Below are positions 1 through 64,000 of a stretch of 64,000 bases of DNA, piece by piece. The position numbers were made by a program, and so were the translations under genes. The DNA is taken from positions 5,332,001-5,396,000 of the forward strand of contig NZ_CP162005.1 in the NCBI RefSeq assembly GCF_040822065.1, in the 5' to 3' direction. The stretch's first letter is position 1. Each line of letters starts with the position of its first letter. Below the pieces are notes generated by a model. It saw only the letters and a program-made list of their open reading frames with translations. It was not told where the DNA came from and did no database searches. The DNA comes from Pedobacter sp. WC2423. GTDB lineage: Bacteria; Bacteroidota; Bacteroidia; Sphingobacteriales; Sphingobacteriaceae.

Positions 1-976
1 TGTAAAGGAAACTCAGAATAATCCCTATGCCTAAAGGCAGGCCAACACCTCCTCTTACCTTACGGGAAGAAAGCGCGACTCCAATCAGGGTTAATACAAA
101 TGCCGAAAGCGGTTGTAACCAACGTTTATATTGTTCGAAAAGTAAATCATTTTCTATACCTGTACCCCTGGTTTTTTCCTTTTTGATCTTATCAGAAAGC
201 TCCTTATTGGTTAAGATCTCATAAATGTTATCATAGGCAGAGAAATCATCCGGACGCATATCCAGAATAGTATCTTTAGGCTTATCAACGCTCTTAAACA
301 TATTTTCTTTCAGCCCGTTGATTGTTCTGATCGAATAGTTGGTTAATTTCCAGCTGCGTTTTAGTGAATCCCATTTAATCTGATCTGCAATTACCTTTTT
401 AGTCAGTACATCACCTTTGAAATTATCCAGCATAAAACGGTAACCCGTTTTGGTTTTATTCTCAAAACTCTCCATATAGATATAGGTATTGTTATCTAAT
501 TTCATGTGAATCTGGAGCTTACTGGTTGGGTCATTTTTTTTTACATAGGTGTTTTCAAACGTATTCTTGAGCTGATTGGTATAGGGGAGAACATATAAAT
601 TGGAACCCAGATTGGCTGCAAATATGATAAATGCGGAAATGAAATAGGGTTGTAAAAAACGATTGAAACTTACACCTCCGCTTAAAATCGGGACAATCTC
701 AGTCTGATCGGCCATTTTTGCGGTAAAGAAAATTACGGCAATGAAGTTGATCAGCGGAGAAAGCATGTTTACGTAAAAAGGAATAGAACCTGCGTAATAT
801 TGGGAAAGAACCTGCCAGGCAGACAACTTACTTCTTAAGAAGTCGTCCATTTTTTCTGATAAATCAAAAATTACGATAATGACCACGAAAATACTCAGGG
901 TATAAATGAATGTACCCAGGTATTTCCCGATAATATAACGGTCAATAATTTTAAATCTGCCCTTGAGGATATTCAT
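1..976 (-). CDS. LptF/LptG (YjgP/YjgQ) family permease, partial
   Basis: The reverse strand is open from an ATG at 976 to the window edge, so only about 325 N-terminal residues are present and the C-terminus lies outside. The protein starts MNILKGRFKIIDRYIIGKYL, followed by a hydrophobic helix, the SEKMDDF segment, two further membrane segments, and a soluble periplasmic jellyroll-like part. It then re-enters membrane helices near the window edge. This matches the LptF/LptG family, the inner-membrane permeases of the lipopolysaccharide export machine. Which of the two it is cannot be told from the sequence. Its start abuts the tgt stop at 977, so tgt and this gene are probably co-transcribed. 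Confidence 0.85.
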   Translation of the reverse strand, partial: MNILKGRFKIIDRYIIGKYLGTFIYTLSIFVVIIVIFDLSEKMDDFLRSKLSAWQVLSQYYAGSIPFYVNMLSPLINFIAVIFFTAKMADQTEIVPILSGGVSFNRFLQPYFISAFIIFAANLGSNLYVLPYTNQLKNTFENTYVKKNDPTSKLQIHMKLDNNTYIYMESFENKTKTGYRFMLDNFKGDVLTKKVIADQIKWDSLKRSWKLTNYSIRTINGLKENMFKSVDKPKDTILDMRPDDFSAYDNIYEILTNKELSDKIKKEKTRGTGIENDLLFEQYKRWLQPLSAFVLTLIGVALSSRKVRGGVGLPLGIGIILSFLY

Positions 977-2107
977 TTATAATTTATTCCCTAATATAGT
1001 CACCATTTTGTTTTTCCAGGCGTAAAACTCGCCGCTGATGATCTTTTCTCTGGCTTCTTTAACTAACCAAAGGTAGAAATGGAGGTTATGCAAAGTTGCA
1101 ATTTGCGCACCTAACATTTCTTTCGAATGCATCAGGTGCCTCAGATATGCTTTTGAATAAACCTGGTCAGCGTATAAATCACTTTCTGCATCGATAGGAG
1201 AAAAATCATCAGCCCATTTTTTATTGCCAATGTTAATGATCCCGTTTCTGGTGAAAAGCATTCCGTTCCTCGCATTTCTGGTCGGCATTACACAGTCGAA
1301 CATATCTATTCCTAACGCTATATTTTCTAAAATATTGATCGGAGTACCCACACCCATTAAATAACGTGGTTTATCGGCAGGTAAAATGTCGCAGACTACT
1401 TCGGTCATGCCGTACATTTCTTCTGCTGGCTCTCCTACCGAAAGGCCGCCAATCGCATTTCCTTCACGCCCCATGGAAGCAATAAATTCTGCAGATTTCT
1501 TTCTCAGGTCTTTGTAAACAGATCCCTGAACTATAGGGAATAAGGTTTGATCGAAGCCATATTTAGGCTCAGTGGTATCAAAACGTGCGCAGCAACGTTT
1601 TAACCAGCGGTGAGTCATGTTAATTGAATTCGCTGCATATTTATAATCACATGGATAAGGCGTACATTCATCGAAAGCCATAATAATATCAGCACCGATA
1701 GTCCGTTGAATATCCATTGCATATTCAGGAGTGAAAAGGTGTTTTGAACCGTCAATATGTGAACGGAAAGTAACTCCTTCTTCTTTGATTTTGTTGACTT
1801 TACTTAAAGAATAGACCTGGTAGCCTCCGCTATCTGTTAAAATCGGGCGGTCCCAGCCTATAAATTTATGCAATCCACCTGCACCTTCCAGCACGTCAAG
1901 TCCTGGCCGCAAGTATAAATGATAAGTATTTCCTAAAATAATCTGTGCATCAATATCATTTTTAAGCTCGCGCTGATGAACGGCTTTTACCGTTCCTGCG
2001 GTGCCCACGGGCATAAAAATCGGTGTTTGGATATCTCCATGAGCAGTAGTAACTGTTCCTGCCCTTGCTTTTGACTGAGGGTCGTTTGCCTGTAAGGTAA
2101 ATTTCAT
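977..2107 (-). CDS. tgt: queuine tRNA-ribosyltransferase (tRNA-guanine transglycosylase)
   Basis: The 376-residue product has the normal family length. It exchanges guanine at position 34 of GUN-anticodon tRNAs for a queuosine precursor. Visible motifs are DSGGYQVYSLS (substrate pocket, about residue 91), MAFDECTPYP, GGLSVGEP, and DMFDCVMPTRNARNG, which carries the catalytic nucleophile Asp. The zinc motif of typical bacterial enzymes (CxCxxC just before YSRAYL, plus a later His) is replaced: SDLYADQVYSKAYLRHL has Ser, Leu and Asp at the three Cys positions, while the His in TLHNL is kept. It is the first gene of an apparent operon with the downstream permease and lies head-to-head with a glycosyltransferase gene. 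Confidence 0.96.
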   Translation of the reverse strand: MKFTLQANDPQSKARAGTVTTAHGDIQTPIFMPVGTAGTVKAVHQRELKNDIDAQIILGNTYHLYLRPGLDVLEGAGGLHKFIGWDRPILTDSGGYQVYSLSKVNKIKEEGVTFRSHIDGSKHLFTPEYAMDIQRTIGADIIMAFDECTPYPCDYKYAANSINMTHRWLKRCCARFDTTEPKYGFDQTLFPIVQGSVYKDLRKKSAEFIASMGREGNAIGGLSVGEPAEEMYGMTEVVCDILPADKPRYLMGVGTPINILENIALGIDMFDCVMPTRNARNGMLFTRNGIINIGNKKWADDFSPIDAESDLYADQVYSKAYLRHLMHSKEMLGAQIATLHNLHFYLWLVKEAREKIISGEFYAWKNKMVTILGNKL

Positions 2108-2143
2108 AAATGTGTGTACGCTTCAAAAAATCTCGGCAAAAGT

Positions 2144-3358
2144 ATGAAAAAACACCCGGTTCTCGATTTTTTTATCAATATATGGCTGCATTACAGATTA
2201 AAAATCAGAAATTTGGCGCTTGTCAAAAAAACCATTGTGGAATTAACCTTACTAGAGAGTTGCCTGCTGGGTGCCCTCGTTTTTTGTTTTGCCGTTCAGC
2301 TGTATTTTAGTTTATTTATACATTTAAAACTGGCCCTTGTTAAAGTAGAAGAGTTGCCAGCACAGGCTGCCAGGCCATTGAGCGTAATTATTTGCGCGCG
2401 GAATGAGGCAGAAAACCTGACGCAGTATTTACCTGCAGTTTTACAGCAGGACTATCCTGATTTTGAGGTTATTGTAGTGAATGATCGTTCCTGGGATCAA
2501 ACCCGCGAAGTATTGAAAGGCTTTGTTGCACAATATAAACACCTGAAAGTAGTGACAGTTGCTGAAGGAGAAAAGTTTATTGCCGGTAAAAAATTCGCGG
2601 TAACCATGGGAATTAAGGCCGCTGCTCATGAGTGGCTGGTTTTTACAGATGCAGATTGTGTACCTGCTTCAGAGCACTGGTTATCAGGAATGCAGCAGCC
2701 GGAAAATGACGAGACGGCAATTGTACTTGGATACTCTCCTTATATCCGTAAACGTGGTTTATTGAACAGTCTGATCCGTTTTGAGACCTTTTTTACTGCT
2801 GTCAATTACCTGGCTTTTGCTATTCAGGGCATGCCTTATATGGGCGTTGGCAGAAACATGGCCTATAAAAAGTCTCTGTTTTTTAAGAATAAAGGCTTTG
2901 CAGCACATATGCACATTCCATCAGGGGATGATGACTTATTCGTGAATGCACATGCTACGGCCCGCAATACAGAAATTCGTTTAAACCGCAGCACACAGGT
3001 GTGGTCTGTGCCAAATACGAGTTTCTCAGCTTACCTCAGACAGAAGAAAAGACATTTTGGTGCCGGTAAATTCTACAAAGCCAGACATAAATTTATTTTA
3101 TCTGTACAGATTATATTTCAGTTTCTGTTCTATGCGCTGTTTGTCGCATTATTGTTTTTTAAACCTGCTAATTACCTGGCTGGTGGTGTTTTTGCACTGA
3201 GCCTGATCATTAGAAGTTTTATTTATCCCCGTTTGCTCAAACGCCTCAATTACCCTGATTTGAGATGGTGGTTTCCTGTTTTGGATATTCTGCTTTTCAT
3301 TTTTCTGGTGTTTAATGGCATTCTGTCTATATTTGTTAAAAAAGTAAAGTGGAAATAA
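2144..3358 (+). CDS. glycosyltransferase family 2, membrane-anchored
   Basis: About 404 residues starting MKKHPVLDFF. One N-terminal hydrophobic helix (about 30-60) precedes a GT-A catalytic domain with PLSVIICARNEAENL, FEVIVVNDRSWDQT and the metal-binding TDADC. Two to three hydrophobic helices at the C-terminus fit an inner-membrane processive or lipid-linked sugar transferase. The open frame extends upstream to a GTG at 2114, but the ATG at 2144 is the more likely start because the region before it must also hold the promoters of this gene and of divergent tgt. The 3' end overlaps rsmG by 10 nt, implying translational coupling. Donor and acceptor sugars cannot be inferred. Confidence 0.85.
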   Translation: MKKHPVLDFFINIWLHYRLKIRNLALVKKTIVELTLLESCLLGALVFCFAVQLYFSLFIHLKLALVKVEELPAQAARPLSVIICARNEAENLTQYLPAVLQQDYPDFEVIVVNDRSWDQTREVLKGFVAQYKHLKVVTVAEGEKFIAGKKFAVTMGIKAAAHEWLVFTDADCVPASEHWLSGMQQPENDETAIVLGYSPYIRKRGLLNSLIRFETFFTAVNYLAFAIQGMPYMGVGRNMAYKKSLFFKNKGFAAHMHIPSGDDDLFVNAHATARNTEIRLNRSTQVWSVPNTSFSAYLRQKKRHFGAGKFYKARHKFILSVQIIFQFLFYALFVALLFFKPANYLAGGVFALSLIIRSFIYPRLLKRLNYPDLRWWFPVLDILLFIFLVFNGILSIFVKKVKWK

Positions 3359-3981
3359 CCTCAGCCCTCGTACAAAAGTATTTTAAAGATCTCAGTGCAG
3401 ATCAGATCGGAAAGTTTGATCAGTTGTTTGAATTATATAGTTTCTGGAATGCGCAGATCAATGTGATCTCCAGGAAGGATATTGAAGAATTATATGAGCG
3501 TCATATCCTGCATTCTTTAGGAATCGCTAAATTCTGTACATTCAAACCAGGGGAAAAAGTCCTTGATGTGGGTACTGGAGGCGGTTTTCCGGGTATTCCT
3601 TTAGCAATATTATTTCCTGAAACAGAGTTTCACCTGGTAGATTCTATTGGTAAAAAGATTAAGGTGGTTACTGAAGTTGCTGCTGCACTGGGCTTGAAAA
3701 ATGTAAAAGCATCTCATTTAAGAGCAGAGCAGGTGGACGATAAATATGATTTCGTGGTATCCCGCGCAGTTACCCGTCTGATAGATTTTTATCCATGGAT
3801 TAAAGATAAATTCAATAAAAACTCTAAAAATGCAATTGCCAACGGTATTTTGTATTTAAAAGGAGGGGAATTGGAAGAAGAAATTAAAGAATCAAGACTT
3901 AAAGCTGAATTATATCCATTAGCTGCCTATTTTGAAGAAGATTTCTTCGAGACTAAATTTGTGGTTTATATCCCTTGTTAA
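3349..3981 (+). CDS. rsmG: 16S rRNA (guanine-527-N7)-methyltransferase
   Basis: The 210-residue protein is the usual length of RsmG/GidB. The SAM-binding Rossmann motif is LDVGTGGGFPGIPLAILFP (about residues 70-88), followed by the acidic HLVDS strand end and by VVSRAVTRL, the family motif with Arg for RNA binding. It methylates N7 of G527 in the 530 loop of 16S rRNA, and its loss gives low-level streptomycin resistance in other bacteria. The start overlaps the preceding glycosyltransferase gene by 10 nt. dprA follows after about 50 nt on the same strand. Confidence 0.95.
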   Translation: MEITSALVQKYFKDLSADQIGKFDQLFELYSFWNAQINVISRKDIEELYERHILHSLGIAKFCTFKPGEKVLDVGTGGGFPGIPLAILFPETEFHLVDSIGKKIKVVTEVAAALGLKNVKASHLRAEQVDDKYDFVVSRAVTRLIDFYPWIKDKFNKNSKNAIANGILYLKGGELEEEIKESRLKAELYPLAAYFEEDFFETKFVVYIPC

Positions 3982-4032
3982 TTAAGGGATAATAAATTAC
4001 CAGTATCAGTAGGCTAAGTATTAATTTAGCCG

Positions 4033-5124
4033 ATGAGTTTAACTTGTCAAATCGCACTGACCCTGCTTAAAGCTATAGGGCCGGTAACCGCAAAACACCT
4101 GCTGTCCCATTTTGGAACTCCTGAAGCTATATTTGCTGCCACCAGGGCACAATTAGCAGAGGTGGAAGGTTTAAACGTTTCAAAAATTACTGCTATTCTT
4201 CAGTCTGATGCGCTTAAACTGGCTGCTGAGCATGCAGACTTACTGCAAGAACATCAGGTTAAAGTCCTTTTTTACACAGATGAAAATTATCCGCAACGAC
4301 TAAAGGAATGTGCTGACGCGCCGGTACTTTTATATTATAAGGGCACGGCTGATTTGAATCATCCCAGGATTGTCAGCATTGTAGGTTCCAGAAGGGCTAC
4401 TCCCTATGGGAAAATGCTCTGTCAGCAGCTGGTTGCTTTGTTACAACATTATGATGTGCTGGTTGTGAGTGGACTGGCCTATGGAATTGATGTCTCGGCA
4501 CACCAGCAAAGCTTAACTTATGGTATTCCAACTGTGGGGGTACTGGGGCACGGGCTGGACCGTATTTATCCTGCTGCGCATCATCAAATTGCAAAAAAGA
4601 TGCTTGAACAGGGTGGTTTGCTTTCTGAATTTCTGCTGAATTCGACTCCTGAAAAGGGGAATTTTCCAAAGCGGAACCGGATTATTGCCGGACTGGCTGA
4701 TGTAGTGGTTGTCATAGAGGCGGCAATTAAAGGAGGGGCTTTGATTACTGCCGGAATTGCGAATTCTTATCACAGAGAAGTTTATGCTTTTCCTGGCCGC
4801 ACGACAGATGAATATAGTGAGGGTTGTAATTTTCTGATTAAAACGAACCGTGCAGGAATGATTAACGAGGCTAAAGATCTGGTTTATTACATGGGCTGGG
4901 AAGCTGCAGAGACGGTCAGCCCTGTTCTGCAGGAGAATTTACCTTGCGGGCTTTCCGGGATAGAGCACGTGCTGATTAATCTCCTTAAAACGGCTCCGCA
5001 AAGTATAGATGAACTTGGACTAAAAGCTGATATCCAACAGGGTAAGCTTGCACTTCATTTGCTCAATCTGGAGATGAAAGGTGTCCTGATTTCGCTTCCC
5101 GGAAAGATATATCAGCTGATTTAG
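4033..5124 (+). CDS. dprA: DNA-processing protein DprA
   Basis: The 363-residue protein has the three-part DprA layout: an N-terminal helix-hairpin-helix-like region (1-65), the central extended Rossmann domain, and a C-terminal winged-helix-like segment (about 300-363). Diagnostic motifs are VSIVGSRRATPYG, VVSGLAYGIDVSAHQ, GVLGHGLDRIYPA, GNFPKRNRIIAGLAD and GALITAGIA. DprA binds single-stranded DNA during natural transformation and loads RecA; in non-competent species its role is less clear. It is the last gene of a same-strand group with the glycosyltransferase and rsmG. Confidence 0.95.
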   Translation: MSLTCQIALTLLKAIGPVTAKHLLSHFGTPEAIFAATRAQLAEVEGLNVSKITAILQSDALKLAAEHADLLQEHQVKVLFYTDENYPQRLKECADAPVLLYYKGTADLNHPRIVSIVGSRRATPYGKMLCQQLVALLQHYDVLVVSGLAYGIDVSAHQQSLTYGIPTVGVLGHGLDRIYPAAHHQIAKKMLEQGGLLSEFLLNSTPEKGNFPKRNRIIAGLADVVVVIEAAIKGGALITAGIANSYHREVYAFPGRTTDEYSEGCNFLIKTNRAGMINEAKDLVYYMGWEAAETVSPVLQENLPCGLSGIEHVLINLLKTAPQSIDELGLKADIQQGKLALHLLNLEMKGVLISLPGKIYQLI

Positions 5125-5270
5125 CACCCGGTTGTAGCCTGTTTTGCCATATAAAAGCTAAGTGAAGATGGGGTTCCTGGAGTCAATTCAGAATATAATT
5201 TCATTAAATTGAATTATACAAAATATGATTACGAATATTTAATAGAAATAAAATTCTAGGAATCAAGTCG

Positions 5271-5278
5271 TACTTTTG
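5271..5278 (+). promoter_or_regulatory. Bacteroidota -7 promoter box upstream of the CBS gene
   Basis: TACTTTTG matches the Bacteroidota sigma-70 -7 element TAnnTTTG and ends only 4 nt before the ATG at 5283. No TTG is visible at exactly 19 nt upstream. The spacing implies a very short or absent 5' leader. Confidence 0.5.
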
Positions 5279-5282
5279 TAAC

Positions 5283-6644
5283 ATGTGGTATAATAATATA
5301 TTAGAAACTATTGGCAATACACCATTGGTGCGATTGAATAACGTTACGAAAGAAATTCAGGCGACTGTACTGGCTAAGGTGGAAACTACCAATCCAGGTA
5401 ACTCTATTAAAGACCGTATGGCTTTAAAGATGATAGAAGACGCAGAAAAAAGCGGTAAGCTTAAACCTGGTGGAACCATCATTGAAGGAACTTCCGGAAA
5501 TACCGGGATGGGCCTTGCTATGGCTGCTATTATTAAAGGATATAAATGTATTTTCACAACCACAGATAAGCAATCTAAGGAAAAAGTGGATGCTTTACGT
5601 GCTTTTGGTGCAGAAGTAATCGTATGTCCTACTAACGTAGAGCCTGAAGATCCACGTTCTTATTACTCTGTTTCTTCACGCCTGGAGCGTGAGGTACCAA
5701 ATTCATGGAAACCTAATCAATATGATAACCTGGCTAACACTGAAGCGCATTATGAGCAGACAGGGCCAGAGATCTGGGCACAAACTGAAGGTAAAATTAC
5801 ACACCTGGTGGTAGGTGTAGGTACAGGCGGGACAATATCAGGTACCGGAAAATATTTGAAAGAACAGAATCCTGATATCAAAGTATGGGGAATTGATACT
5901 TATGGATCAGTTTTCAAAAAATACAAAGAGACCGGTATTTTAGATAAAAATGAGATCTACCCTTATATCACTGAGGGCATCGGAGAAGATTTTCTTCCTA
6001 AAAACGTGAACTTTGATATTATTGATCTTTTTGAAAAAGTAACGGATAAGGATGCGGCATTAATGACGCGTGATATTGCCCGTAAAGAAGGAATATTTGT
6101 AGGTAACTCTGCTGGTTCAGCAATTGCCGGACTTTTACAGTTAAAAGATAAATTAAAGCCTGAAGATGTTGTTGTGGTGATTTTTCATGATCACGGTAGC
6201 CGTTATATGGGTAAGATGTATAATGAAGACTGGTTAAGAGAACGCGGTTTCCTTACAGACGAAAAGTTAACAGCTAAATCTATTCTGGCCAAAAAAGAGC
6301 AATCTGAGATTGTAACTATTGATTGTGAAAAAACGATTGTAGAAGCTATCAATACGATGAATATGCTGAATATTTCTCAGATCCCGGTTACGCAGCAGGG
6401 AATGGTCGTTGGTAAATTAGCTGAAGGGGATATCCTGAAAGCATTATTAGAAAATCCTTCGTTGAAATCTGCCCCGGTAAAAGAGATTATGTCTGCTACT
6501 TTCCCTTTTGTAGATATGAACACTTCAATTGATAAGATTTCTTCATTAATCAATAAAGAGAACAGTGCAGTACTTGTTGAAGATGAAAACGGTAATTTTG
6601 AAATTATTACGCAGTATGATATTATCAATGCAATCTCTGCATAA
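5283..6644 (+). CDS. cystathionine beta-synthase (PLP enzyme with CBS-domain pair)
   Basis: The 453-residue protein joins a fold-type II PLP domain (1-325) to two CBS domains (about 335-453). Visible elements are IGNTPLVRLN at the N-terminus, NPGNSIKDRMALKM with the Schiff-base Lys, EGTSGNTGMGLAM for the substrate carboxylate, and the phosphate loop GTGGTISGTGKYL. This arrangement is that of cystathionine beta-synthase, which condenses serine and homocysteine; the catalytic domain is also close to O-acetylserine sulfhydrylase, so cysteine synthase activity is possible. The CBS pair probably gives nucleotide or SAM control. The N-terminal haem-binding extension of animal enzymes is absent. A promoter box lies directly upstream and a strong hairpin directly downstream. 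Confidence 0.9.
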   Translation: MWYNNILETIGNTPLVRLNNVTKEIQATVLAKVETTNPGNSIKDRMALKMIEDAEKSGKLKPGGTIIEGTSGNTGMGLAMAAIIKGYKCIFTTTDKQSKEKVDALRAFGAEVIVCPTNVEPEDPRSYYSVSSRLEREVPNSWKPNQYDNLANTEAHYEQTGPEIWAQTEGKITHLVVGVGTGGTISGTGKYLKEQNPDIKVWGIDTYGSVFKKYKETGILDKNEIYPYITEGIGEDFLPKNVNFDIIDLFEKVTDKDAALMTRDIARKEGIFVGNSAGSAIAGLLQLKDKLKPEDVVVVIFHDHGSRYMGKMYNEDWLRERGFLTDEKLTAKSILAKKEQSEIVTIDCEKTIVEAINTMNMLNISQIPVTQQGMVVGKLAEGDILKALLENPSLKSAPVKEIMSATFPFVDMNTSIDKISSLINKENSAVLVEDENGNFEIITQYDIINAISA

Positions 6645-6663
6645 GATATAGTATTCAATGTTT

Positions 6664-6705
6664 TATAAAAATAGCTTGCAGGATATCCGGCAAGCTATTT
6701 TTATA
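6664..6705. terminator. bidirectional intrinsic terminator
   Basis: Perfect inverted repeat with arms ATAAAAATAGCTTGC and GCAAGCTATTTTTAT around a 10-nt loop. Each strand ends in a T-run. It lies between the convergent CBS and GT39 genes and can end transcription from both sides. Confidence 0.9.
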
Positions 6706-6710
6706 TCCTG

Positions 6711-8246
6711 TCATTGTCTTTTCTCTTTCAATGCAGACTGATAAACCGGGTTAATATCGACCTTTGCCCCTGTAAGCAGCCATATTTTTGTTTCGTATTC
6801 TCTGGATAATTTATTGGTGACTGTCCCAATCAGTTCAGCCTTAGCGTAGGCTGGTTTAATTTTTTCTACCTGTCCTTTATCATCTACATAGATAATACAT
6901 TGATAAGGAATACGCTCAGGTGCCCAAAGGGTAAAACTACTGCTTAAGGATACCACTGGCGGGAGCTTGTACTTTTTGCCGAGATGGTCAATTGCACCGG
7001 CTTCTCCATAATTTTCGACAAAGATTGTAGTCGAGTTGCGTTGATTTTCAGGAATCATAGCATAGGCTTTAGCTGTGATTGCAGTCATTTCTTCCCAACC
7101 GAACATATCTCCGTAATCTTGTGTGGTCTGGTGTTTCTTTCCGTCTTCCCAATAAAGGAAATCATCCATGTGCAGGGATTTGAAATAGACTACAGCCCGG
7201 TCAATGGGTAAGATAGGAATAAACATAGGCATGAAAACCGCATTTGGTAAGAGCACCAGAAAAGCAATCACATATTTTAGTGAAGTATTTGTGCGCTGGG
7301 TTACAAGCTCAATACCATAAGCACTTAAAGCAAACAATACGGGGTATACGCCGAAAGCATAATAAGGTTTTCCTTTGAAATAAATCAGCAGCGCCAAAAG
7401 AAGGAAATAACTGAAACCCATCCACCTGAGGTTTGCCATTTTTTTATGAAAGAGCAGTAAAAGCAGGCCCGGTATCCATAGCAGCACTGCAGTTCCATTA
7501 GAGATCAGCTGTGCTTTAATAAATCCTATGGCTGTATTGTGAACCAACTGAGTTGCTGTAAGCTCTTTCATGTGGGTAAGTACAGGCCAGTGGTGCAGGT
7601 ATTGCCAGATAATATTCGGCAAGAAAATCAGTAATGCAATGAATACAGCCATATAAAGCTGCTTTTTGACTAGTAATTTTCGTTGTGCTGTGAGTAACAG
7701 GCCGGCAATGATTGCAATAATCACAAACAGGATTGCATATTTTGTTAATAGACCAAGGCCGATAACAGGGCCAAGGAAGAGTAAATATTTGCTTTGCCGG
7801 GTAAAGGTGTATTTAATCAGCAAAAAGTAGGTGAGCACCCACCAGAACTGATCAAATACTACGGGCTGTAACAGGTACCCTGAAGCCAGAAATGCGGGAG
7901 ACAAACAAAGTGCAAGACCGTTGATGGTGATGGCAAAATTTCTGCCGCCAATTTCTTTAACGATGAAACCTGCAGTCAGTATAGTTAAGGCAGCGAAAGT
8001 AGCGGGGATTATCCTGATTGCAAAAGCGCTGTCACCAAAAAAGGTAATGGAAAATTTAGCTATCCACGCTATAAAGGGGGGGACTTCCATATAACCTGCC
8101 GCGGGATGGTTACCAAGAGCGATATGTAAAAATTCATCCCGGCCAATACCATAGTTATTTAAGCCAATCAGATGAAGTGTAAGACTGATCAGGGCAAACA
8201 GGTAAATAAGGAGTGTCGTGGTTTGAGGTGTAGAATTGAAACGCAT
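6711..8246 (-). CDS. GT39-like polytopic membrane glycosyltransferase
   Basis: The 511-residue protein has about ten hydrophobic helices in its first 340 residues and a soluble periplasmic C-terminal domain. The first loop has GIGRDEFLHIALG with an acidic pair, followed by AGYMEVPPFIAW. This is the layout of GT39/ArnT-type enzymes (GT-C fold), which move a sugar from a polyprenyl-phosphate donor to a lipid or protein on the periplasmic side. Donor and acceptor are not identifiable. It appears to be a single-gene unit ending at a shared hairpin with the CBS gene. Confidence 0.82.
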   Translation of the reverse strand: MRFNSTPQTTTLLIYLFALISLTLHLIGLNNYGIGRDEFLHIALGNHPAAGYMEVPPFIAWIAKFSITFFGDSAFAIRIIPATFAALTILTAGFIVKEIGGRNFAITINGLALCLSPAFLASGYLLQPVVFDQFWWVLTYFLLIKYTFTRQSKYLLFLGPVIGLGLLTKYAILFVIIAIIAGLLLTAQRKLLVKKQLYMAVFIALLIFLPNIIWQYLHHWPVLTHMKELTATQLVHNTAIGFIKAQLISNGTAVLLWIPGLLLLLFHKKMANLRWMGFSYFLLLALLIYFKGKPYYAFGVYPVLFALSAYGIELVTQRTNTSLKYVIAFLVLLPNAVFMPMFIPILPIDRAVVYFKSLHMDDFLYWEDGKKHQTTQDYGDMFGWEEMTAITAKAYAMIPENQRNSTTIFVENYGEAGAIDHLGKKYKLPPVVSLSSSFTLWAPERIPYQCIIYVDDKGQVEKIKPAYAKAELIGTVTNKLSREYETKIWLLTGAKVDINPVYQSALKEKRQ

Positions 8247-8360
8247 CTGGTCTTTATCTTTTGTAATAAGACACCGGGGTGTTAATGAAGTTACATTTTA
8301 TTTTATAATAGTGATTATTTCTCTGTATATGGATTAATTGGATCGATGGGGAGTTATGGT

Positions 8361-8391
8361 AAAAAAAAAAGCCAGGATCAAATCCTGGCTT
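8361..8391 (-). terminator. intrinsic terminator of the murA operon
   Basis: The hairpin GCCAGGAT-CAA-ATCCTGGC at 8371-8389 is followed on the reverse strand by a ten-T run (8370-8361). It lies just after the murA stop. Confidence 0.92.
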
Positions 8392-8410
8392 TACTGTAAT
8401 TTTAAATGAA

Positions 8411-9736
8411 CTAGTGTGATGGAGAATTCGCATCAACACGTTTAATCTGTGCACCTAATGCACGTAAACGTGTGTCAATATCCTGGTAACCACGCTCAAT
8501 TTGTTCTATATTGTAGATCGTTGAAGTGCCTTCTGCAGATAAAGCTGCAATTAATAAGGATACTCCGGCTCTGATATCAGGAGAAGTCATGCTGATACCT
8601 CTTAATTTATATTGTTTGTTGATTCCGTTTACAGTAGCTCTGTGCGGGTCACATAAAATGATCTGAGCACCCATTTCAATCAGTTTATCTACGAAGAATA
8701 AACGGCTTTCGAACATTTTCTGGTGAATCAGGACTGAACCTTTTGCCTGAGTTGCAATCACTAATACAATACTCAGCAAGTCAGGAGTGAAGCCTGGCCA
8801 TGGTGAATCTGCAATAGTCAGGATAGATCCGTCGATAAAAGTATCAATAATATAATGCTTTTGAGAAGGGATGTAAATATCATCACCCCTGCGTTCAAAA
8901 TTGATCCCTAACTTTCTGAATACATCAGGTATAACACCCAATTCATCATAACATACATTTTTGATCGTGATCTCTGATTCTGTCATGGCTGCAAGGCCGA
9001 TGAAAGATCCGATCTCAATCATATCAGGTAACATTCTGTGTTCAGTACCACCTAGTTTTGTCACCCCTTCGATAGTCAGCAGGTTAGAACCAATTCCGGA
9101 TATCCTGGCCCCCATGCGGTTAAGCATTTTACATAACTGCTGTAAATAAGGCTCACAGGCAGCGTTATAGATCGTTGTAGTTCCTTTAGCCAGTACTGCA
9201 GCCATTACTATATTCGCTGTACCAGTTACAGAGGCTTCATCTAAAAGGATATAAGCACCTTTAAGGTTTGTTGCATCTACATTAAAGAACGATTCTTTAG
9301 CGTTATAAACAAATTTGGCACCTAATTTTTCAAATCCAAGAAAGTGAGTGTCCAGTCTTCTGCGTCCAATTTTATCACCACCTGGTTTAGGGATGGCTGC
9401 TTGTCCGAAACGTGCAAGAAGCGGGCCTACGATCATGATTGAACCTCTTAAACTTCCACCTTTAGCTTTAAAAGTAGCTGATTTAAAGAATTCAAGATCG
9501 ATGTTTTTGGCTTCAAATGTGTAAGTGTCTTTTGATAAACGGTTTACTTTAACGCCCAGATCACCCAGAAGTTCAATCAGTTTATTTACATCTTTGATGT
9601 CAGGGATATTACTTACAGTGATTTTCTCTTCTGTTAGTAAAACGGCAGATATAATCTGCAACGCTTCATTTTTAGCCCCCTGCGGATGGATTTCACCTTT
9701 TAACTTCTTCCCACCTATAATTTCAAATGCGTTCAT
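8411..9736 (-). CDS. murA: UDP-N-acetylglucosamine 1-carboxyvinyltransferase
   Basis: The 441-residue EPSP-synthase-fold enzyme transfers enolpyruvate from PEP to UDP-GlcNAc in the first committed step of peptidoglycan synthesis. Seen are FEIIGGKKLKGEI at the start, GAKNEALQI, the active-site loop PGGDKIGRRRLDTHF, and TSPDIRAGVSLLIAAL near the C-terminus. The usual GGCxIGxRP loop Cys (Cys115 in E. coli) is Asp here (codon at 9374-9376). Cys115Asp enzymes stay active and resist fosfomycin, as documented for other MurA proteins. The gene follows the DUF4290 gene by about 35 nt and is the last gene before the hairpin. Confidence 0.95.
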   Translation of the reverse strand: MNAFEIIGGKKLKGEIHPQGAKNEALQIISAVLLTEEKITVSNIPDIKDVNKLIELLGDLGVKVNRLSKDTYTFEAKNIDLEFFKSATFKAKGGSLRGSIMIVGPLLARFGQAAIPKPGGDKIGRRRLDTHFLGFEKLGAKFVYNAKESFFNVDATNLKGAYILLDEASVTGTANIVMAAVLAKGTTTIYNAACEPYLQQLCKMLNRMGARISGIGSNLLTIEGVTKLGGTEHRMLPDMIEIGSFIGLAAMTESEITIKNVCYDELGVIPDVFRKLGINFERRGDDIYIPSQKHYIIDTFIDGSILTIADSPWPGFTPDLLSIVLVIATQAKGSVLIHQKMFESRLFFVDKLIEMGAQIILCDPHRATVNGINKQYKLRGISMTSPDIRAGVSLLIAALSAEGTSTIYNIEQIERGYQDIDTRLRALGAQIKRVDANSPSH

Positions 9737-9771
9737 GTGCTATTAACCTATATTTATTTAAATCTGCTCGT

Positions 9772-10458
9772 TTAATGTCTTTGTTTTGGATTGGGATTGC
9801 TGCTGCGCGGGCGGTTATTATTGTTATTGTTTTGCCTTCCCTTATTATTATTGTTGTTATTGTTGCGCCCGCGGTTGGTATTGGTAGAAGTTCTGTTTAC
9901 CGGAGGTCTGAATTCTACCTTATTCAGGTTGATATTTTCTTCCAGCTGCAGTAAACCGCCTGATAACTCACTCAGGTTCTTTAGAATAGTCTCATCGGCC
10001 ACACTGTCTTTATTCCAGGTGACATAAGCCATTTTCATAAAGTTGGCGATACCCTGTACCAATGCTGCCCGGCGTTCAGGTTCTTCTACTGCGATGGCTC
10101 TTTCGATCATCACCTCAACAGTTTTGCCGTAATGCTTGTATTTGATCCTTTGCTGCGGATAACCGATATGCGAAGGTTTAACCAATGCCATTTCAGGAGT
10201 TGGTTTTGGGTAGGGACTATCTACATCGATTTTATAACCGGAGATAATGTGTAAATGGTCCCATAATTTATGCTTGAAATCGGCAACATCCCTTAGATGA
10301 GGGTTTAAAAAACCCATCAGATCTATCACTGCCTGAGCATATTTATTGCGTTCTTCCAGATCCGGCAGCTCGCAAATGTACTTCACCATGTTCTGTACAT
10401 TACGTCCGTATTCTGCAAGAATTAACTCGTTTCTTGTGGTATTGTAATCGAAATTCAT
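9772..10458 (-). CDS. DUF4290 family protein
   Basis: The 228-residue protein starting MNFDYNTTRNELIL belongs to DUF4290, a family found in Bacteroidota. The open frame continues upstream to 10506, but the ATG at 10458 begins the conserved domain. Residues 1-175 form the predicted helical domain, with EYGRNVQNMV and PERRAALVQGIANFMK. The last 40 residues are a low-complexity Arg/Asn tail coded by runs of AAT/AAC repeats, the kind of basic disordered tail that can bind nucleic acid. The family has no established function. It is always worth noting that it shares an operon with murA here. Confidence 0.85.
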   Translation of the reverse strand: MNFDYNTTRNELILAEYGRNVQNMVKYICELPDLEERNKYAQAVIDLMGFLNPHLRDVADFKHKLWDHLHIISGYKIDVDSPYPKPTPEMALVKPSHIGYPQQRIKYKHYGKTVEVMIERAIAVEEPERRAALVQGIANFMKMAYVTWNKDSVADETILKNLSELSGGLLQLEENINLNKVEFRPPVNRTSTNTNRGRNNNNNNNKGRQNNNNNNRPRSSNPNPKQRH

Positions 10459-10543
10459 TCTATTTATTTCTTGTGGTATTCGCTGAAGGAGGATTATAAG
10501 GGCCATGGCCCTGTTTTATTGTAATAAGGTTTAAAGATAAAGC

Positions 10544-12850
10544 TTATTTTACAATCCGCAATTTAGCAAATTTTAATAACAATTGCTTGTTTCCTAATCC
10601 CTGGAAAAATACCGTCGCTTTTACGTCCGGTAAAGTACCTTCCAGATTGATAATTTTACCGAATCCAAACTTCTCATGTTCCACTTCCATACCGTTCTGA
10701 AATGCACTGGCTGCATCAGCAGTAAAACCAGGTGTAGGGATGTGCGCAGTAGGCAGAATCGTACTGGTTTTTGGTCTTGCAGGAGCGGTCTGAGTAGCTG
10801 AGCCTGAGCTTGCTGGTTTAGGTTTGCTGAAAGAATCTCTTTGCTGTGTCCATGACCTGCGTTCCCCGTCAAAGCTATCAGACGATAAACTTGTTTTGGG
10901 TGCTTTAACTACTTCCAGTTCCAGGAACCTTGCACTGATCTCACTGATAAAACGGCTTGGCTCACAATTGGTCAGCGTTCCCCAGCGGTAACGTGAAGTG
11001 GCATAAGTCAGGGTCAGTTTCTTCTCTGCACGGGTAATGGCGACATAGAATAAACGGCGTTCTTCTTCCAGATCAGTTCTTGAATTGAGCGACATTTGAG
11101 AAGGAAACAGATTCTCTTCCAGCCCTACCACAAAAACGTTCTTGAATTCCAGTCCTTTTGCCGAGTGAATGGTCATCATCGAAACGGTATCTTTTTCTTT
11201 ATCATCCTGACGGTCATCATTCGTTAACAGCGCAATGTCCTGCATGAAAATAGCAAGGCTTCTGTCTTCAATATCTTCACGTTCAGCAAATTCTTTGATA
11301 CCATTCAGTAATTCCTGAATGTTTTCGTACCTGCTGCGGCCTTCTACACTGTCATCAGTATGCAGTTCTTTCAGGATACCGGAATGTTGTGCGATATATA
11401 ATGCAGTTTCATAAGCGTCCAGCTTCTTGGCTTCGGCCTGAAAACTCTGAATCAGTACAGAAAAATCATTCAGCTGGTTCGCAATCCGGCCGGCAATATA
11501 AGTTTGCGGCTCGCAGACTACCTGCCACATTGTTATGTTATGCTGATCAGCAGCTACTATAATTTTATCAACTGTAGTATCACCTAATCCTCTTTTTGGA
11601 TAGTTGATCACTCTTTTGATAGCTTCTTCGTCACTTGGATTGAAAGTAAGACGGAAGTAAGCAATTAAATCTTTAATCTCTTTACGCTGATAGAAAGATA
11701 GTCCTCCGAAAATTTTATAAGGGATGTTGAGTTTTCTCAAACCTTCCTCCATTGCTCTTGACTGGGCATTGGTACGGTAAAGAATGGCGAAATCACTATA
11801 ATTTAAGCCTTTTGATGTTCTGTCCTGAACGATAGCTTCGGCAACTATTTTACCTTCTTCATTATCAGTAAATGCTCTTGATACTTTGATTCTGTCACCA
11901 GATTCATTTTCAGAAAATACGTTTTTCTCCAGCTGATTTTTGTTGTTCGCAATGATACTATTGGCGACATCAACAATATTTTGGGTAGAGCGGTAATTCT
12001 GCTCTAATTTATAAACTTTTAAATCCGGGTAATCCTTTTCAAAATTCAGGATATTCTGAATATTAGCACCACGGAAACCATAAATACTTTGCGCATCATC
12101 ACCTACTACACAGATATTCTGATAAGCGGCTGCCAGTTTTTTTACAATGGTATATTGTGAAAAGTTAGTATCCTGGTACTCATCGACCATCAGGTATTTA
12201 AACTTCTGCTGATATTTATTCAATACATCAGGATGATCTTTTAACAATACATTGGTTTTGAAAAGTAAATCATCAAAATCCATTGCGCCTGCTTTAAAGC
12301 AGCGTTTAGTATAAGTTTCATAGATAGAGCCGATTAAAGGACGTTTATTGCTAATGTCCTCCGCCTGAATTTCGGCACTTTTCATATATTCTATATGGCT
12401 GACCAGGTTGTTTTTTGCAGAAGATATCCGGTTATATACGAAGTTCGCATTATATAATTTATCATCTAATTGCATTTCACGCAGAATAGATCTGATCAGA
12501 CTTTTACTATCATCTGTATCATAGATAGTGAAATTAGAAGGATAACCTATCTTTTCTGCTTCAACACGTAGTATTTTGGCAAAAACAGAGTGGAATGTTC
12601 CCATCCATAAGTTTTTTGCTTCTGTACCCACAACTTTTGAGATACGCTCACGCATATCTTTCGAAGCTTTGTTTGTAAAGGTCAATACTAAAATATTAAA
12701 AGCATCCACACCTTTTTCAATAAGATGTGCGACTCTGTATGTAATTACCCTTGTTTTACCTGATCCCGCACCAGCGACAATCATTGCCGGTCCTTTAGTA
12801 TTCTCTACTGCTGCACGTTGCTGAGGGTTTAATCCTGCTAAATAATCCAA
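10544..12850 (-). CDS. UvrD/PcrA-type superfamily 1 DNA helicase
   Basis: The 768-residue ATP-dependent 3'-5' helicase has the motifs in order: LNPQQRAAV (Q motif), GAGSGKTRVI (Walker A, about residue 27), VLTFTNKASKDM, VDEYQDTN (Walker B), GDDAQSIYGFRGA, EQNYRS, IHSAKGLEFKNVF and VAITRAEKKL. The C-terminal 70 residues (VEHEKFGFGKIINLEG) form the tudor-like region of PcrA. It acts in nucleotide excision and mismatch repair and removes RecA from DNA. The first codon is TTG (12848-12850), supported because LDYLAGLNPQQ aligns with the canonical family start and no in-frame ATG precedes it. Confidence 0.93.
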   Translation of the reverse strand: MDYLAGLNPQQRAAVENTKGPAMIVAGAGSGKTRVITYRVAHLIEKGVDAFNILVLTFTNKASKDMRERISKVVGTEAKNLWMGTFHSVFAKILRVEAEKIGYPSNFTIYDTDDSKSLIRSILREMQLDDKLYNANFVYNRISSAKNNLVSHIEYMKSAEIQAEDISNKRPLIGSIYETYTKRCFKAGAMDFDDLLFKTNVLLKDHPDVLNKYQQKFKYLMVDEYQDTNFSQYTIVKKLAAAYQNICVVGDDAQSIYGFRGANIQNILNFEKDYPDLKVYKLEQNYRSTQNIVDVANSIIANNKNQLEKNVFSENESGDRIKVSRAFTDNEEGKIVAEAIVQDRTSKGLNYSDFAILYRTNAQSRAMEEGLRKLNIPYKIFGGLSFYQRKEIKDLIAYFRLTFNPSDEEAIKRVINYPKRGLGDTTVDKIIVAADQHNITMWQVVCEPQTYIAGRIANQLNDFSVLIQSFQAEAKKLDAYETALYIAQHSGILKELHTDDSVEGRSRYENIQELLNGIKEFAEREDIEDRSLAIFMQDIALLTNDDRQDDKEKDTVSMMTIHSAKGLEFKNVFVVGLEENLFPSQMSLNSRTDLEEERRLFYVAITRAEKKLTLTYATSRYRWGTLTNCEPSRFISEISARFLELEVVKAPKTSLSSDSFDGERRSWTQQRDSFSKPKPASSGSATQTAPARPKTSTILPTAHIPTPGFTADAASAFQNGMEVEHEKFGFGKIINLEGTLPDVKATVFFQGLGNKQLLLKFAKLRIVK

Positions 12851-12881
12851 ATTGAAATACTGTTTTGCGTATGAAAAGATA

Positions 12882-12889
12882 CAAAAATA
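12882..12889 (-). promoter_or_regulatory. -7 promoter box for the UvrD/PcrA gene
   Basis: On the reverse strand this reads TATTTTTG, a match to TAnnTTTG, about 30 nt upstream of the TTG start at 12850. Confidence 0.4.
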
Positions 12890-12969
12890 ACAAAACTATA
12901 CCTCTTATTTCAATCAGGTCATGTTTTATTTTTTATCTTTCGACCAAGCTTATAACAGTATCGTGTGGC

Positions 12970-13182
12970 TTAATTAGGGGTTCCTGCCTCCCGGTTAATA
13001 GGCTCCCATCTTACAATTTCTGACCAGAGATCATACCAGATGTCGTCATTCACTTTGAAAATATCTTCATCGGCAATATATATTCCTTCGTGCCATATAC
13101 CGTAAAGCTCCTGAAGAACAATTTGGAACCGGATATGTTGCTGGTCTGCTGGTAAACTGTTTTGATCTAGTTTAATTTCCAT
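12970..13182 (-). CDS. small conserved-looking hypothetical protein
   Basis: A 70-residue acidic soluble protein starting MEIKLDQNSL, with a good ATG and a clear stop. I do not recognise the family. It contains many aromatic residues (GIWHEGIYIADEDIF, DDIWYDLWSEIVRW). It is divergent from the XRE regulator gene, with a perfect 24-nt palindrome in the 101-nt spacer, so the two may share control. The sequence composition is protein-like, but coding is inferred only from length and context. Confidence 0.55.
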   Translation of the reverse strand: MEIKLDQNSLPADQQHIRFQIVLQELYGIWHEGIYIADEDIFKVNDDIWYDLWSEIVRWEPINREAGTPN

Positions 13183-13227
13183 ATGCTATATATTTAATTA
13201 CTAAACCTATAATTTTTATCTTTTAAT

Positions 13228-13251
13228 AAAAAGTACAGTTCTGTACTTTTT
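13228..13251. promoter_or_regulatory. perfect palindrome, likely operator of the XRE regulator
   Basis: Arms AAAAAGTACAG (13228-13238) and CTGTACTTTTT (13241-13251) are perfect inverted repeats with a 2-nt spacer. They lie 33 nt before the XRE gene and 46 nt before the divergent small gene. XRE dimers typically bind such short palindromes, so autoregulation is likely. It is not a terminator, because no gene ends here. Confidence 0.7.
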
Positions 13252-13283
13252 AGCTATGATTTTTTTGCTTCATTCGTACTTAA

Positions 13284-13532
13284 ATGGCTAAAGCAACTTT
13301 TAAGAAAAGGCGAAATCAGGAGGCAATCTTAATCGTTGGCAACAATGTCAGGAAATTGCGTAAAATCAAAGGCTGGACCATTTCTGAGTTCGCCTTCAGG
13401 TGCGAGCTGGATCCCCACCAGATCAGCAGGATAGAGCTTGGGTTAACTGATGCGAATATCACGATGCTGACCCTGATTGCCGAAAAATTAGAAGTCGATA
13501 TCCGTCTTTTTTTTGAAAAGGATGAGCAGTAG
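13284..13532 (+). CDS. XRE-family helix-turn-helix transcriptional regulator
   Basis: The 82-residue single-domain Cro/C1-type protein has its HTH at about residues 20-75: VGNNVRKLRKIKGWTISEFA, then the recognition region DPHQISRIELG, then MLTLIAEKLEVDIRLFF. The basic N-terminus (AKATFKKRRNQ) may also contact DNA. There is no sensor domain. It is transcribed away from a small hypothetical gene across the palindrome at 13228-13251, its probable operator. Confidence 0.88.
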   Translation: MAKATFKKRRNQEAILIVGNNVRKLRKIKGWTISEFAFRCELDPHQISRIELGLTDANITMLTLIAEKLEVDIRLFFEKDEQ

Positions 13533-13664
13533 CATTCGGGAAAGAAAGGATCTTTTTACAGCTATTCTGGGAATTTTTTTCTAGTTTTAACCGCTTAAAT
13601 TACCGGGTCTTGACTGACATCAAAAACAAGGCTGCGGGTTTTAAATTATAAACAATCATTTGTT

Positions 13665-15035
13665 ATGCAAGAGATCAAAAAATATGTAGAAGACAACAAG
13701 CAGCGCTTTTTAGAAGAGTTGTTTGAATTATTACGTTTTCCTTCAGTAAGTGCAGACCCGAAATATAAAGGTGATGTGTTGAATACCGCTGCTTTTGTTG
13801 CGGAAAAGCTGAAAGAAGCGGGTGCAGATCAAGTGGAGATTTGTGAGACTGCCGGATATCCTATTATATATGGAGAGAAAATTATTGATGCAGCATTACC
13901 TACTGTTTTAATTTATGGTCATTATGATGTGCAGCCAGCGGATCCATTGGAATTATGGCATACGCCTCCTTTTGAGCCTACTGTTCGTGATGGTAAAATA
14001 TATGCGCGTGGTGCTTGTGATGATAAAGGACAGTTTTACATGCATGTAAAGGCTTTCGAATTGATGATGAAAACCAACACACTTGCCTGTAATGTGAAAT
14101 TTATGATCGAAGGAGAAGAGGAAGTCGGTTCCAGTAACCTTGGAGTCTTCGTCAAAGCAAATACGGAACGTTTGAAAGCTGATGTAGTTCTGATTTCTGA
14201 TACTTCAATGATCAGCATGGAGAATCCTTCTATTGAAACCGGCTTACGTGGCTTAGCTTATATGGAAGTAGAAGTGACCGGCCCGAACAGAGATCTTCAC
14301 TCGGGTGTTTATGGCGGTGCAGTTGCCAATCCTATCACTATTTTATGCAAAATGATTGCTTCGTTACATGATGAGAACAATCATATTACTATTCCTGCTT
14401 TCTATGATAAAGTAATAGATTTAACAGCAGATGAAAAAGCTGCTTTAAATTCGGCTCCTTTTGATTTGAATGACTATAAAAAAGATCTTGATATCAATGC
14501 GGAATGGGGGGAGAAAGGATATTCTACTTTAGAACGTACGGGAACAAGACCAACTTTAGAGGTCAATGGTATCTGGGGTGGTTATATCGGTGAGGGTGCT
14601 AAAACAGTGTTGCCTTCCAAAGCAAATGCTAAAATTTCCATGCGCCTGGTACCTCACCAGAGTTCGGATGAAATTTCTGCTATTTTTCAGCAGCATTTTG
14701 AAAGTATCGCTCCTGATTTTGTAAAGGTAAAAGTGACTGCACATCATGGTGGTGAGCCGGTCGTTACCCCTACTGATAGCATTGCTTACCGTGCTGCTGA
14801 AAAAGCGATCCTGACAAGTTTTGGTAAAAAACCAATTCCAACCAGGGGTGGTGGCAGTATTCCTATCGTTGCTTTGTTTGAAGATGTGCTGGGAATTAAA
14901 TCTGTATTGTTAGGCTTTGGTCTTGATAGTGATGCTTTACACTCACCCAATGAAAAGTATGATATATTCAATTACTATAAAGGAATTGAAACTTTGCCTT
15001 TATTTCACAAGTATTTTGCGGAACTAAGCAAATAA
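13665..15035 (+). CDS. M20-family metallopeptidase (dipeptidase)
   Basis: The 456-residue protein of the M20/CPG2-like family hydrolyses dipeptides or related amides with two zinc ions. Metal-ligand motifs are GHYDVQPAD (His and Asp, about residue 87), ARGACDDKGQ (bridging Asp), EGEEEVGSSN (catalytic Glu plus ligand) and HSPNEKYD near the C-terminus. The insert around 200-330 (LHSGVYGGAVANPI) is the dimerisation domain. No signal peptide is visible, so it is cytoplasmic. A terminator hairpin follows 20 nt after the stop. The exact substrate cannot be named from sequence. Confidence 0.92.
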   Translation: MQEIKKYVEDNKQRFLEELFELLRFPSVSADPKYKGDVLNTAAFVAEKLKEAGADQVEICETAGYPIIYGEKIIDAALPTVLIYGHYDVQPADPLELWHTPPFEPTVRDGKIYARGACDDKGQFYMHVKAFELMMKTNTLACNVKFMIEGEEEVGSSNLGVFVKANTERLKADVVLISDTSMISMENPSIETGLRGLAYMEVEVTGPNRDLHSGVYGGAVANPITILCKMIASLHDENNHITIPAFYDKVIDLTADEKAALNSAPFDLNDYKKDLDINAEWGEKGYSTLERTGTRPTLEVNGIWGGYIGEGAKTVLPSKANAKISMRLVPHQSSDEISAIFQQHFESIAPDFVKVKVTAHHGGEPVVTPTDSIAYRAAEKAILTSFGKKPIPTRGGGSIPIVALFEDVLGIKSVLLGFGLDSDALHSPNEKYDIFNYYKGIETLPLFHKYFAELSK

Positions 15036-15054
15036 TTTTAGATAATTCTATCCA

Positions 15055-15090
15055 AAAAGGGTGGCCAAATGGCTGCCCTTTTGTATTTTT
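15055..15090 (+). terminator. intrinsic terminator of the M20 peptidase gene
   Basis: A 12-bp stem including two G-U pairs (AAAAGGGTGGCC and GGCTGCCCTTTT) with loop AAAT, then GTATTTTT. The ATG at 15069 sits in the loop, arguing against its use as the start of the next gene. Confidence 0.85.
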
Positions 15091-15095
15091 ACCCC

Positions 15096-16025
15096 GTGCC
15101 TCCACCTCTAAAGAAAACACCTGCCAACCAGGGAAAGCTTATTTTTGATCAGCCGCTTGTACCTAAGGCGACTCCAAAAATGGCCTCAAAAGCAGCTCCC
15201 AAACGGAGAAAGCCTGCTGTAAAGAAGAAAAAAGGACTTTCATTGCAATGGAAGTTTGTGATTGCAGGATTACTGCTTATTTTATTTTCCCCCTTATATT
15301 ATGGGTATGTACTAAAGCTTTTTACTTCGACAACCCGGTGGATACTGGATATAGGAGAAGATCCGAATTACCGGACTTATAAGAGTTTTGATATTCAAAT
15401 CCCTAAACGTTATAGCATTCATGGAATTGATGTTTCTTCTTACCAGGGGAAAATTGACTGGATTAAGGTAAAGGCAATGAAGGATGACGATGTCAGTATC
15501 AAATTTGCATTTATCAAAGCTACGGAAGGGATTTCCAGTGTGGATCCTTATTTTCAGCGCAATTGGCGTGAAGCACCAAAAGCAGGTATCATTTGTGGTG
15601 CTTATCATTATTTTATTCCTAAAAAATCGGGTTTATGGCAGGCCAGGTTTTTCCTGCAAACGGTTAAGTATGAGTCTGGAGATTTACCTCCGGTCATTGA
15701 TATTGAAACTTTAAGTGGTGTTTCTCCAGAAAAGATGCGTGCAGAACTGAAGGATTTTATTACACATGTAGAAAGAAAAACGGGCGTAAAACCTATCATT
15801 TATTCCGGGCTGGTATTTTACAAAGATTATCTGAAAGGGCATTTTGATGGCTATCCTTTATGGATTGCGCATTATTATAAAGCAGAGCTGAAAGCTGGCG
15901 CGAATACCAAATGGTCTTTTTGGCAGCACTCCGATAAAGCCAGAATTACGGGGATCAATCATGTAGTAGATTTTAATGCATTTAGAGGAGATAGCTTATC
16001 TTTTCAGCAATTGCTGATCAAATAG
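15096..16025 (+). CDS. GH25 family lysozyme-like protein, membrane-anchored
   Basis: About 309 residues. A Lys/Arg/Pro-rich cytoplasmic tail is followed by one membrane helix (WKFVIAGLLLILFSPLYYGY) and a GH25 (Chalaropsis-type) muramidase domain. Domain motifs are IHGIDVSSYQGKIDW (first catalytic Asp), FAFIKATEG, GAYHYFIP, PPVIDIETL (catalytic Asp-x-Glu) and PLWIAHY. It should cut or bind peptidoglycan in the periplasm. I place the start at GTG 15096; ATG 15069 lies in a terminator loop, and ATG 15180 is an alternative that still keeps the helix. Confidence 0.85.
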   Translation: MPPPLKKTPANQGKLIFDQPLVPKATPKMASKAAPKRRKPAVKKKKGLSLQWKFVIAGLLLILFSPLYYGYVLKLFTSTTRWILDIGEDPNYRTYKSFDIQIPKRYSIHGIDVSSYQGKIDWIKVKAMKDDDVSIKFAFIKATEGISSVDPYFQRNWREAPKAGIICGAYHYFIPKKSGLWQARFFLQTVKYESGDLPPVIDIETLSGVSPEKMRAELKDFITHVERKTGVKPIIYSGLVFYKDYLKGHFDGYPLWIAHYYKAELKAGANTKWSFWQHSDKARITGINHVVDFNAFRGDSLSFQQLLIK

Positions 16026-16078
16026 GTAATACATTCAGGGATTAATATTTATTTTTATTAATCGCCAGTCTACCGGAA

Positions 16079-16107
16079 ATAAGAAGCCCCCTTAAGAGGC
16101 TTCTTAT
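16079..16107. terminator. hairpin between convergent genes
   Basis: Arms ATAAGAAGCC and GGCTTCTTAT with a 9-nt loop lie between the GH25 gene and the convergent GNAT gene. T-runs are weak, so termination strength is uncertain. Confidence 0.6.
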
Positions 16108-16117
16108 GAATGATCAA

Positions 16118-16426
16118 TTAAAAAGGATCGATACTTTCCTCTAATATCCGGTTCCAATAGGTATGGCGTTTAAGGTAGGCCACAACCAGCGGGCATAGCG
16201 GAATCAGTTTATAATCGTTTTCTTCTATATAGGCCAGTGTCTTTTCGATCACTGCGGTTGCTGCCCCTTTCCCTTTCAGTTCTTCTGGTGCTTCGGTATG
16301 AATGAGCCAGATCTTTTTACTTCGCTCTTTATAATCTATAAATGCGGTGTAATCACCTACTTTAAGTTCGAAACGGTTCTGATCCTGATTCTTAACCAGG
16401 GGCAGATTTATATATTCTTCATTCAT
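16118..16426 (-). CDS. small GNAT-like N-acetyltransferase
   Basis: The 102-residue protein resembles the YjdJ/GTL-type short acetyltransferases. It has FELKVGDYTAFIDYKERSK, then IWLIHTEAPEELKGKGAATA, an acetyl-CoA pyrophosphate-binding loop of the (Q/R)xxGxG/A type, and PLCPLVVAYLKRH. The substrate is unknown. Upstream lies the decayed C-terminus of a pirin gene on the same strand. Confidence 0.85.
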   Translation of the reverse strand: MNEEYINLPLVKNQDQNRFELKVGDYTAFIDYKERSKKIWLIHTEAPEELKGKGAATAVIEKTLAYIEENDYKLIPLCPLVVAYLKRHTYWNRILEESIDPF

Positions 16427-16439
16427 TTCTTTCCTGTAC

Positions 16440-16511
16440 TTAATTCAATATACCAAATTTGCCCGCGTTGAAATCTTCGATTGCCTGATGAATTTCTTCT
16501 GCTGTATTCAT
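16440..16511 (-). pseudogene. remnant of a pirin-family gene (C-terminal end)
   Basis: The reverse strand codes MNTAEEIHQAIEDFNAG followed by KFGILN and a stop. Pirins end with GPFVMNTxEEIxQAIxDF, so this is the last 23 residues of such a protein. Four codons of different sequence and an in-frame stop lie within 35 nt upstream of the ATG, and no cupin domain is present. I read it as what is left after deletion of a pirin gene in front of the GNAT gene, though translation as a tiny peptide cannot be excluded. Confidence 0.6.
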
Positions 16512-16616
16512 TTTAATAACAACATGCGTTGATTTTCGTTATACAAATATACCTTGAACCGCGTCCGCATCAGTTGATGCAGGATAAGAAGTGACGTGCC
16601 CGTACAGAATTGTTTT

Positions 16617-16624
16617 TATCTTTG
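16617..16624 (+). promoter_or_regulatory. -7 promoter box of the DUF255 gene
   Basis: TATCTTTG matches TAnnTTTG and ends 4 nt before the ATG at 16629. This both supports that start and implies a very short leader. Confidence 0.55.
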
Positions 16625-16628
16625 TCAT

Positions 16629-18641
16629 ATGAACCTGGAACCAAATAGTTTAATCCGCGCCTCTTCGCCTTACCTTTTGCAACATGCTTATAATCCTGTA
16701 AACTGGTATGAATGGGGGGAAGAAGCATTAGCCAAAGCAAAGCAGGAAAATAAACTGATTCTGGTCAGTATTGGTTATTCAGCCTGCCACTGGTGCCATG
16801 TGATGGAAAGGGAGAGCTTTGAGTTACACGAAGTAGCAGAGGTGATGAACAAACATTTTGTTTGCATTAAAGTAGACCGGGAAGAAAGACCTGATATTGA
16901 TCAGATTTATATGCTGGCTATCCAGTTGATGACTGGCAGCGGGGGCTGGCCACTGAATTGTATCTGTTTACCAGATCAGCGGCCAATTTACGGAGGTACT
17001 TATTTTAAGAAAGAAGACTGGATCAATATTTTGTTAAATGTTGCCGATTTATGGCAAACTGAACCGGGCAAAGCAGAGCAGTATGCTGTTCAGCTAACTG
17101 AAGGTATCCGCAACTCAGAGAAAGTTATTCCTAATATCAGAACTACGCCTTATACAGAAAAAGACTTACAGGATATTACTACACCCTGGAAACGTAATTT
17201 CGATATGATGGAAGGTGGATATAACAGGGCACCTAAATTCCCTTTACCTAATAACTGGCAGTTTTTATTGCGTTACAGTCACTTAATGAAGGAGAATGCA
17301 ACGCATGTGTCTACGCTGCTGACCCTGGAAAAGATGGCTTTTGGCGGGATTTATGATCAGATTGGTGGAGGCTTCGCGAGGTATTCGGTAGATGGCAACT
17401 GGCATGTACCTCACTTTGAAAAGATGTTGTATGATAATGCACAGCTGATCAGTTTATATGCGGAAGCTTATCAGTTTTCCGGTATCCGGTTATTTAAAGA
17501 AGTGGCTATAGAATCCATTGCCTGGATTGAGCGGGAAATGACTTCTCCTGAAGGATTATTTTATGCTGCGCTGGATGCCGACAGTGAAGGGGTTGAAGGT
17601 AAATTCTATGTATGGGATTTATTGGAATTCGAAAAAATACTGGGTGCTGATGCTGCATTAATGGCCGGTTATTTCAATGTGACAGCTCAGGGGAATTGGG
17701 AAGAGGAAGAAATCAATATCCTGCTGAGAAAATATACACCAGAAGAATACGCAGAATTAAAAGGGATTCCAATTGCTGATTTCACCACGAAGTTAAATCT
17801 TGCTAAAGAGAAATTACTGGCAGTACGGAGCAAAAGAATGCATCCTGGTTTAGATGATAAGTGTTTGACTGCATGGAATGCCATGATGATCAAAGCATTG
17901 GCAGAAAGCAGCCAGATTTTTGACCGGCAAGAGTTTTACCTGGCCGCAAAAAAAGCAGCAGATTTTATTCTGGCTAATTTAACGGCTGAAAATGGCGGAC
18001 TATACCGGAATTACAAACATAATAAGGCCTCGATTACGGGTTTTCTTGATGATTATGCCTTCCTTATCTCAGCATTGATTGCTTTATATGAAGCTGATTT
18101 TGAAGATAACTGGTTACTGGAAGCAAAGAAACTGACAGATTGGGTGCTGAGCAACTTCCGTGATCTGGATAGCCCGATGTTATTTTATACACCTGCAAAT
18201 GGGGAGTCGCTGATTGCACGTAAGCATGAGATTATGGACAATGTGATTCCTGCTGCGAACTCTGTTATGGCGCAGAATTTAAAACATCTGGGCTTATTAT
18301 TTGATGAGGTCCGGTATACGGAAAAAGCAGATGCTATGCTGGCTGCGGTGCATCCTCAAATTAAAACCTATGGCTCTGCTTATTCGAACTGGGCGATCCA
18401 GATGATGAATGAAGTGTTTGGAATTAATGAAATTGCATTAACTGGAGATTCCATTACTGAGGTGAGGAAATCGCTGAATGAGAGGTACATTCCAAACAAA
18501 ATTATATTAGGAGGAACAAATTCTGTACTTCCTTTGTTAAAAGATAAGCAAAGCATTGAAACAAAAATCTATATTTGCCGAAATAAATCATGTCAGCTGC
18601 CTGTAACAACAGTTGAAGAAGCATTAAAATTAATTAACTAA
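16629..18641 (+). CDS. DUF255 / YyaL-type thioredoxin-domain protein
   Basis: The 670-residue protein starts [20 protein letters not shown], the classical opening of this family (Bacillus YyaL, animal SPATA20). Residues 1-165 are a thioredoxin-like domain with the redox-type motif [14 protein letters not shown]. The remainder is a six-hairpin (alpha/alpha) toroid resembling glycoside hydrolases and epimerases, with [20 protein letters not shown] and [16 protein letters not shown]. The function of the family is not established. An upstream open stretch to 16596 is excluded because a promoter box lies inside it. slyD follows after 11 nt. Confidence 0.92.
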
Positions 18642-18652
18642 ATAAGATTCCA

Positions 18653-19153
18653 ATGAGTATTAAACCCAATACAGTAGTTTCATTAACGTACGAACTGCAT
18701 ACGACTAATGAAGAGGGACAACAAGTTTTCGTAGAAAAAGCTGATGAGCAAAATGCATTGGTATTCTTATACGGTGCAGGTATGATGTTGCCTAAATTTG
18801 AAGAGCATTTAACTGGATTAAATGTTGGTGATGAGTATAATTTTGAGCTGAGTGCAGCTGATGGTTACGGAGATTTAGATCCGGGAGCTTTCGCTGACTT
18901 ACCAAAAGATATGTTCAAAGAAGTTGACCTGCCAAACGTAGGTGATGTAATTCCTTTACAGGATAACGAAGGAAATCACTTCAGAGCAGGTGTTACTGCT
19001 ATTCATGATACTACTATTTCAGTAGATCTGAACCACCCTATGGCTGGTAAAAACCTGATTTTTGGTGGTAAAATCCTTTCGGTACGTGAAGCAACTGAAG
19101 AAGAATTAAGTCACGGTCATGCACACGGTGCTGATGGACACGCAGGACACTAA
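18653..19153 (+). CDS. FKBP-type peptidyl-prolyl isomerase, SlyD family
   Basis: The 166-residue protein has the SlyD arrangement: an FKBP domain (VVSLTYELHT, LVFLYGAGMMLPKFEEHLTG) with the insert-in-flap chaperone domain (about 75-130, GYGDLDPGAF, LNHPMAGKNLIF), then a His-rich tail, HGHAHGADGHAGH. SlyD assists folding by isomerising prolyl bonds and binds Ni/Zn through its tail. The gene sits 11 nt after the DUF255 gene. Its original terminator has been split by an IS3-family insertion. Confidence 0.92.
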   Translation: MSIKPNTVVSLTYELHTTNEEGQQVFVEKADEQNALVFLYGAGMMLPKFEEHLTGLNVGDEYNFELSAADGYGDLDPGAFADLPKDMFKEVDLPNVGDVIPLQDNEGNHFRAGVTAIHDTTISVDLNHPMAGKNLIFGGKILSVREATEEELSHGHAHGADGHAGH

Positions 19154-19231
19154 TCCTGATAAATTATAATAAAAAAGGTGCAGAGGTTTGCAATGCCCCC
19201 AAAAAGTTAGACACTTTCTGGGGGCATTATT

Positions 19232-19765
19232 ATGAAAAAGAAAAACAGACACAGTTTTGAATTCAAGTTATACTGTGTGAAGCAGATATCGGAACATTAT
19301 CGTTCTGCAAAATCTCTGGGTGAGGAATACGGGATTACTTATTCTCTTTTCGAAGATTGGTTTAGGATATACGAGCATCTGGGAGCTCCTGGATTACTTC
19401 CCAGAAAGGGGAAAAGAGTTTTTAGTCCATCCTTTAAGCTAGCAGTCCTGAAGTCAATTCGTGAAGAAAAGTTATCTTTGAGAGCGGCGGTGCTACGTTT
19501 TGGGCTTTCAAGTGATGCGGGAATTATCGAATGGCAGAAACGATTTGAGAAGTTTGGATCATCTGGACTAGAACCGCGACCTAAAGGAAGACTACCGATG
19601 GCATATAAGGAGAATCCAGCAAACAAGCGAAAACCGAGAAAATCGGATAGGCCACTTACCCGTGAGGAAGAGCTTTTACGGGAAAATGAATATTTACGTG
19701 CAGAGAATGCCCTGCTAAAAAAGCTCCAGGCCTTAGTTCAAGCCGAAAACAAGCGCAAGCCATAA
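19232..19765 (+). CDS. IS3-family transposase OrfA (HTH subunit)
   Basis: The 177-residue DNA-binding protein has two helix-turn-helix units (EFKLYCVKQISEHYRSAKSL and FKLAVLKSIREEKLSL) and a C-terminal leucine-zipper-like coiled coil (EEELLRENEYLRAENALLKK). It recognises the terminal repeats and multimerises with the catalytic part. Its stop overlaps the orfB ATG by one base. Confidence 0.92.
   Translation: MKKKNRHSFEFKLYCVKQISEHYRSAKSLGEEYGITYSLFEDWFRIYEHLGAPGLLPRKGKRVFSPSFKLAVLKSIREEKLSLRAAVLRFGLSSDAGIIEWQKRFEKFGSSGLEPRPKGRLPMAYKENPANKRKPRKSDRPLTREEELLRENEYLRAENALLKKLQALVQAENKRKP
19717..19723 (+). other. programmed -1 frameshift site (A6G)
   Basis: AAAAAAG is read as ctA AAA AAG in the orfA frame (Leu-Lys-Lys). 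A -1 slip enters the orfB frame, which is open for 14 codons to the orfB ATG. This is the classic IS3-family way to make the OrfAB transposase. Confidence 0.8.
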
Positions 19766-20613
19766 TGGAACTAAGGCATCAGTTCGACCTGGATACCCTG
19801 TTGAATTGTATTAGCATGGCAAGAAGTACATTTTATTATTATTCTAAGAAGGCCAGTTTGCCTGATAAATACGAACAGGTCAAGATCCAGATCAACAAGG
19901 TCTATCATGCCCATAAAGGTCGCTTCGGCTATCGGCGCATTACCTTGCAACTGAAACGGGTCGGAATGGCTATTAACCATAAGACTGTATTTAGATTGAT
20001 GGGAGAAATGAGGTTGAAGAGCCTGATCAGGATAAAAAAATACAGGTCTTATAGGGGCAAGCTAGGGAAAATAGCTCCAAATATCCTTAATAGGAATTTC
20101 AAGGCTAACCAACCTATGCAAAAATGGGCCACAGATGTTACAGAATTCAAAGTCAAGGGAAAGAAATTGTACCTCTCTCCAATAATAGACCTGTTCAATC
20201 AGGAGATTATCAGCTATGAACTCACTGACAGGCCGGTTTTCAAGGGAGTATTGGACATGCTCAAAAAAGTATTACCACAAGCTAGGAATACTTCTCAGTT
20301 AGTCTTGCATTCTGACCAGGGATGGCAATACCAGATGCCAAAGTATCAGCAACTGCTAAAAGCAAATGGGATTATCCAAAGTATGTCCAGAAAAGGTAAT
20401 TGCTTAGATAATGCTATAATTGAAAACTTTTTCGGAACCTTAAAATCGGAACTCTTCTACTTAAATGAATATGAATCGACAGATCAGCTCAAAAAAGATA
20501 TAAATGACTATATCTGGTACTACAACAAGGAACGAATAAAATTGAACTTAAACGGAATGAGCCCGATGGAATATCGGGCTCATTATAACAAATCTAATAC
20601 TAAATTTGTCTAA
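19765..20613 (+). CDS. IS3-family transposase OrfB (DDE integrase subunit)
   Basis: The 282-residue protein has an HTH_21-like N-terminal segment (GRFGYRRITLQLKR) and an rve integrase core. The catalytic triad is seen in KWATDVTEF (Asp), VLHSDQGWQYQ (Asp) and DNAIIENFFGTLKSE (Glu, 35 residues later). It cuts and joins DNA ends, mainly as the OrfAB fusion. Confidence 0.94.
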   Translation: MELRHQFDLDTLLNCISMARSTFYYYSKKASLPDKYEQVKIQINKVYHAHKGRFGYRRITLQLKRVGMAINHKTVFRLMGEMRLKSLIRIKKYRSYRGKLGKIAPNILNRNFKANQPMQKWATDVTEFKVKGKKLYLSPIIDLFNQEIISYELTDRPVFKGVLDMLKKVLPQARNTSQLVLHSDQGWQYQMPKYQQLLKANGIIQSMSRKGNCLDNAIIENFFGTLKSELFYLNEYESTDQLKKDINDYIWYYNKERIKLNLNGMSPMEYRAHYNKSNTKFV

Positions 20614-20659
20614 ACTTTTGGGGGCAGTCCAGTTTTAACTTCTGCACCTTTTTTTATGG

Positions 20660-21094
20660 CTATTTAATTCTTTTTAAATCAAGATTACACTTTTCGCAGG
20701 TTCCATAAGCAGTTGTATTTACTGTTTTAGCGGTAAACCCTTTTGGCATCGTGCTATGTGGAACCGCAACATCCAGACAATATATTTTATTGCAGGTGGT
20801 ACAGTTGAAGTGAATGTGTTCATCGTGGTGATGATCTGCTGAACAGGAAGAAGAACAAATCGCATAATTAGCGGTTCCGTTCATATCCATAATCCGGTGC
20901 AGAATTCCTTTATCCTCATAGATGTTTAAGATGCGGTAAAGTGTTACCCTGTCAATTTCTTTGCCGAGCTTTTTCTCCAGCTCGGGTTGTGAAATGGCAA
21001 CAGTATCTAAAGCTATTTCTTCTAAAACACGAACTCTTTGTTTAGTATGTTTCAGCGCGTGTTCTTTGAGTATGTTAGTAGGATCGATTTTCAT
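20660..21094 (-). CDS. Fur-family metalloregulator, probably Zur-like
   Basis: The 144-residue protein has a winged-helix DNA-binding domain (HTKQRVRVLEEI, IDRVTLYRILNIYEDKGI) and a metal-binding dimer domain. The latter has the HHHDEHIHFNC and CNKIYC ligands and a second CxxC (YGTCEKC) near the C-terminus, giving a structural zinc site. It is the last gene of an operon with a metal-type ABC system. That neighbourhood and the palindromes at the operon's promoter suggest a zinc sensor (Zur) rather than iron Fur, but sequence alone cannot settle this. Confidence 0.85.
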   Translation of the reverse strand: MKIDPTNILKEHALKHTKQRVRVLEEIALDTVAISQPELEKKLGKEIDRVTLYRILNIYEDKGILHRIMDMNGTANYAICSSSCSADHHHDEHIHFNCTTCNKIYCLDVAVPHSTMPKGFTAKTVNTTAYGTCEKCNLDLKRIK

Positions 21095-21099
21095 GTTCG

Positions 21100-21549
21100 T
21101 TAAATTGACTTTGCATTCACTAGAGCTATTGGTGGATTATCCATTGCATTTCCGGTGCTCAGTTTCAGCGTTCCTTTGATGGTTATAGTTTGATAGGTGA
21201 ATTTAATCGGTTCAGCAAGCTCAACCATCACCATAATCGGTACGCCGTTTTTTCCGCAGAAATAACATTGATTAATCGGAAGGGTAGAAAGCATAAATTT
21301 AGTTTGTTTCATCCCATCTTTAATAGGCACTAAATATCCTTCCAGTTCAAATGGTTTGTTTGCATATTTTTTAATATCGGCATTGTAAATGGCAAACATC
21401 TGTGTATCCTTCACAATTTTAAAATCTACTCCTCCAATCACGTCCCAATTGGAAGAACTGATCTGATCATTCGGATTATGCTGAGCTTTCACTGCAAAAC
21501 CTGAAAATAGTAAAAATATAATAAGCAGTGGTTTCATTCTTATGTTCAT
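21100..21549 (-). CDS. exported DUF3299-like protein
   Basis: The 149-residue protein has a signal peptide (MKPLLIIFLLFSGFAVKAQ, from an alternative ATG at 21537). The mature part contains WDVIGGVDFKIV, PFELEGYLVPI, LPINQCYFCGK and ITIKGTLKL, which resemble DUF3299. The Cys-x-x-Cys could bind metal. Homologues occur with FtsX-like ABC transporters in zinc-regulated loci of other bacteria (ZrgD-like; from memory, to be checked). It lies 2 nt after the permease gene and 5 nt before the Fur-type gene. Confidence 0.65.
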   Translation of the reverse strand: MNIRMKPLLIIFLLFSGFAVKAQHNPNDQISSSNWDVIGGVDFKIVKDTQMFAIYNADIKKYANKPFELEGYLVPIKDGMKQTKFMLSTLPINQCYFCGKNGVPIMVMVELAEPIKFTYQTITIKGTLKLSTGNAMDNPPIALVNAKSI

Positions 21550-21551
21550 AT

Positions 21552-22781
21552 TTAGTTTTTAGACAATATCTTAGAGATATTTGACCGGTAAGCCTGCAAG
21601 GCAGGAATCACAGCTGCAAATATACCAATCGCGAGCCCGGCAACAAATAAATAAATTTCATCTTTCAGCAGGATAAAACCACTTAACCTGGCCTGACTGC
21701 TTTCCTGATAGTTTCCAATAAGTTGAAGGACTAAATGTCCCAAAACCATTCCAATAATTGTACCAGCTAAAGTAAGCAGTATTCCTTCAAAAATCACAAT
21801 ACAGAATAACTGACTTCTGGAAGCGCCCAATGTCCGCATGATGGCCAGATCGTAACTTCTTTCTTTGAGAGAATTGTACAGATTGACAAATACACTGATA
21901 GCAGCGATGAGCATAATCAGGACGGCAAACCATTGTAAGGTATCTACACCAACGCCAATAAGTGAGAATAAGCGGGTGCTTTCCATCGCAGGAGAGGCAG
22001 CTTGCAGACTGGTAGATTGATTCACCATTCTTGGAAACATCACTACAGACATTGGTGATCTGTATTGTATCAACAATGCTGTGATTTCCTTTTCATCACT
22101 GTGGTCGGTTTGATCAGGTCTGTGCTCCTGATGGTTATGATGTTCTGCAGCTTCTTCTTTTTCATGATCTTCATGCATTTTCCAGACGCTGGAAATATTA
22201 GTGAGAATCAGGTTGTCTGTGACGTTGCCCTGAGGGGCTAAAATCCCCACTACCTTATATGCATGCGTTTTGTGAATATCTGTGCTGCCTGTAAGTCCGT
22301 GGGCACCGAAAAAGGTGTCTCCAATTTTTAGTTTCTGATTGATGGCAACGGTTGAGCCTATAGTCACCTCGAAATCGGCCCTCCAGAATTTACCTGTACT
22401 GGTTTTTAGTTTATAGATACTGACGAAATTACTATCTGTACCCACGATTCTGATACCCTGGTAATTATCGCCCTGTGCTAAAGGAACAGCTTTTTTAACA
22501 AAAGGACTGCGCGCTAATTCCTGTGCCTCTTTCAATGGAATGTTTCCGGTAGGGAAGTCAATATAATAAATACTGCTCAGAATCAGTTGCAGCGGGCTCC
22601 CTTTGGCACCAACCACCAGGTCTATGTCTTTAGCATTGTTATCTAGTTTTTCCCCGATTTGCGTGGAGGCCAGAAGCAAAATTGTTAATATCCCTGTACC
22701 AAAGGCAATGAGCATAATATTTAATGCGGAAGATAATGGTTTAGACCACAGACTTTTCCAGCTGATTTTTAATGGACTCAT
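21552..22781 (-). CDS. FtsX/MacB-like ABC transporter permease with His-rich loop
   Basis: The 409-residue protein has four membrane helices: one near residues 18-40 and three in the last 140 residues, with a large periplasmic domain between. SLKERSYDLAIMRTLGASRSQLF is typical of the FtsX domain. The periplasmic region contains a run of His and acidic residues at about 200-232 (AEHHNHQEHRPDQTDHSDE), likely to bind zinc or another transition metal. The start overlaps the ATPase gene by 4 nt. It probably works with the ATPase and the DUF3299-like protein in metal handling across the envelope. Confidence 0.85.
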   Translation of the reverse strand: MSPLKISWKSLWSKPLSSALNIMLIAFGTGILTILLLASTQIGEKLDNNAKDIDLVVGAKGSPLQLILSSIYYIDFPTGNIPLKEAQELARSPFVKKAVPLAQGDNYQGIRIVGTDSNFVSIYKLKTSTGKFWRADFEVTIGSTVAINQKLKIGDTFFGAHGLTGSTDIHKTHAYKVVGILAPQGNVTDNLILTNISSVWKMHEDHEKEEAAEHHNHQEHRPDQTDHSDEKEITALLIQYRSPMSVVMFPRMVNQSTSLQAASPAMESTRLFSLIGVGVDTLQWFAVLIMLIAAISVFVNLYNSLKERSYDLAIMRTLGASRSQLFCIVIFEGILLTLAGTIIGMVLGHLVLQLIGNYQESSQARLSGFILLKDEIYLFVAGLAIGIFAAVIPALQAYRSNISKILSKN

Positions 22782-23407
22782 TTTAATTCGTAAGTATGGG
22801 TAAATGCATCTTTAACTCTTTTATCATGGGTGGCTACAATTAGTGTGGCCTGGTTTAATCCGGATTGTTGCTGCAATAATTCAAGCACAGCCTGTGCATT
22901 TTTATCGTCCAGGCTCGAAGTAGGCTCATCAGCAATTAGTAGGGCTGGTTTATTAATGACTGCCCTTGCGATAGAAACTCTTTGCAGTTGTCCCTGGCTT
23001 AATTCACTGGGATAACTGTTTTTCTTGTCTGCTATACCTAATGAAGTTAAGACCTCGTTTACTCTTTTCAAATCTTCGGGAAGACGGGCAAAACTCTGGG
23101 CCATAACGAGATTTTCTGCAATGGTCAGACTTTTAATTAAATGGGGACGCTGAAAGATAATCCCTATATTTCTTCCCCTAAACTGATCAAGTTCACGGGA
23201 GGTTAGGGAATAGATTGATGTGCCATCCATATTTACTGCTCCGGCAGCTGGTTTTAATATCCCGGTAAGGATGTGAAGCAGCGTCGTTTTTCCGCTGCCC
23301 GATTCTCCTAAAAGTAACCATTGTTCGCCATTATTGATTTCCCAGTCTTTAAATCCAATGCGGTGTGCATTGCCATAACTGTGTGAAACTGATTTGATGG
23401 ATATCAT
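22778..23407 (-). CDS. ABC transporter ATP-binding protein (LolD/MacB type)
   Basis: The 209-residue ATPase has Walker A (LLGESGSGKTTLLHIL, about 33), the Q-loop region IIFQRPHLI, the signature ELSQGQLQRVSIARA, Walker B (ALLIADEPTSSLDD) and the switch His in VATHDKRVKD. It energises the adjacent FtsX-like permease. As the first gene of the operon, it starts 26 nt downstream of a -7 box that is overlapped by a Zur-type palindrome. Confidence 0.92.
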   Translation of the reverse strand: MISIKSVSHSYGNAHRIGFKDWEINNGEQWLLLGESGSGKTTLLHILTGILKPAAGAVNMDGTSIYSLTSRELDQFRGRNIGIIFQRPHLIKSLTIAENLVMAQSFARLPEDLKRVNEVLTSLGIADKKNSYPSELSQGQLQRVSIARAVINKPALLIADEPTSSLDDKNAQAVLELLQQQSGLNQATLIVATHDKRVKDAFTHTYELK

Positions 23408-23432
23408 TTGTATAGGTCTGTTTAATTTTTAA

Positions 23433-23440
23433 CAAAAGTA
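23433..23440 (-). promoter_or_regulatory. -7 promoter box of the metal ABC operon
   Basis: On the reverse strand this reads TACTTTTG (TAnnTTTG). Its upstream edge overlaps the palindrome at 23439-23467, so a bound repressor would block RNA polymerase. Confidence 0.6.
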
Positions 23441-23467
23441 CTATATGCAAGTTTATTGCATATAGTA
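23439..23467. promoter_or_regulatory. Zur-type operator palindrome, ABC operon
   Basis: Perfect arms TACTATATGCAA and TTGCATATAGTA with spacer GTTTA. The core TGCAA-N5-TTGCA is the same as at 23539-23569 and 24877-24902. Confidence 0.78.
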
Positions 23468-23538
23468 TATATGTAAAGAGTTTGCTACTGCAATTGAATA
23501 GGTAAACGTGCTGTTTTCAGGATTGTTATTTCCTGGTA

Positions 23539-23569
23539 AATATAAATGCAATCATATTGCATTTATATT
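23539..23569. promoter_or_regulatory. Zur-type operator palindrome, COG0523 gene
   Basis: Perfect arms AATATAAATGCAAT and ATTGCATTTATATT around CAT. The central TAAATGCAAT...ATTGCATTTA resembles the Bacillus Zur box (TAAATCGTAAT and its complement). It shares the TGCAA-N5-TTGCA core with the divergent operon and lies just upstream of a -7 box. Confidence 0.8.
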
Positions 23570-23577
23570 GTTTATTC

Positions 23578-23585
23578 TATATTTG
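23578..23585 (+). promoter_or_regulatory. -7 promoter box of the COG0523 gene
   Basis: TATATTTG matches TAnnTTTG. A TTG at 23557-23559, inside the palindrome, lies 18 nt upstream, so the operator covers the -33 region. Confidence 0.6.
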
Positions 23586-23615
23586 CAACTTGATTGCATT
23601 ATATATACACATAAA

Positions 23616-24821
23616 ATGAAAACTAAATTATTACCTGTAACTGTACTCAGTGGGTTTCTTGGAAGTGGGAAAACTACGTTGTTAAATCATATTCTCCATA
23701 ATAAACAAAACTTGCGGGTAGCGTTGATTGTCAATGATATGGGCGAAATAAATATTGATGCAAATGCAGTTCACCGGGAAAATATGTTATCCCGGACGGA
23801 AGAGAAATTGGTAGAAATGAGTAATGGTTGTATTTGCTGTACACTTCGGGAAGATTTGATTGCTGAAGTAGAGAAGCTTGCGAAGGAAGACCGGTTTGAT
23901 TACCTGATTATTGAAAGTACCGGGATTTCTGAGCCTGTTCCGGTGGCGCAAACGTTCAGTTATGTAGATCTGGCCATGAATATTGACTTAAGTAAGTTTA
24001 GTAAACTGGATACGATGGTGACCGTGGTGGACTGTTTTAATTTTAAGAAAGATTTTGGTACCAATGAATTGCTGGTGGACAGGGGATGGGTGGATGATAC
24101 GGCAGATCGCCGGACTATAGTCAATTTGTTAACAGATCAGATTGAGTTTGCGAATGTAATTATCCTGAATAAAACAGATCTGGTTTCTGCAGAAGATTTA
24201 TTGCTGTTGAAAGCTGTGATCCGGAAATTGAATCCTTCAGCTAAATTAATTGATACTTCTTTTAGCAAGGTCGATTTGAAAGAGATACTGCATACTGGCT
24301 TGTTTGATTTTGAAGAGGCCTCACAAGGGGCTGGCTGGATTAAAGAGTTAAATGCAGCGCATCTGCCCGAAACTGAAGAGTATGGGATCAGCAGCACAGT
24401 ATTTCGTTCTTCCAAACCTTTTCATCCGGAACGTTTATGGGATTATCTGACTCAACAATTCCCTCCGAATGTAATCAGAACAAAGGGATTGTTCTGGTTA
24501 GCGGCTATGCCAGACCGTGCTTTGAATTTTTCGCAGGCGGGTGGATCACTGCGGGTTGAGAGTGCCGGAACCTGGTGGGCAAGTATGCTGCCTTCTGAAA
24601 GATTGAATTACCAGGATTTTACGGAGAACAGAAAAGAAATTGAGAACCGCTGGGATAAGCGTTATGGTGACCGGATGAATGAGCTGGTATTTATTGCGCA
24701 GGATCTTCAGAAAGAGCAATTGCACCAGGACTTAAATGCTTGTTTGCTGACTGTGGAAGAAGAGCTCCAGCAGCAGAATAAAGAGGTATTTGCTAATCCT
24801 TTTGAAAATGTAATTCAATAA
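23616..24821 (+). CDS. COG0523 (CobW/ZigA-type) GTP-binding metallochaperone
   Basis: The 401-residue G3E GTPase has Walker A GFLGSGKTTLLNHIL (residues 13-27), the metal motif CxCC in GCICCTLRED (Cys72, 74, 75), the switch region YLIIESTGISEP, and NKTD for guanine recognition, plus a CobW C-terminal domain. Zur-controlled members (ZigA, YciC, ZNG1) deliver zinc to client enzymes during deficiency. A Zur-type palindrome directly before the promoter supports that role here. ATG 23616 is chosen because it lies after the promoter; the longer frame from 23508 runs through the operator. Confidence 0.9.
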   Translation: MKTKLLPVTVLSGFLGSGKTTLLNHILHNKQNLRVALIVNDMGEINIDANAVHRENMLSRTEEKLVEMSNGCICCTLREDLIAEVEKLAKEDRFDYLIIESTGISEPVPVAQTFSYVDLAMNIDLSKFSKLDTMVTVVDCFNFKKDFGTNELLVDRGWVDDTADRRTIVNLLTDQIEFANVIILNKTDLVSAEDLLLLKAVIRKLNPSAKLIDTSFSKVDLKEILHTGLFDFEEASQGAGWIKELNAAHLPETEEYGISSTVFRSSKPFHPERLWDYLTQQFPPNVIRTKGLFWLAAMPDRALNFSQAGGSLRVESAGTWWASMLPSERLNYQDFTENRKEIENRWDKRYGDRMNELVFIAQDLQKEQLHQDLNACLLTVEEELQQQNKEVFANPFENVIQ

Positions 24822-24876
24822 CGGGTGATCAGCAGCCTGCTTTTGTAATGAATTGGTTACAGGCCTGTATTATTAA

Positions 24877-24917
24877 TGCAATATAGTTGCAATTGTGTTG
24901 CGTTAATAGTATATTTG
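24877..24917 (+). promoter_or_regulatory. two overlapping Zur-type cores plus -7 box
   Basis: TGCAA-TATAG-TTGCA (24877-24891) overlaps TGCAA-TTGTG-TTGCG (24888-24902). TATATTTG (24910-24917) follows, with TTG 20 nt upstream. The arrangement repeats that of the COG0523 promoter and points downstream, to the esterase gene at 25043. Confidence 0.65.
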
Positions 24918-24942
24918 ATCTTCATTATTTAGTTAATAGGTA

Positions 24943-24984
24943 AGCACTTGTAACGGGATTCATCACCCTGTTACAGTGCTTTTA
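24943..24984 (+). terminator. terminator-like hairpin in the esterase leader
   Basis: AAGCACTTGTAACGGG and CCCTGTTACAGTGCTTTT pair with small bulges and are followed by AAATTTT. It lies between the putative promoter at 24910 and the gene at 25043. It could be an attenuator, or the terminator of the COG0523 gene. Confidence 0.5.
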
Positions 24985-25042
24985 AATTTTAATATCCGAT
25001 CATACGCGTATATTAGGGGTTTAATCAATTCTCTAAATCGTT

Positions 25043-26512
25043 ATGATCAAAAAGATATGCTACTTACTATCTTTCTTCCTTGTTTTTGCTTTAAATAGTT
25101 TTTCACAGCAATTTAAAGTGGCTTTTTCTCCAGCTTCATTAAACCGTCCTTTTACAGGAAAGGTTTTTCTGTACTTATCAAAGAATAATCCTGAGCCCTT
25201 AACTGCATCTATTGGTATTGAGCCATTAAATTGTTTTGCTGTGGAAGTTAAAGGGATTAAACCTGGTGAAAGCGTGGTTATTGACGATCTGGCAACTGCA
25301 TATCCAGTGCTACCTTCAGAAATGGAGCGTGGAACTTATTATATTCAGGCAGTATGGGATTTAAATCTGGGTGGAAGAGCTATTGAAGCGAGTCCGGGTA
25401 ATATATTTAGTCACCCGCAAAAAATAGTGATTGGTAAAGATTTAAAGCAGTCTTTTACTTTACTGGCCGATCAGGTGGTTCCTGAACAGGTTTTTCAGGA
25501 AACAGAATTGATTAAAGAATTTAAAGCTCCTTCCAAATTATTGAGTGATTTTTACCAGAAAAAGTTTACAATAGATGCAGCCGTTCAGTTGCCTGCTGAA
25601 TATTATAAAAATCCGTCGGCTAAATTTCCTGTACTGTTTGTCGTGACTGGTTTTGGCGGTGATCATCACTACATGGCTGTAACGGGCAAATTGCCTTCAG
25701 TAATTGGTACTACGCCGGTGATCCGGGTATTTCTGGATGGTAATTGTGCTTTGGGGCATTCGGCCTACGCCAATAGTGATAACAATGGCCCCTGGGGAGA
25801 TGCACTGACCCGGGAATTTATTCCTTTGCTGGAAAAGCAGTATCGCTGTAATGGGGCAAGATTATTAACGGGTCATAGTAGTGGAGGCTGGTCTGTTTTA
25901 TGGTTACAAACGCATTATCCGAAGCTGTTCGTGGCTACGGCTTCCAGTAGTCCTGATTATGTGGATTTCCGTAAGTTTCTGAATGTCAATTTATATAAAG
26001 ATAGTAACCTGTTTTATGATGCTAAGGGGCGGCTCAATCCAGGGGGAACGGTGGCTGGCAGATTTCCTTTTTCTTATTTGAAAGAAATGTACCAGGTGGA
26101 AAATGTAATTTCAAGGGGGGAGCAGCAGCGGTCTTTTGAAGCAGTATTCAGTAAAAAAGGGAATGATGGATTGCCGGAGTCAATTTGTGATCCTCAAACA
26201 GGGCTGATCAATCAGCATACTGTTGAAAATTGGAAAAAATATGATATTTCTTTATACCTGAGAGACAACTGGAAAGATTTAAGTAAAGATCTGAATGGAA
26301 AAATACGGATATCAATAGGTGATGAGGATAATTTTATGCTGAATTATCCGGTCAGGTTAATGAATGAGGAAATGAAAGCGGTACAGGCAGATATGCTTTT
26401 TAAATATTATCCGGGAGATCATTTTACGGTAAAGACAACAGCATATCTGGCTGATTTGTCTGGCTTCCTTGAAGAAAGATATAAGCAATGGCTGCTTCAG
26501 AAAAAGAAATAG
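25043..26512 (+). CDS. secreted alpha/beta-hydrolase esterase
   Basis: The 489-residue protein has a signal peptide (MIKKICYLLSFFLVFALNSF, cleaved after about SFS). A beta-rich N-terminal domain (25-150) precedes an esterase domain of the D type, with FPVLFVVTGFGGDHHY, the nucleophile elbow TGHSSGGW, and PGDHFT near the C-terminus supplying the catalytic His. Such enzymes hydrolyse ester-linked substrates (siderophores, feruloyl groups); the substrate here is unknown. The upstream pair of Zur-type sites raises the possibility of metal-dependent expression and of a role in metallophore processing, which is inference only. Confidence 0.82.
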   Translation: MIKKICYLLSFFLVFALNSFSQQFKVAFSPASLNRPFTGKVFLYLSKNNPEPLTASIGIEPLNCFAVEVKGIKPGESVVIDDLATAYPVLPSEMERGTYYIQAVWDLNLGGRAIEASPGNIFSHPQKIVIGKDLKQSFTLLADQVVPEQVFQETELIKEFKAPSKLLSDFYQKKFTIDAAVQLPAEYYKNPSAKFPVLFVVTGFGGDHHYMAVTGKLPSVIGTTPVIRVFLDGNCALGHSAYANSDNNGPWGDALTREFIPLLEKQYRCNGARLLTGHSSGGWSVLWLQTHYPKLFVATASSSPDYVDFRKFLNVNLYKDSNLFYDAKGRLNPGGTVAGRFPFSYLKEMYQVENVISRGEQQRSFEAVFSKKGNDGLPESICDPQTGLINQHTVENWKKYDISLYLRDNWKDLSKDLNGKIRISIGDEDNFMLNYPVRLMNEEMKAVQADMLFKYYPGDHFTVKTTAYLADLSGFLEERYKQWLLQKKK

Positions 26513-26513
26513 T

Positions 26514-26557
26514 AAAGAAGGCCTGATCAGCGTTTTATTCATTCAGACCTTCTTTTT
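26514..26557. terminator. bidirectional terminator
   Basis: Arms AAAGAAGGCCTGA and TCAGACCTTCTTT (one mismatch), then further T residues, between convergent genes. Confidence 0.7.
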
Positions 26558-26568
26558 ATTGCTCCGGG

Positions 26569-26757
26569 TTAGTAATTCTCCAGGAAATCTTCTCCCTTTT
26601 GCGTAATTGTTGCGGAGGGGTGCGCACTATCCGGATGAATAAGGATATAACCCAGACGCTCCAGCTCTTCATAAGCATCTTCCATTCCGCCAAGAATAGA
26701 AGAGCTTACTTGTTGTTCCACTGTTTCCAGTATTCTTTTGATTTCTTCATTTTCCAT
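26569..26757 (-). CDS. small hypothetical protein
   Basis: A 62-residue protein starting MENEEIKRIL (ATG at 26757; the frame extends to a TTG at 26772). The first half is an acidic helix; the second half, ELERLGYILIHPDSAHPSAT and ITQKGEDFLENY, looks like a winged-helix fragment, as in the end of many MarR/PadR-type domains. I do not recognise a family. Confidence 0.55.
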   Translation of the reverse strand: MENEEIKRILETVEQQVSSSILGGMEDAYEELERLGYILIHPDSAHPSATITQKGEDFLENY

Positions 26758-26822
26758 ACTTGAATTTAACAATTTTTAAGGCAAGGTGTTTGGTAATTTT
26801 AATACTGTTCGTAAAATATATT

Positions 26823-26830
26823 TATTTTTG
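26823..26830 (+). promoter_or_regulatory. -7 promoter box of the deacetylase gene
   Basis: TATTTTTG matches TAnnTTTG and ends 5 nt before the ATG at 26836. Confidence 0.5.
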
Positions 26831-26835
26831 CGTCC

Positions 26836-27714
26836 ATGAAAACACACCCTCATTCGTTATTTCTCTTTCTTTCATTGTTTCTTTTCGCCTGTCATTCTGA
26901 TTCTAAACAACAAATAGCTAAAACTGCTAAGGATACTGTAATCGTTGCTGAGCAATCAACTGCTCCTGTGAAATCTTTGCCAGCAGACGCTAAAACGATT
27001 ATTTCACGTAAAGAAATCCCGGTATTGTGTTATCACCAGATCAGGGACTGGAAAGCTTCGGATTCTCAAAGAGCACATGACGATATTATTCCTCCTGCTA
27101 ATTTCAGGGATCATATGAAGATGCTCGCAGATAGTGGTTATCATACTATTTTACCCGATCAGCTGTATGATTATTTGAATTACGGTACAAAACTACCTTC
27201 AAAACCGATTATGATTTCTTTTGATGATACGGATTTGGATCAATATACAGTTGGTGCGGCGGAATTAAAAAAGCATGGATTTAAAGGTGTGTTTTTTATT
27301 ATGACTGTATCTATCGGCAGACCAAGATATATGAGCAAAGCGCAGATTAAAGAGCTGTCGGATGATGGGCATGTGATTGCCAGTCATACCTGGAACCATA
27401 AGAACTTTGCGCAGTTTACGGATGAAGACTGGGACATCCAGATTGATAAGCCTACGCAGGCTTTAGAGAAAATTACCGGGAAAAAGGTGGAGTACTTCGC
27501 TTATCCTTATGGAGTTTTCAAGGCAGCTAACCTGCACAAATTAAAAGCGCATGGATTTAAGGCGGCGTTTATTTTGTCTACGCCAATGGATGAGGTGAAT
27601 CCGATTTATACGATCAGAAGGATTATTGATCCGGGACGTTATACGGCTAAGAATTTATATCAAAGTTTACAGAAGAGCTTCAATAAGAAAAAGGTAGTTA
27701 CGCCTGCTTCTTAA
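26836..27714 (+). CDS. polysaccharide deacetylase-family lipoprotein, paralogue 1
   Basis: The 292-residue protein has a lipoprotein signal (FLFLSLFLFACHS, lipid on Cys). The NodB-homology domain starts at about 60 with IPVLCYHQIRDW. Metal-site motifs are ISFDDTDLDQ (first Asp pair) and VIASHTWNHKN (His-x-x-x-His), followed by FAYPYGVF. It resembles PgaB/IcaB-type carbohydrate esterase 4 enzymes that remove acetyl groups from surface glycans. A close paralogue lies at 35976-36854 on the other strand, sharing most of the domain. Confidence 0.88.
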   Translation: MKTHPHSLFLFLSLFLFACHSDSKQQIAKTAKDTVIVAEQSTAPVKSLPADAKTIISRKEIPVLCYHQIRDWKASDSQRAHDDIIPPANFRDHMKMLADSGYHTILPDQLYDYLNYGTKLPSKPIMISFDDTDLDQYTVGAAELKKHGFKGVFFIMTVSIGRPRYMSKAQIKELSDDGHVIASHTWNHKNFAQFTDEDWDIQIDKPTQALEKITGKKVEYFAYPYGVFKAANLHKLKAHGFKAAFILSTPMDEVNPIYTIRRIIDPGRYTAKNLYQSLQKSFNKKKVVTPAS

Positions 27715-27725
27715 GTTATAAATGT

Positions 27726-27763
27726 AAAAAGGGGTGCCTGAAATTTTCAGACACCCCTTTTTT
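27726..27763. terminator. bidirectional terminator
   Basis: AAAAAGGGGTG-C-CTGAAA pairs with TTTCAG-A-CACCCCTTTTT, between the convergent deacetylase and ABC-F genes. Confidence 0.88.
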
Positions 27764-27782
27764 ATAGGGTCAGGTTATAAGC

Positions 27783-30135
<2,353 letters not shown>

Positions 30136-30136
30136 T

Positions 30137-30589
30137 ATGGAAGGACTAAAAGCGAAATTATATCAATCTTGTATGGATTTTATCATGCAAAGGATCAATA
30201 CTGCCGAAACTGCGTTGGAACAGGCACAGGAAGCAAGTAATGATGATACAAAAAGCAGTGCGGGTGATAAGTTTGAGACTACACGGGAAATGATGCAGCA
30301 GGATATTGGCAGAAATAAAAGCTTGTTAATGGATGCAAAGCAGAACCTGGCATTATTGTATTCTTTAGAAGAGGCTGTTCATAGCGATGTAGTTAGAAAC
30401 GGAGCATTGGTTTATACTTCTAACGGGATATTTTATATCAGTATCAGTGCCGGGCAGTTGAAGATTGATGACCAGCAGGCATTTGCGATTTCAGCAGTTT
30501 CCCCGATCGGACAGTTGCTGGTGGGTAAGAAAGTTGGTGAGTCTTTTAGTTTTAATAAGAACGAGTATACGATTAAGAAGATAGATTAG
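30137..30589 (+). CDS. GreA/GreB C-terminal-domain-like protein
   Basis: The 150-residue protein starts MEGLKAKLYQSCM (an in-frame ATG 9 nt upstream overlaps the previous gene). Residues 1-75 form a helical coil, and the C-terminal 70 residues (GALVYTSNGIFYISISAG, SAVSPIGQLLVGKKVGESF) match the FKBP-like domain of GreA/GreB. The acidic tip that stimulates RNA cleavage is not obvious, so it may bind RNA polymerase without acting as a cleavage factor. Homologues are sometimes misnamed 3-oxoacyl-ACP synthase. Confidence 0.78.
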   Translation: MEGLKAKLYQSCMDFIMQRINTAETALEQAQEASNDDTKSSAGDKFETTREMMQQDIGRNKSLLMDAKQNLALLYSLEEAVHSDVVRNGALVYTSNGIFYISISAGQLKIDDQQAFAISAVSPIGQLLVGKKVGESFSFNKNEYTIKKID

Positions 30590-30600
30590 TTTTAAGTTTT

Positions 30601-30649
30601 TTATGATAAAATATCCGTTATCAATTTAATAACGGATATTTTATCATAA
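30601..30649. terminator. bidirectional terminator, long perfect hairpin
   Basis: Two perfect 21-nt arms (30601-30621 and 30629-30649, with core AAAATATCCGTTAT) flank a 7-nt loop between convergent genes. Confidence 0.88.
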
Positions 30650-30664
30650 TGATTTGGGAAGGTT

Positions 30665-31561
30665 TTATCTGCATTTGGCAGGTTTAACAAATGTAAGTCT
30701 GTTAGATTTTCCACAAGGATTGACTGCCTCCACTTCGATTACGTGCTTTTCTGAGCAATCCCAATAAATTGAAAATGAATAATCTCCAACTCTTCTCAAA
30801 ACACCATCGACATACCAATAGTAACTTACGTCTGGTAATTCATTTACTTGAACATTTACCTGTTGCCTTGAAGATTGAAGTGGCCAGAATTTGTAATTGA
30901 AAACATGCTGATAAATTGCGGCTGGGGCGCTGGTACATGTAGGCATGCAAGTAAGGTCTCGGTTTGCTTGGTCTTGTCCATTAGTAATTATATCTACTTC
31001 TGCCATTGCATCCGCATTATCTTGCGTATATGAGATAAATTTTCCTGCAGGTACAGTGTATGTTAATGGTTCCGAAGTGTATCCAGGGCCGCAATTATTT
31101 CTATATAAAACTCTTGTTTTTTCCCTATTATAATAAGTACCAGGTGTAATTACAGATGGATTGATAGTTATTGTAAATTGTTGTCTGGTATCATAAGATC
31201 TGCCTGTATTATCATCGGTTATTTTAATTGTAAAATAATAAGTAGCAGTAACTGGATAAGAGAAACTATTATGTACCATCATACTGAATTTGGTAGGGTT
31301 TTTTGTACTAGCATTCCAAAGGTTTTTTCCTTGTATATTACTGGGATTTGCAGAAGTCCCAATACTTTCATAAGGAGAGGCTGTTGTCGTTTCGGTAGGG
31401 TTAAATAAAGGATAATTTAGGCAGTGTGAAGTAGATGTCTCACCAGAAACAGCTACTTCAATGGTTGAGCCACTGGTTGATGTAGCTGGTCCAGTTAATG
31501 TTTGCGTATACCCGGTTAAACCGAAAAACGTAAGTGATAGCAATAAGTAAATTTTTCTCAT
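30665..31561 (-). CDS. secreted protein with Ig/PKD-like C-terminus, unknown function
   Basis: The 298-residue protein has a signal peptide (MRKIYLLLSLTFFGLTGYTQ). The mature protein is rich in Thr/Ser/Asn and has no membrane segment. The last 80 residues (VQVNELPDVSYYWYVDGVLR and VIEVEAVNPCGKSNRLTF) look like an Ig-fold or PKD-type repeat. Several Cys may form disulphides. I do not recognise the family; it could be a surface or adhesion protein. It begins an AT-richer segment of accessory character. Confidence 0.72.
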   Translation of the reverse strand: MRKIYLLLSLTFFGLTGYTQTLTGPATSTSGSTIEVAVSGETSTSHCLNYPLFNPTETTTASPYESIGTSANPSNIQGKNLWNASTKNPTKFSMMVHNSFSYPVTATYYFTIKITDDNTGRSYDTRQQFTITINPSVITPGTYYNREKTRVLYRNNCGPGYTSEPLTYTVPAGKFISYTQDNADAMAEVDIITNGQDQANRDLTCMPTCTSAPAAIYQHVFNYKFWPLQSSRQQVNVQVNELPDVSYYWYVDGVLRRVGDYSFSIYWDCSEKHVIEVEAVNPCGKSNRLTFVKPAKCR

Positions 31562-31840
31562 TTGATCTTTAATAATTGATGATTTGTCTTTTAGATTAAA
31601 TACAGGCTGTTGGTTTCTATTGTCTTTTAATTGATTTTAGATCATAATAAAAGAAATTTATAATTATAATTACAAATGTAAATTAATATATTTGAAAATA
31701 TAAAGTTAATTAAGAATTTAAGTGATTTTAAATTTATTTTTTTTATCTATTATTAATAATTTTTAATTACTAATGGTTGATTTTCAGTTAAATGCGAATA
31801 TTTTTAAAGTTTATTTAATTTTTATTATAGTATTTTTATT

Positions 31841-34411
31841 TTGTTAAAATTTCTTTTTGTGTTGGTTTTTCCTATACTTCTTTTCTATGGAGATTGTTGG
31901 GGACAGAGTAGTGAAATTAAGGGAAGGATTATCGATGGTCAGACTGGGCTTAAGATTGAATACGCTGATATATTTTTTTATAAAGATTCCTTGAAAATTT
32001 TACGTGTTAACTCAGATACATCTGGAGTATTTACAATTTCCCTTAGTTCATTTAATATATGTAAAAAAGTGGTGGTATCAGCATTAAACTACAAATCTTT
32101 GATTGTTTATGATTTGAAAAATCTAAGGGATAACCAAGGCAATTGGGTGTTTGAACTACAACCACTTAATAATATGTTGAAGACAGTTGAGATAAAGTCA
32201 ACGAAAAAATATCGGGATACTGTTAGAATTGATTTATCTAATGAAAATTTTGACCGCTCAAAAATGGTTGAAGAATTATTTTATACTTCTGGTCTTTCAG
32301 TTGATAGTAGAGGTCAATTATGGTATAAAGGAAATGTAGTTTCTGGGATTAAAGTTAATGGAAAAGATTTTTTTGGAAAAAATAATATGGGTATTTATAA
32401 AATCTTACCAGCATTAACTATGAAGAATATTGAGATTATATCTACGAATATTGATTCTGTTACTAATACTATCATTACAAAACCTGACATAAAATTAAAT
32501 TTTATTCTCAAAGAAAAGTATAATAAGGGGAACTTTGGAAATGTAAATATGTCAGTTGGGAGTTCTGAAAGATACCTGTTTCAAGGTAGTTTATATTTAT
32601 ATAATAAAAATGAACAGTTTTCTTTTTTTATAAATTCTAATAATGTTAATGCTAATGATAATATAATTAATGAACCTGTTGTGGATTTTTCGACTAATAC
32701 TAATACTGTAAAGTATAAATCAGGGAAGATTACTTATGAAAGAACGTTTAAGAAACTTATTCTTTCTGCATCATTGAAAGGAGCTTTAACAGATAAGGAT
32801 TATAAGTCTTTAACTGAAAGGGAAGAACAAATTATATCTCAAAAATCAAAAATGTCAAGTAGTTTAAAGGATAAAATATTTCTATTGGATGAAGCAAATT
32901 TTGGAATAGACTATAAAATGGATTCTTTGAGTGTGTTTTCTTTCCATCAATCTCTTAATTACAAAAATAATAATATTTTAGATTCAACAGAGTACAATAT
33001 TCAAAAAGCTGAAATCAGAACATTGTCTCAAATATATAAGAAAAATGAGAAGGGAACGCTTCAGTTAATCACAAATTTCAAGTATAATTGGAGATCATTT
33101 AGTAAAAAAGGACGAACAATAGGAATTCAATATCTTTATAAGATAGGTAACTATAAAACAAAAGAGTATAATGATATTTTGAATGTAAATGCTGGGCTGC
33201 CAGGTCAATACTTCATTAATGGAAACCGAAATGTATTCACCAAAGCTTTGTCTATAGAATCCACTTTGACAGAGCCCCTGGGGGATAACTCTTATTTCAG
33301 TCTTATTTCAGCTTTTAGAAGAAATATACTGGATTATCATTCAAATGTTGAGAGTGATACTGTAATTAACTTCCTTCGCGACCCTGTTAAGATAAATAAT
33401 AAATATATTGATTTTGGAGGTAAGTATCATAAATCTTTTAAAAAGATAAGCTTTGATGCATCCGTTGGTGTTAATGTTAATTTAAGGCAAGTTGAGTTTG
33501 TAAGTATTCCGGATAATGAAGTTCTTACTAATTTGGTAGCCAAAGTGAATGTTAATTATGCAATAAACAATAGAAAGAATTTGTCTTTTTCTTATAATCA
33601 ATCAGTTGATGAACAGGGAGTTAATAATTTGACTGGTATTAATTCCTCCTTTGGTCTCGTAAGTCAATTTAAAGGCAATCCGTATTTGAAGTCAGAGGTT
33701 AAAAAAAGAATAGAAGTAACATATAATCTAAAGAAATCCGATTCATTGGATCTTTCTTTTTCGGGAGGATTTGATTTATATAAAAATAAATTAGGGTACA
33801 TAGTCAATAGCTCTTCTTCACTTATCCAGGAAACTTACGTTGATAATATTGGCAATGCAAAAACTACAGATCTATCATTTTCTCTAAATCGCTATTTTTC
33901 AAATGGGCGGACTTTAAATTATTTTATAAAATTGAATTATGAGGAGACTCCAGTTATTACTAATCAAGAACTATTGATAAATAAAAGTTATGCAGTGAAT
34001 CAGTCACTATCTTATAATAGTGGATTAATTATATCTATTTTATCTCAATCATCAACATTAAGTGCTTCATTTACTAAATATCATACTGATGCTTATAATT
34101 CTAATTCTTTCAATATTACTTTATCTAATAAATTATCAGCGAACGTTTTTAATATAAAAGCGAGTCTTTTTCCTTTGATTAATCTAAGTAAAAACATAAA
34201 TTCCAGTTTGGCTTATGCAACAAATTTTGAATTATCAAAAGATATTTTTAAGAAGCTTGGTACATGCTGGATTCAAGTGTATGATGTTTTTAACACATTT
34301 AAATATAATAATGACTTTCTTGGTCCAACTTATAAACAGACATTAAAATATTCCAATTTGCAACGATACATTCTCGTTGGTGTAAGTTTTAAATTTAATA
34401 GTATGAAATAG
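31841..34411 (+). CDS. outer-membrane beta-barrel protein with CarboxypepD_reg domain
   Basis: The 856-residue protein has a signal peptide (LFVLVFPILLFYGDCWG). A carboxypeptidase-regulatory-like domain (25-100, IKGRIIDGQTGLKIEYADIF) is followed by a plug-like segment (to about 215), then a long alternating beta-barrel ending in F at VGVSFKFNSMK. This matches the TonB-receptor-like OMP_b-brl family of Bacteroidota rather than a SusC protein, and no partner SusD is present. The first codon is TTG at 31841. Its codons are strikingly AT-rich compared with neighbours, which suggests recent acquisition. The ligand is unknown. Confidence 0.8.
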   Translation: MLKFLFVLVFPILLFYGDCWGQSSEIKGRIIDGQTGLKIEYADIFFYKDSLKILRVNSDTSGVFTISLSSFNICKKVVVSALNYKSLIVYDLKNLRDNQGNWVFELQPLNNMLKTVEIKSTKKYRDTVRIDLSNENFDRSKMVEELFYTSGLSVDSRGQLWYKGNVVSGIKVNGKDFFGKNNMGIYKILPALTMKNIEIISTNIDSVTNTIITKPDIKLNFILKEKYNKGNFGNVNMSVGSSERYLFQGSLYLYNKNEQFSFFINSNNVNANDNIINEPVVDFSTNTNTVKYKSGKITYERTFKKLILSASLKGALTDKDYKSLTEREEQIISQKSKMSSSLKDKIFLLDEANFGIDYKMDSLSVFSFHQSLNYKNNNILDSTEYNIQKAEIRTLSQIYKKNEKGTLQLITNFKYNWRSFSKKGRTIGIQYLYKIGNYKTKEYNDILNVNAGLPGQYFINGNRNVFTKALSIESTLTEPLGDNSYFSLISAFRRNILDYHSNVESDTVINFLRDPVKINNKYIDFGGKYHKSFKKISFDASVGVNVNLRQVEFVSIPDNEVLTNLVAKVNVNYAINNRKNLSFSYNQSVDEQGVNNLTGINSSFGLVSQFKGNPYLKSEVKKRIEVTYNLKKSDSLDLSFSGGFDLYKNKLGYIVNSSSSLIQETYVDNIGNAKTTDLSFSLNRYFSNGRTLNYFIKLNYEETPVITNQELLINKSYAVNQSLSYNSGLIISILSQSSTLSASFTKYHTDAYNSNSFNITLSNKLSANVFNIKASLFPLINLSKNINSSLAYATNFELSKDIFKKLGTCWIQVYDVFNTFKYNNDFLGPTYKQTLKYSNLQRYILVGVSFKFNSMK

Positions 34412-34528
34412 CTTTTAGGAATTTTCAACTATTGAATAATAGAATTTGAGTGGGCAATTATTTGTTGACTGGAAAAGCCCGATTTTGAAGTGCCCCCAAA
34501 AAGTTAGACACTTATTGGGGGCATTTTT

Positions 34529-35074
34529 ATGAATAGAAAAACAAAGTTTAGTTTAAGCTTCAAGGAAGCTTTGGTGAAGGAGGTTGTTTCCGGGTCAATC
34601 GGATCAAGGGAACTTTCCAGAAAGCATGGCATCAACGACCGATACCTACGCCGTCTGGTCAAGAATTACGAGGACCGTGGTAGCTTGAGCCATCAGCAGG
34701 GCAATAATATATACGACAAGGCACTCAAGGTTGCATGCGTTCTTTCGGTGATAAAAAAGCGTTTATCTTTGAGCGAGGCGGCCACATGTTTCGGGATCCC
34801 CAGCGACAGCACCATCGTCCACTGGATGAAGCTCTATGGTGAATTTGGCGAGGAAGGTCTTGAAACTACCAAAGTTGGCCGTTCAAAGAATATGTCGGCA
34901 CCAGATAACAACAGGATAAAAAAGAAGAAGGATCCATTAGATCCACAGGCAGCTTTGCAGGAGGAGCTGGAGTTCCTACGTGCAGAAAATGCATATCTAA
35001 AAAAGCTAAGTGCCTTAATTCAACAGGAAAAGTCCAAAGCGCGCGAACCAAAGCCAAAGCGGTCGAAGAATTAA
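34529..35074 (+). CDS. IS3-family transposase OrfA (HTH subunit), copy 2
   Basis: The 181-residue protein has two helix-turn-helix segments (LSFKEALVKEVVSGSIGSRE and KVACVLSVIKKRLSL) and a coiled coil (EELEFLRAENAYLKKLSAL). It is the counterpart of copy 1 OrfA but differs at many positions. The A6G slippery site lies at 34999-35005 (ctA AAA AAG). Confidence 0.9.
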   Translation: MNRKTKFSLSFKEALVKEVVSGSIGSRELSRKHGINDRYLRRLVKNYEDRGSLSHQQGNNIYDKALKVACVLSVIKKRLSLSEAATCFGIPSDSTIVHWMKLYGEFGEEGLETTKVGRSKNMSAPDNNRIKKKKDPLDPQAALQEELEFLRAENAYLKKLSALIQQEKSKAREPKPKRSKN

Positions 35075-35100
35075 GGCATACCTATGACCTGCATCTATTA

Positions 35101-35889
35101 TTGTCTGCTTCTGAACTGGCGCGGAGCACGTTCTACTATCACCTTAAACATGCTAAAGAAGATAGGTATGCACCTGCCAGGAAGCTGATCTCCGATATCT
35201 TTCACAGACACAGGGGGCGTTATGGATATCGGCGGATAACGGCAGCGCTCAAGCAACAGGGCTGTACGATCAACCACAAAACGGTGTCAAGGATTATGGG
35301 CGAACTTGGGCTAAAATGTACACTGAGGCCTAAAAGATACCGATCCTATAAGGGAGACCATGGAAGGATTGCGCCCGATCTGGTGAGGCGAGGTTTCAAA
35401 ACCGAGCTGCCGAACCAAAAGTGGGTCACTGATGTTACGGAATTTGCAGTGGCAGGCCAGAAACTCTATCTCTCCCCGATACTCGATCTCTACAATTCAG
35501 AGATCATTTCTTATCATCTAGACGTCCGGCCCAATTACGGTCTGGTCGGCAGAATGGTAGAAATGGCATTTGAAAAACATGCCGACCTCAACGGCCTAAT
35601 ACTGCATTCCGACCAGGGATGGCACTATCAGATGAAATCCTATCAGCGTGCGCTAGAAAAGAAGGGGGTGCTACAGAGCATGTCCAGAAAAGGCAACTGC
35701 CTGGACAATGCGGTAATGGAGAACTTCTTCGGAATACTAAAATCAGAACTATTCTACGTGAAAAAATATACATCAGTCGAAGAACTCAAAACAGATATCA
35801 AAAGTTATATTGAATACTACAACAATGACAGGATCAAAATGAAACTAAATGCAAAAAGTCCGGTACAATACCGGACTCTTGCAGCCTAA
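35101..35889 (+). CDS. IS3-family transposase OrfB (DDE integrase), copy 2
   Basis: 262 residues are readable from a TTG at 35101, but the frame is open from the slippery site at 35005, and that stretch contains no ATG or GTG. It includes the region equivalent to the copy 1 start (EELRHTYDLH). OrfB is therefore probably made only as an OrfAB frameshift fusion. The DDE triad is present: KWVTDVTEF, LHSDQGWHYQ, DNAVMENFFGILKSE. HTH_21-like segment: GRYGYRRITAALKQ. Confidence 0.92.
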   Translation: MSASELARSTFYYHLKHAKEDRYAPARKLISDIFHRHRGRYGYRRITAALKQQGCTINHKTVSRIMGELGLKCTLRPKRYRSYKGDHGRIAPDLVRRGFKTELPNQKWVTDVTEFAVAGQKLYLSPILDLYNSEIISYHLDVRPNYGLVGRMVEMAFEKHADLNGLILHSDQGWHYQMKSYQRALEKKGVLQSMSRKGNCLDNAVMENFFGILKSELFYVKKYTSVEELKTDIKSYIEYYNNDRIKMKLNAKSPVQYRTLAA

Positions 35890-35975
35890 TTTTTTAAAGT
35901 TAAATTTGTCCAATCTTTTGGGGTCACTTCATTTATAATGGTATAGATCGGGCTTTTCCAGTCAACAAATAATTA

Positions 35976-36854
35976 TTAGAAACTATTTTTAATGCTATTG
36001 CTCAGGGTTTTTGGTGTCCAGTAACCACTAGCAATAATCCTTCTGATGGTAAACAGCGGATCTTTCTCATCACGTTTAGTAGATAAAATAAACGCACTCT
36101 TGAATCCTCTTTTCTTCAATTCTGGAATAGCTTCCGGGTTCCATAAACCAAATGGATAAGCGAAATGGTGAATATTTTTACCAGTAATTTCCTGTAATGT
36201 TTTTGTTGGTTTGTCAATCTGGATTTCCCAGTCTTTACCCTGGTACTTTTTCACGTTGTGGTGATCCCAGGTATGAGAGCCGATATCATTTCCTTTATCT
36301 GAGAGATCTTTAACTTGTGCTTTGCTCATGTAATTTGGTCTGCCCAAAGAAACAGTCATCACAAAGAAGGCGCCTTTAAAACCATATTTTCTCATAGTAG
36401 GCTCAGCAATGGTATATTGATCAAGGTCAGTATCATCAAAAGTCAGTAAGATTGGTTTAGAAGGCAGCGGTGTACCGTTATTCAAGTAATCATATAATTG
36501 ATCCAGCAAAATAGTGTGATAGCCACTATCTGCCAGCATTTTCATATGACCTTTAAATACATCAATTGGAATAATATAATCTTTAGCCGCTTTGGAATCT
36601 TTAGGTCTCCAATCACGAATCTGATGGTAACACAATACCGGAACTTGTTTACGCGCCAGAATTGTTTTGGCGTCAGCTACTTTAATCTTTGAAATATCTA
36701 CAGCCTTATTCGGGGCAGCAGGTTCATTGGAAGTAGTCGTTGTTACAGTAGCAGTACTGTCTTTAGTTCCTTCTTTTTTATTTTGAGATTTGGACTGGCA
36801 GCCGGCACTTAAAAATAATGCAGCAGCCGTCAAGGATAGGATATAGTGTTTCAT
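35976..36854 (-). CDS. polysaccharide deacetylase-family lipoprotein, paralogue 2
   Basis: The 292-residue protein has a lipoprotein signal (LTAAALFLSAGCQS). After a Thr/Ala-rich linker comes the NodB domain: VPVLCYHQIRDWRP, LTFDDTDLDQYT (metal Asp pair), IGSHTWDHHN (His-x-x-x-His) and HFAYPFGLWN. It has the same length and layout as the protein at 26836-27714. It is probably anchored in the periplasm or outer membrane and acts on an N-acetylated glycan. Its stop overlaps the edge of the split terminator. Confidence 0.88.
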   Translation of the reverse strand: MKHYILSLTAAALFLSAGCQSKSQNKKEGTKDSTATVTTTTSNEPAAPNKAVDISKIKVADAKTILARKQVPVLCYHQIRDWRPKDSKAAKDYIIPIDVFKGHMKMLADSGYHTILLDQLYDYLNNGTPLPSKPILLTFDDTDLDQYTIAEPTMRKYGFKGAFFVMTVSLGRPNYMSKAQVKDLSDKGNDIGSHTWDHHNVKKYQGKDWEIQIDKPTKTLQEITGKNIHHFAYPFGLWNPEAIPELKKRGFKSAFILSTKRDEKDPLFTIRRIIASGYWTPKTLSNSIKNSF

Positions 36855-36917
36855 TCAGATATTTTATGTATTGATCGCTAAATTAGGAAATCAACTGACA
36901 ATTTTTTTATTAAAAGC

Positions 36918-36950
36918 AAAAAAGTCCAGACAATATTGCCTGGACTTTTT
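36918..36950. terminator. intrinsic terminator of the 36981 barrel gene
   Basis: AAAAAAGTCCAG and CTGGACTTTTT flank a short inner palindrome; on the reverse strand it ends in a six-T run. Confidence 0.88.
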
Positions 36951-36980
36951 GTATAAAACGTTGTGTAGAGTATCTACATA

Positions 36981-37601
36981 CTATAAGTAAAACTGAACAC
37001 CAATTTTTGGAGCGAAGAAATTTGCGCCAATGCTGAAATCTTTGTTTCCACCGATTTTATCACCGTTGTTATTTTTCGAAGTGTTGTCATTGTAGCTAAT
37101 ACCTTTAACAGAGAATTCAATACCGAATTTTTTGCTTGGGAAAAAAGCGAAACCTGGAGATAAAACAACACCTACATTATTATATTTAGATGTTTTTGCG
37201 TAGTTATCACCATCAGTAGTAACTTTGTTATTACCGAATGCCATTGGAACTGATAATTGTCCGAAGAATTTGAATGACTCATTGATACCTTTGTAGTAAC
37301 GTGCAAATGGAGCAACTACAAATTCCTGAACTTTTGTTGCTGCATTAGGAAGAGCAGCTGTACCAGCTTGAGTTTTAGCAAAACCGAAACCAACACCTGT
37401 ACCAATTGCAAAGTTATCAGAGATGAAATATCCTACACTTGGAACGATATTAAACTTAGTATCAGATTTTGATGCTCCGTTTTCTTTAGTTGAGTTAAAT
37501 TCAACATTACCACCTAACATGAATTTACCTTTTTCAGTTTGAGCTTGAGTTGTGAATGCTAATGCTGAAACTGCGATTAATGATAATAATAATTTTTTCA
37601 T
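36981..37601 (-). CDS. small outer-membrane beta-barrel protein (OMP_b-brl)
   Basis: The 206-residue protein has a signal peptide (MKKLLLSLIAVSALAFTTQA). The mature part alternates hydrophobic and polar residues in about eight strands (FMLGGNVEFNSTK, VPSVGYFISDNFAIGTG, FAPKIGVQFYL), ending in an aromatic-rich strand. This is the eight-stranded porin-like family. No pore or ligand function can be assigned. Confidence 0.85.
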   Translation of the reverse strand: MKKLLLSLIAVSALAFTTQAQTEKGKFMLGGNVEFNSTKENGASKSDTKFNIVPSVGYFISDNFAIGTGVGFGFAKTQAGTAALPNAATKVQEFVVAPFARYYKGINESFKFFGQLSVPMAFGNNKVTTDGDNYAKTSKYNNVGVVLSPGFAFFPSKKFGIEFSVKGISYNDNTSKNNNGDKIGGNKDFSIGANFFAPKIGVQFYL

Positions 37602-38021
37602 TTTGTTGCTTTTTTAATTTATACCGAGCCAGAATTTTTGTTTTTAGTATCTGACTATGTTTGTCATATAGTCAATAGCGGTGCCAAAGAAATGTTTACC
37701 TTACAAACTGGAAATGCGGTTTTTTGTAAATGCTTATCAGATAGTAAGATAAAATGTTTTAGGTTTCCCTTTATTATTTTGTGATGACAATTAACATAAT
37801 GCTTACATTAAATTAACATTAAAATTAATAAGACAGTTTGACTTTATTTGTTAGAATGTCAGTTTTTTTAATGCCATTTCTGTCAGCTTTTGGCGCAGAT
37901 TCAATTTACTCTGGCACGAATGTGGCACGTAACGTTAAATAAATAACCAACAAAACCGCTTTCTGATAAAAAAAAACTAAATTCATTAAACCTTTATGTC
38001 TGTTTAAAACGTTATTTAACT
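37602..38021. other. 420-nt intergenic region with a sigma-54-like site
   Basis: No gene is seen between the divergent barrel gene and the GH130 gene. It is AT-rich. The only distinct signal is TGGCAC-GAATG-TGGCA at 37912-37927, described separately. Promoters for both genes must lie here. Confidence 0.6.
37911..37927 (+). promoter_or_regulatory. sigma-54-like promoter upstream of GH130 gene
   Basis: CTGGCACGAATGTGGCA matches the -24/-12 consensus YTGGCACGrNNNTTGCW at all fixed positions but one (TGGC in place of TTGC), with the correct GG-to-GC spacing. It lies 95 nt before the ATG. It could instead be a direct repeat TGGCAC bound by a regulator. Confidence 0.4.
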
Positions 38022-39542
38022 ATGAGACTATTAATAGAGCGCAAACCAATAAAAGTATATCCTGATCCAAAACGTGTAATAGCCAGGTTTTTTTTTAATG
38101 GTGAGGATAGAGCTAAAGAAGTAATCAAACGGGTTCTGACCTTATCAGACCAGGAAGTATTTGGTTTGATATCCCCAATTTTACAAGAGTATTCCAAAAG
38201 ACACCGGAACATTACCAAGATTCTTGCGCGTCACTGTAAACAGATTAAACACTGTATAGAAGAAATGGAAGTTGATTATGAGTCATTGAGTAAATATCAG
38301 CGGCTTTTATTGGGGTCCTATTTCACACACGAATATTCTATAGAATCCGCTGCCTTTTTTAACCCATCAGTTGTCGAAGATCCTGATCAGTCAGAATTAG
38401 TAGAAGGAGAGAAAAGATTAATCATCAGTTTCCGGGCAGTAGGAGAAGGTCATATCTCTTCAGTAGTATTCAGAAGAGCTTTAATTGACTCTAATGGAAA
38501 CATCACAGTAAACCCGGCAGGAAACTATATAGATGAGGCAGAAGTAGTCCGCAATGCAGTATACAATAAAAAACTCTTTTTAAAACGAGCTGCGGATGCC
38601 ATGATTGATCTCCATATTCTGGATGAGATAGGCCTGAAATTAGAAGAGAAGTTTGATTATGCTGTTTTAAGAAGAGTAATCGTCGATTCCAAAAACCTTC
38701 AGACTGATGATTTGAAGAAACTCGAATATGATAAGATACTCTGGCTTTCTGATACTTATCATGAGATTAGTTTTTCAAGAGATACTGATATCTCAGACCG
38801 TGTTATTTTTCCTATCTCAGAATTTGAACGTAAAGGGATTGAGGATGCCCGGTTTGTCAGGTTTATTAAAGAAGATGGATCGGTAATCTATTATGCAACG
38901 TACACTGCATTTGATGGTGCGATGATCTTACCTAAACTCTTACAAACGACAGATTTTTACGACTTTAAAGTAAGTCCGCTCCATGGGGCAGGGGCACAGA
39001 ATAAAAATTTAGCTTTGTTTCCAAGAAAGATTAATGGCAAATATGCCATGATGTCAAGAATTGACGGATGGAATAACTATCTGATGTATTCCGATAAACT
39101 TACCGTATGGGATCATCCGGTAAAGTTGCAGCAACCACAGTTTCCATGGGAATTTATCCAGATTGGGAATTGCGGATCTCCAATTGAAACAGAAGCTGGC
39201 TGGTTAGTCATTACACATGGAGTAGGACCAATGCGCCGCTACTGTTTAGGTGCTAGCTTATTAGACCTGGAAGACCCTTCTATAGAGATTGGCAGGCTTA
39301 CAGAGCCTCTGGTGATTCCTAATAATGATGAAAGAGAAGGTTATGTACCCAATGTATTGTATTCATGCGGGTCAATTATCCATAATGGCGAATTAATTAT
39401 CCCTTATGGATTATCTGATTACTGCTCTTCGTTCGCTTCAGTGAAAATTGAATTATTACTCGCCAAGTTGTTAAGCTCAGCGAGTGAAACCAAAACACTC
39501 GATGAGGATAGAGATGAAAGTAAACGAGAAGAAAAGTTATAG
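38022..39542 (+). CDS. GH130-family glycoside phosphorylase/hydrolase
   Basis: The 506-residue protein has the five-bladed propeller repeats of GH130. Seen are ERKGIEDARFVRF (the family's EDAR motif holding the catalytic acid), YTAFDGA, LFPRKINGKYAMMSRIDG, GNCGSPIETEAGWLVITHGVG and REGYVPNVLYSCG. GH130 enzymes cleave beta-mannosides, many by phosphorolysis giving mannose-1-phosphate. The 150-residue N-terminal extension is helical. No signal peptide is visible, so it is cytoplasmic, which suits a phosphorylase. It ends tail-to-tail with a GT4 gene, overlapping by 6 nt. Confidence 0.86.
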   Translation: MRLLIERKPIKVYPDPKRVIARFFFNGEDRAKEVIKRVLTLSDQEVFGLISPILQEYSKRHRNITKILARHCKQIKHCIEEMEVDYESLSKYQRLLLGSYFTHEYSIESAAFFNPSVVEDPDQSELVEGEKRLIISFRAVGEGHISSVVFRRALIDSNGNITVNPAGNYIDEAEVVRNAVYNKKLFLKRAADAMIDLHILDEIGLKLEEKFDYAVLRRVIVDSKNLQTDDLKKLEYDKILWLSDTYHEISFSRDTDISDRVIFPISEFERKGIEDARFVRFIKEDGSVIYYATYTAFDGAMILPKLLQTTDFYDFKVSPLHGAGAQNKNLALFPRKINGKYAMMSRIDGWNNYLMYSDKLTVWDHPVKLQQPQFPWEFIQIGNCGSPIETEAGWLVITHGVGPMRRYCLGASLLDLEDPSIEIGRLTEPLVIPNNDEREGYVPNVLYSCGSIIHNGELIIPYGLSDYCSSFASVKIELLLAKLLSSASETKTLDEDRDESKREEKL

Positions 39543-40538
39543 AATTTGCTGGTAGAGGCTGAGATAGTCCTCTACCATTTTCTCTTTAGAAAACTTGCGT
39601 TTTGCCCATTTGTGGCAGTCAGTTCTTTTGAGTTTAGAGATTTTTGCTACCGCAGTCACAGCTTCTTCTACACTCTCCACCAGGAAACCTGTTTTTTCAT
39701 GTTCGATAAGTTCCGGCATGGAACCTTTATTAAAAGCAATTACAGGAGTTCCGCACAACATAGCTTCAGCGACACTTAACCCAAAAGGTTCAGCGAAATT
39801 AATTGGATGTAATAAAGCTAAGGCCCCCTTCAAAAGTTCGTTGCGCTGATCAGGGCCGGCAGAACCTAAAAATACAATCTCCTCATTTAAATAAGGCTCA
39901 ACAGCTTCTTTATAATAACGTTCATCCTGAATAATTCCGGCGATTAAAAGTCTTTTTTTACTCTTTATAGCAATTTGTATGGCTTCAGCTGTTCCTTTAT
40001 CCGGATGGATCCTTCCAAAGAACAAAAGGTAATCATCCGGAGTGTCATTAAACTGAAAATCCTGCGTAACCAAACCATTGTATACCGTGCCCAGATAATT
40101 GAGCGATGGATGACGATTGGCATTGCTGATAGAAACATAATGGTTATGCCGGTTATATTTCTGGTAAACCTTTACAATTTTTTCTGATGAAAACCCGTGA
40201 ATAGTAGTTAACACCGGAGTTCTGATTAATCCCGAATAACTTAGGGGCAGAAAGTCAAAATGATTATGAATTAAATCAAAATCATCTGACTGTTCCATCA
40301 GGTTACTGATATGAAGGCACTCTATAACTTTTGCATCCTGATGACGATCTTCCTCATAACCTTTTTTCACAACACTTCTTAATTCGGCTGAGGTAATAGA
40401 ATCGCCGGTGGCAAATAAAACGACCTCCACTCCGGCATCATGCAAACCTTCTGTTAAATTAGAAGCCATTTGTTCCCATGGCCCATAGTGACGTGGCGGA
40501 GTTCTCCAGGCAACAGGTGATAATACAGCAACTTTCAT
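39537..40538 (-). CDS. glycosyltransferase family 4
   Basis: The 333-residue GT-B enzyme has an N-terminal domain with RHYGPWEQMASNL and a C-terminal donor domain with DYLLFFGRIHPDKGTAEAI, LNEEIVFLGSAG, and PINFAEPFGLSVAEAMLCG, the EX7E nucleotide-sugar motif (nucleotide-binding Glu residues). It is a retaining transferase. It overlaps the upstream GT4-fusion gene by 1 nt (ATG/TAA), so both are made from one message. The last 6 nt overlap the end of the GH130 gene on the opposite strand. Sugar specificity is unknown; association with GH130 hints at mannose. Confidence 0.87.
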   Translation of the reverse strand: MKVAVLSPVAWRTPPRHYGPWEQMASNLTEGLHDAGVEVVLFATGDSITSAELRSVVKKGYEEDRHQDAKVIECLHISNLMEQSDDFDLIHNHFDFLPLSYSGLIRTPVLTTIHGFSSEKIVKVYQKYNRHNHYVSISNANRHPSLNYLGTVYNGLVTQDFQFNDTPDDYLLFFGRIHPDKGTAEAIQIAIKSKKRLLIAGIIQDERYYKEAVEPYLNEEIVFLGSAGPDQRNELLKGALALLHPINFAEPFGLSVAEAMLCGTPVIAFNKGSMPELIEHEKTGFLVESVEEAVTAVAKISKLKRTDCHKWAKRKFSKEKMVEDYLSLYQQIL

Positions 40539-42817
40539 TATAACACCTCCTCTTTAGCAGGTACAGCATCTGGCTTAACACTATATTCATACTCGAATTC
40601 CAGTGATTTCAAGATGACCAGATGAGAAATCCAGTAAGCCAGCGTACTTTCAGCACCCTGATTTCTGTTCACACCATAATTCTGCAAGCCGTCCCCGCAG
40701 CCTTTAGTTTCATAATCATAAAGAGGAAGTCTTAGACTATTTTCTCCTAAGAACCATTGATAGCTTAAATACATCTGGCGGATATATTTCAAGTCATGGG
40801 TAATCTCATAAGCTTTGAAATAAAGGAGCACAATAGCCATGGTTTCTATGGCCTGCTGATCGTACTGTGCCATTTCCTTAGTTTCTTTGAATAACCAGCC
40901 ATCGTTACCTACTGGATTCAAATAGCCTTTATCCAATGTTTTAGAGGTCAGGAATTCCATACTTTCCAGTCCGATGGCCAGAGAATCCTGGTCGTGGGTA
41001 GTCTCATAATGACAAAGTAAGGCCAGGGGTAAAATAGCATTGTCATAGGTCATTTTTTCCTCAAACCAGTTCCACTGATCTGCCCGGTGCGCCTGATAAG
41101 AAGCTTTTAAAGGAACGGCCAGTTTATTCAGTTCGTTTTTAATATGCTCATCATACGGATGGGCTTTTAAAAAGCTGCTCAAACCAATCATCGTATTTGC
41201 CAGTCCTCTTAAGTGTTTCAGCTTGCCAAAATGAGGAATTGATTTGATGAATAATTCGGTAGCAAATTCTCTGTAAGAATTATTAGGCGCGTTATTAATC
41301 AGATAGCCTAATGCCCAGATTGTCCTGCCAAAAGAATCCTCAGAACCCACTTCATCCAGATACTCTCTTTTAAAGCTCAGGAAATTTCTGAAATTTCCAT
41401 CATCGCACTGCATATATTGAATATAACTCAGGTAAACCGGCAGTAATTCCAAAGCTGTTTTGCTCTTGTTCTGCTGCCACGCCAGAATGACCATAATCAA
41501 TGCACGCGCATTATCATCCAGGCAATAACCCTCTTTCAGATTAGGAATACCATATTTAGCATGCTGAACAATTCCGGTATCATCTGTTAAAAGCTTGATA
41601 TGTGCCATGCTGAATGCAGGCATCATATCCGGATCGATAATAGGCTTGATTTCTTCTTTTGCCTGATTTGCATTTAATATGGCCTCATTTAAGGTTTCAA
41701 TAAATACATTACCTGTACTTGGCCAGCGCAGGTGGAGCCCATAATTATAGGCATTTTCTTTAAGTTCTTTAAGTTGCTGCTGATTGGCAAAAAGGTTATT
41801 CACAATTTCTGCCAGGGCATCTGAATCTTTGAAATCAAACAGTTTTCCGCGGTTATCTGCCAGTAATTCCTGTGCGTGCCAGTAGGGAGTAGAAATGACC
41901 GCCGCTCCTGCACCTACTGCATAAGATAAGGTACCACTTGTAATTTGCGCCTCGTTCAGATAAGGAGTAATGTACATATCTGCTGCGGTGAGGTAATCAT
42001 ATAATTCATCTTCGGAAACAAACTTATTAATGAAGATCAGGTGGTTTTCAACGTTTAGTTTTTTTGCCAGACGCTTCAGACTGTCCCTGTATTCTTCTCC
42101 GGAATTTCTGATTACACCAGGATGTGTAGTTCCCAGGATAGCGTACAATACATCCGGATTTTGAGCTGCTATTTTGGGCAGTGCTTCAATCACTGTTTCA
42201 AGTCCTTTATTCCGGCTGATCAGCCCAAATGTGAACAATACTTTCTTATTTTTGAAAGCAGGTGAATTTTTGATCTCATTCGATATTTTAGGTTCCAGAT
42301 CGGGTACGCCATGTTCGATGAGCTTTATTTTATCTTCTGCTATTCCATAGATACTGGTCAGAAAATGCACTGCCCTGTTACTCATGACCACAATTTTCGA
42401 CGAATATTTTGCAATTTCCCTGATAATGGTCAATTGCATATAAGACGGATCTTTGAGTATCGTATGGAGAATGGTAATGAGTGGTTTTTGCAAACGGGCA
42501 ATCAGGGGTAAGATATATACGCCATTATCACCTCCATAAATGCCAAACTCGTGCTCTAAGATACAAACATCGGTTAAGCTGGTATTGATATAATCGGCTG
42601 CCCTGGTATAATCTTTTTGATTCTCTTGTCTGATAATAAACTGAACTTCCGGAGGATATTCGTAAGTAGTCAGATCTTCAGTATCTGTCATGGCTACAAC
42701 AAAGCTGTCTTTGGAAACTGCTTCTGTATGGTGACCAATTGCTTTTAAAAGATTATTGTTGAATGTAGCAATACCACATTCGCGCGGAGGATAAGTCGAT
42801 ATATAAGCTATTTTCAT
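40538..42817 (-). CDS. GT4 glycosyltransferase fused to an alpha/alpha-toroid-like domain
   Basis: The 759-residue protein has two parts. Residues 1-380 are GT4: YISTYPPRECGIATFNNNLL, VCILEHEFGIYGG, KVLFTFGLISRNKGLETVIE, and a C-terminal loop ITSGTLSYAVGAGAAVIST. After a linker, residues 410-745 form a helical repeat domain with GYCLDDNARALI, SEDSFGRTIWALGYL, HLRGLANTMIGL and NRNQGAESTLAYW, resembling the six-hairpin toroids of glycosidases and epimerases. Fusion of a transferase with a putative hydrolase or epimerase domain suggests coupled synthesis and trimming. It is the first gene of the two-gene GT operon. Confidence 0.83.
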   Translation of the reverse strand: MKIAYISTYPPRECGIATFNNNLLKAIGHHTEAVSKDSFVVAMTDTEDLTTYEYPPEVQFIIRQENQKDYTRAADYINTSLTDVCILEHEFGIYGGDNGVYILPLIARLQKPLITILHTILKDPSYMQLTIIREIAKYSSKIVVMSNRAVHFLTSIYGIAEDKIKLIEHGVPDLEPKISNEIKNSPAFKNKKVLFTFGLISRNKGLETVIEALPKIAAQNPDVLYAILGTTHPGVIRNSGEEYRDSLKRLAKKLNVENHLIFINKFVSEDELYDYLTAADMYITPYLNEAQITSGTLSYAVGAGAAVISTPYWHAQELLADNRGKLFDFKDSDALAEIVNNLFANQQQLKELKENAYNYGLHLRWPSTGNVFIETLNEAILNANQAKEEIKPIIDPDMMPAFSMAHIKLLTDDTGIVQHAKYGIPNLKEGYCLDDNARALIMVILAWQQNKSKTALELLPVYLSYIQYMQCDDGNFRNFLSFKREYLDEVGSEDSFGRTIWALGYLINNAPNNSYREFATELFIKSIPHFGKLKHLRGLANTMIGLSSFLKAHPYDEHIKNELNKLAVPLKASYQAHRADQWNWFEEKMTYDNAILPLALLCHYETTHDQDSLAIGLESMEFLTSKTLDKGYLNPVGNDGWLFKETKEMAQYDQQAIETMAIVLLYFKAYEITHDLKYIRQMYLSYQWFLGENSLRLPLYDYETKGCGDGLQNYGVNRNQGAESTLAYWISHLVILKSLEFEYEYSVKPDAVPAKEEVL

Positions 42818-42899
42818 TTTTAGGTTATTGAGCCAATGTAAACAATAGGTTTTCGAATTAATGGTTGTAAAAAAAGGCTATATGACACAGATTGCTGAA

Positions 42900-42929
42900 C
42901 AAAATTATTGAATAATATATTTTGTTCAA
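42900..42929 (-). promoter_or_regulatory. TTG-N19-TAATTTTG promoter of the GT4 operon
   Basis: Read on the reverse strand, TTG (42929-42927) is followed after exactly 19 nt by TAATTTTG (42907-42900), the full Bacteroidota promoter consensus. It lies 83 nt before the ATG. The inverted repeat GAACAAAAT (42897-42905) and ATTTTGTTC (42919-42927) covers both boxes and may be an operator. The rest of the 334-nt gap to clpB holds only the clpB terminator. Confidence 0.7.
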
Positions 42930-43099
42930 TTTTCGCTTTTAATTGGAACGTATTTGTCTTATAAAAGATAAGTTCAAGCCCTTTCTTTTGTATAAAGCGA
43001 AATTTTGCGTTATTGTTTTAAATATTTCCTGCTGAGGAGCAGATTAAACAATAGTGTGACACCAGGCGTTACAATGCAGCCGGTGCTTGCAATTTAGAA

Positions 43100-43141
43100 A
43101 AAAATAATGCTGATCTGCTTTAGCAAATCAGCATTATTTTT
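43100..43141. terminator. intrinsic terminator of clpB
   Basis: Perfect 15-nt arms AAAAATAATGCTGAT and ATCAGCATTATTTTT with a 12-nt loop, just after the clpB stop. Confidence 0.93.
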
Positions 43142-43151
43142 AGCTGGGATT

Positions 43152-45764
43152 TTAAGAAACAGGTGTTTCCTTTTTATTATTCAGAAATACAAACTTATGA
43201 TCAAACATATCCAGTTTTATTTTACTGTCCTTATCAATTTTTCCGGCCAGTATTTCTTTAGATAGTTCATTTAACACACGTTTCTGGATCACTCTTTTTA
43301 AAGGACGGGCTCCAAACTGCGGGTCATAACCGAGTTCTGCCAGCCAGTCGAGTGCTTCTGGCGTTGCTTCAATTTCAACACCCATTTCGGCAAGTGTATC
43401 CTGAACATGTCTGAACTGCAGTTCTGCGATATTTCTTACTTCACTACGGTTTAAAGGCGTGAACATGATCAATTCATCAATCCTGTTCAGGAACTCCGGT
43501 CTGATCGTTTGTTTCAGTAATTCAAACAGTTCATTCTTGGTTTTTGCAATCACTTCATCTCTGTTTGCATCATCCAGGTCCTTAAAGTTCTCCTGTATCA
43601 AATGAGAACCAATATTAGAAGTCATGATAATAATCGTATTCTTGAAATTGACCAGTCTTCCTTTATTATCTGTTAAACGTCCGTCATCAAGTACCTGCAG
43701 TAAAATGTTAAACACATCCGGATGCGCTTTTTCAATTTCATCCAGCAATACAACCGAGTAAGGTTTACGGCGAACAGCTTCAGTCAGCTGGCCACCTTCA
43801 TCGTAACCTACATATCCCGGAGGCGCCCCGATTAATCTGGAAACAGAATGCCTTTCCTGATATTCACTCATATCAATTCTTGTCAGGGCGTTATCATCAT
43901 TGAACAAGAACTCTGCCAGTGCTTTCGCTAACTCTGTTTTACCGACACCCGTTGTACCTAAGAAAATAAAAGAGCCGATAGGTTTACGTTTATCCTGCAA
44001 ACCAGCACGGGAGCGGCGTATGGCATCAGATATGGCTTCGATAGCTTCATCCTGTCCAGCAACACGTTTGTGCAGCTCGTGCTCCAGGTTTAACAATTTT
44101 TCGCGCTCACTGGATACTAATTTCGTTACCGGAATTCCTGTCCAGCGGGCTACAACACCTGCAATATCATCAGCAGTAACTTCTTCTTTCAGCATACGGC
44201 CTTCACCCTGCTGACTTTCCAATACTACTTTTAGCTGCTCTACTTTATCCTGTGCCTCTTTAATTTTACCATAACGGATTTCTGCAACCTTTCCATAATC
44301 ACCCGCACGTTCTGCCTGATCAGCTTCCAGTTTATAGTTTTCTATCTGTTCCAGTTCGGTATTAATGCCGTCAACGACATCTTTCTCTCCTTGCCATTTT
44401 GCTTTCAGTTCATCACGTTCCGCAGACAGGTTAGCGATTTCTTCTCCAAGAGATTTTACTTTTTTATCATCATTTTCTCTTCTGATTGCTTCTCTTTCAA
44501 TTTCCAGCTGCATAATCTTACGGTCCAGCTCATCTACATTTTCTGGCACACTGTCCATTTCTAAACGTAGTTTAGAAGCAGCTTCATCCATTAAGTCAAT
44601 CGCTTTATCCGGAAGAAAACGGTCACTGATATAGCGCTGTGAAAGTTCGACTGCAGCAATAATAGCCTCATCACGGATTCTCACCTTATGGTGTGTTTCA
44701 TACCTTTCTTTTAATCCCCTTAAAATAGAAATTGCATCCTGCGTATCAGGTTCATCAACGACTACTTTTTGGAAACGACGTTCGAGTGCCTTGTCTTTTT
44801 CCAGATATTTCTGATACTCGTTTAAGGTTGTTGCTCCGATTGCGCGCAACTCACCACGGGCTAAAGCAGGTTTCAGGATATTCGCAGCGTCCATTGCACC
44901 TTCACCACCACCAGCACCTACAAGCGTGTGTATTTCATCAATAAACAGGATGATATCACCTTCACTTTGTGTTACTTCTTTGACCACGGCTTTCAGACGC
45001 TCTTCAAATTCTCCTTTATATTTTGCACCAGCAATTAAAGAACCCATATCCAGGGAATACACTGTTTTTGTCTTCAGGTTTTCAGGTACGTCACCTTTAA
45101 TAATCCTGAAGGCAATACCTTCTGCGATGGCAGTTTTACCTACACCGGGTTCACCGATTAAAATCGGGTTATTCTTAGTTCTTCTGGAAAGGATCTGAAT
45201 CACACGGCGAATTTCTTCGTCACGGCCAATTACGGGATCCAGTTTTCCGGATTCTGCATATTCATTTAAGTTCCTCGCGTATTTGTTTAAAGCATTATAG
45301 GTTGCTTCAGCATTCTGATCAGTAACCCTGTTGTCACCACGCAAAGCAGCAATCGCTTTTTTGAGATCTTTTTCAGTTACACCCTGATCTTTTAAAAGCT
45401 TGGAGGTATGATCATTCACCGATAAGATGCCCAGTAAAAGATGTTCTACAGAGACAAATTCATCTTTAAATTCTTTCAGGTAAGTCTGCGCTTTTTGCAG
45501 CGCTGAATTTGCACCCGAAGATAAGTATCCATTGCTGCCGCTTACTTTGGGGAATTTTGCAATCTGCTCATCCAGATTTATGTTGAGCGTATTTAAATTA
45601 ACATTTAGCTTCTTTAAAACATAAGAAACTACATTTTCATCAACAGTAAGCAACCCTTTTAGCAAATGGGCCGTTTCAATAGCCTGTTGCTGATTGCCCT
45701 GGGCTATTTCGGAAGCCTGTTGAACTGCTTCCTGTGCTTTTATAGTAAAGTTGTTGAAGTTCAT
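43152..45764 (-). CDS. clpB: ATP-dependent disaggregase ClpB
   Basis: The 870-residue Hsp100 chaperone rescues aggregated proteins with DnaK. It has the Clp N-terminal double repeat (1-145), AAA1 with Walker [14 protein letters not shown] and Walker [16 protein letters not shown], the long coiled-coil M domain (about 400-525), which marks ClpB rather than ClpC, and AAA2 with [16 protein letters not shown] and [16 protein letters not shown]. The C-terminal D2-small domain has [16 protein letters not shown]. The pore tyrosine loop is present as [13 protein letters not shown]. It is a stand-alone gene with its own terminator; no CIRCE-like element is visible upstream. Confidence 0.97.
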
Positions 45765-46047
45765 GCAAATGTCCGAACAAAATAAATGCCATAGTACAGC
45801 ATTTGTGAAGTTCGGAAATTATGTCGCTAAAAGATATTTAGTACTGAATAAATGACTGGTTTTTAACGTCTTGTACTGAATTTTTGTCTGATTTTAAAAA
45901 TAATTGCGGTTTGTTTAGTGGTTAGTCTTTAATCTGAAAGTACAGACCAGTATTCAGGAAACATGGTGAATTTAAATTTTGAATGAGTTTCTTTGCGTCA
46001 GAATTATTACAAGTACCAATAAAAAAAACAATACGAATAACAATATA

Positions 46048-46959
46048 ATGGAAAAGAACTTACTCAAAGGCGCCTTATTAGTAGGGCTTGGCGCCTCAAG
46101 TTATGGTGCGTTGGCAACAGTGGTTAAGATGGCTTATGAACATGGATTCAATACTGCGGAGGTGACAACTTCTCAATTTACAATTGGATTTACGGGAATG
46201 CTTTTATTAAACATATTAATCAAAAATAAATCAAAAGCAAAAGAAGAAGCGCAGCAAGAGAAAGGATCGATTTTAAAATTAATGCTGGGTGGTACTTCCC
46301 TGGGGCTGACCAGTGTGTTTTACTATTTTGCAGTAAAATTTATCCCTGTATCTGTAGGCATTGTTCTGTTAATGCAATCTGTCTGGATGGGCCTGCTACT
46401 GGAAGCTGTACTGGATAAAAAAATGCCTTCAGGCAGAAAAGTAATAGCAACTGCTATTGTTTTGATGGGAACGGCATTAGCCACCAATATTTTCTCCGAT
46501 GTACAGAGCCTGGATTGGAGAGGGGTAGCCTGGGGCCTGGCAGCAGGAATATCTTATACGATATCTTTATATTCTTCAAATAGCATCGCGACACATATGC
46601 GTCCTTTAAAAAGGAGTTTATGGCTGCTTGCTGGTGGATTAGCTGCTATTATCCTGATTTTCTGTACCAATTCTTATGCAAACTTTAACTTCGGTATTTT
46701 CTGGCCATGGGGCTTATTCCTTGCTTTTTTCGGAACAATTCTTCCTCCGCTGCTTTTTACCAGCGGAATGCCGCATACCGGGATTAGTCTGGGAACAATT
46801 GTAGCTTCAGTAGAGCTTCCGGTTTCTGTGATGTTCGCTTATATTTTGTTAAGAGAACCTGTTAATTTATTGCAATGGACCGGGATTTTGATGATCATCA
46901 GTGCCATTGTACTGATGAATGTACAGAATCTGAAAAAGAAACCTTTACTCAGCTCATAA
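46048..46959 (+). CDS. EamA/DMT-family transporter
   Basis: The 303-residue protein starts MEKNLLKGALLVGLGASSYG and has ten predicted membrane helices in two EamA repeats. The repeats are recognisable by LGLTSVFYYFAVKFIPVSVG and GTIVASVELPVSVMFAYILL. Such carriers export or import small metabolites; the substrate is unknown. The frame extends upstream to 45979, but the added residues are poly-Asn/Lys and the ATG at 46048 begins the first helix. Confidence 0.88.
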   Translation: MEKNLLKGALLVGLGASSYGALATVVKMAYEHGFNTAEVTTSQFTIGFTGMLLLNILIKNKSKAKEEAQQEKGSILKLMLGGTSLGLTSVFYYFAVKFIPVSVGIVLLMQSVWMGLLLEAVLDKKMPSGRKVIATAIVLMGTALATNIFSDVQSLDWRGVAWGLAAGISYTISLYSSNSIATHMRPLKRSLWLLAGGLAAIILIFCTNSYANFNFGIFWPWGLFLAFFGTILPPLLFTSGMPHTGISLGTIVASVELPVSVMFAYILLREPVNLLQWTGILMIISAIVLMNVQNLKKKPLLSS

Positions 46960-47006
46960 CTTCATCCATAAAAACAATTATTCATTCTTAAAAGAAAGAC
47001 TGCAAT

Positions 47007-47813
47007 TTGAAACGATTTACAATTGTGGTTTTCCTGCTTTTTTCATTTACCGCATTTGGACAAACTTTAACTGTTTGTTCCTGGAATTTAAAAGATTTTG
47101 GAAAATCAAAGACCGATATACAAATAGATTTTATAGCACAAACCTTGAGAAATTGTGATGTGATTGCCATTCAGGAAGTCGTGGCCGGGCCCGGTGGACC
47201 AATGGCGGTTGCGCGTTTAAGTGACGCGCTGAACCGTACAGGAACCAGGTGGGATTATACCATCAGCCATGGTACTTCGAGTGACAGATATAGTAAAGAA
47301 CGTTATGCTTTTATCTGGAAAACCAGCAGAACTGAGAAAATAGGGGAGGCGTGGCTGGAAAAGAAATATAACCTTGAAATTATCAGAGAACCTTATTTTG
47401 CAAGGTTCAGGCTGGGCAAAAAGCAATTTACACTGGTCACCATGCATGCGATTCCAAAATCCAAGCAGCCGGAAACTGAGATTAAATATTTAAAATATCT
47501 GCCTGAAAATTACCCTTCAGATGTATTGATTTTTTGCGGAGATTTTAATTTGCCAGAATCACATTCCGTATTTAACCCGCTGAAGAGTATGGGGTATCCC
47601 CCTGCTTTGACCAATCAAAAGACTTCATTAAAACAGCAATGTATCAATGGTAATTGTCTGGCTTCCGCTTATGATAATTTTTTCTATAATCAGGCAAAGG
47701 TTAATTTGATCGATGCAGGGATCATTCCTTTTTATACAGCATTCGATGATTTAAAGGAAGCAAGAAGGGTTTCTGATCACGTACCTGTGTTTTTGAAGTT
47801 TTCGCTGTTGTAA
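47007..47813 (+). CDS. secreted endonuclease/exonuclease/phosphatase-family protein
   Basis: The 268-residue protein has a signal peptide (FTIVVFLLFSFTAFGQ). The DNase I-like fold is indicated by VCSWNLKDFGKS (Asn ligand), CDVIAIQEVVAG (catalytic Glu), FTLVTMHAIPKS, LIFCGDFNLPES (Asp-x-Asn) and RRVSDHVPVFLKF (Asp-His). The active-site set is complete. A secreted nuclease would give phosphate or nucleosides from extracellular DNA; a phosphatase role is possible. Confidence 0.88.
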   Translation: MKRFTIVVFLLFSFTAFGQTLTVCSWNLKDFGKSKTDIQIDFIAQTLRNCDVIAIQEVVAGPGGPMAVARLSDALNRTGTRWDYTISHGTSSDRYSKERYAFIWKTSRTEKIGEAWLEKKYNLEIIREPYFARFRLGKKQFTLVTMHAIPKSKQPETEIKYLKYLPENYPSDVLIFCGDFNLPESHSVFNPLKSMGYPPALTNQKTSLKQQCINGNCLASAYDNFFYNQAKVNLIDAGIIPFYTAFDDLKEARRVSDHVPVFLKFSLL

Positions 47814-47849
47814 AACAGAAGGAGAGTTCAACATCGGTTATTGGTCGTA

Positions 47850-47898
47850 GTTGAGAGGGGGTTGAAAGGGCCAATGGCCCTTTCAACCCCCTCTCAAC
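47850..47898. repeat. 49-nt perfect palindrome, GC-rich
   Basis: Two 24-nt arms (47850-47873 and 47875-47898) are perfect inverted repeats about a single central base. The core is GAAAGGGCCAATGGCCCTTTC. It lies 37 nt after the endonuclease gene stop and 81 nt before nrtR. It has no T-run, which distinguishes it from the other terminators in the window; it may still terminate, or be a REP-like element. Confidence 0.85.
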
Positions 47899-47978
47899 AT
47901 AGATCTATTCTACATCTTTAACTGATCACGCTCAATTGACCAATTAATGTTATTACTTTGTAACAAAAATCTGTTTAA

Positions 47979-48686
47979 ATGAATAAAGTTACCTCTGAGA
48001 TCGATCAGGATATTAAGGTCACAGTTGATGCTATTGTTTTCGGATATAATCAGGAAAATGGTATCTCTGTACTGCTGATTAAGCGTAAAATTGAGCCTTT
48101 TCTTAAGGAGTGGGCACTTCCGGGTGGTTTTGTGCTGAATCATGAAACACTGGAAGAAGCAGTGGAAAGAGAATTACGCGAAGAAGCGGGAGTATCTATA
48201 AATTATCTGGAACAATTGTTTACTTTCGGCAAGCCATCCCGTGACCCGCGGATGCGTGTTATCTCTATTGCCTATTTTGGGCTGGTTAAATCTTCAGACT
48301 TCAGTTTATTTGCTTCCACAGATGCCTCAGAAGCAGCCTGGTTTAATATCTATGATCTTCCTCCATTAGCTTTTGACCATAAAGAAGTGGTTGAAAAAGC
48401 TATTGCCCGTTTAAGAGCAAAAATTACCTATGAACCAATCGGCTTTGAGCTGCTGGACCCTAAATTTCTTTTCTCTCATCTGGAACAATTATACATGGAA
48501 TTGTTAGGCCACGATATTGACCGCCGTAATTTTAAACGTAAAGTGATGTCTTTAGGCCTGGTTATTGAACTGGATGAAAAGGCTCCGGCTTTAACTGCCG
48601 GGCGGCCGGGAAAACTTTACTCTTTTGACAAAGAAAAATATAAGCAGCTTAAAGTTAATGGTTTCGATCTTAATAAACTCCTTTAA
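47979..48686 (+). CDS. nrtR: NUDIX-type regulator, NrtR family
   Basis: The 235-residue protein combines a Nudix-like domain (1-145) with a C-terminal winged helix (about 155-235, FEL-LDPKFLFSHLEQLYMELL, RNFKRKVMSLGLV). The Nudix box is LEEAVERELREEAGV, close to but not the full catalytic GX5EX7REUXEEXGU, as in NrtR, which binds ADP-ribose rather than cutting it. NrtR represses NAD biosynthesis genes. The two following genes are NAD-salvage enzymes, preceded by two matched palindromic sites, which supports the assignment over the related arabinose regulator AraR. Confidence 0.88.
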   Translation: MNKVTSEIDQDIKVTVDAIVFGYNQENGISVLLIKRKIEPFLKEWALPGGFVLNHETLEEAVERELREEAGVSINYLEQLFTFGKPSRDPRMRVISIAYFGLVKSSDFSLFASTDASEAAWFNIYDLPPLAFDHKEVVEKAIARLRAKITYEPIGFELLDPKFLFSHLEQLYMELLGHDIDRRNFKRKVMSLGLVIELDEKAPALTAGRPGKLYSFDKEKYKQLKVNGFDLNKLL

Positions 48687-48705
48687 TACAGTGTTTTATG
48701 AGTTT

Positions 48706-48742
48706 AAATTTAATTTGTGTAAAAATAACGCAAATTAAATTT
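48706..48742. promoter_or_regulatory. NrtR-type operator, site 1
   Basis: Arms AAATTTAATTTG and CAAATTAAATTT are perfect inverted repeats with 13 nt between. The inner part, TTTGTGT...ATAACGCAAA, is repeated at site 2. Confidence 0.7.
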
Positions 48743-48766
48743 GCATAAGAAATAATAAAGACTTTA

Positions 48767-48789
48767 ATTTGTGTCATTATAACGCAAAT
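48767..48789. promoter_or_regulatory. NrtR-type operator, site 2
   Basis: ATTTG and CAAAT with the same 13-nt spacing as site 1 (GTGTCATTATAACG inside), ending 4 nt before the Prs ATG, so binding would block the promoter or start. Confidence 0.65.
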
Positions 48790-48793
48790 AGAT

Positions 48794-49633
48794 ATGAAAA
48801 TATTAAATTTATCAACCGGATTTAAACCCTTCAATTCCTCTTTAGAGGAAATAGATGCTAAAAGCTTTTTATTTAGCGGTGGGGAAGTACACATCAAATT
48901 AGAGGGTAAAGCAGAAGAAGTGATGATTTCTGCCAGGCTAAATGACTCTAATGATGTCATGAAGTTGTTGCTGGCTGCAGATGCATTACGCCGCAACGGC
49001 AGTAAGCATATCAGCGTATTGATTCCTTATTTGCCTTATGCACGTCAGGACAGGGTAATGGTAGGAGGCGAACCCTTATCAATTAAGGTAATGTGTAACC
49101 TGATTAACAGCTGCGGCTTTGATAAGGTCTATATCTTTGATGTACATTCAGAAGTATCTCTTGCTTTACTGGATAATTATGAACTGATCACTAATTCAAG
49201 CCTGGCTAAAAAAGTACTCCATGACCATACGGATTACCTGCTGGTTTCTCCTGACGCTGGTGCACTTAAAAAGATCTATAAACTTGCAGAAGCTTTACAA
49301 TATACCAGTGATATCATTTTATGTAATAAAGTGAGAGATGTCAGTAATGGAAAAATCAAACAGATCACAGTTGATCAGGACGACCTTGGTGGTAAAGATT
49401 GTTTTATCATCGATGACATTTGTGATGGTGGTGCCACTTTTATAGGGGTAGCTAAAGAATTAAAGCAACGTAATGCTGGTAAAGTCAGCCTGATTGTTTC
49501 CCATGGTATTATGTCTCATGGAGAAACTGAACTTGCGCAGTGGATAGACCATATTTATACAACAGACTCTATTAAAGACAGTGAATCAACATTAATCAGC
49601 AGGATTCCACTGGCTGATCTGATCGAATTATAA
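48794..49633 (+). CDS. PRPP-synthetase-like enzyme of the NAD-salvage cluster
   Basis: The 279-residue protein is about 35 residues shorter than housekeeping Prs (about 315). It keeps the phosphoribosyltransferase fold, with FSGGEVHIKL, LIPYLPYARQDRVM (ATP site, matching PYxRQDR), LLVSPDAGALKKIYKLAE, and the PRPP loop IIDDICDGGATF. The catalytic flexible loop KRR...EVM is replaced by CNKVRDVSNGKIKQ. It probably supplies PRPP to the next enzyme. A phage NAD-repair pathway (NARP1) uses homologues of this and the next enzyme on ADP-ribose, so that reaction should also be considered. Confidence 0.85.
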   Translation: MKILNLSTGFKPFNSSLEEIDAKSFLFSGGEVHIKLEGKAEEVMISARLNDSNDVMKLLLAADALRRNGSKHISVLIPYLPYARQDRVMVGGEPLSIKVMCNLINSCGFDKVYIFDVHSEVSLALLDNYELITNSSLAKKVLHDHTDYLLVSPDAGALKKIYKLAEALQYTSDIILCNKVRDVSNGKIKQITVDQDDLGGKDCFIIDDICDGGATFIGVAKELKQRNAGKVSLIVSHGIMSHGETELAQWIDHIYTTDSIKDSESTLISRIPLADLIEL

Positions 49634-49649
49634 CCTAAAAAAATTAAAG

Positions 49650-51101
49650 ATGAATAATATCCTATTACAAACCGATGTTTACAAAATGGGCCATATGGAG
49701 CAATATGCTCCAGGATGTAACAAAGTATATTCTTATTTGACTGCAAGAAGCGATAAGAATTTTAAGGAGACCGTATTTTTCGGACTTCAATATTATATTA
49801 AACAATATCTTTCTGAACCCATCACCAAAGAAATGGGGGAAGAATTTCTGACTTACCGTAAACTGATTTTAGGAAGTAATTCTCCTGAAGTAGAAAGTAA
49901 AATCAGAGCACTTTGTGCATTAGGTTACCTGCCAGTAGAAATTAAAGCTGTGGAAGAAGGTACGATTATGCCGGTTCAGAATGTGCTGATGACAATCACG
50001 AATACACATCCTGATTTTTATTGGGTAGTCGGATTTATGGAAAGTTTACTGCTGAAATTATGGTATACAATTACCGTAGCTACCTGCAGTCATCAGTACC
50101 GTAAAATTGTAACCCGTTATTTCAATGAAACTGATGAAGTTGAAATGGAAGGTGCAAAGGATTTCCAGGTACATGATTTTGGATACCGTGGAGACGCTTC
50201 TGAAGAAGGGGCAGCAATTAGTGGGGTTGCGCATTTATTATCATTCCTGGGCAGTGATAATGTACCTGCCCTGCCATGTGCGGTTGACTATTATAAGGCT
50301 GATATCAATGGCGCACCAATTATGCTTTCTGTACCAGCAAGTGAGCACAGTGTAATGTGCTCTTTTGGCAGAGAAGACGAAATCGGAGCTTTCCGTCATA
50401 TGCTGGAGTTATATCCAGCAGGAATTGTATCTATTGTCTCTGATACTTTTGATGTTTATAAAGTATTAACAGAATTTGCTGAAATCCTGAAAGAAGATAT
50501 TCTGAAAAGAGATGGTAAAGTTGTCTTCAGACCTGATAGTGGAAATCCGGAATACATTATTTGCGGAAATCCGGAAGCAGAGCCTGGAACGAATGAATGG
50601 AAAGGTGCAATTCGTTTACTGGATGAAAAGTTTGGCTCTTCTTTAAACAGTAAAGGATATAAAGTATTGAATCCAAAAGTAGGTTTGATCTACGGTGATG
50701 GGATGTACCTGGAAAGATATATCAGAACACTTGACCGTTTGAAAGAAATGGGTTATGCAGCCAGTAACCTGGTTATCGGTGTCGGCGGTATTTTAAGAAA
50801 CCATAGCCGTGATACTTTAGGTTTCGCTATCAAAGCAACTTATGTTGAGGTAAACGGAGAACCAAGAGAAATCGAGAAAGACCCGGTAACTGACCATAAA
50901 AAGAAATCATTGAAAGGCATGCTTTGCCTGAAAAAGGAAGGTAATGAATACCTGACTAAAGATCAGTGCAGCGCGGCCGAAGAAGCTGATTCTTTATTGC
51001 AGGTGGTCTACAGAGATGGCAAATTGATGAAAGAAACCAGTTTAACTGCAATAAGAGAACTGGTTAAAGCACAAGAAGAGGTTTTAACCGGTCAGTTATA
51101 A
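49650..51101 (+). CDS. nadV: nicotinamide phosphoribosyltransferase
   Basis: The 483-residue NAMPT-type enzyme converts nicotinamide and PRPP to NMN, the one-step salvage route. Visible are LLQTDVYKMGHMEQYAP at the start, FQVHDFGYRGDASEEGAA (Asp/Arg for nicotinamide and PRPP), VSDTFDVYKVL, FRPDSGNPE and IYGDGM, and GVGGILRNHSRDTLGFAIKA. It lies 16 nt after the Prs-like gene and ends before a terminator. The pair with NrtR in front forms a controlled NAD-salvage unit. Confidence 0.93.
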   Translation: MNNILLQTDVYKMGHMEQYAPGCNKVYSYLTARSDKNFKETVFFGLQYYIKQYLSEPITKEMGEEFLTYRKLILGSNSPEVESKIRALCALGYLPVEIKAVEEGTIMPVQNVLMTITNTHPDFYWVVGFMESLLLKLWYTITVATCSHQYRKIVTRYFNETDEVEMEGAKDFQVHDFGYRGDASEEGAAISGVAHLLSFLGSDNVPALPCAVDYYKADINGAPIMLSVPASEHSVMCSFGREDEIGAFRHMLELYPAGIVSIVSDTFDVYKVLTEFAEILKEDILKRDGKVVFRPDSGNPEYIICGNPEAEPGTNEWKGAIRLLDEKFGSSLNSKGYKVLNPKVGLIYGDGMYLERYIRTLDRLKEMGYAASNLVIGVGGILRNHSRDTLGFAIKATYVEVNGEPREIEKDPVTDHKKKSLKGMLCLKKEGNEYLTKDQCSAAEEADSLLQVVYRDGKLMKETSLTAIRELVKAQEEVLTGQL

Positions 51102-51118
51102 TCTTCTTATTGCATAAA

Positions 51119-51153
51119 AAAGAGCAAATAACTTCTTCAGCTATTTGCTCTTT
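51119..51153. terminator. bidirectional terminator after nadV
   Basis: Arms AAAGAGCAAATA and TATTTGCTCTTT with an 11-nt loop, between convergent genes. Confidence 0.88.
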
Positions 51154-51186
51154 CCATAACATCCCATTCATGCAATGAGATGTTTT

Positions 51187-51585
51187 TTATTTTAAAATCT
51201 CGCTTAAACGTTCAGTCTGATGATCTGCAAGTTTCTTTAAAGGCCCCGCAGCCAGCATTTTCATCATCATATTCAGATCTGCTGAAATGATATGTGTAGC
51301 TGTTGTTGTACCATCACCATTATCCGCTACTGTCCATTTCAATTCTAAATCGAAAGGAGCTTTCTCAGAAGGAATTGCAATCAACTCCTGGTTTTCAACT
51401 CTGCTGGAAATCTTAATCGCCAGTTTAGCCATATTTTGAATGGTAAAATTAGCATCGTCTGCTGTAGAAGACCAGTTGTAAATGTTTTCAGGCATTAACT
51501 GCTGATGATTGTTCATGTCGGCTAAAAAAGCATAAACTTTATCTACCGGTTGGTTTACTGTGGTGGCACTTTCAATAACGGTCAT
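51187..51585 (-). CDS. SRPBCC (START/Bet v1-like) family protein
   Basis: The 132-residue protein starts MTVIESATTVNQPVDKVYAF, the normal opening of this fold, and includes LELKWTVADNGDGTTTATHI. It binds a hydrophobic ligand, which is not known. ATG 51585 is selected over the longer frame (51693), because the extra part only overlaps pyrE. It follows pyrE by 1 nt, so the two are translationally coupled. Confidence 0.83.
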   Translation of the reverse strand: MTVIESATTVNQPVDKVYAFLADMNNHQQLMPENIYNWSSTADDANFTIQNMAKLAIKISSRVENQELIAIPSEKAPFDLELKWTVADNGDGTTTATHIISADLNMMMKMLAAGPLKKLADHQTERLSEILK

Positions 51586-51586
51586 T

Positions 51587-52249
51587 TTATACTGGATTTT
51601 GGTCAAATTTCTGTCCCCATTCTGCTGGGTTTCTGCGCCATTGATTAAGAATATCCACATCACTTTGTGCGATAAAACTATTCTCAGCAGCATACTGTAT
51701 TAAAGTATTGTAGTTAGATAACGTTGCAAAACGACATTTAGCCTCTTTAAAGTTTTCTTCAGCAATGTCAAAGCCATAGGTGAAGATAGAAACCAGACCT
51801 GCAACAGACAAACCCGCATTTTTTAATGCGTGTACCGCCTGTAAACTACTTTTGCCAGTAGAAATTAAATCTTCTACCACAACTACGCGCTGACCTTCAA
51901 TGATCTCTCCTTCAATCAGGCTACCCGTTCCATGTTCTTTAGCTTTTGCTCTTACATAAACAAATGGTAATCCTAATTCCTGAGCAACTAATACACCCTG
52001 AGGAATACCAGCAGTTGCAACTCCGGCAATGACATCAACAGAACCAAATTCTTCCTGTATCAACTGCGTAAGTTTCTGTCTGATGTATGTTCGAACTGAC
52101 GGATGGGAGAGCGTTATCCTATTATCACAATAAATTGGAGATTTCCAGCCTGATGCCCACGTAAAAGGGTTATTCGGCTGTAATTTTATTGCTTTAATTT
52201 GAAGTAAAAATTCAGCTACCTTTAATTCAATATCACTTTTATTATACAT
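51587..52249 (-). CDS. pyrE: orotate phosphoribosyltransferase
   Basis: The 220-residue PRTase makes OMP from orotate and PRPP in pyrimidine synthesis. Seen are PFTWASGWKSPIYCDNR (orotate/PRPP contacts), VAGVATAGIPQGVLVA, YVRAKAKEHGTGSLIEG (flexible loop with the catalytic Lys) and VVVVEDLISTGKSSLQAV, the PRPP-binding loop. A TAATTTTG box (reverse strand, 52261-52254) ends 4 nt before the ATG. Confidence 0.95.
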   Translation of the reverse strand: MYNKSDIELKVAEFLLQIKAIKLQPNNPFTWASGWKSPIYCDNRITLSHPSVRTYIRQKLTQLIQEEFGSVDVIAGVATAGIPQGVLVAQELGLPFVYVRAKAKEHGTGSLIEGEIIEGQRVVVVEDLISTGKSSLQAVHALKNAGLSVAGLVSIFTYGFDIAEENFKEAKCRFATLSNYNTLIQYAAENSFIAQSDVDILNQWRRNPAEWGQKFDQNPV

Positions 52250-52253
52250 GCTC

Positions 52254-52261
52254 CAAAATTA
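52254..52261 (-). promoter_or_regulatory. -7 promoter box of pyrE
   Basis: On the reverse strand this reads TAATTTTG, 4 nt before the pyrE ATG. Confidence 0.5.
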
Positions 52262-52464
52262 CTCAAAATAATACCTTTATTCCACAAACGATTTGTCCTT
52301 TTTTTGCCACCGATTGATAATCAATGCGATAATTAGAAACGAGTAGGATTTAAACTAAAAAATATCTGATTCCTCTTTGTATCGTGCATAATTTTTATAC
52401 TTTTATTTCATAAACCAGTACACCCAACCAGCTTTTGAAAGCTGGCATACAAACGAATATACCA

Positions 52465-53109
52465 ATGAAAACTTATACCATTTACATCAACGATAATACA
52501 CTGCTGATTGCGAACAAAGTGCCCTCGCACACTGAACCTGTTGAGCTGGTGGAGGAAAACGGGTTTAATTTTGAAGCTTTCTATGAAGGCTTGAGTAAAT
52601 TATCTGCAAAACAGTATGTACTGATCACTGCTGATCCAAAATCACTTTTCAAACAAATGAAGGCCGGCTTAACTGTCATTAAAGCCGCGGGTGGTCTGGT
52701 CATGAACGCAAAAGATGAATACTTGTTTATCTTCAGAAATAAAAAATGGGATCTGCCTAAAGGTAAAGTCGAAAAAGGAGAAGGCATTAAAGATGCCGGA
52801 AGACGCGAAGTTGAAGAAGAATGCGGCGTAAAAATCAATACCAACGATGAAAGGTTATGCAAAACCTATCATGTTTATGAAATGGGGACCAGGTTAGTCC
52901 TGAAAAGAACCAACTGGTATAGCATGACCGTTAAAGGAAGCCCTAAATTGATTCCGCAGAAAGAAGAAGGGATTACTAAAGCAGAATGGCTTACCGCTGC
53001 TGACCTTAAGCCAGTGCTGAAAAATACTTATCCTTCTATTATTGACGTGCTGAAAGCGGGCAAACTGATTAAAGAGAAAGTATCTAAAGAAAAAATAAAG
53101 CTTCCTTAG
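52465..53109 (+). CDS. NUDIX hydrolase with N-terminal extension
   Basis: The 214-residue protein has a Nudix domain in its second half with a complete catalytic box: GKVEKGEGIKDAGRREVEEE followed by CGV (about 106-128), so hydrolysis of a nucleoside diphosphate derivative is likely. Residues 1-75 form a separate alpha/beta region of unknown role. The ATG at 52465 starts the conserved YTIYINDNTLLI; a 10-residue upstream extension to 52435 is possible. The last 26 nt overlap coaD on the other strand. Confidence 0.85.
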   Translation: MKTYTIYINDNTLLIANKVPSHTEPVELVEENGFNFEAFYEGLSKLSAKQYVLITADPKSLFKQMKAGLTVIKAAGGLVMNAKDEYLFIFRNKKWDLPKGKVEKGEGIKDAGRREVEEECGVKINTNDERLCKTYHVYEMGTRLVLKRTNWYSMTVKGSPKLIPQKEEGITKAEWLTAADLKPVLKNTYPSIIDVLKAGKLIKEKVSKEKIKLP

Positions 53110-53545
53110 GAAGAAAAGGCGTTACATCACCATGGTTACGGAGAATATCCCGGACTATGGTGGAGCTGATGGCCGAATACTCAGGTTTACTCAAAATAAA
53201 GATCGTTTCCATTTCTGGCATCATCGTCTGGTTAATCTGCGCAATTGCCCTTTCATATTCAAAGTCACCTACAGACCGGATTCCACGGATCATATAAGAA
53301 GCATTGATCTTTCTGCAAAAATCAACCGTTAAGCCTTCATAAGATTGAACTTCAATGTTATCATATGCTGCAAATACAGCTTTTACGATTTCTTCGCGCA
53401 CCTGTCCGGATAAAAAACTTTGTTTAGAACTGTTCAGTCCTATTCCAACTACTACTTTATCAAATAATGGCAAGGCACGCTTTAAGATATCAGCATGTGC
53501 GATGGTTAATGGATCAAATGATCCCGGAAACAGGGCTATTTTCAT
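53084..53545 (-). CDS. coaD: phosphopantetheine adenylyltransferase
   Basis: The 153-residue protein has the normal length. Motifs: ALFPGSFDPLTIAHADIL (the TxxH-type nucleotidyltransferase signature, His contacting ATP), YMIRGIRSVGDFEYERAIAQ (4'-phosphopantetheine and ATP site) and SSTIVRDILRNHGDV. It catalyses the penultimate step of coenzyme A synthesis. It follows rsmD by 3 nt in one operon, and its 3' end overlaps the opposing NUDIX gene by 26 nt. Confidence 0.96.
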   Translation of the reverse strand: MKIALFPGSFDPLTIAHADILKRALPLFDKVVVGIGLNSSKQSFLSGQVREEIVKAVFAAYDNIEVQSYEGLTVDFCRKINASYMIRGIRSVGDFEYERAIAQINQTMMPEMETIFILSKPEYSAISSTIVRDILRNHGDVTPFLPKEALFFL

Positions 53546-53548
53546 AGT

Positions 53549-54088
53549 TTAAGGCGTATAGTTAAAAAAGCTGAAAGAAGAATTACCATAACGGCGGGTT
53601 TCTTTATAACCTGGCTGATCTTTTAATTTTAATAAAGAAGGATGTTCTACCACCAGTAATCCGTTTTCAGTCAATAACTTGTTTTTCGCCACTAATTGTG
53701 GAATAAGCGGAATATTTGTCAAATCATAAGGTGGATCTGCAAATATAATCTGATAACTTTTAGTGTGTTGTTCCAGGAATTTGAATACATCTGCCTTTTG
53801 CAGTGTGATTTCATTCAGTTCATATTTTTCAATAACTGATTTAAGCCAGAATATACAGCCGGAATGTTTATCTACAGCAGTTACTTCTTTTATTCCGCGT
53901 GAAGCGAATTCAATACTGATGTTTCCTGTGCCGCTGAATAAATCGAGCACACTGCAACTGTCAAAATCGTAAGTATTGTATAAAATATTGAAAAGGGCCT
54001 CTTTGGCCATGTCTGTAGTAGGTCTTACAGGAAGACTGGCAGGCGCATTCATGCGGATACCTTTTAATTTACCGCCAATTATACGCAT
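53549..54088 (-). CDS. rsmD: 16S rRNA (guanine-966-N2)-methyltransferase
   Basis: The 179-residue protein begins MRIIGGKLKGIRM, as RsmD does. It has SVLDLFSGTGNISIEFASRG for SAM binding and the N6/N2-type catalytic motif FADPPYDL. It methylates N2 of G966 in 16S rRNA. The start overlaps the DUF3822 gene by 10 nt. The order DUF3822-rsmD-coaD is an operon. Confidence 0.94.
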   Translation of the reverse strand: MRIIGGKLKGIRMNAPASLPVRPTTDMAKEALFNILYNTYDFDSCSVLDLFSGTGNISIEFASRGIKEVTAVDKHSGCIFWLKSVIEKYELNEITLQKADVFKFLEQHTKSYQIIFADPPYDLTNIPLIPQLVAKNKLLTENGLLVVEHPSLLKLKDQPGYKETRRYGNSSFSFFNYTP

Positions 54089-54912
54089 AAGTCCAGGGCT
54101 AATAAGCTGCTGTAATAGTGAGCAGGCATATCATCTAAGATCGCATGATCAATATCACTGGCAGGAGGAAGGTTAAAATGGATGTGATTGAAATATTTAT
54201 GCAGACAGGTATGGTAACCATCATTCTGATGAATAATTCCACTGATTAATACAGATGTGGTTGCCGGATCTAACTTTAATTCCTGAATCAATAAGACCAG
54301 GTAATAGTTAAATTCTTCCGCATTCTCTATCTGGTAGGTATTCTGGAAGCGCATCTTGCCTTCATCCAGTAATAAGGCATTAAAAGAGCCCGCTGTGAAG
54401 TCAAGCAATAAAGACGTGCCTTCTGCACTGGTTGCCAATGCCAGAACTGGTGCATTCTGCTCATAGCGTGCAGCGCTGGCCAGGAAGGTATTTAAAGTTT
54501 GCTCAGTGAATTTCTCCAGGTTAAACACTGAAGTGAAGCCAAAGCGCGCAAAAGCACGTGTATATAAGGTAGCTGATTGATCTTCGCTGAAAAAGTTAGC
54601 GTAGGTATTCAGGTCCTGCTTACAGAAAAACTCATTGGGAACAGCAATAGTATTTGGCGTATACACAGAAACCTTAATTTCCCTGAATGGCAGCTTAAGG
54701 TAATTGTCATTTTTTAAAATAGTGGCCAGGTCAGTGCTGATGTCTTCACACTCCTGCTGATCAAATACGGCTTTTAACTGCTTGCTGTTTTTATCAATTA
54801 TGGCATATGAAAAACTATCGCCGGTAATCTTTAACAACAAATTACAGGCTGAGGCAGTATGAGGATCAAATTCCGGATCCACTAATAAAATGCTGTTTTT
54901 ACTATTGTTCAT
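54079..54912 (-). CDS. DUF3822 family protein
   Basis: The 277-residue protein belongs to DUF3822, restricted to Bacteroidota. It begins NNSKNSILLVDPEFDPHTAS and resembles an actin-like/ASKHA fold in outline (LLDFTAGSFNALLLDEGKM). No catalytic residues can be assigned. It is the first gene of the operon with rsmD and coaD, which recurs in relatives by my recollection, and it is divergent from the RecD-like helicase. Confidence 0.82.
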   Translation of the reverse strand: MNNSKNSILLVDPEFDPHTASACNLLLKITGDSFSYAIIDKNSKQLKAVFDQQECEDISTDLATILKNDNYLKLPFREIKVSVYTPNTIAVPNEFFCKQDLNTYANFFSEDQSATLYTRAFARFGFTSVFNLEKFTEQTLNTFLASAARYEQNAPVLALATSAEGTSLLLDFTAGSFNALLLDEGKMRFQNTYQIENAEEFNYYLVLLIQELKLDPATTSVLISGIIHQNDGYHTCLHKYFNHIHFNLPPASDIDHAILDDMPAHYYSSLLALDLCV

Positions 54913-54964
54913 CTTAGCAAAATTAATTCTTTTTTCTATAACAACACCATTGCATATTTGTAAA

Positions 54965-56422
54965 ATGGATAAAGCCTCAATAATTGCCCAGTCTTATCAA
55001 TTTCAACCCACTGCTGAACAGTTTGTTTTTTGCCAGCAAATGGCTGATTTTTTATCTGGAGAGCTGGATAACAGGTGTTTCATCCTCAGAGGATATGCAG
55101 GTACAGGTAAAACTACTTCGGTTGCTGCACTGGTGAAGGTGTTACCAAAATTTAAGTTCAGATCGGTTTTGCTTGCGCCAACGGGCCGTGCTGCGAAGGT
55201 GATGACGAGTTATTCGGGCAGAACAGCGTTAACTATTCACAAAAAAATATATAGAAAAAGAACTGCGGTAGGGCTTGATATGTCATTTCAGCTGGCGCCA
55301 AACCTTGCAGAAAATACTTTATTTATTATTGATGAGGCTTCAATGATTGCCGATGAGTGGAATACCCAGAATGGATCTTCTTTTTTGAAAGATGTGATGG
55401 AGTTTATCTATAATGGTAAAAATTGCGCTGTACTATTTGTGGGGGATACCGCACAGTTGCCCCCGGTAGGCAGTCTGGAATCTCCGGCATTGAATAAAGA
55501 TTATGTCGCTCAGAATTTCGGATTAAGAGTCACAGAAACAGAATTGAGAGAAGTGGTAAGGCAGGGCAGAACATCGGGAATATTAGCGAATGCTTCTATG
55601 CTGCGGGATCTGATCAATACGCATATTGAAAATATGGCAGAAGGAAATGGAGAGGAGAAAGTAGCCTTGCCACAATTTTTCACGAAAGGCTATAAAGATA
55701 TTTTCAGGATGACAGGAGTCAAGCTTGTCGAAGGGTTAGAGTATGCCTACAGAAAATTCGATATCGAAAATTCTCTGGTGGTTTGCCGTTCTAATAAGTC
55801 TGCAAATGTTTACAACCAGCAAATCAGGGCAAGATTATTATACCGTGAAGAGGAACTGACTGGCGGAGATCAGATTATGGTCGTCCGGAATAATTATTTC
55901 TGGTTGCCGGATAATGAATCGACTTCTTTTATTGCCAATGGTGATATGGCCAGGATTGTCAGGGTAAGGAACGAAGAAGAGCGGTATGGTTTCAGGTTCT
56001 CTGAGGTACAGCTTGAATTTCTGGATTATCCGGAAGCAGGTCAGGTCACCTGTAAAGTCATGCTGGATACCTTACAGGCAGAAACACCTAATTTACCTTA
56101 TGCAGACAGCAAAAAATTATTCGAAGGTTTAGTAGAAGATTATGAGCATATTACAAATAAGCGGGAGCGGATGCTGGCGATTAAGGAAGACCCGTATTAC
56201 AATGCGCTGCAAATTAAATTTGCTTATGCAGTAACCTGCCATAAAGCACAGGGCGGTCAATGGGATGCGGTATTTGTAGATCAGGGATACCTGACCGACG
56301 AAATGGTAGATCTTGAGTTTCTGCGCTGGTTATATACTGCCATTACCAGGGCTAAACAGGAATTGTTCCTGGTTAACTTTGCGCAGAACTTATTTAAAGA
56401 TCCATCCGAAGAGCAGTACTGA
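54965..56422 (+). CDS. RecD-like superfamily 1B DNA helicase (UvrD_C_2 type)
   Basis: The 485-residue protein has Walker A FILRGYAGTGKTTSVAAL (about residue 40), LLAPTGRAAKVM, FIIDEASMIADEW (Walker B), FVGDTAQLPPVGS and, near the end, FAYAVTCHKAQGGQWDAVF plus LYTAITRAKQELFLV. This is the 5'-3' RecD/Dda-type arrangement. It is stand-alone, without RecB/RecC subunits nearby, so it is more like phage Dda or RecD2 without the N-terminal extension. ATG 54965 begins the conserved part; the 25 extra codons upstream are hydrophobic and unlikely. Confidence 0.9.
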   Translation: MDKASIIAQSYQFQPTAEQFVFCQQMADFLSGELDNRCFILRGYAGTGKTTSVAALVKVLPKFKFRSVLLAPTGRAAKVMTSYSGRTALTIHKKIYRKRTAVGLDMSFQLAPNLAENTLFIIDEASMIADEWNTQNGSSFLKDVMEFIYNGKNCAVLFVGDTAQLPPVGSLESPALNKDYVAQNFGLRVTETELREVVRQGRTSGILANASMLRDLINTHIENMAEGNGEEKVALPQFFTKGYKDIFRMTGVKLVEGLEYAYRKFDIENSLVVCRSNKSANVYNQQIRARLLYREEELTGGDQIMVVRNNYFWLPDNESTSFIANGDMARIVRVRNEEERYGFRFSEVQLEFLDYPEAGQVTCKVMLDTLQAETPNLPYADSKKLFEGLVEDYEHITNKRERMLAIKEDPYYNALQIKFAYAVTCHKAQGGQWDAVFVDQGYLTDEMVDLEFLRWLYTAITRAKQELFLVNFAQNLFKDPSEEQY

Positions 56423-56437
56423 TTAGCAGCAAACAGC

Positions 56438-56608
56438 TTAGTGTTTTGCGTCTTCAGTATGGGCAGCTTTTCTAAGAAAAGAAAAGTAAATTGCTGTAGT
56501 TGCTATAATTACGCATAAAGCAAGAACGATGAAAGTAACGTCTGCCGTTCCTAAACGTTCCGTATGTGCTGAAATCTCGTGATTTTCTAAAACTGTGGAA
56601 ATAGTCAT
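56438..56608 (-). CDS. 56-residue single-span membrane protein
   Basis: The ATG at 56608 opens a frame coding MTISTVLENHEISAHTERLG, a membrane helix (VTFIVLALCVIIATTAIYFS) and a basic/His tail (LRKAAHTEDAKH), ending at 56438. The clean helix and charge pattern (acidic outside, basic inside) support it as real. I do not recognise it. A different frame of the same strand (69 residues) is a Tyr/Arg-rich shadow. Confidence 0.55.
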   Translation of the reverse strand: MTISTVLENHEISAHTERLGTADVTFIVLALCVIIATTAIYFSFLRKAAHTEDAKH

Positions 56609-56727
56609 ATCGTTTTTTTTGGTGAAGGTAATAAATATAAATTATTACCCCGCCATAAATAATGTAATATGGGTATCGCAACCAACAGGTTGGGCAATAT
56701 AATCAACGGTATATAGCTGATTACGAT

Positions 56728-56952
56728 TTAGTTCACTATACCCAATTTTTCCTCTATTGCTTTTCCGATTGGTGCAATCGGTAAGGTTACTGACTTGTTT
56801 GTTTGCAGCAAAACTTTCCATTCTCCGGTATATCTTCTCCTTGTAATCTCAAATGAGCCCTTTGGATGAACGATTTTGTAAAGATTGATAGTTGCTATTG
56901 GATGTAATATACTGTAAACATCGTTTTCGATATTAATTTTTAAACTTCTCAT
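56728..56952 (-). CDS. small hypothetical protein
   Basis: A 74-residue protein starting MRSLKINIENDVYSILHPIA. It appears beta-rich (FEITRRRYTGEWKVLLQTN) and ends in a helix (PIGKAIEEKLGIVN), as in small single-domain proteins. No family is recognised. The 221 nt between it and the phosphodiesterase gene show no other feature. Confidence 0.55.
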   Translation of the reverse strand: MRSLKINIENDVYSILHPIATINLYKIVHPKGSFEITRRRYTGEWKVLLQTNKSVTLPIAPIGKAIEEKLGIVN

Positions 56953-57173
56953 ACGTGGTTGTTAATAAATTGGTTCACATGGATATACGCAGGAATCTTG
57001 CCATGATCAGATTTCTTCACATGACTGCTACAGGATATTAGTATTAATTTACGCATTTTTGTTATCTATATTTTAAGAAAAAAATGATCTAGCTTAACAG
57101 CTTCATTCAACCGCGTAAATCATTTCTAAAACTATAAAGAATAAATTGGAATTTTCTCAAATGTTATCAACCT

Positions 57174-58133
57174 ATGTCTAAGAAATCATATTTTCTCCTT
57201 CTGCTCTTATTAAACCTTGTTTTTAGCCATGGTTATGCACAAAATCAAAAATCTTTTAAAGTCATCCCATTGGGTACCAGGGGCGGACTGGATGAAAGTA
57301 ATTTATCGGCTTATCTGATTGCACCCATAGGAAGCGATCACTTTATTGCTGCCGATGCGGGAACGCTCAGACATGGAATAGATGTAGCGATCAGCAATCA
57401 ATTGTTTAAAGGGCCGGCTGATGAAGTCCTGAAAAATAACATTAAGGGTTACCTGGTATCACATGCACACCTGGATCATATTGCCGGATTGATTATGAAC
57501 TCTCCTGATGACTCTAAAAAGAATATTTATGCTTTTCCATCCGTTATTGAAGTCTTAAGAGAAAAGTATTTTACCTGGAAAGCCTGGGCTAACTTTGCGA
57601 ATGAAGGGGAGATGCCGCGTTTGAATAAATATACTTATGTACCACTTGAAGCGCAGGTGAAAAAAGAACTGACTGGTACAGAAATGCAGGTGACGGCTTT
57701 TCCTTTGAGTCACGGGCCTGGTTATGAGAGTACAGCTTTTTTAATCAGTCATCAGGAAAGTTCTTTAATATACCTGGGAGATACAGGAGCAGATGAAATA
57801 GAGAAAAATACGCAATTAGAGCAGCTGTGGAAGCAAGTGGCCCCACTGATTCTAAAGAACCAGCTGAAAGCCATATTTATTGAAACATCTTTTTCTGATA
57901 AACAGCCTGAAAATCAGTTATTCGGGCATTTGACACCACGTTTGCTGATGGTAGAGTTAAGTAAGCTGAGTAAACTGACAGGTGTTAAAGCTTTGCAAAA
58001 AGTTTCTATTGTGATTACACATATGAAGGCATGGGATAAAGAAGAAGAATACCTGGTTAATGAACTGAAACAGAAAAATCAGCTGGGGCTGAAACTTGTT
58101 TTTCCCGAACAAGGGAAATGCCTGGAGTTTTAA
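57174..58133 (+). CDS. class II 3',5'-cyclic-nucleotide phosphodiesterase (exported)
   Basis: The 319-residue metallo-beta-lactamase-fold protein has a signal peptide (YFLLLLLLNLVFSHGYAQ). The class II motif HxHLDHxxG is seen as SHAHLDHIAGL (about 99), with further ligands in PLSHGPGYEST, YLGDTGADEIE and IVITHMK. This group (yeast PDE1, CpdP) hydrolyses cAMP. Export to the periplasm fits use of external cyclic nucleotides. SFSDKQPENQLFGHLTP is also characteristic. Confidence 0.9.
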   Translation: MSKKSYFLLLLLLNLVFSHGYAQNQKSFKVIPLGTRGGLDESNLSAYLIAPIGSDHFIAADAGTLRHGIDVAISNQLFKGPADEVLKNNIKGYLVSHAHLDHIAGLIMNSPDDSKKNIYAFPSVIEVLREKYFTWKAWANFANEGEMPRLNKYTYVPLEAQVKKELTGTEMQVTAFPLSHGPGYESTAFLISHQESSLIYLGDTGADEIEKNTQLEQLWKQVAPLILKNQLKAIFIETSFSDKQPENQLFGHLTPRLLMVELSKLSKLTGVKALQKVSIVITHMKAWDKEEEYLVNELKQKNQLGLKLVFPEQGKCLEF

Positions 58134-58220
58134 CAGGTCCGAATATTAACAATAATTAACATTCAGGTTAAAGAGTGTTAATTACTGAAATTGTTTTTTT
58201 CTTTTCTCTACTTTTAATAG

Positions 58221-58943
58221 ATGAAGCTAATTTTAGTGCGGATATTATCAGTATTTATAGTAATGGTGTTTTTTTCACCGCTGAAGGGTCAATCCCAGCA
58301 AATGCTGAAAGGAGTGATATTTGAAGAAGGAACCAGGACAAGAGTAGGAGGGGCTTCAGTTCATAATCAAAGAACTGGTTATACGAATTCAACTAATAAC
58401 TTTGGTTTATTTGATATACTGGCACAACAAGGGGATACACTTCAGATTTCTCTGGATGGGTATTTGAATAAACAGATTGAGGTAAGTAATCTAAAAGATC
58501 TGGTTATTTATCTCAGAGCTTCCTCGACTCAGTTAAAAGAAGTGAAAATAACCGGGCAGTCCAGGTTACAGGGGTTACGGGAAGCTCAGGCTGATTTCAA
58601 AGCCAGGGGGATTTTTACGAATGGTAAACCATCCATAGGGATGTTGTCGCCACTGGGTGGTAGTCCGCTTACTTATTTGTATGAGACTTTTAGTCAGGAT
58701 GGTAAACGCGCCAGAAGGCTTGGGAAATTCATTGCACGTGAATCTGATTATACCGAAGTAGCCACCAGGTTCAATAAAGAAAAGATTAAGCTGCTTGTTC
58801 CGGTTAAGGAGGAAGATCTGGAAGAGTTTAAGTCGGCTTACTGGCCAAAGAATGAGGACATTCGGAAATGGAGCGATTATGATCTCCATAATTATATTAA
58901 AAAATCTTTTGAAGAATTTAAAAAAACTAAAGGCTATATGTAA
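58221..58943 (+). CDS. CarboxypepD_reg-like exported protein
   Basis: The 240-residue protein has a signal peptide (LILVRILSVFIVMVFFSPLKGQ). The CarboxypepD_reg-like Ig domain (about 27-105) has MLKGVIFEEGTRTRVGGASV and FGLFDILAQQGDTLQISLDG. The second half (LKEVKITGQSRLQGLREAQA) is a basic helical segment. It has no barrel, so it is not a TonB receptor; a periplasmic or surface role is inferred. Function unknown. Confidence 0.78.
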   Translation: MKLILVRILSVFIVMVFFSPLKGQSQQMLKGVIFEEGTRTRVGGASVHNQRTGYTNSTNNFGLFDILAQQGDTLQISLDGYLNKQIEVSNLKDLVIYLRASSTQLKEVKITGQSRLQGLREAQADFKARGIFTNGKPSIGMLSPLGGSPLTYLYETFSQDGKRARRLGKFIARESDYTEVATRFNKEKIKLLVPVKEEDLEEFKSAYWPKNEDIRKWSDYDLHNYIKKSFEEFKKTKGYM

Positions 58944-58982
58944 TTCCGTCTGTACCTTTATTGCTTAAAACTTCTAAGGATC

Positions 58983-59822
58983 ATGCGTATCAACCGTTTA
59001 ATCTCCATTGTTATCTTCGCTGCAGTTGCAATTACATTTACAGCCCGCGCTTCCGTTACTACCAGAGATTTATGTTCTGTTAAAGCCATACCAAAAGATA
59101 GTATCCCAAAATCATTATTCACCGTTGGTATTGGCGGCGGACTGATCGGTGGTCTGTATGATGGTTTTTATCCTTATCAATCACTTAAAAAGCATGGTAA
59201 TTTTGGTCTTGGTGCCCCCGATAAACTGGATGGTGAGCTGATGATCTACCAGGGGAAAATTTATAAGACCCAGCATACAGGTAAGACTTCACTGGTAGAT
59301 GACCGGGATTCAACTTCATTTGCAATGGTCAACTTTTTTCATGCGGACAAGAAGCTTAATCCTCCGGCAGGGATGGATAAAACAGCATTGTTCCATTATC
59401 TGGATAGTGTGCTCACTAATGTAAACGGGATGTATGCCATCCATATCAGTGGTAAATTCAAAGCGATAAAAACAAGGGCTTTTCCACCTGTAAAAGCACA
59501 TCAGCATACACCACTTGCTGAAATGTTAGCCTTACAACGGTTTTTTGAGTATAAAGATTGTGAAGGAGATCTGATCGGTTACCGTCTGCCTTATTTTATG
59601 GATAACACTAATATTTCAGGTTATCATTTTCATTTTCTATCGGCTCAGAAAAATGCCGGTGGTCATATTATTGACCTTAAAACAGATAACATTGTGATTG
59701 AAATAGAGCAATTGGATAGTTATACTATACAGCCTCCTGCGACAAAAGATTTCGAACATTTTGACTTTAAAAAGAACCGGGAAGAGGATATTAAAAGTGT
59801 AGAGCGCGGAGGTAAAAAGTAA
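58983..59822 (+). CDS. acetolactate decarboxylase with signal peptide
   Basis: The 279-residue protein matches BudA/AlsD: FTVGIGGGLIGGLYDG, NFGLGAPDKLDGELMI, GYRLPYFMDNTNISGYHFHF, and AGGHIIDL. The zinc His residues are the pair in GYHFHF and the one in GGH. The enzyme turns 2-acetolactate into acetoin. The N-terminus (LISIVIFAAVAITFTARA) is a signal peptide, whereas most members are cytoplasmic; an exported one is known from Brevibacillus. No acetolactate synthase gene lies nearby. Confidence 0.88.
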   Translation: MRINRLISIVIFAAVAITFTARASVTTRDLCSVKAIPKDSIPKSLFTVGIGGGLIGGLYDGFYPYQSLKKHGNFGLGAPDKLDGELMIYQGKIYKTQHTGKTSLVDDRDSTSFAMVNFFHADKKLNPPAGMDKTALFHYLDSVLTNVNGMYAIHISGKFKAIKTRAFPPVKAHQHTPLAEMLALQRFFEYKDCEGDLIGYRLPYFMDNTNISGYHFHFLSAQKNAGGHIIDLKTDNIVIEIEQLDSYTIQPPATKDFEHFDFKKNREEDIKSVERGGKK

Positions 59823-59917
59823 TAGGTTAACCCATTTCCGCCATCAGTAATAAAACCCCCAAACATTTCCAGAAGATTTTAGTTATCTAATTATTCTACT
59901 ATCTAAATCTAACCCGA

Positions 59918-61234
59918 TTGGCTGCCGAAAAACAACAAAATGTCGTTAAAGGATTTAACGTCGTCAAATTATTACTCATCTTCGGCCTGGGCCTGCTTTT
60001 GGCTGGCGAAGGCTATTTTGGCTACCGGCTGCATACGCTCTCAAATCAGCAGGAAGAAATCAAAAAAGATTACTCCGATATCAATAATATCACTTTCGGG
60101 CTGTTTTCAGTCGATCAATGGCATGACAAGGTTGCGGGTATTATTAACCACCAGGTCCGTAATTTTACCATGACCCCAAAACAGAAAAAGCAAATGCGGG
60201 TGGAGGTTGAACAGATCATTCTGGCTTTGATCAATAAAGCAGAGGCCATGGTCAATAAACCACAAAAATCAATAGGTGGGAAATTGAAGAAACTGGCTAT
60301 CAAAACATTTGTAAATACTGATAAAATAAAAGCTCAGGTTCCTGAATTTGCTAAAACTATCATAGCAAAGATCGATAACCCGAAAAATAAAAAGCAGTTA
60401 AGTGAAATGGCGATGGGGAAATTTACAGCTATTGAGCAAACTGACAGTACGACAAAGGCAAATAACGCAGCGATCAGTAAAATGTACCGCAAATATCGTG
60501 TTTCTGATCGTGATGAATTTAATGATAAGCTTAATGCATCACTGGATAAAATCAGAACGATTACCTATAACTACTCTTTTGGTATGCTTGCTTGTATCCT
60601 GATTGTATTATCGTTGTGGTGGATATTCAGGAAAAGGGCAGAGTTTCACGCTATCCTTTTTGTGATGTCACTGATGTTTGCCTTTGTTCTTCTGGCAGTT
60701 GGTTTAACTGCATCAATGATCGAAGTAGACGCACGTATCAAATCACTTGACTGTGTATTGTTAGGAGAACATGTGATTTTTAAAAACCAGGTATTATTCT
60801 TTCAAAGTAAAAGTATCCTTGATGTAGTAGAAGTTCTGGTGAAGCAGCCTGCCATTGATTCTATACTTGTCGGCATTTTAATCCTTGTTTTCAGTATTCT
60901 GTTTCCGATCATGAAATTAAGCTCTACCGGTATTCATTTATTAAGCAAAAGGAAGCTGGCTGAAAATAAATTCATCAAATACTTCGCATTTCAATCTGGT
61001 AAATGGAGTATGGCAGATGTGATTGTGATAGCCATATTAATGACCTATATAGGTTTAAATGGTTTATTAGAGAGTCAATTGTCAAGCCTTAATATTCAAA
61101 GTGATTTTTTAACCATCATTACCACCAATAATACTGCTTTACAGCCTGGTTATATCATTTTTATCAGCTTTGTATTGTACGGACTTATTTTGTCTACCAT
61201 CCTGAAATTTATAACGCCGTATGATTCGCATTAA
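59918..61234 (+). CDS. PqiA-like membrane protein with large periplasmic insert, copy 1
   Basis: The 438-residue protein has one N-terminal membrane helix (VVKLLLIFGLGLLLAGEGYF), a long soluble segment (45-205, helical and Lys-rich) and four to five C-terminal helices. The C-terminal half has SGKWSMADVIVIAILMTYIG and LQPGYIIFISFVLYGLIL, reminiscent of paraquat-inducible protein A. The start codon is TTG at 59918 (LAAEKQQ); no better start is visible. It overlaps copy 2 by 14 nt. Function is unknown; PqiA proteins act in lipid transport across the envelope. Confidence 0.78.
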   Translation: MAAEKQQNVVKGFNVVKLLLIFGLGLLLAGEGYFGYRLHTLSNQQEEIKKDYSDINNITFGLFSVDQWHDKVAGIINHQVRNFTMTPKQKKQMRVEVEQIILALINKAEAMVNKPQKSIGGKLKKLAIKTFVNTDKIKAQVPEFAKTIIAKIDNPKNKKQLSEMAMGKFTAIEQTDSTTKANNAAISKMYRKYRVSDRDEFNDKLNASLDKIRTITYNYSFGMLACILIVLSLWWIFRKRAEFHAILFVMSLMFAFVLLAVGLTASMIEVDARIKSLDCVLLGEHVIFKNQVLFFQSKSILDVVEVLVKQPAIDSILVGILILVFSILFPIMKLSSTGIHLLSKRKLAENKFIKYFAFQSGKWSMADVIVIAILMTYIGLNGLLESQLSSLNIQSDFLTIITTNNTALQPGYIIFISFVLYGLILSTILKFITPYDSH

Positions 61235-62567
61235 AACAAACACAGCGGTTAAAAAATATAGCCTGCCTAATATAATACTGATTCTTGGGTTAAGTATACT
61301 TCTTTGTGGCGAGGCCTATTTCGGTTACCACCTGCATACAGATTCAATGGAGCAGGAACAGATTAAAGAAGACTACAGTATGTTGAATAATATCACATTC
61401 GGACTGTTTTCTGTTGATCAGTGGCGGGATCGGATGACTGAAGTTGTCAATCACCAGGTGCATGATTTTACGATGACCCGCGCACAAAAGAAAGACTTGC
61501 AGGAACAAGTAGAGGAACAGCTTCATGGGCTCATTACCAAGGCTGTTGCAGAGATTAACAAGCCACAAAAGAGTTTGGGTGGTAAACTGAAAAAACTCGC
61601 ATTCAATAGCTTTGTGGATGCTGATGATCTGCAAAAGCAAGTGCCTTCTTTTGCAAAAACAATCATTGATAAAGTGAATAGCCCTGCAAGCCATAAGCGG
61701 TTAAAGAGTATTGCTACAAGTAAAGTTGACCAGCTTGCAAATGAAACTTATGACAGTACTGCTGTTGCCAGTACTGCAGTTACAAAACACTTGTATAAAA
61801 AATATAGCGTTTCCAATCCGGCTGAATTTAATAAAGTGATCAATTCCAGATTGGCTGCTATCCGTACTGTCACCTACAATTATGCTTATGGCATGCTGGG
61901 CTGCGTTTTGGTTGCGCTTGGCTTATGGTGGTTCATGAGAAAACATGTACAGTTGCAGACTACACTTTTTGTGATGTCGCTGCTGTTTGCCTTTATCCTG
62001 TTGGCGGTGGGCGTAACGGCATCTATTATAGAAGTAGATGCACGTATCGAAACACTGAATTTTATGCTGCTGGGCGAGAAAATTACTTTTGAGAACCAGG
62101 TGTTATTTTTTCAAAGTAAAAGTATACTGAATATTATAGAAGTATTAGTTAAACAACCTAAGCCTGATGCGGTTGTTGTAGGTGTATTAATGCTTGTATT
62201 CATTATTATCCTTCCTGTATTAAGAATAACCGCTAAGGGTATTCATTTATTGGGCAATGAAAAAGTGGCCGAAAATAAAGTGGTGAAATATTTGACCTTT
62301 GAGTCTGGTAAATGGGATATGGCCGATGTGATGGTTGTAGGTATCCTGATGACTTACATTGGTTTGAACGGAATTCTGCAAAGTCAGTTGTCTAATTTAA
62401 ATATTCATAACAGTTTATTGACTACGACAACGGTCAACGATACCTCTTTGCAGCCTGGATACTTCATCTTCGTGGTATACGTTATGTTTGAGACTTTGTT
62501 GTCTTACATTTTAAAACGAATGACAAATGATGAGGTGACCGATCAGGAGGGTGATCCTCTGAGTTAA
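61221..62567 (+). CDS. PqiA-like membrane protein with large periplasmic insert, copy 2
   Basis: The 448-residue tandem paralogue of the previous gene has the same layout. Shared blocks are GEAYFGYHLHTDSMEQEQIK, NNITFGLFSVDQWRD, KPQKSLGGKLKKLA, LFVMSLLFAFILLAVGVTAS, ENQVLFFQSKSILN and SGKWDMADVMVVGILMTYIG. The soluble insert is the most variable part. The two proteins may form a hetero-oligomer. No MCE (PqiB-like) partner is adjacent. 284 nt without a gene follow before the AraC-type regulator. Confidence 0.8.
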   Translation: MIRIKTNTAVKKYSLPNIILILGLSILLCGEAYFGYHLHTDSMEQEQIKEDYSMLNNITFGLFSVDQWRDRMTEVVNHQVHDFTMTRAQKKDLQEQVEEQLHGLITKAVAEINKPQKSLGGKLKKLAFNSFVDADDLQKQVPSFAKTIIDKVNSPASHKRLKSIATSKVDQLANETYDSTAVASTAVTKHLYKKYSVSNPAEFNKVINSRLAAIRTVTYNYAYGMLGCVLVALGLWWFMRKHVQLQTTLFVMSLLFAFILLAVGVTASIIEVDARIETLNFMLLGEKITFENQVLFFQSKSILNIIEVLVKQPKPDAVVVGVLMLVFIIILPVLRITAKGIHLLGNEKVAENKVVKYLTFESGKWDMADVMVVGILMTYIGLNGILQSQLSNLNIHNSLLTTTTVNDTSLQPGYFIFVVYVMFETLLSYILKRMTNDEVTDQEGDPLS

Positions 62568-62905
62568 CCGCGTATATAATTATGTTTATGAATAATTACA
62601 TGACATTGCTTTAAATTATAGTGAAAATACACGGGTTTATGATGGTTGCCTTCAGCCTACTCCAGTGGCTTGCGCAGGGATTTTGAATAGAGATTAAAGA
62701 AGGGGATGTCTGCAGATATATTTGATCAGAGCCAGGTGTTGATATAAATTTGAATTCCTGGCAGTATCCTGAACACTCATTTTTGAAAATCGGCCATAAT
62801 TTACTATATTCTAATTTTTTGCGATATTTAACTATCGGATATTTTTGAGGTTTGTTATTTATAATAACTAGATTTATTATTATTAATACTCACGAATTAG
62901 TTCAA

Positions 62906-63751
62906 ATGCTAGAGCCAGTCATTGTAAAAGTTAAACATGCTGTACTAGAAAAGTATATTGCTTACTACTATTTTCTAACTACAGAGAGCGATGATTTTGA
63001 AGCTAAATATTATGCCTTCCCACACACCTATACGGTTCTCAATATCCACTGCCATGCAGCACATGAAATCAATAAGTATCAGACCAGTGTTGAAGGAGTT
63101 AGTAGCTTTAGTCCGGTATCAATTGTACAGGGGCTTAGGGAACATCCTATCTTAATACTCCTTAAAGGCAAATTGAATAAAGTAACGATCCTTTTCAAAC
63201 CGATGGGAATTAATGCCTTTATTCCAGAACCTTTCGGACAACTTATACAACAGCCAAGTCAGGAATTTTCCGTCTGGAATAATAATAGAATTTACCAGCA
63301 ATTCCTTTCTGATTTCTTTACCACCGGAGATTTAAAAGCTAAAGCCACTCTTTTAGAAGACTTTTTGTTAAGTATGCTTAAACCTGTTCCAGATTCTAAA
63401 AAGCTTGATTTGTCAATTAACCTTTTATCTGACTTTGAACAAAACCTAACTTTAGAAGACATCTGCGATCAACTGGATGTTCATCCCCGTACTTTTAACA
63501 GACTATTTAAAAAGCATCTTGGAATAACACCAGCCGGATATAGGAAAGTCGCCCGGTTCAGGCACTCACTTCAAAATAAACTATTGGAAAATCAGGTTAA
63601 ACAAATGACAGATCTGGCTTATCAAAGTAACTATTATGACCAATCTTATTTTAATAAGATTTATAAAAGTCTTACCGGTACAAATCCCGGACGCTTTTTC
63701 AAACAGATTGAAACTTTGGCTGATAACCGTCTTGTATTTCAGTTTTTGTAA
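62906..63751 (+). CDS. AraC-family transcriptional regulator
   Basis: The 281-residue protein starts MLEPVIVKVKHAVLEKYIAY. The N-terminal 170 residues are a cupin-type or unknown sensing domain. The C-terminal HTH_18 domain has LTLEDICDQLDVHPRTFNRL FKKHLGITPAGY and MTDLAYQSNYYDQSYFNKI, the two AraC helices. The ATG at 62906 is preferred to 62852 because the upstream codons are hydrophobic and not domain-like. It may control the following gene or the PqiA-like pair. Confidence 0.85.
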   Translation: MLEPVIVKVKHAVLEKYIAYYYFLTTESDDFEAKYYAFPHTYTVLNIHCHAAHEINKYQTSVEGVSSFSPVSIVQGLREHPILILLKGKLNKVTILFKPMGINAFIPEPFGQLIQQPSQEFSVWNNNRIYQQFLSDFFTTGDLKAKATLLEDFLLSMLKPVPDSKKLDLSINLLSDFEQNLTLEDICDQLDVHPRTFNRLFKKHLGITPAGYRKVARFRHSLQNKLLENQVKQMTDLAYQSNYYDQSYFNKIYKSLTGTNPGRFFKQIETLADNRLVFQFL

Positions 63752-63885
63752 CGGAATTTTGTTGTCCTTTAAATTTCAAGCAACATAAATATCAGTTAAT
63801 TCTATTCAAATAACCATTAACCAGCCGGTTTCAATCTTTATGAATGCAAAAACTAAATTTCAATCATGATTACAGTTTAAGTTCG

Positions 63886-64000
63886 ATGGTATTTGAAACT
63901 ATGAAATCACGGTCTCTTGTTTCCAGAAATTCCTTTATAATTATATTTTTATCTGCACAGATCTTTGTATTCAATATTGCTTTATTGTTCACTATGATCT
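63886..64000 (+). CDS. N-terminal part of a membrane protein gene, truncated by the window
   Basis: An open frame from ATG 63886 (or ATG 63901, MKSRSLVSRNSFII) continues to the window edge. It codes a hydrophobic helix (FIIIFLSAQIFVFNIALLFT). Only about 38 residues are visible, so no family can be named. Confidence 0.5.
   Translation, partial: MVFETMKSRSLVSRNSFIIIFLSAQIFVFNIALLFTMI

Follow-up and report, generated by a model that had tools for sequence, protein, structure and literature searches.

Introduction

The Zur regulons of Escherichia coli, Bacillus subtilis and Pseudomonas combine a Fur-family regulator with palindromic sites, two features that they share with the locus described here. 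COG0523 genes are Zur targets elsewhere, PA4066 of Pseudomonas aeruginosa is a DUF3299 protein, and the small RNA RyhB of E. coli is under Fur control.

Published papers list 7-1-7 palindromes, the form also taken by TGCAA-N5-TTGCA, among the Zur-box forms (PMC6103462) and link COG0523 proteins to zinc homeostasis (PMC2770081). The latter contains none of the terms TGCAA, Bacteroidetes, Bacteroides or Flavobacter, and Cytophaga occurs in it once, in a UreG table. For P. aeruginosa, PMC10393844 describes PA4063-PA4066 as an ABC transporter that is expressed in zinc scarcity and includes a pair of unusual periplasmic proteins, and reports a conserved Zur box for PA4063 in most Pseudomonas groups. 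Among open-licence papers we found no published Zur box for Bacteroidota.

At the RNA level, RyhB of E. coli and FsrA of B. subtilis are iron-starvation small RNAs that turn down metal enzymes, FsrA being regulated by Fur; a 2016 paper (PMC5007448) sets this iron sparing against zinc, stating that B. subtilis was not known to have an analogous sparing response. Further reports describe RNA-level repression by zinc-regulated transcripts for yeast ADH (PMC5007448) and Zur-dependent, RNA-mediated repression of a ribosomal-protein paralogue in E. coli, the L31 switch (PMC9825181), whereas small RNA intermediates between Hfq and Zur appear as speculation only (PMC5458458). No Zur-controlled or zinc-sparing small RNA was found among open-licence papers.

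Here we analyzed a window of 64,000 nucleotides from Pedobacter sp. WC2423, for which an initial annotation had proposed a Zur-like regulon with one operator shared by three promoters, including that of a secreted esterase. The locus differs from known Zur regulons in its core, TGCAA-N5-TTGCA, and in its regulator, which scores 27.9 bits against the NCBIfam Zur model (cut-off 167). It resembles PA4063-PA4066 in having an ABC transporter system, with a DUF3299 match in the window operon that stays below the cut-off, and departs from it by a MerC-like gene that is added in 7 of 20 neighbourhoods. Compared with RyhB and FsrA, zinc would take the place of iron, and the candidate RNA has no Rfam match. 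With the L31 paralogue switch, the proposed circuit would share zinc, Zur and repression at the RNA level (PMC9825181, PMC6162548). As described there, the E. coli L31 and yeast cases act through a ribosomal-protein mRNA or through neighbouring or overlapping transcripts, whereas here a separate small RNA would lie under a Zur operator.

Results

Genes of the cluster

The Fur-type protein that had been placed at 20660-21094 (minus strand, 144 aa) is real, as it scores 35.1 bits against Pfam FUR (cut-off 23.1). It contains HHHDEHIHF and two C-x2-C pairs (98/101 and 133/136), as well as Cys80 and Cys84, and sequence searches match it to Fur and Zur chains of solved structure, such as 2o03 (E 0.0048). 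The HxH and Cys pairs typical of metal-sensing Fur proteins are present, and H93, H95, C98, C101, C133 and C136 are invariant in an alignment of 13 Fur-family proteins that takes in the two other members of this genome, which has three Fur-family genes in all. We term the protein Zur-like; besides the NCBIfam Zur model, it also remains under the cut-offs of the NCBIfam Fur and PerR models.

The same strand encodes an exported protein weakly related to DUF3299 (21100-21549; Pfam E 0.09, below the cut-off, as are its relatives in the same place with E 0.041, 0.16 and 0.00077), an FtsX/MacB-type permease (21552-22781; FtsX 68.7 bits, MacB_PCD 42.8 bits) and an ABC ATPase (22778-23407; ABC_tran 122.3 bits), which together with zur form the ABC-zur operon. 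On the plus strand, 23616-24821 encodes a COG0523 metallochaperone GTPase of 401 aa (Pfam cobW 191.1 bits). This protein scores 536.2 bits over its whole length against the NCBIfam ZigA model (NF038288), the next model reaching 185.9 bits, and because the cut-off of 600 is not attained we call it ZigA-like. Its closest named ZigA relative among the matches listed is that of Pedobacter steynii (79%).

A transposase pair, which we take to be of the IS3 type, occupies 19232-20613 between an FKBP-like gene and zur, and matches Pfam HTH and rve. Since the FKBP-like gene and zur are adjacent without this pair in another genome (G120, locus L101), the element probably arrived later.

Operator sites in the window

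A motif scan bore out the shared TGCAA-N5-TTGCA operator and both long palindromes: exact copies start at 23446, 23547, 23584 and 24877. All the sites listed earlier were found among the matches, and one operator, at 23584, had been overlooked. The four exact copies lie within 1.45 kb, just upstream of the operon with the Fur-type gene. The whole genome (5.98 Mb) holds 17, corresponding to 0.004 expected per 1.45 kb, and the cluster is therefore no accident. Since the motif at up to two mismatches is not enriched across the whole window (47 found versus 55.06 expected), it is the clustering of the exact copies that counts.

Operator 1 (23446-23460, TGCAAGTTTATTGCA) lies inside a 29-base palindrome (23439-23467; 12-base arms, 5-base spacer) that adjoins TACTTTTG (23433-23440, minus strand), the predicted -7 box of the ABC-zur operon, which fits TAnnTTTG, the Bacteroidota -7 consensus. 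Operator 2 (23547-23561, TGCAATCATATTGCA), upstream of the ZigA-like gene and kept in relatives, is part of a palindrome at 23539-23569 with arms of 14 bases and a spacer of 3, as read off the sequence; the putative -7 box of this gene, TATATTTG (23578-23585, plus strand), lies 3' of the palindrome and is overlapped at its end by operator 3 (23584-23598, TGCAACTTGATTGCA). Operator 4 (24877-24902, TGCAATATAGTTGCA and TGCAATTGTGTTGCG) consists of two overlapping cores 11 bp apart, the exact one and a 1-mismatch copy at 24888 that have a half-site in common. Beside it is a second TATATTTG box (24910-24917, plus strand), that of a candidate small RNA gene.

The 13 other exact copies of the genome comprise 8 within genes, which we take as chance, and 5 outside genes (L003, L004, L006, L009 and L011). 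At L011 (1501-1515) the motif precedes a gene that its sequence suggests to be lgt-like, and 1-mismatch copies stand ahead of lgt-zur pairs in two other genomes (L106 at 554, G073; L120 at 553, G052). At L009 (1501-1515) it precedes an HExxH metalloprotease gene (SSHEIGHTLGLPHNF). The L003 copy (1501-1515) lies before a thioredoxin-reductase-like FAD enzyme, with a short open frame between, and in another genome (G044, L054 at 10350) the motif comes before a run of genes for a MerC-like protein, a thioredoxin-reductase-like FAD enzyme and Zur. Some 55 bases downstream of the L004 copy (1501-1515) comes the gene of a small exported protein rich in Cys and His, which is followed by an efflux gene, presumably CzcA-type. 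Elsewhere in the genome, L019 (1447-1869) encodes a second Zur-like protein before a His-rich gene that we take to be P-type-ATPase-like, with a 1-mismatch motif at 1872.

Conservation of the operator

The motif, allowing one mismatch, lies upstream of ZigA in 20 of the 21 relatives retrieved by the family search, and of none of eight distant COG0523 paralogues. When these 21 loci were read together with the 29 best new ones of a genus search, 49 of the 50 had the motif within 600 bp (43 exactly), and neighbouring sites 37-40 bp apart recurred 28 times. Among 80 named ZigA loci, the motif occurs within 500 bp at up to one mismatch in 42 (30 exact; background 0.06 per window) and is missing from 38 at these settings. 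Nearly all titles of these 80 loci name Bacteroidota, and the three that name other groups (L213, L215 and L229) are perhaps contamination.

ABC and FtsX genes divergent from ZigA, with the motif between, were found in 8 of 20 wider neighbourhoods. Seven of these eight also have a gene in front that we presume to be MerC-like, and in two of the eight zur ends the gene run. A site lies near a gene start in 9 of 30 zur-centred loci (L103, L105, L106, L111, L116, L120, L121, L124 and L128); the other 21 have no site or only intragenic ones, and some loci end before the start of the operon. The 20 motif-bearing ZigA relatives all have a match to the window-type Zur with at least 49% identity. The sole motif-less relative (G008, 76% complete) has none, a joint absence that weighs little because 88 of 121 genomes have some Zur match.

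The proposed Zur-like regulon and its site are thus well supported, the motif being conserved before ZigA and standing ahead of ABC operons and some zur genes in relatives, and TGCAA-N5-TTGCA is very probably the operator of a Zur-type repressor, that is, a zinc-sensing member of the Fur family. Zinc would be the signal and Zur the protein that binds the sites. The site of the COG0523 gene had been likened to a known Zur box, which holds for its 7-1-7 form only; open-licence papers yielded no published Bacteroidota box.

A candidate small RNA gene behind the fourth operator

At operator 4, a conserved unit of about 70 nt joins operator and promoter to the 5' stretch UUCAUUAUUUAGUU and a hairpin that covaries; it is present in 14 of 145 genus genomes and, more weakly, in one more. 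The candidate small RNA gene within it spans 24921-24990 (plus strand) by ends that we infer, its conservation being seen with both blastn and a covariance model. The 5' seed TTCATTATTTAGTT (24921-24934, plus strand) is identical in 13 of the 14 distinct genomes, with one mismatch in G138, and a terminator-like hairpin with the loop TCATCA follows (24942-24981, plus strand; -20 kcal/mol, z -4.54), then T-rich sequence. A simple terminator scan did not include this hairpin in its list.

A blastn search with 24822-25042 against the 145 genomes matched 15 others. The match continued as far as the esterase in three (G135, G133 and G132), covered just the operator/promoter/hairpin block (~24866-24992) in G136, G209, G134, G161, G168, G226 and G120, and was shorter in G190, G138 and G139; G188 and G130 gave short pieces that were not counted, and G130, once aligned, shows no unit. 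The exact operator core is found upstream of the small RNA in 14/14 genomes, a presence that is partly due to selection as the query included the operator, and TAnnTTTG in 13/14 (not G138). The gene 3' of the unit is the esterase in the near clade (L159-L166), convergent in L167-L170 and L173, and another co-directional gene in L171.

The loop TCATCA is retained in 13 of the 14 genomes, in a hairpin whose sequence varies. In the alignment, 89.5% of cells are paired in the named hairpin and 7 pairs are changed on both sides, versus 2.6 in shuffles, counts that lean towards this structure since it was named from the window's own sequence. Its covariation is 0.297, versus at most 0.143 when the structure is slid along. 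RNAalifold alone gave no fold for the RNA alignment. A first covariance model (R1) came out as sequence-only, and the second (R2) was built on the transcript alone, with no operator inside. Searched through the genus with stricter filters, which lose weak matches, R2 recovers the 14 genomes and a fifteenth, G165 (E 0.0023), where an exact operator lies upstream, the seed is diverged and the loop is kept. Marginal R2 hits in G207, G071, G178 and G154 (E 0.03-0.48) were left out of the RNA genomes, and the single R2 match in the 80 named ZigA loci (E 2.7) was taken as chance. An Rfam covariance search of 23300-25200 up to E 1 returned only rox2 (E 0.44; 23543-23602, other strand).

In G249, the place of the small RNA (L137, 2705-2834) holds the box TATATTTG and a degenerate operator, with neither seed nor hairpin; the start of the M28 peptidase gene considered below does not pair with the seed in this genome (5 mismatches). 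This locus is possibly a decayed copy of the small RNA.

From operator, promoter and hairpin, we consider it likely that the conserved unit is transcribed as a Zur-repressed small RNA.

The M28 peptidase as predicted target

Read as its reverse complement, AACTAAATAATGAA, the seed can span a start codon. In a first search of eight RNA genomes, a single exact copy beyond the RNA gene itself turned up in seven, and in five of them it falls on the start codon of one M28 peptidase (the window's genome, G000, as well as G133, G135, G120 and G226). Seven further genomes gave six exact copies, one of them at M28 (G161), for a total of 6 of 13. Genome-wide, seed sites with up to one mismatch show no general excess over the reversed pattern. 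The peptidase matches the M28 metallopeptidase family (Pfam 110 bits) and presumably has the zinc site of that family.

Allowing 0-2 mismatches, the seed matches the M28 start in 11 of 14 RNA genomes tested, versus 2 of 55 others. The latter comprise 18 genomes returned as loci (none pairing) and 37 picked (two pairing, G180 and G162, with 2 mismatches each), out of the 145, and include the marginal G154 and G071 as well as G130 and G188 with their short blastn pieces. For want of a locatable M28 start, G169 was dropped, and G209 (84% complete) carries the RNA but no M28 orthologue. In G132, G134 and G136, the single change at the M28 start retains a G-U pair. In G226 and G120, the 14-mer is the same as in the window's genome and the bases upstream differ, as read off the alignment, so that on the upstream side the similarity does not reach past the seed site. 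The three RNA genomes without pairing are G138, G190 (perfect seed) and G165 (diverged seed).

Duplex energies overlap between the two sets, those of RNA genomes ranging from -10.9 to -18.1 kcal/mol, with -16.6 in the RNA-less G179 and -11 to -13 in several others. Mapping the RNA onto a tree of 49 M28 proteins requires 7 changes, and the independent pairs are 4-5 concordant, 0 opposed and 2-3 undecided (sign test median p 0.0625, range to 0.125). Agreement between M28 start and RNA is seen in five lineages.

Sampling 376 gene starts over ~456 kb of the window's genome, we found one, that of a presumed EamA-type permease, that pairs better than M28 (-16.1 versus -14.5). This start lies just outside the window (G000:C1:5331873; ACCTAAATAATGAA) and also pairs well with the seed in G132. 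The start of a 276-aa protein in the window's genome matches the seed with one mismatch, and no second clear target emerged among the extra seed sites of this genome. An alkaline phosphatase of the PafA type, whose best match of solved structure is 5tj3 (E 5.9e-149) and which is presumably a zinc enzyme, was rejected as a general target: its leader has the exact 14-mer in three genomes of one clade, and 4 mismatches in the window's genome.

As judged from complementarity, the chances that the M28 peptidase mRNA is the target that the RNA represses appear about even.

Alternative explanations

A different member of the Fur family, for instance the Zur-like protein of L019, or an unrelated repressor might recognize the operator. 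The genome does hold three Fur-family genes, and the L019 protein is 40% identical to that of the window and has its 1-mismatch site just after its own gene, but it is the window regulator that sits within a regulated operon, 9/30 loci have sites close to where an orthologous zur gene or its operon begins, and the window-type Zur accompanies the motif in all 20 motif-bearing relatives (at least 49% identity) and is missing along with it from the motif-less one. Another reader is accordingly unlikely. Zur of the window, then, is the preferred reader, and the question becomes what operator 4 controls. That it drives the esterase gene (25043-26512, plus strand), with the hairpin as a leader or attenuator, would fit an operator and promoter that point at this gene, which lies downstream of the hairpin, and an order that is kept in seven near relatives (L160-L166), where the esterase does come after the operator and read-through is possible. 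Set against this, none of the 8 esterase relatives that the family search gave, four of them 52-56% and four 33-39% identical, has the motif upstream. In L167-L170 and L173, moreover, the RNA unit is kept although a convergent gene comes next, and a T run follows the hairpin. The esterase, which had been singled out as an unexpected regulon member, was therefore rejected as a Zur target, lacking conservation outside the near clade and being separated from the operator by hairpin and T run, and the reading in which it is driven by operator 4 is improbable.

Still without a small RNA, the block could be the ZigA terminator plus a Zur site, the 5' stretch belonging to the DNA-binding site instead of being a seed. 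Such an arrangement would explain why the block comes after ZigA in 12 of 14 genomes; G120 and G138, however, have the unit with no ZigA match, there divergent from a MerC-like gene, and the invariant stretch begins 3 bases past the -7 box, where a transcript would start, its 14 bases being complementary to M28 starts. We hold this, too, to be unlikely, and prefer a Zur-repressed small RNA. Its target is a separate matter. The RNA may exist and answer to Zur while acting on other mRNAs, or through its loop UCAUCA, and not on M28, an appreciable possibility if not the favoured one: the M28 starts of G190, G138 and G165 do not fit, a pafA-like alkaline phosphatase gene has the exact 14-mer in its leader in G136, G161 and G209, and in G165 it is the loop that is retained as the seed diverges. 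What speaks for M28 is the contrast between 11/14 and 2/55 genomes, spread over five lineages.

Discussion

We regard as reasonably probable the scheme as a whole, in which Zur operators are joined to a Zur-repressed small RNA and its M28 target. With zinc present, Zur would occupy the promoter-overlapping sites and keep three units off: the ABC/FtsX/DUF3299-like/zur operon, which includes the repressor's own gene, the gene of the ZigA metallochaperone, and that of the small RNA, which lies between ZigA and the esterase. All three units would be made once zinc drops. The RNA of ~70 nt, with its predicted open 5' seed and terminator hairpin, would most likely pair through the seed with mRNA start codons, the best supported being that of the exported M28 zinc peptidase, and this pairing would block translation and thereby spare zinc.

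By analogy with RyhB, a zinc-sparing role for the RNA is plausible. The fuller proposal remains tentative, its chances falling somewhat short of even: the Zur-repressed RNA would constitute a zinc-sparing response, its seed covering the start of the secreted M28 peptidase and also, in some members of the clade, the PafA-type phosphatase leader, so that zinc would be left for essential proteins. If this is true, the locus would represent a compact circuit for sparing zinc in a phylum on whose zinc regulation the open-licence literature says little, and its operator would provide a Zur box with which Bacteroidota genomes can be annotated.
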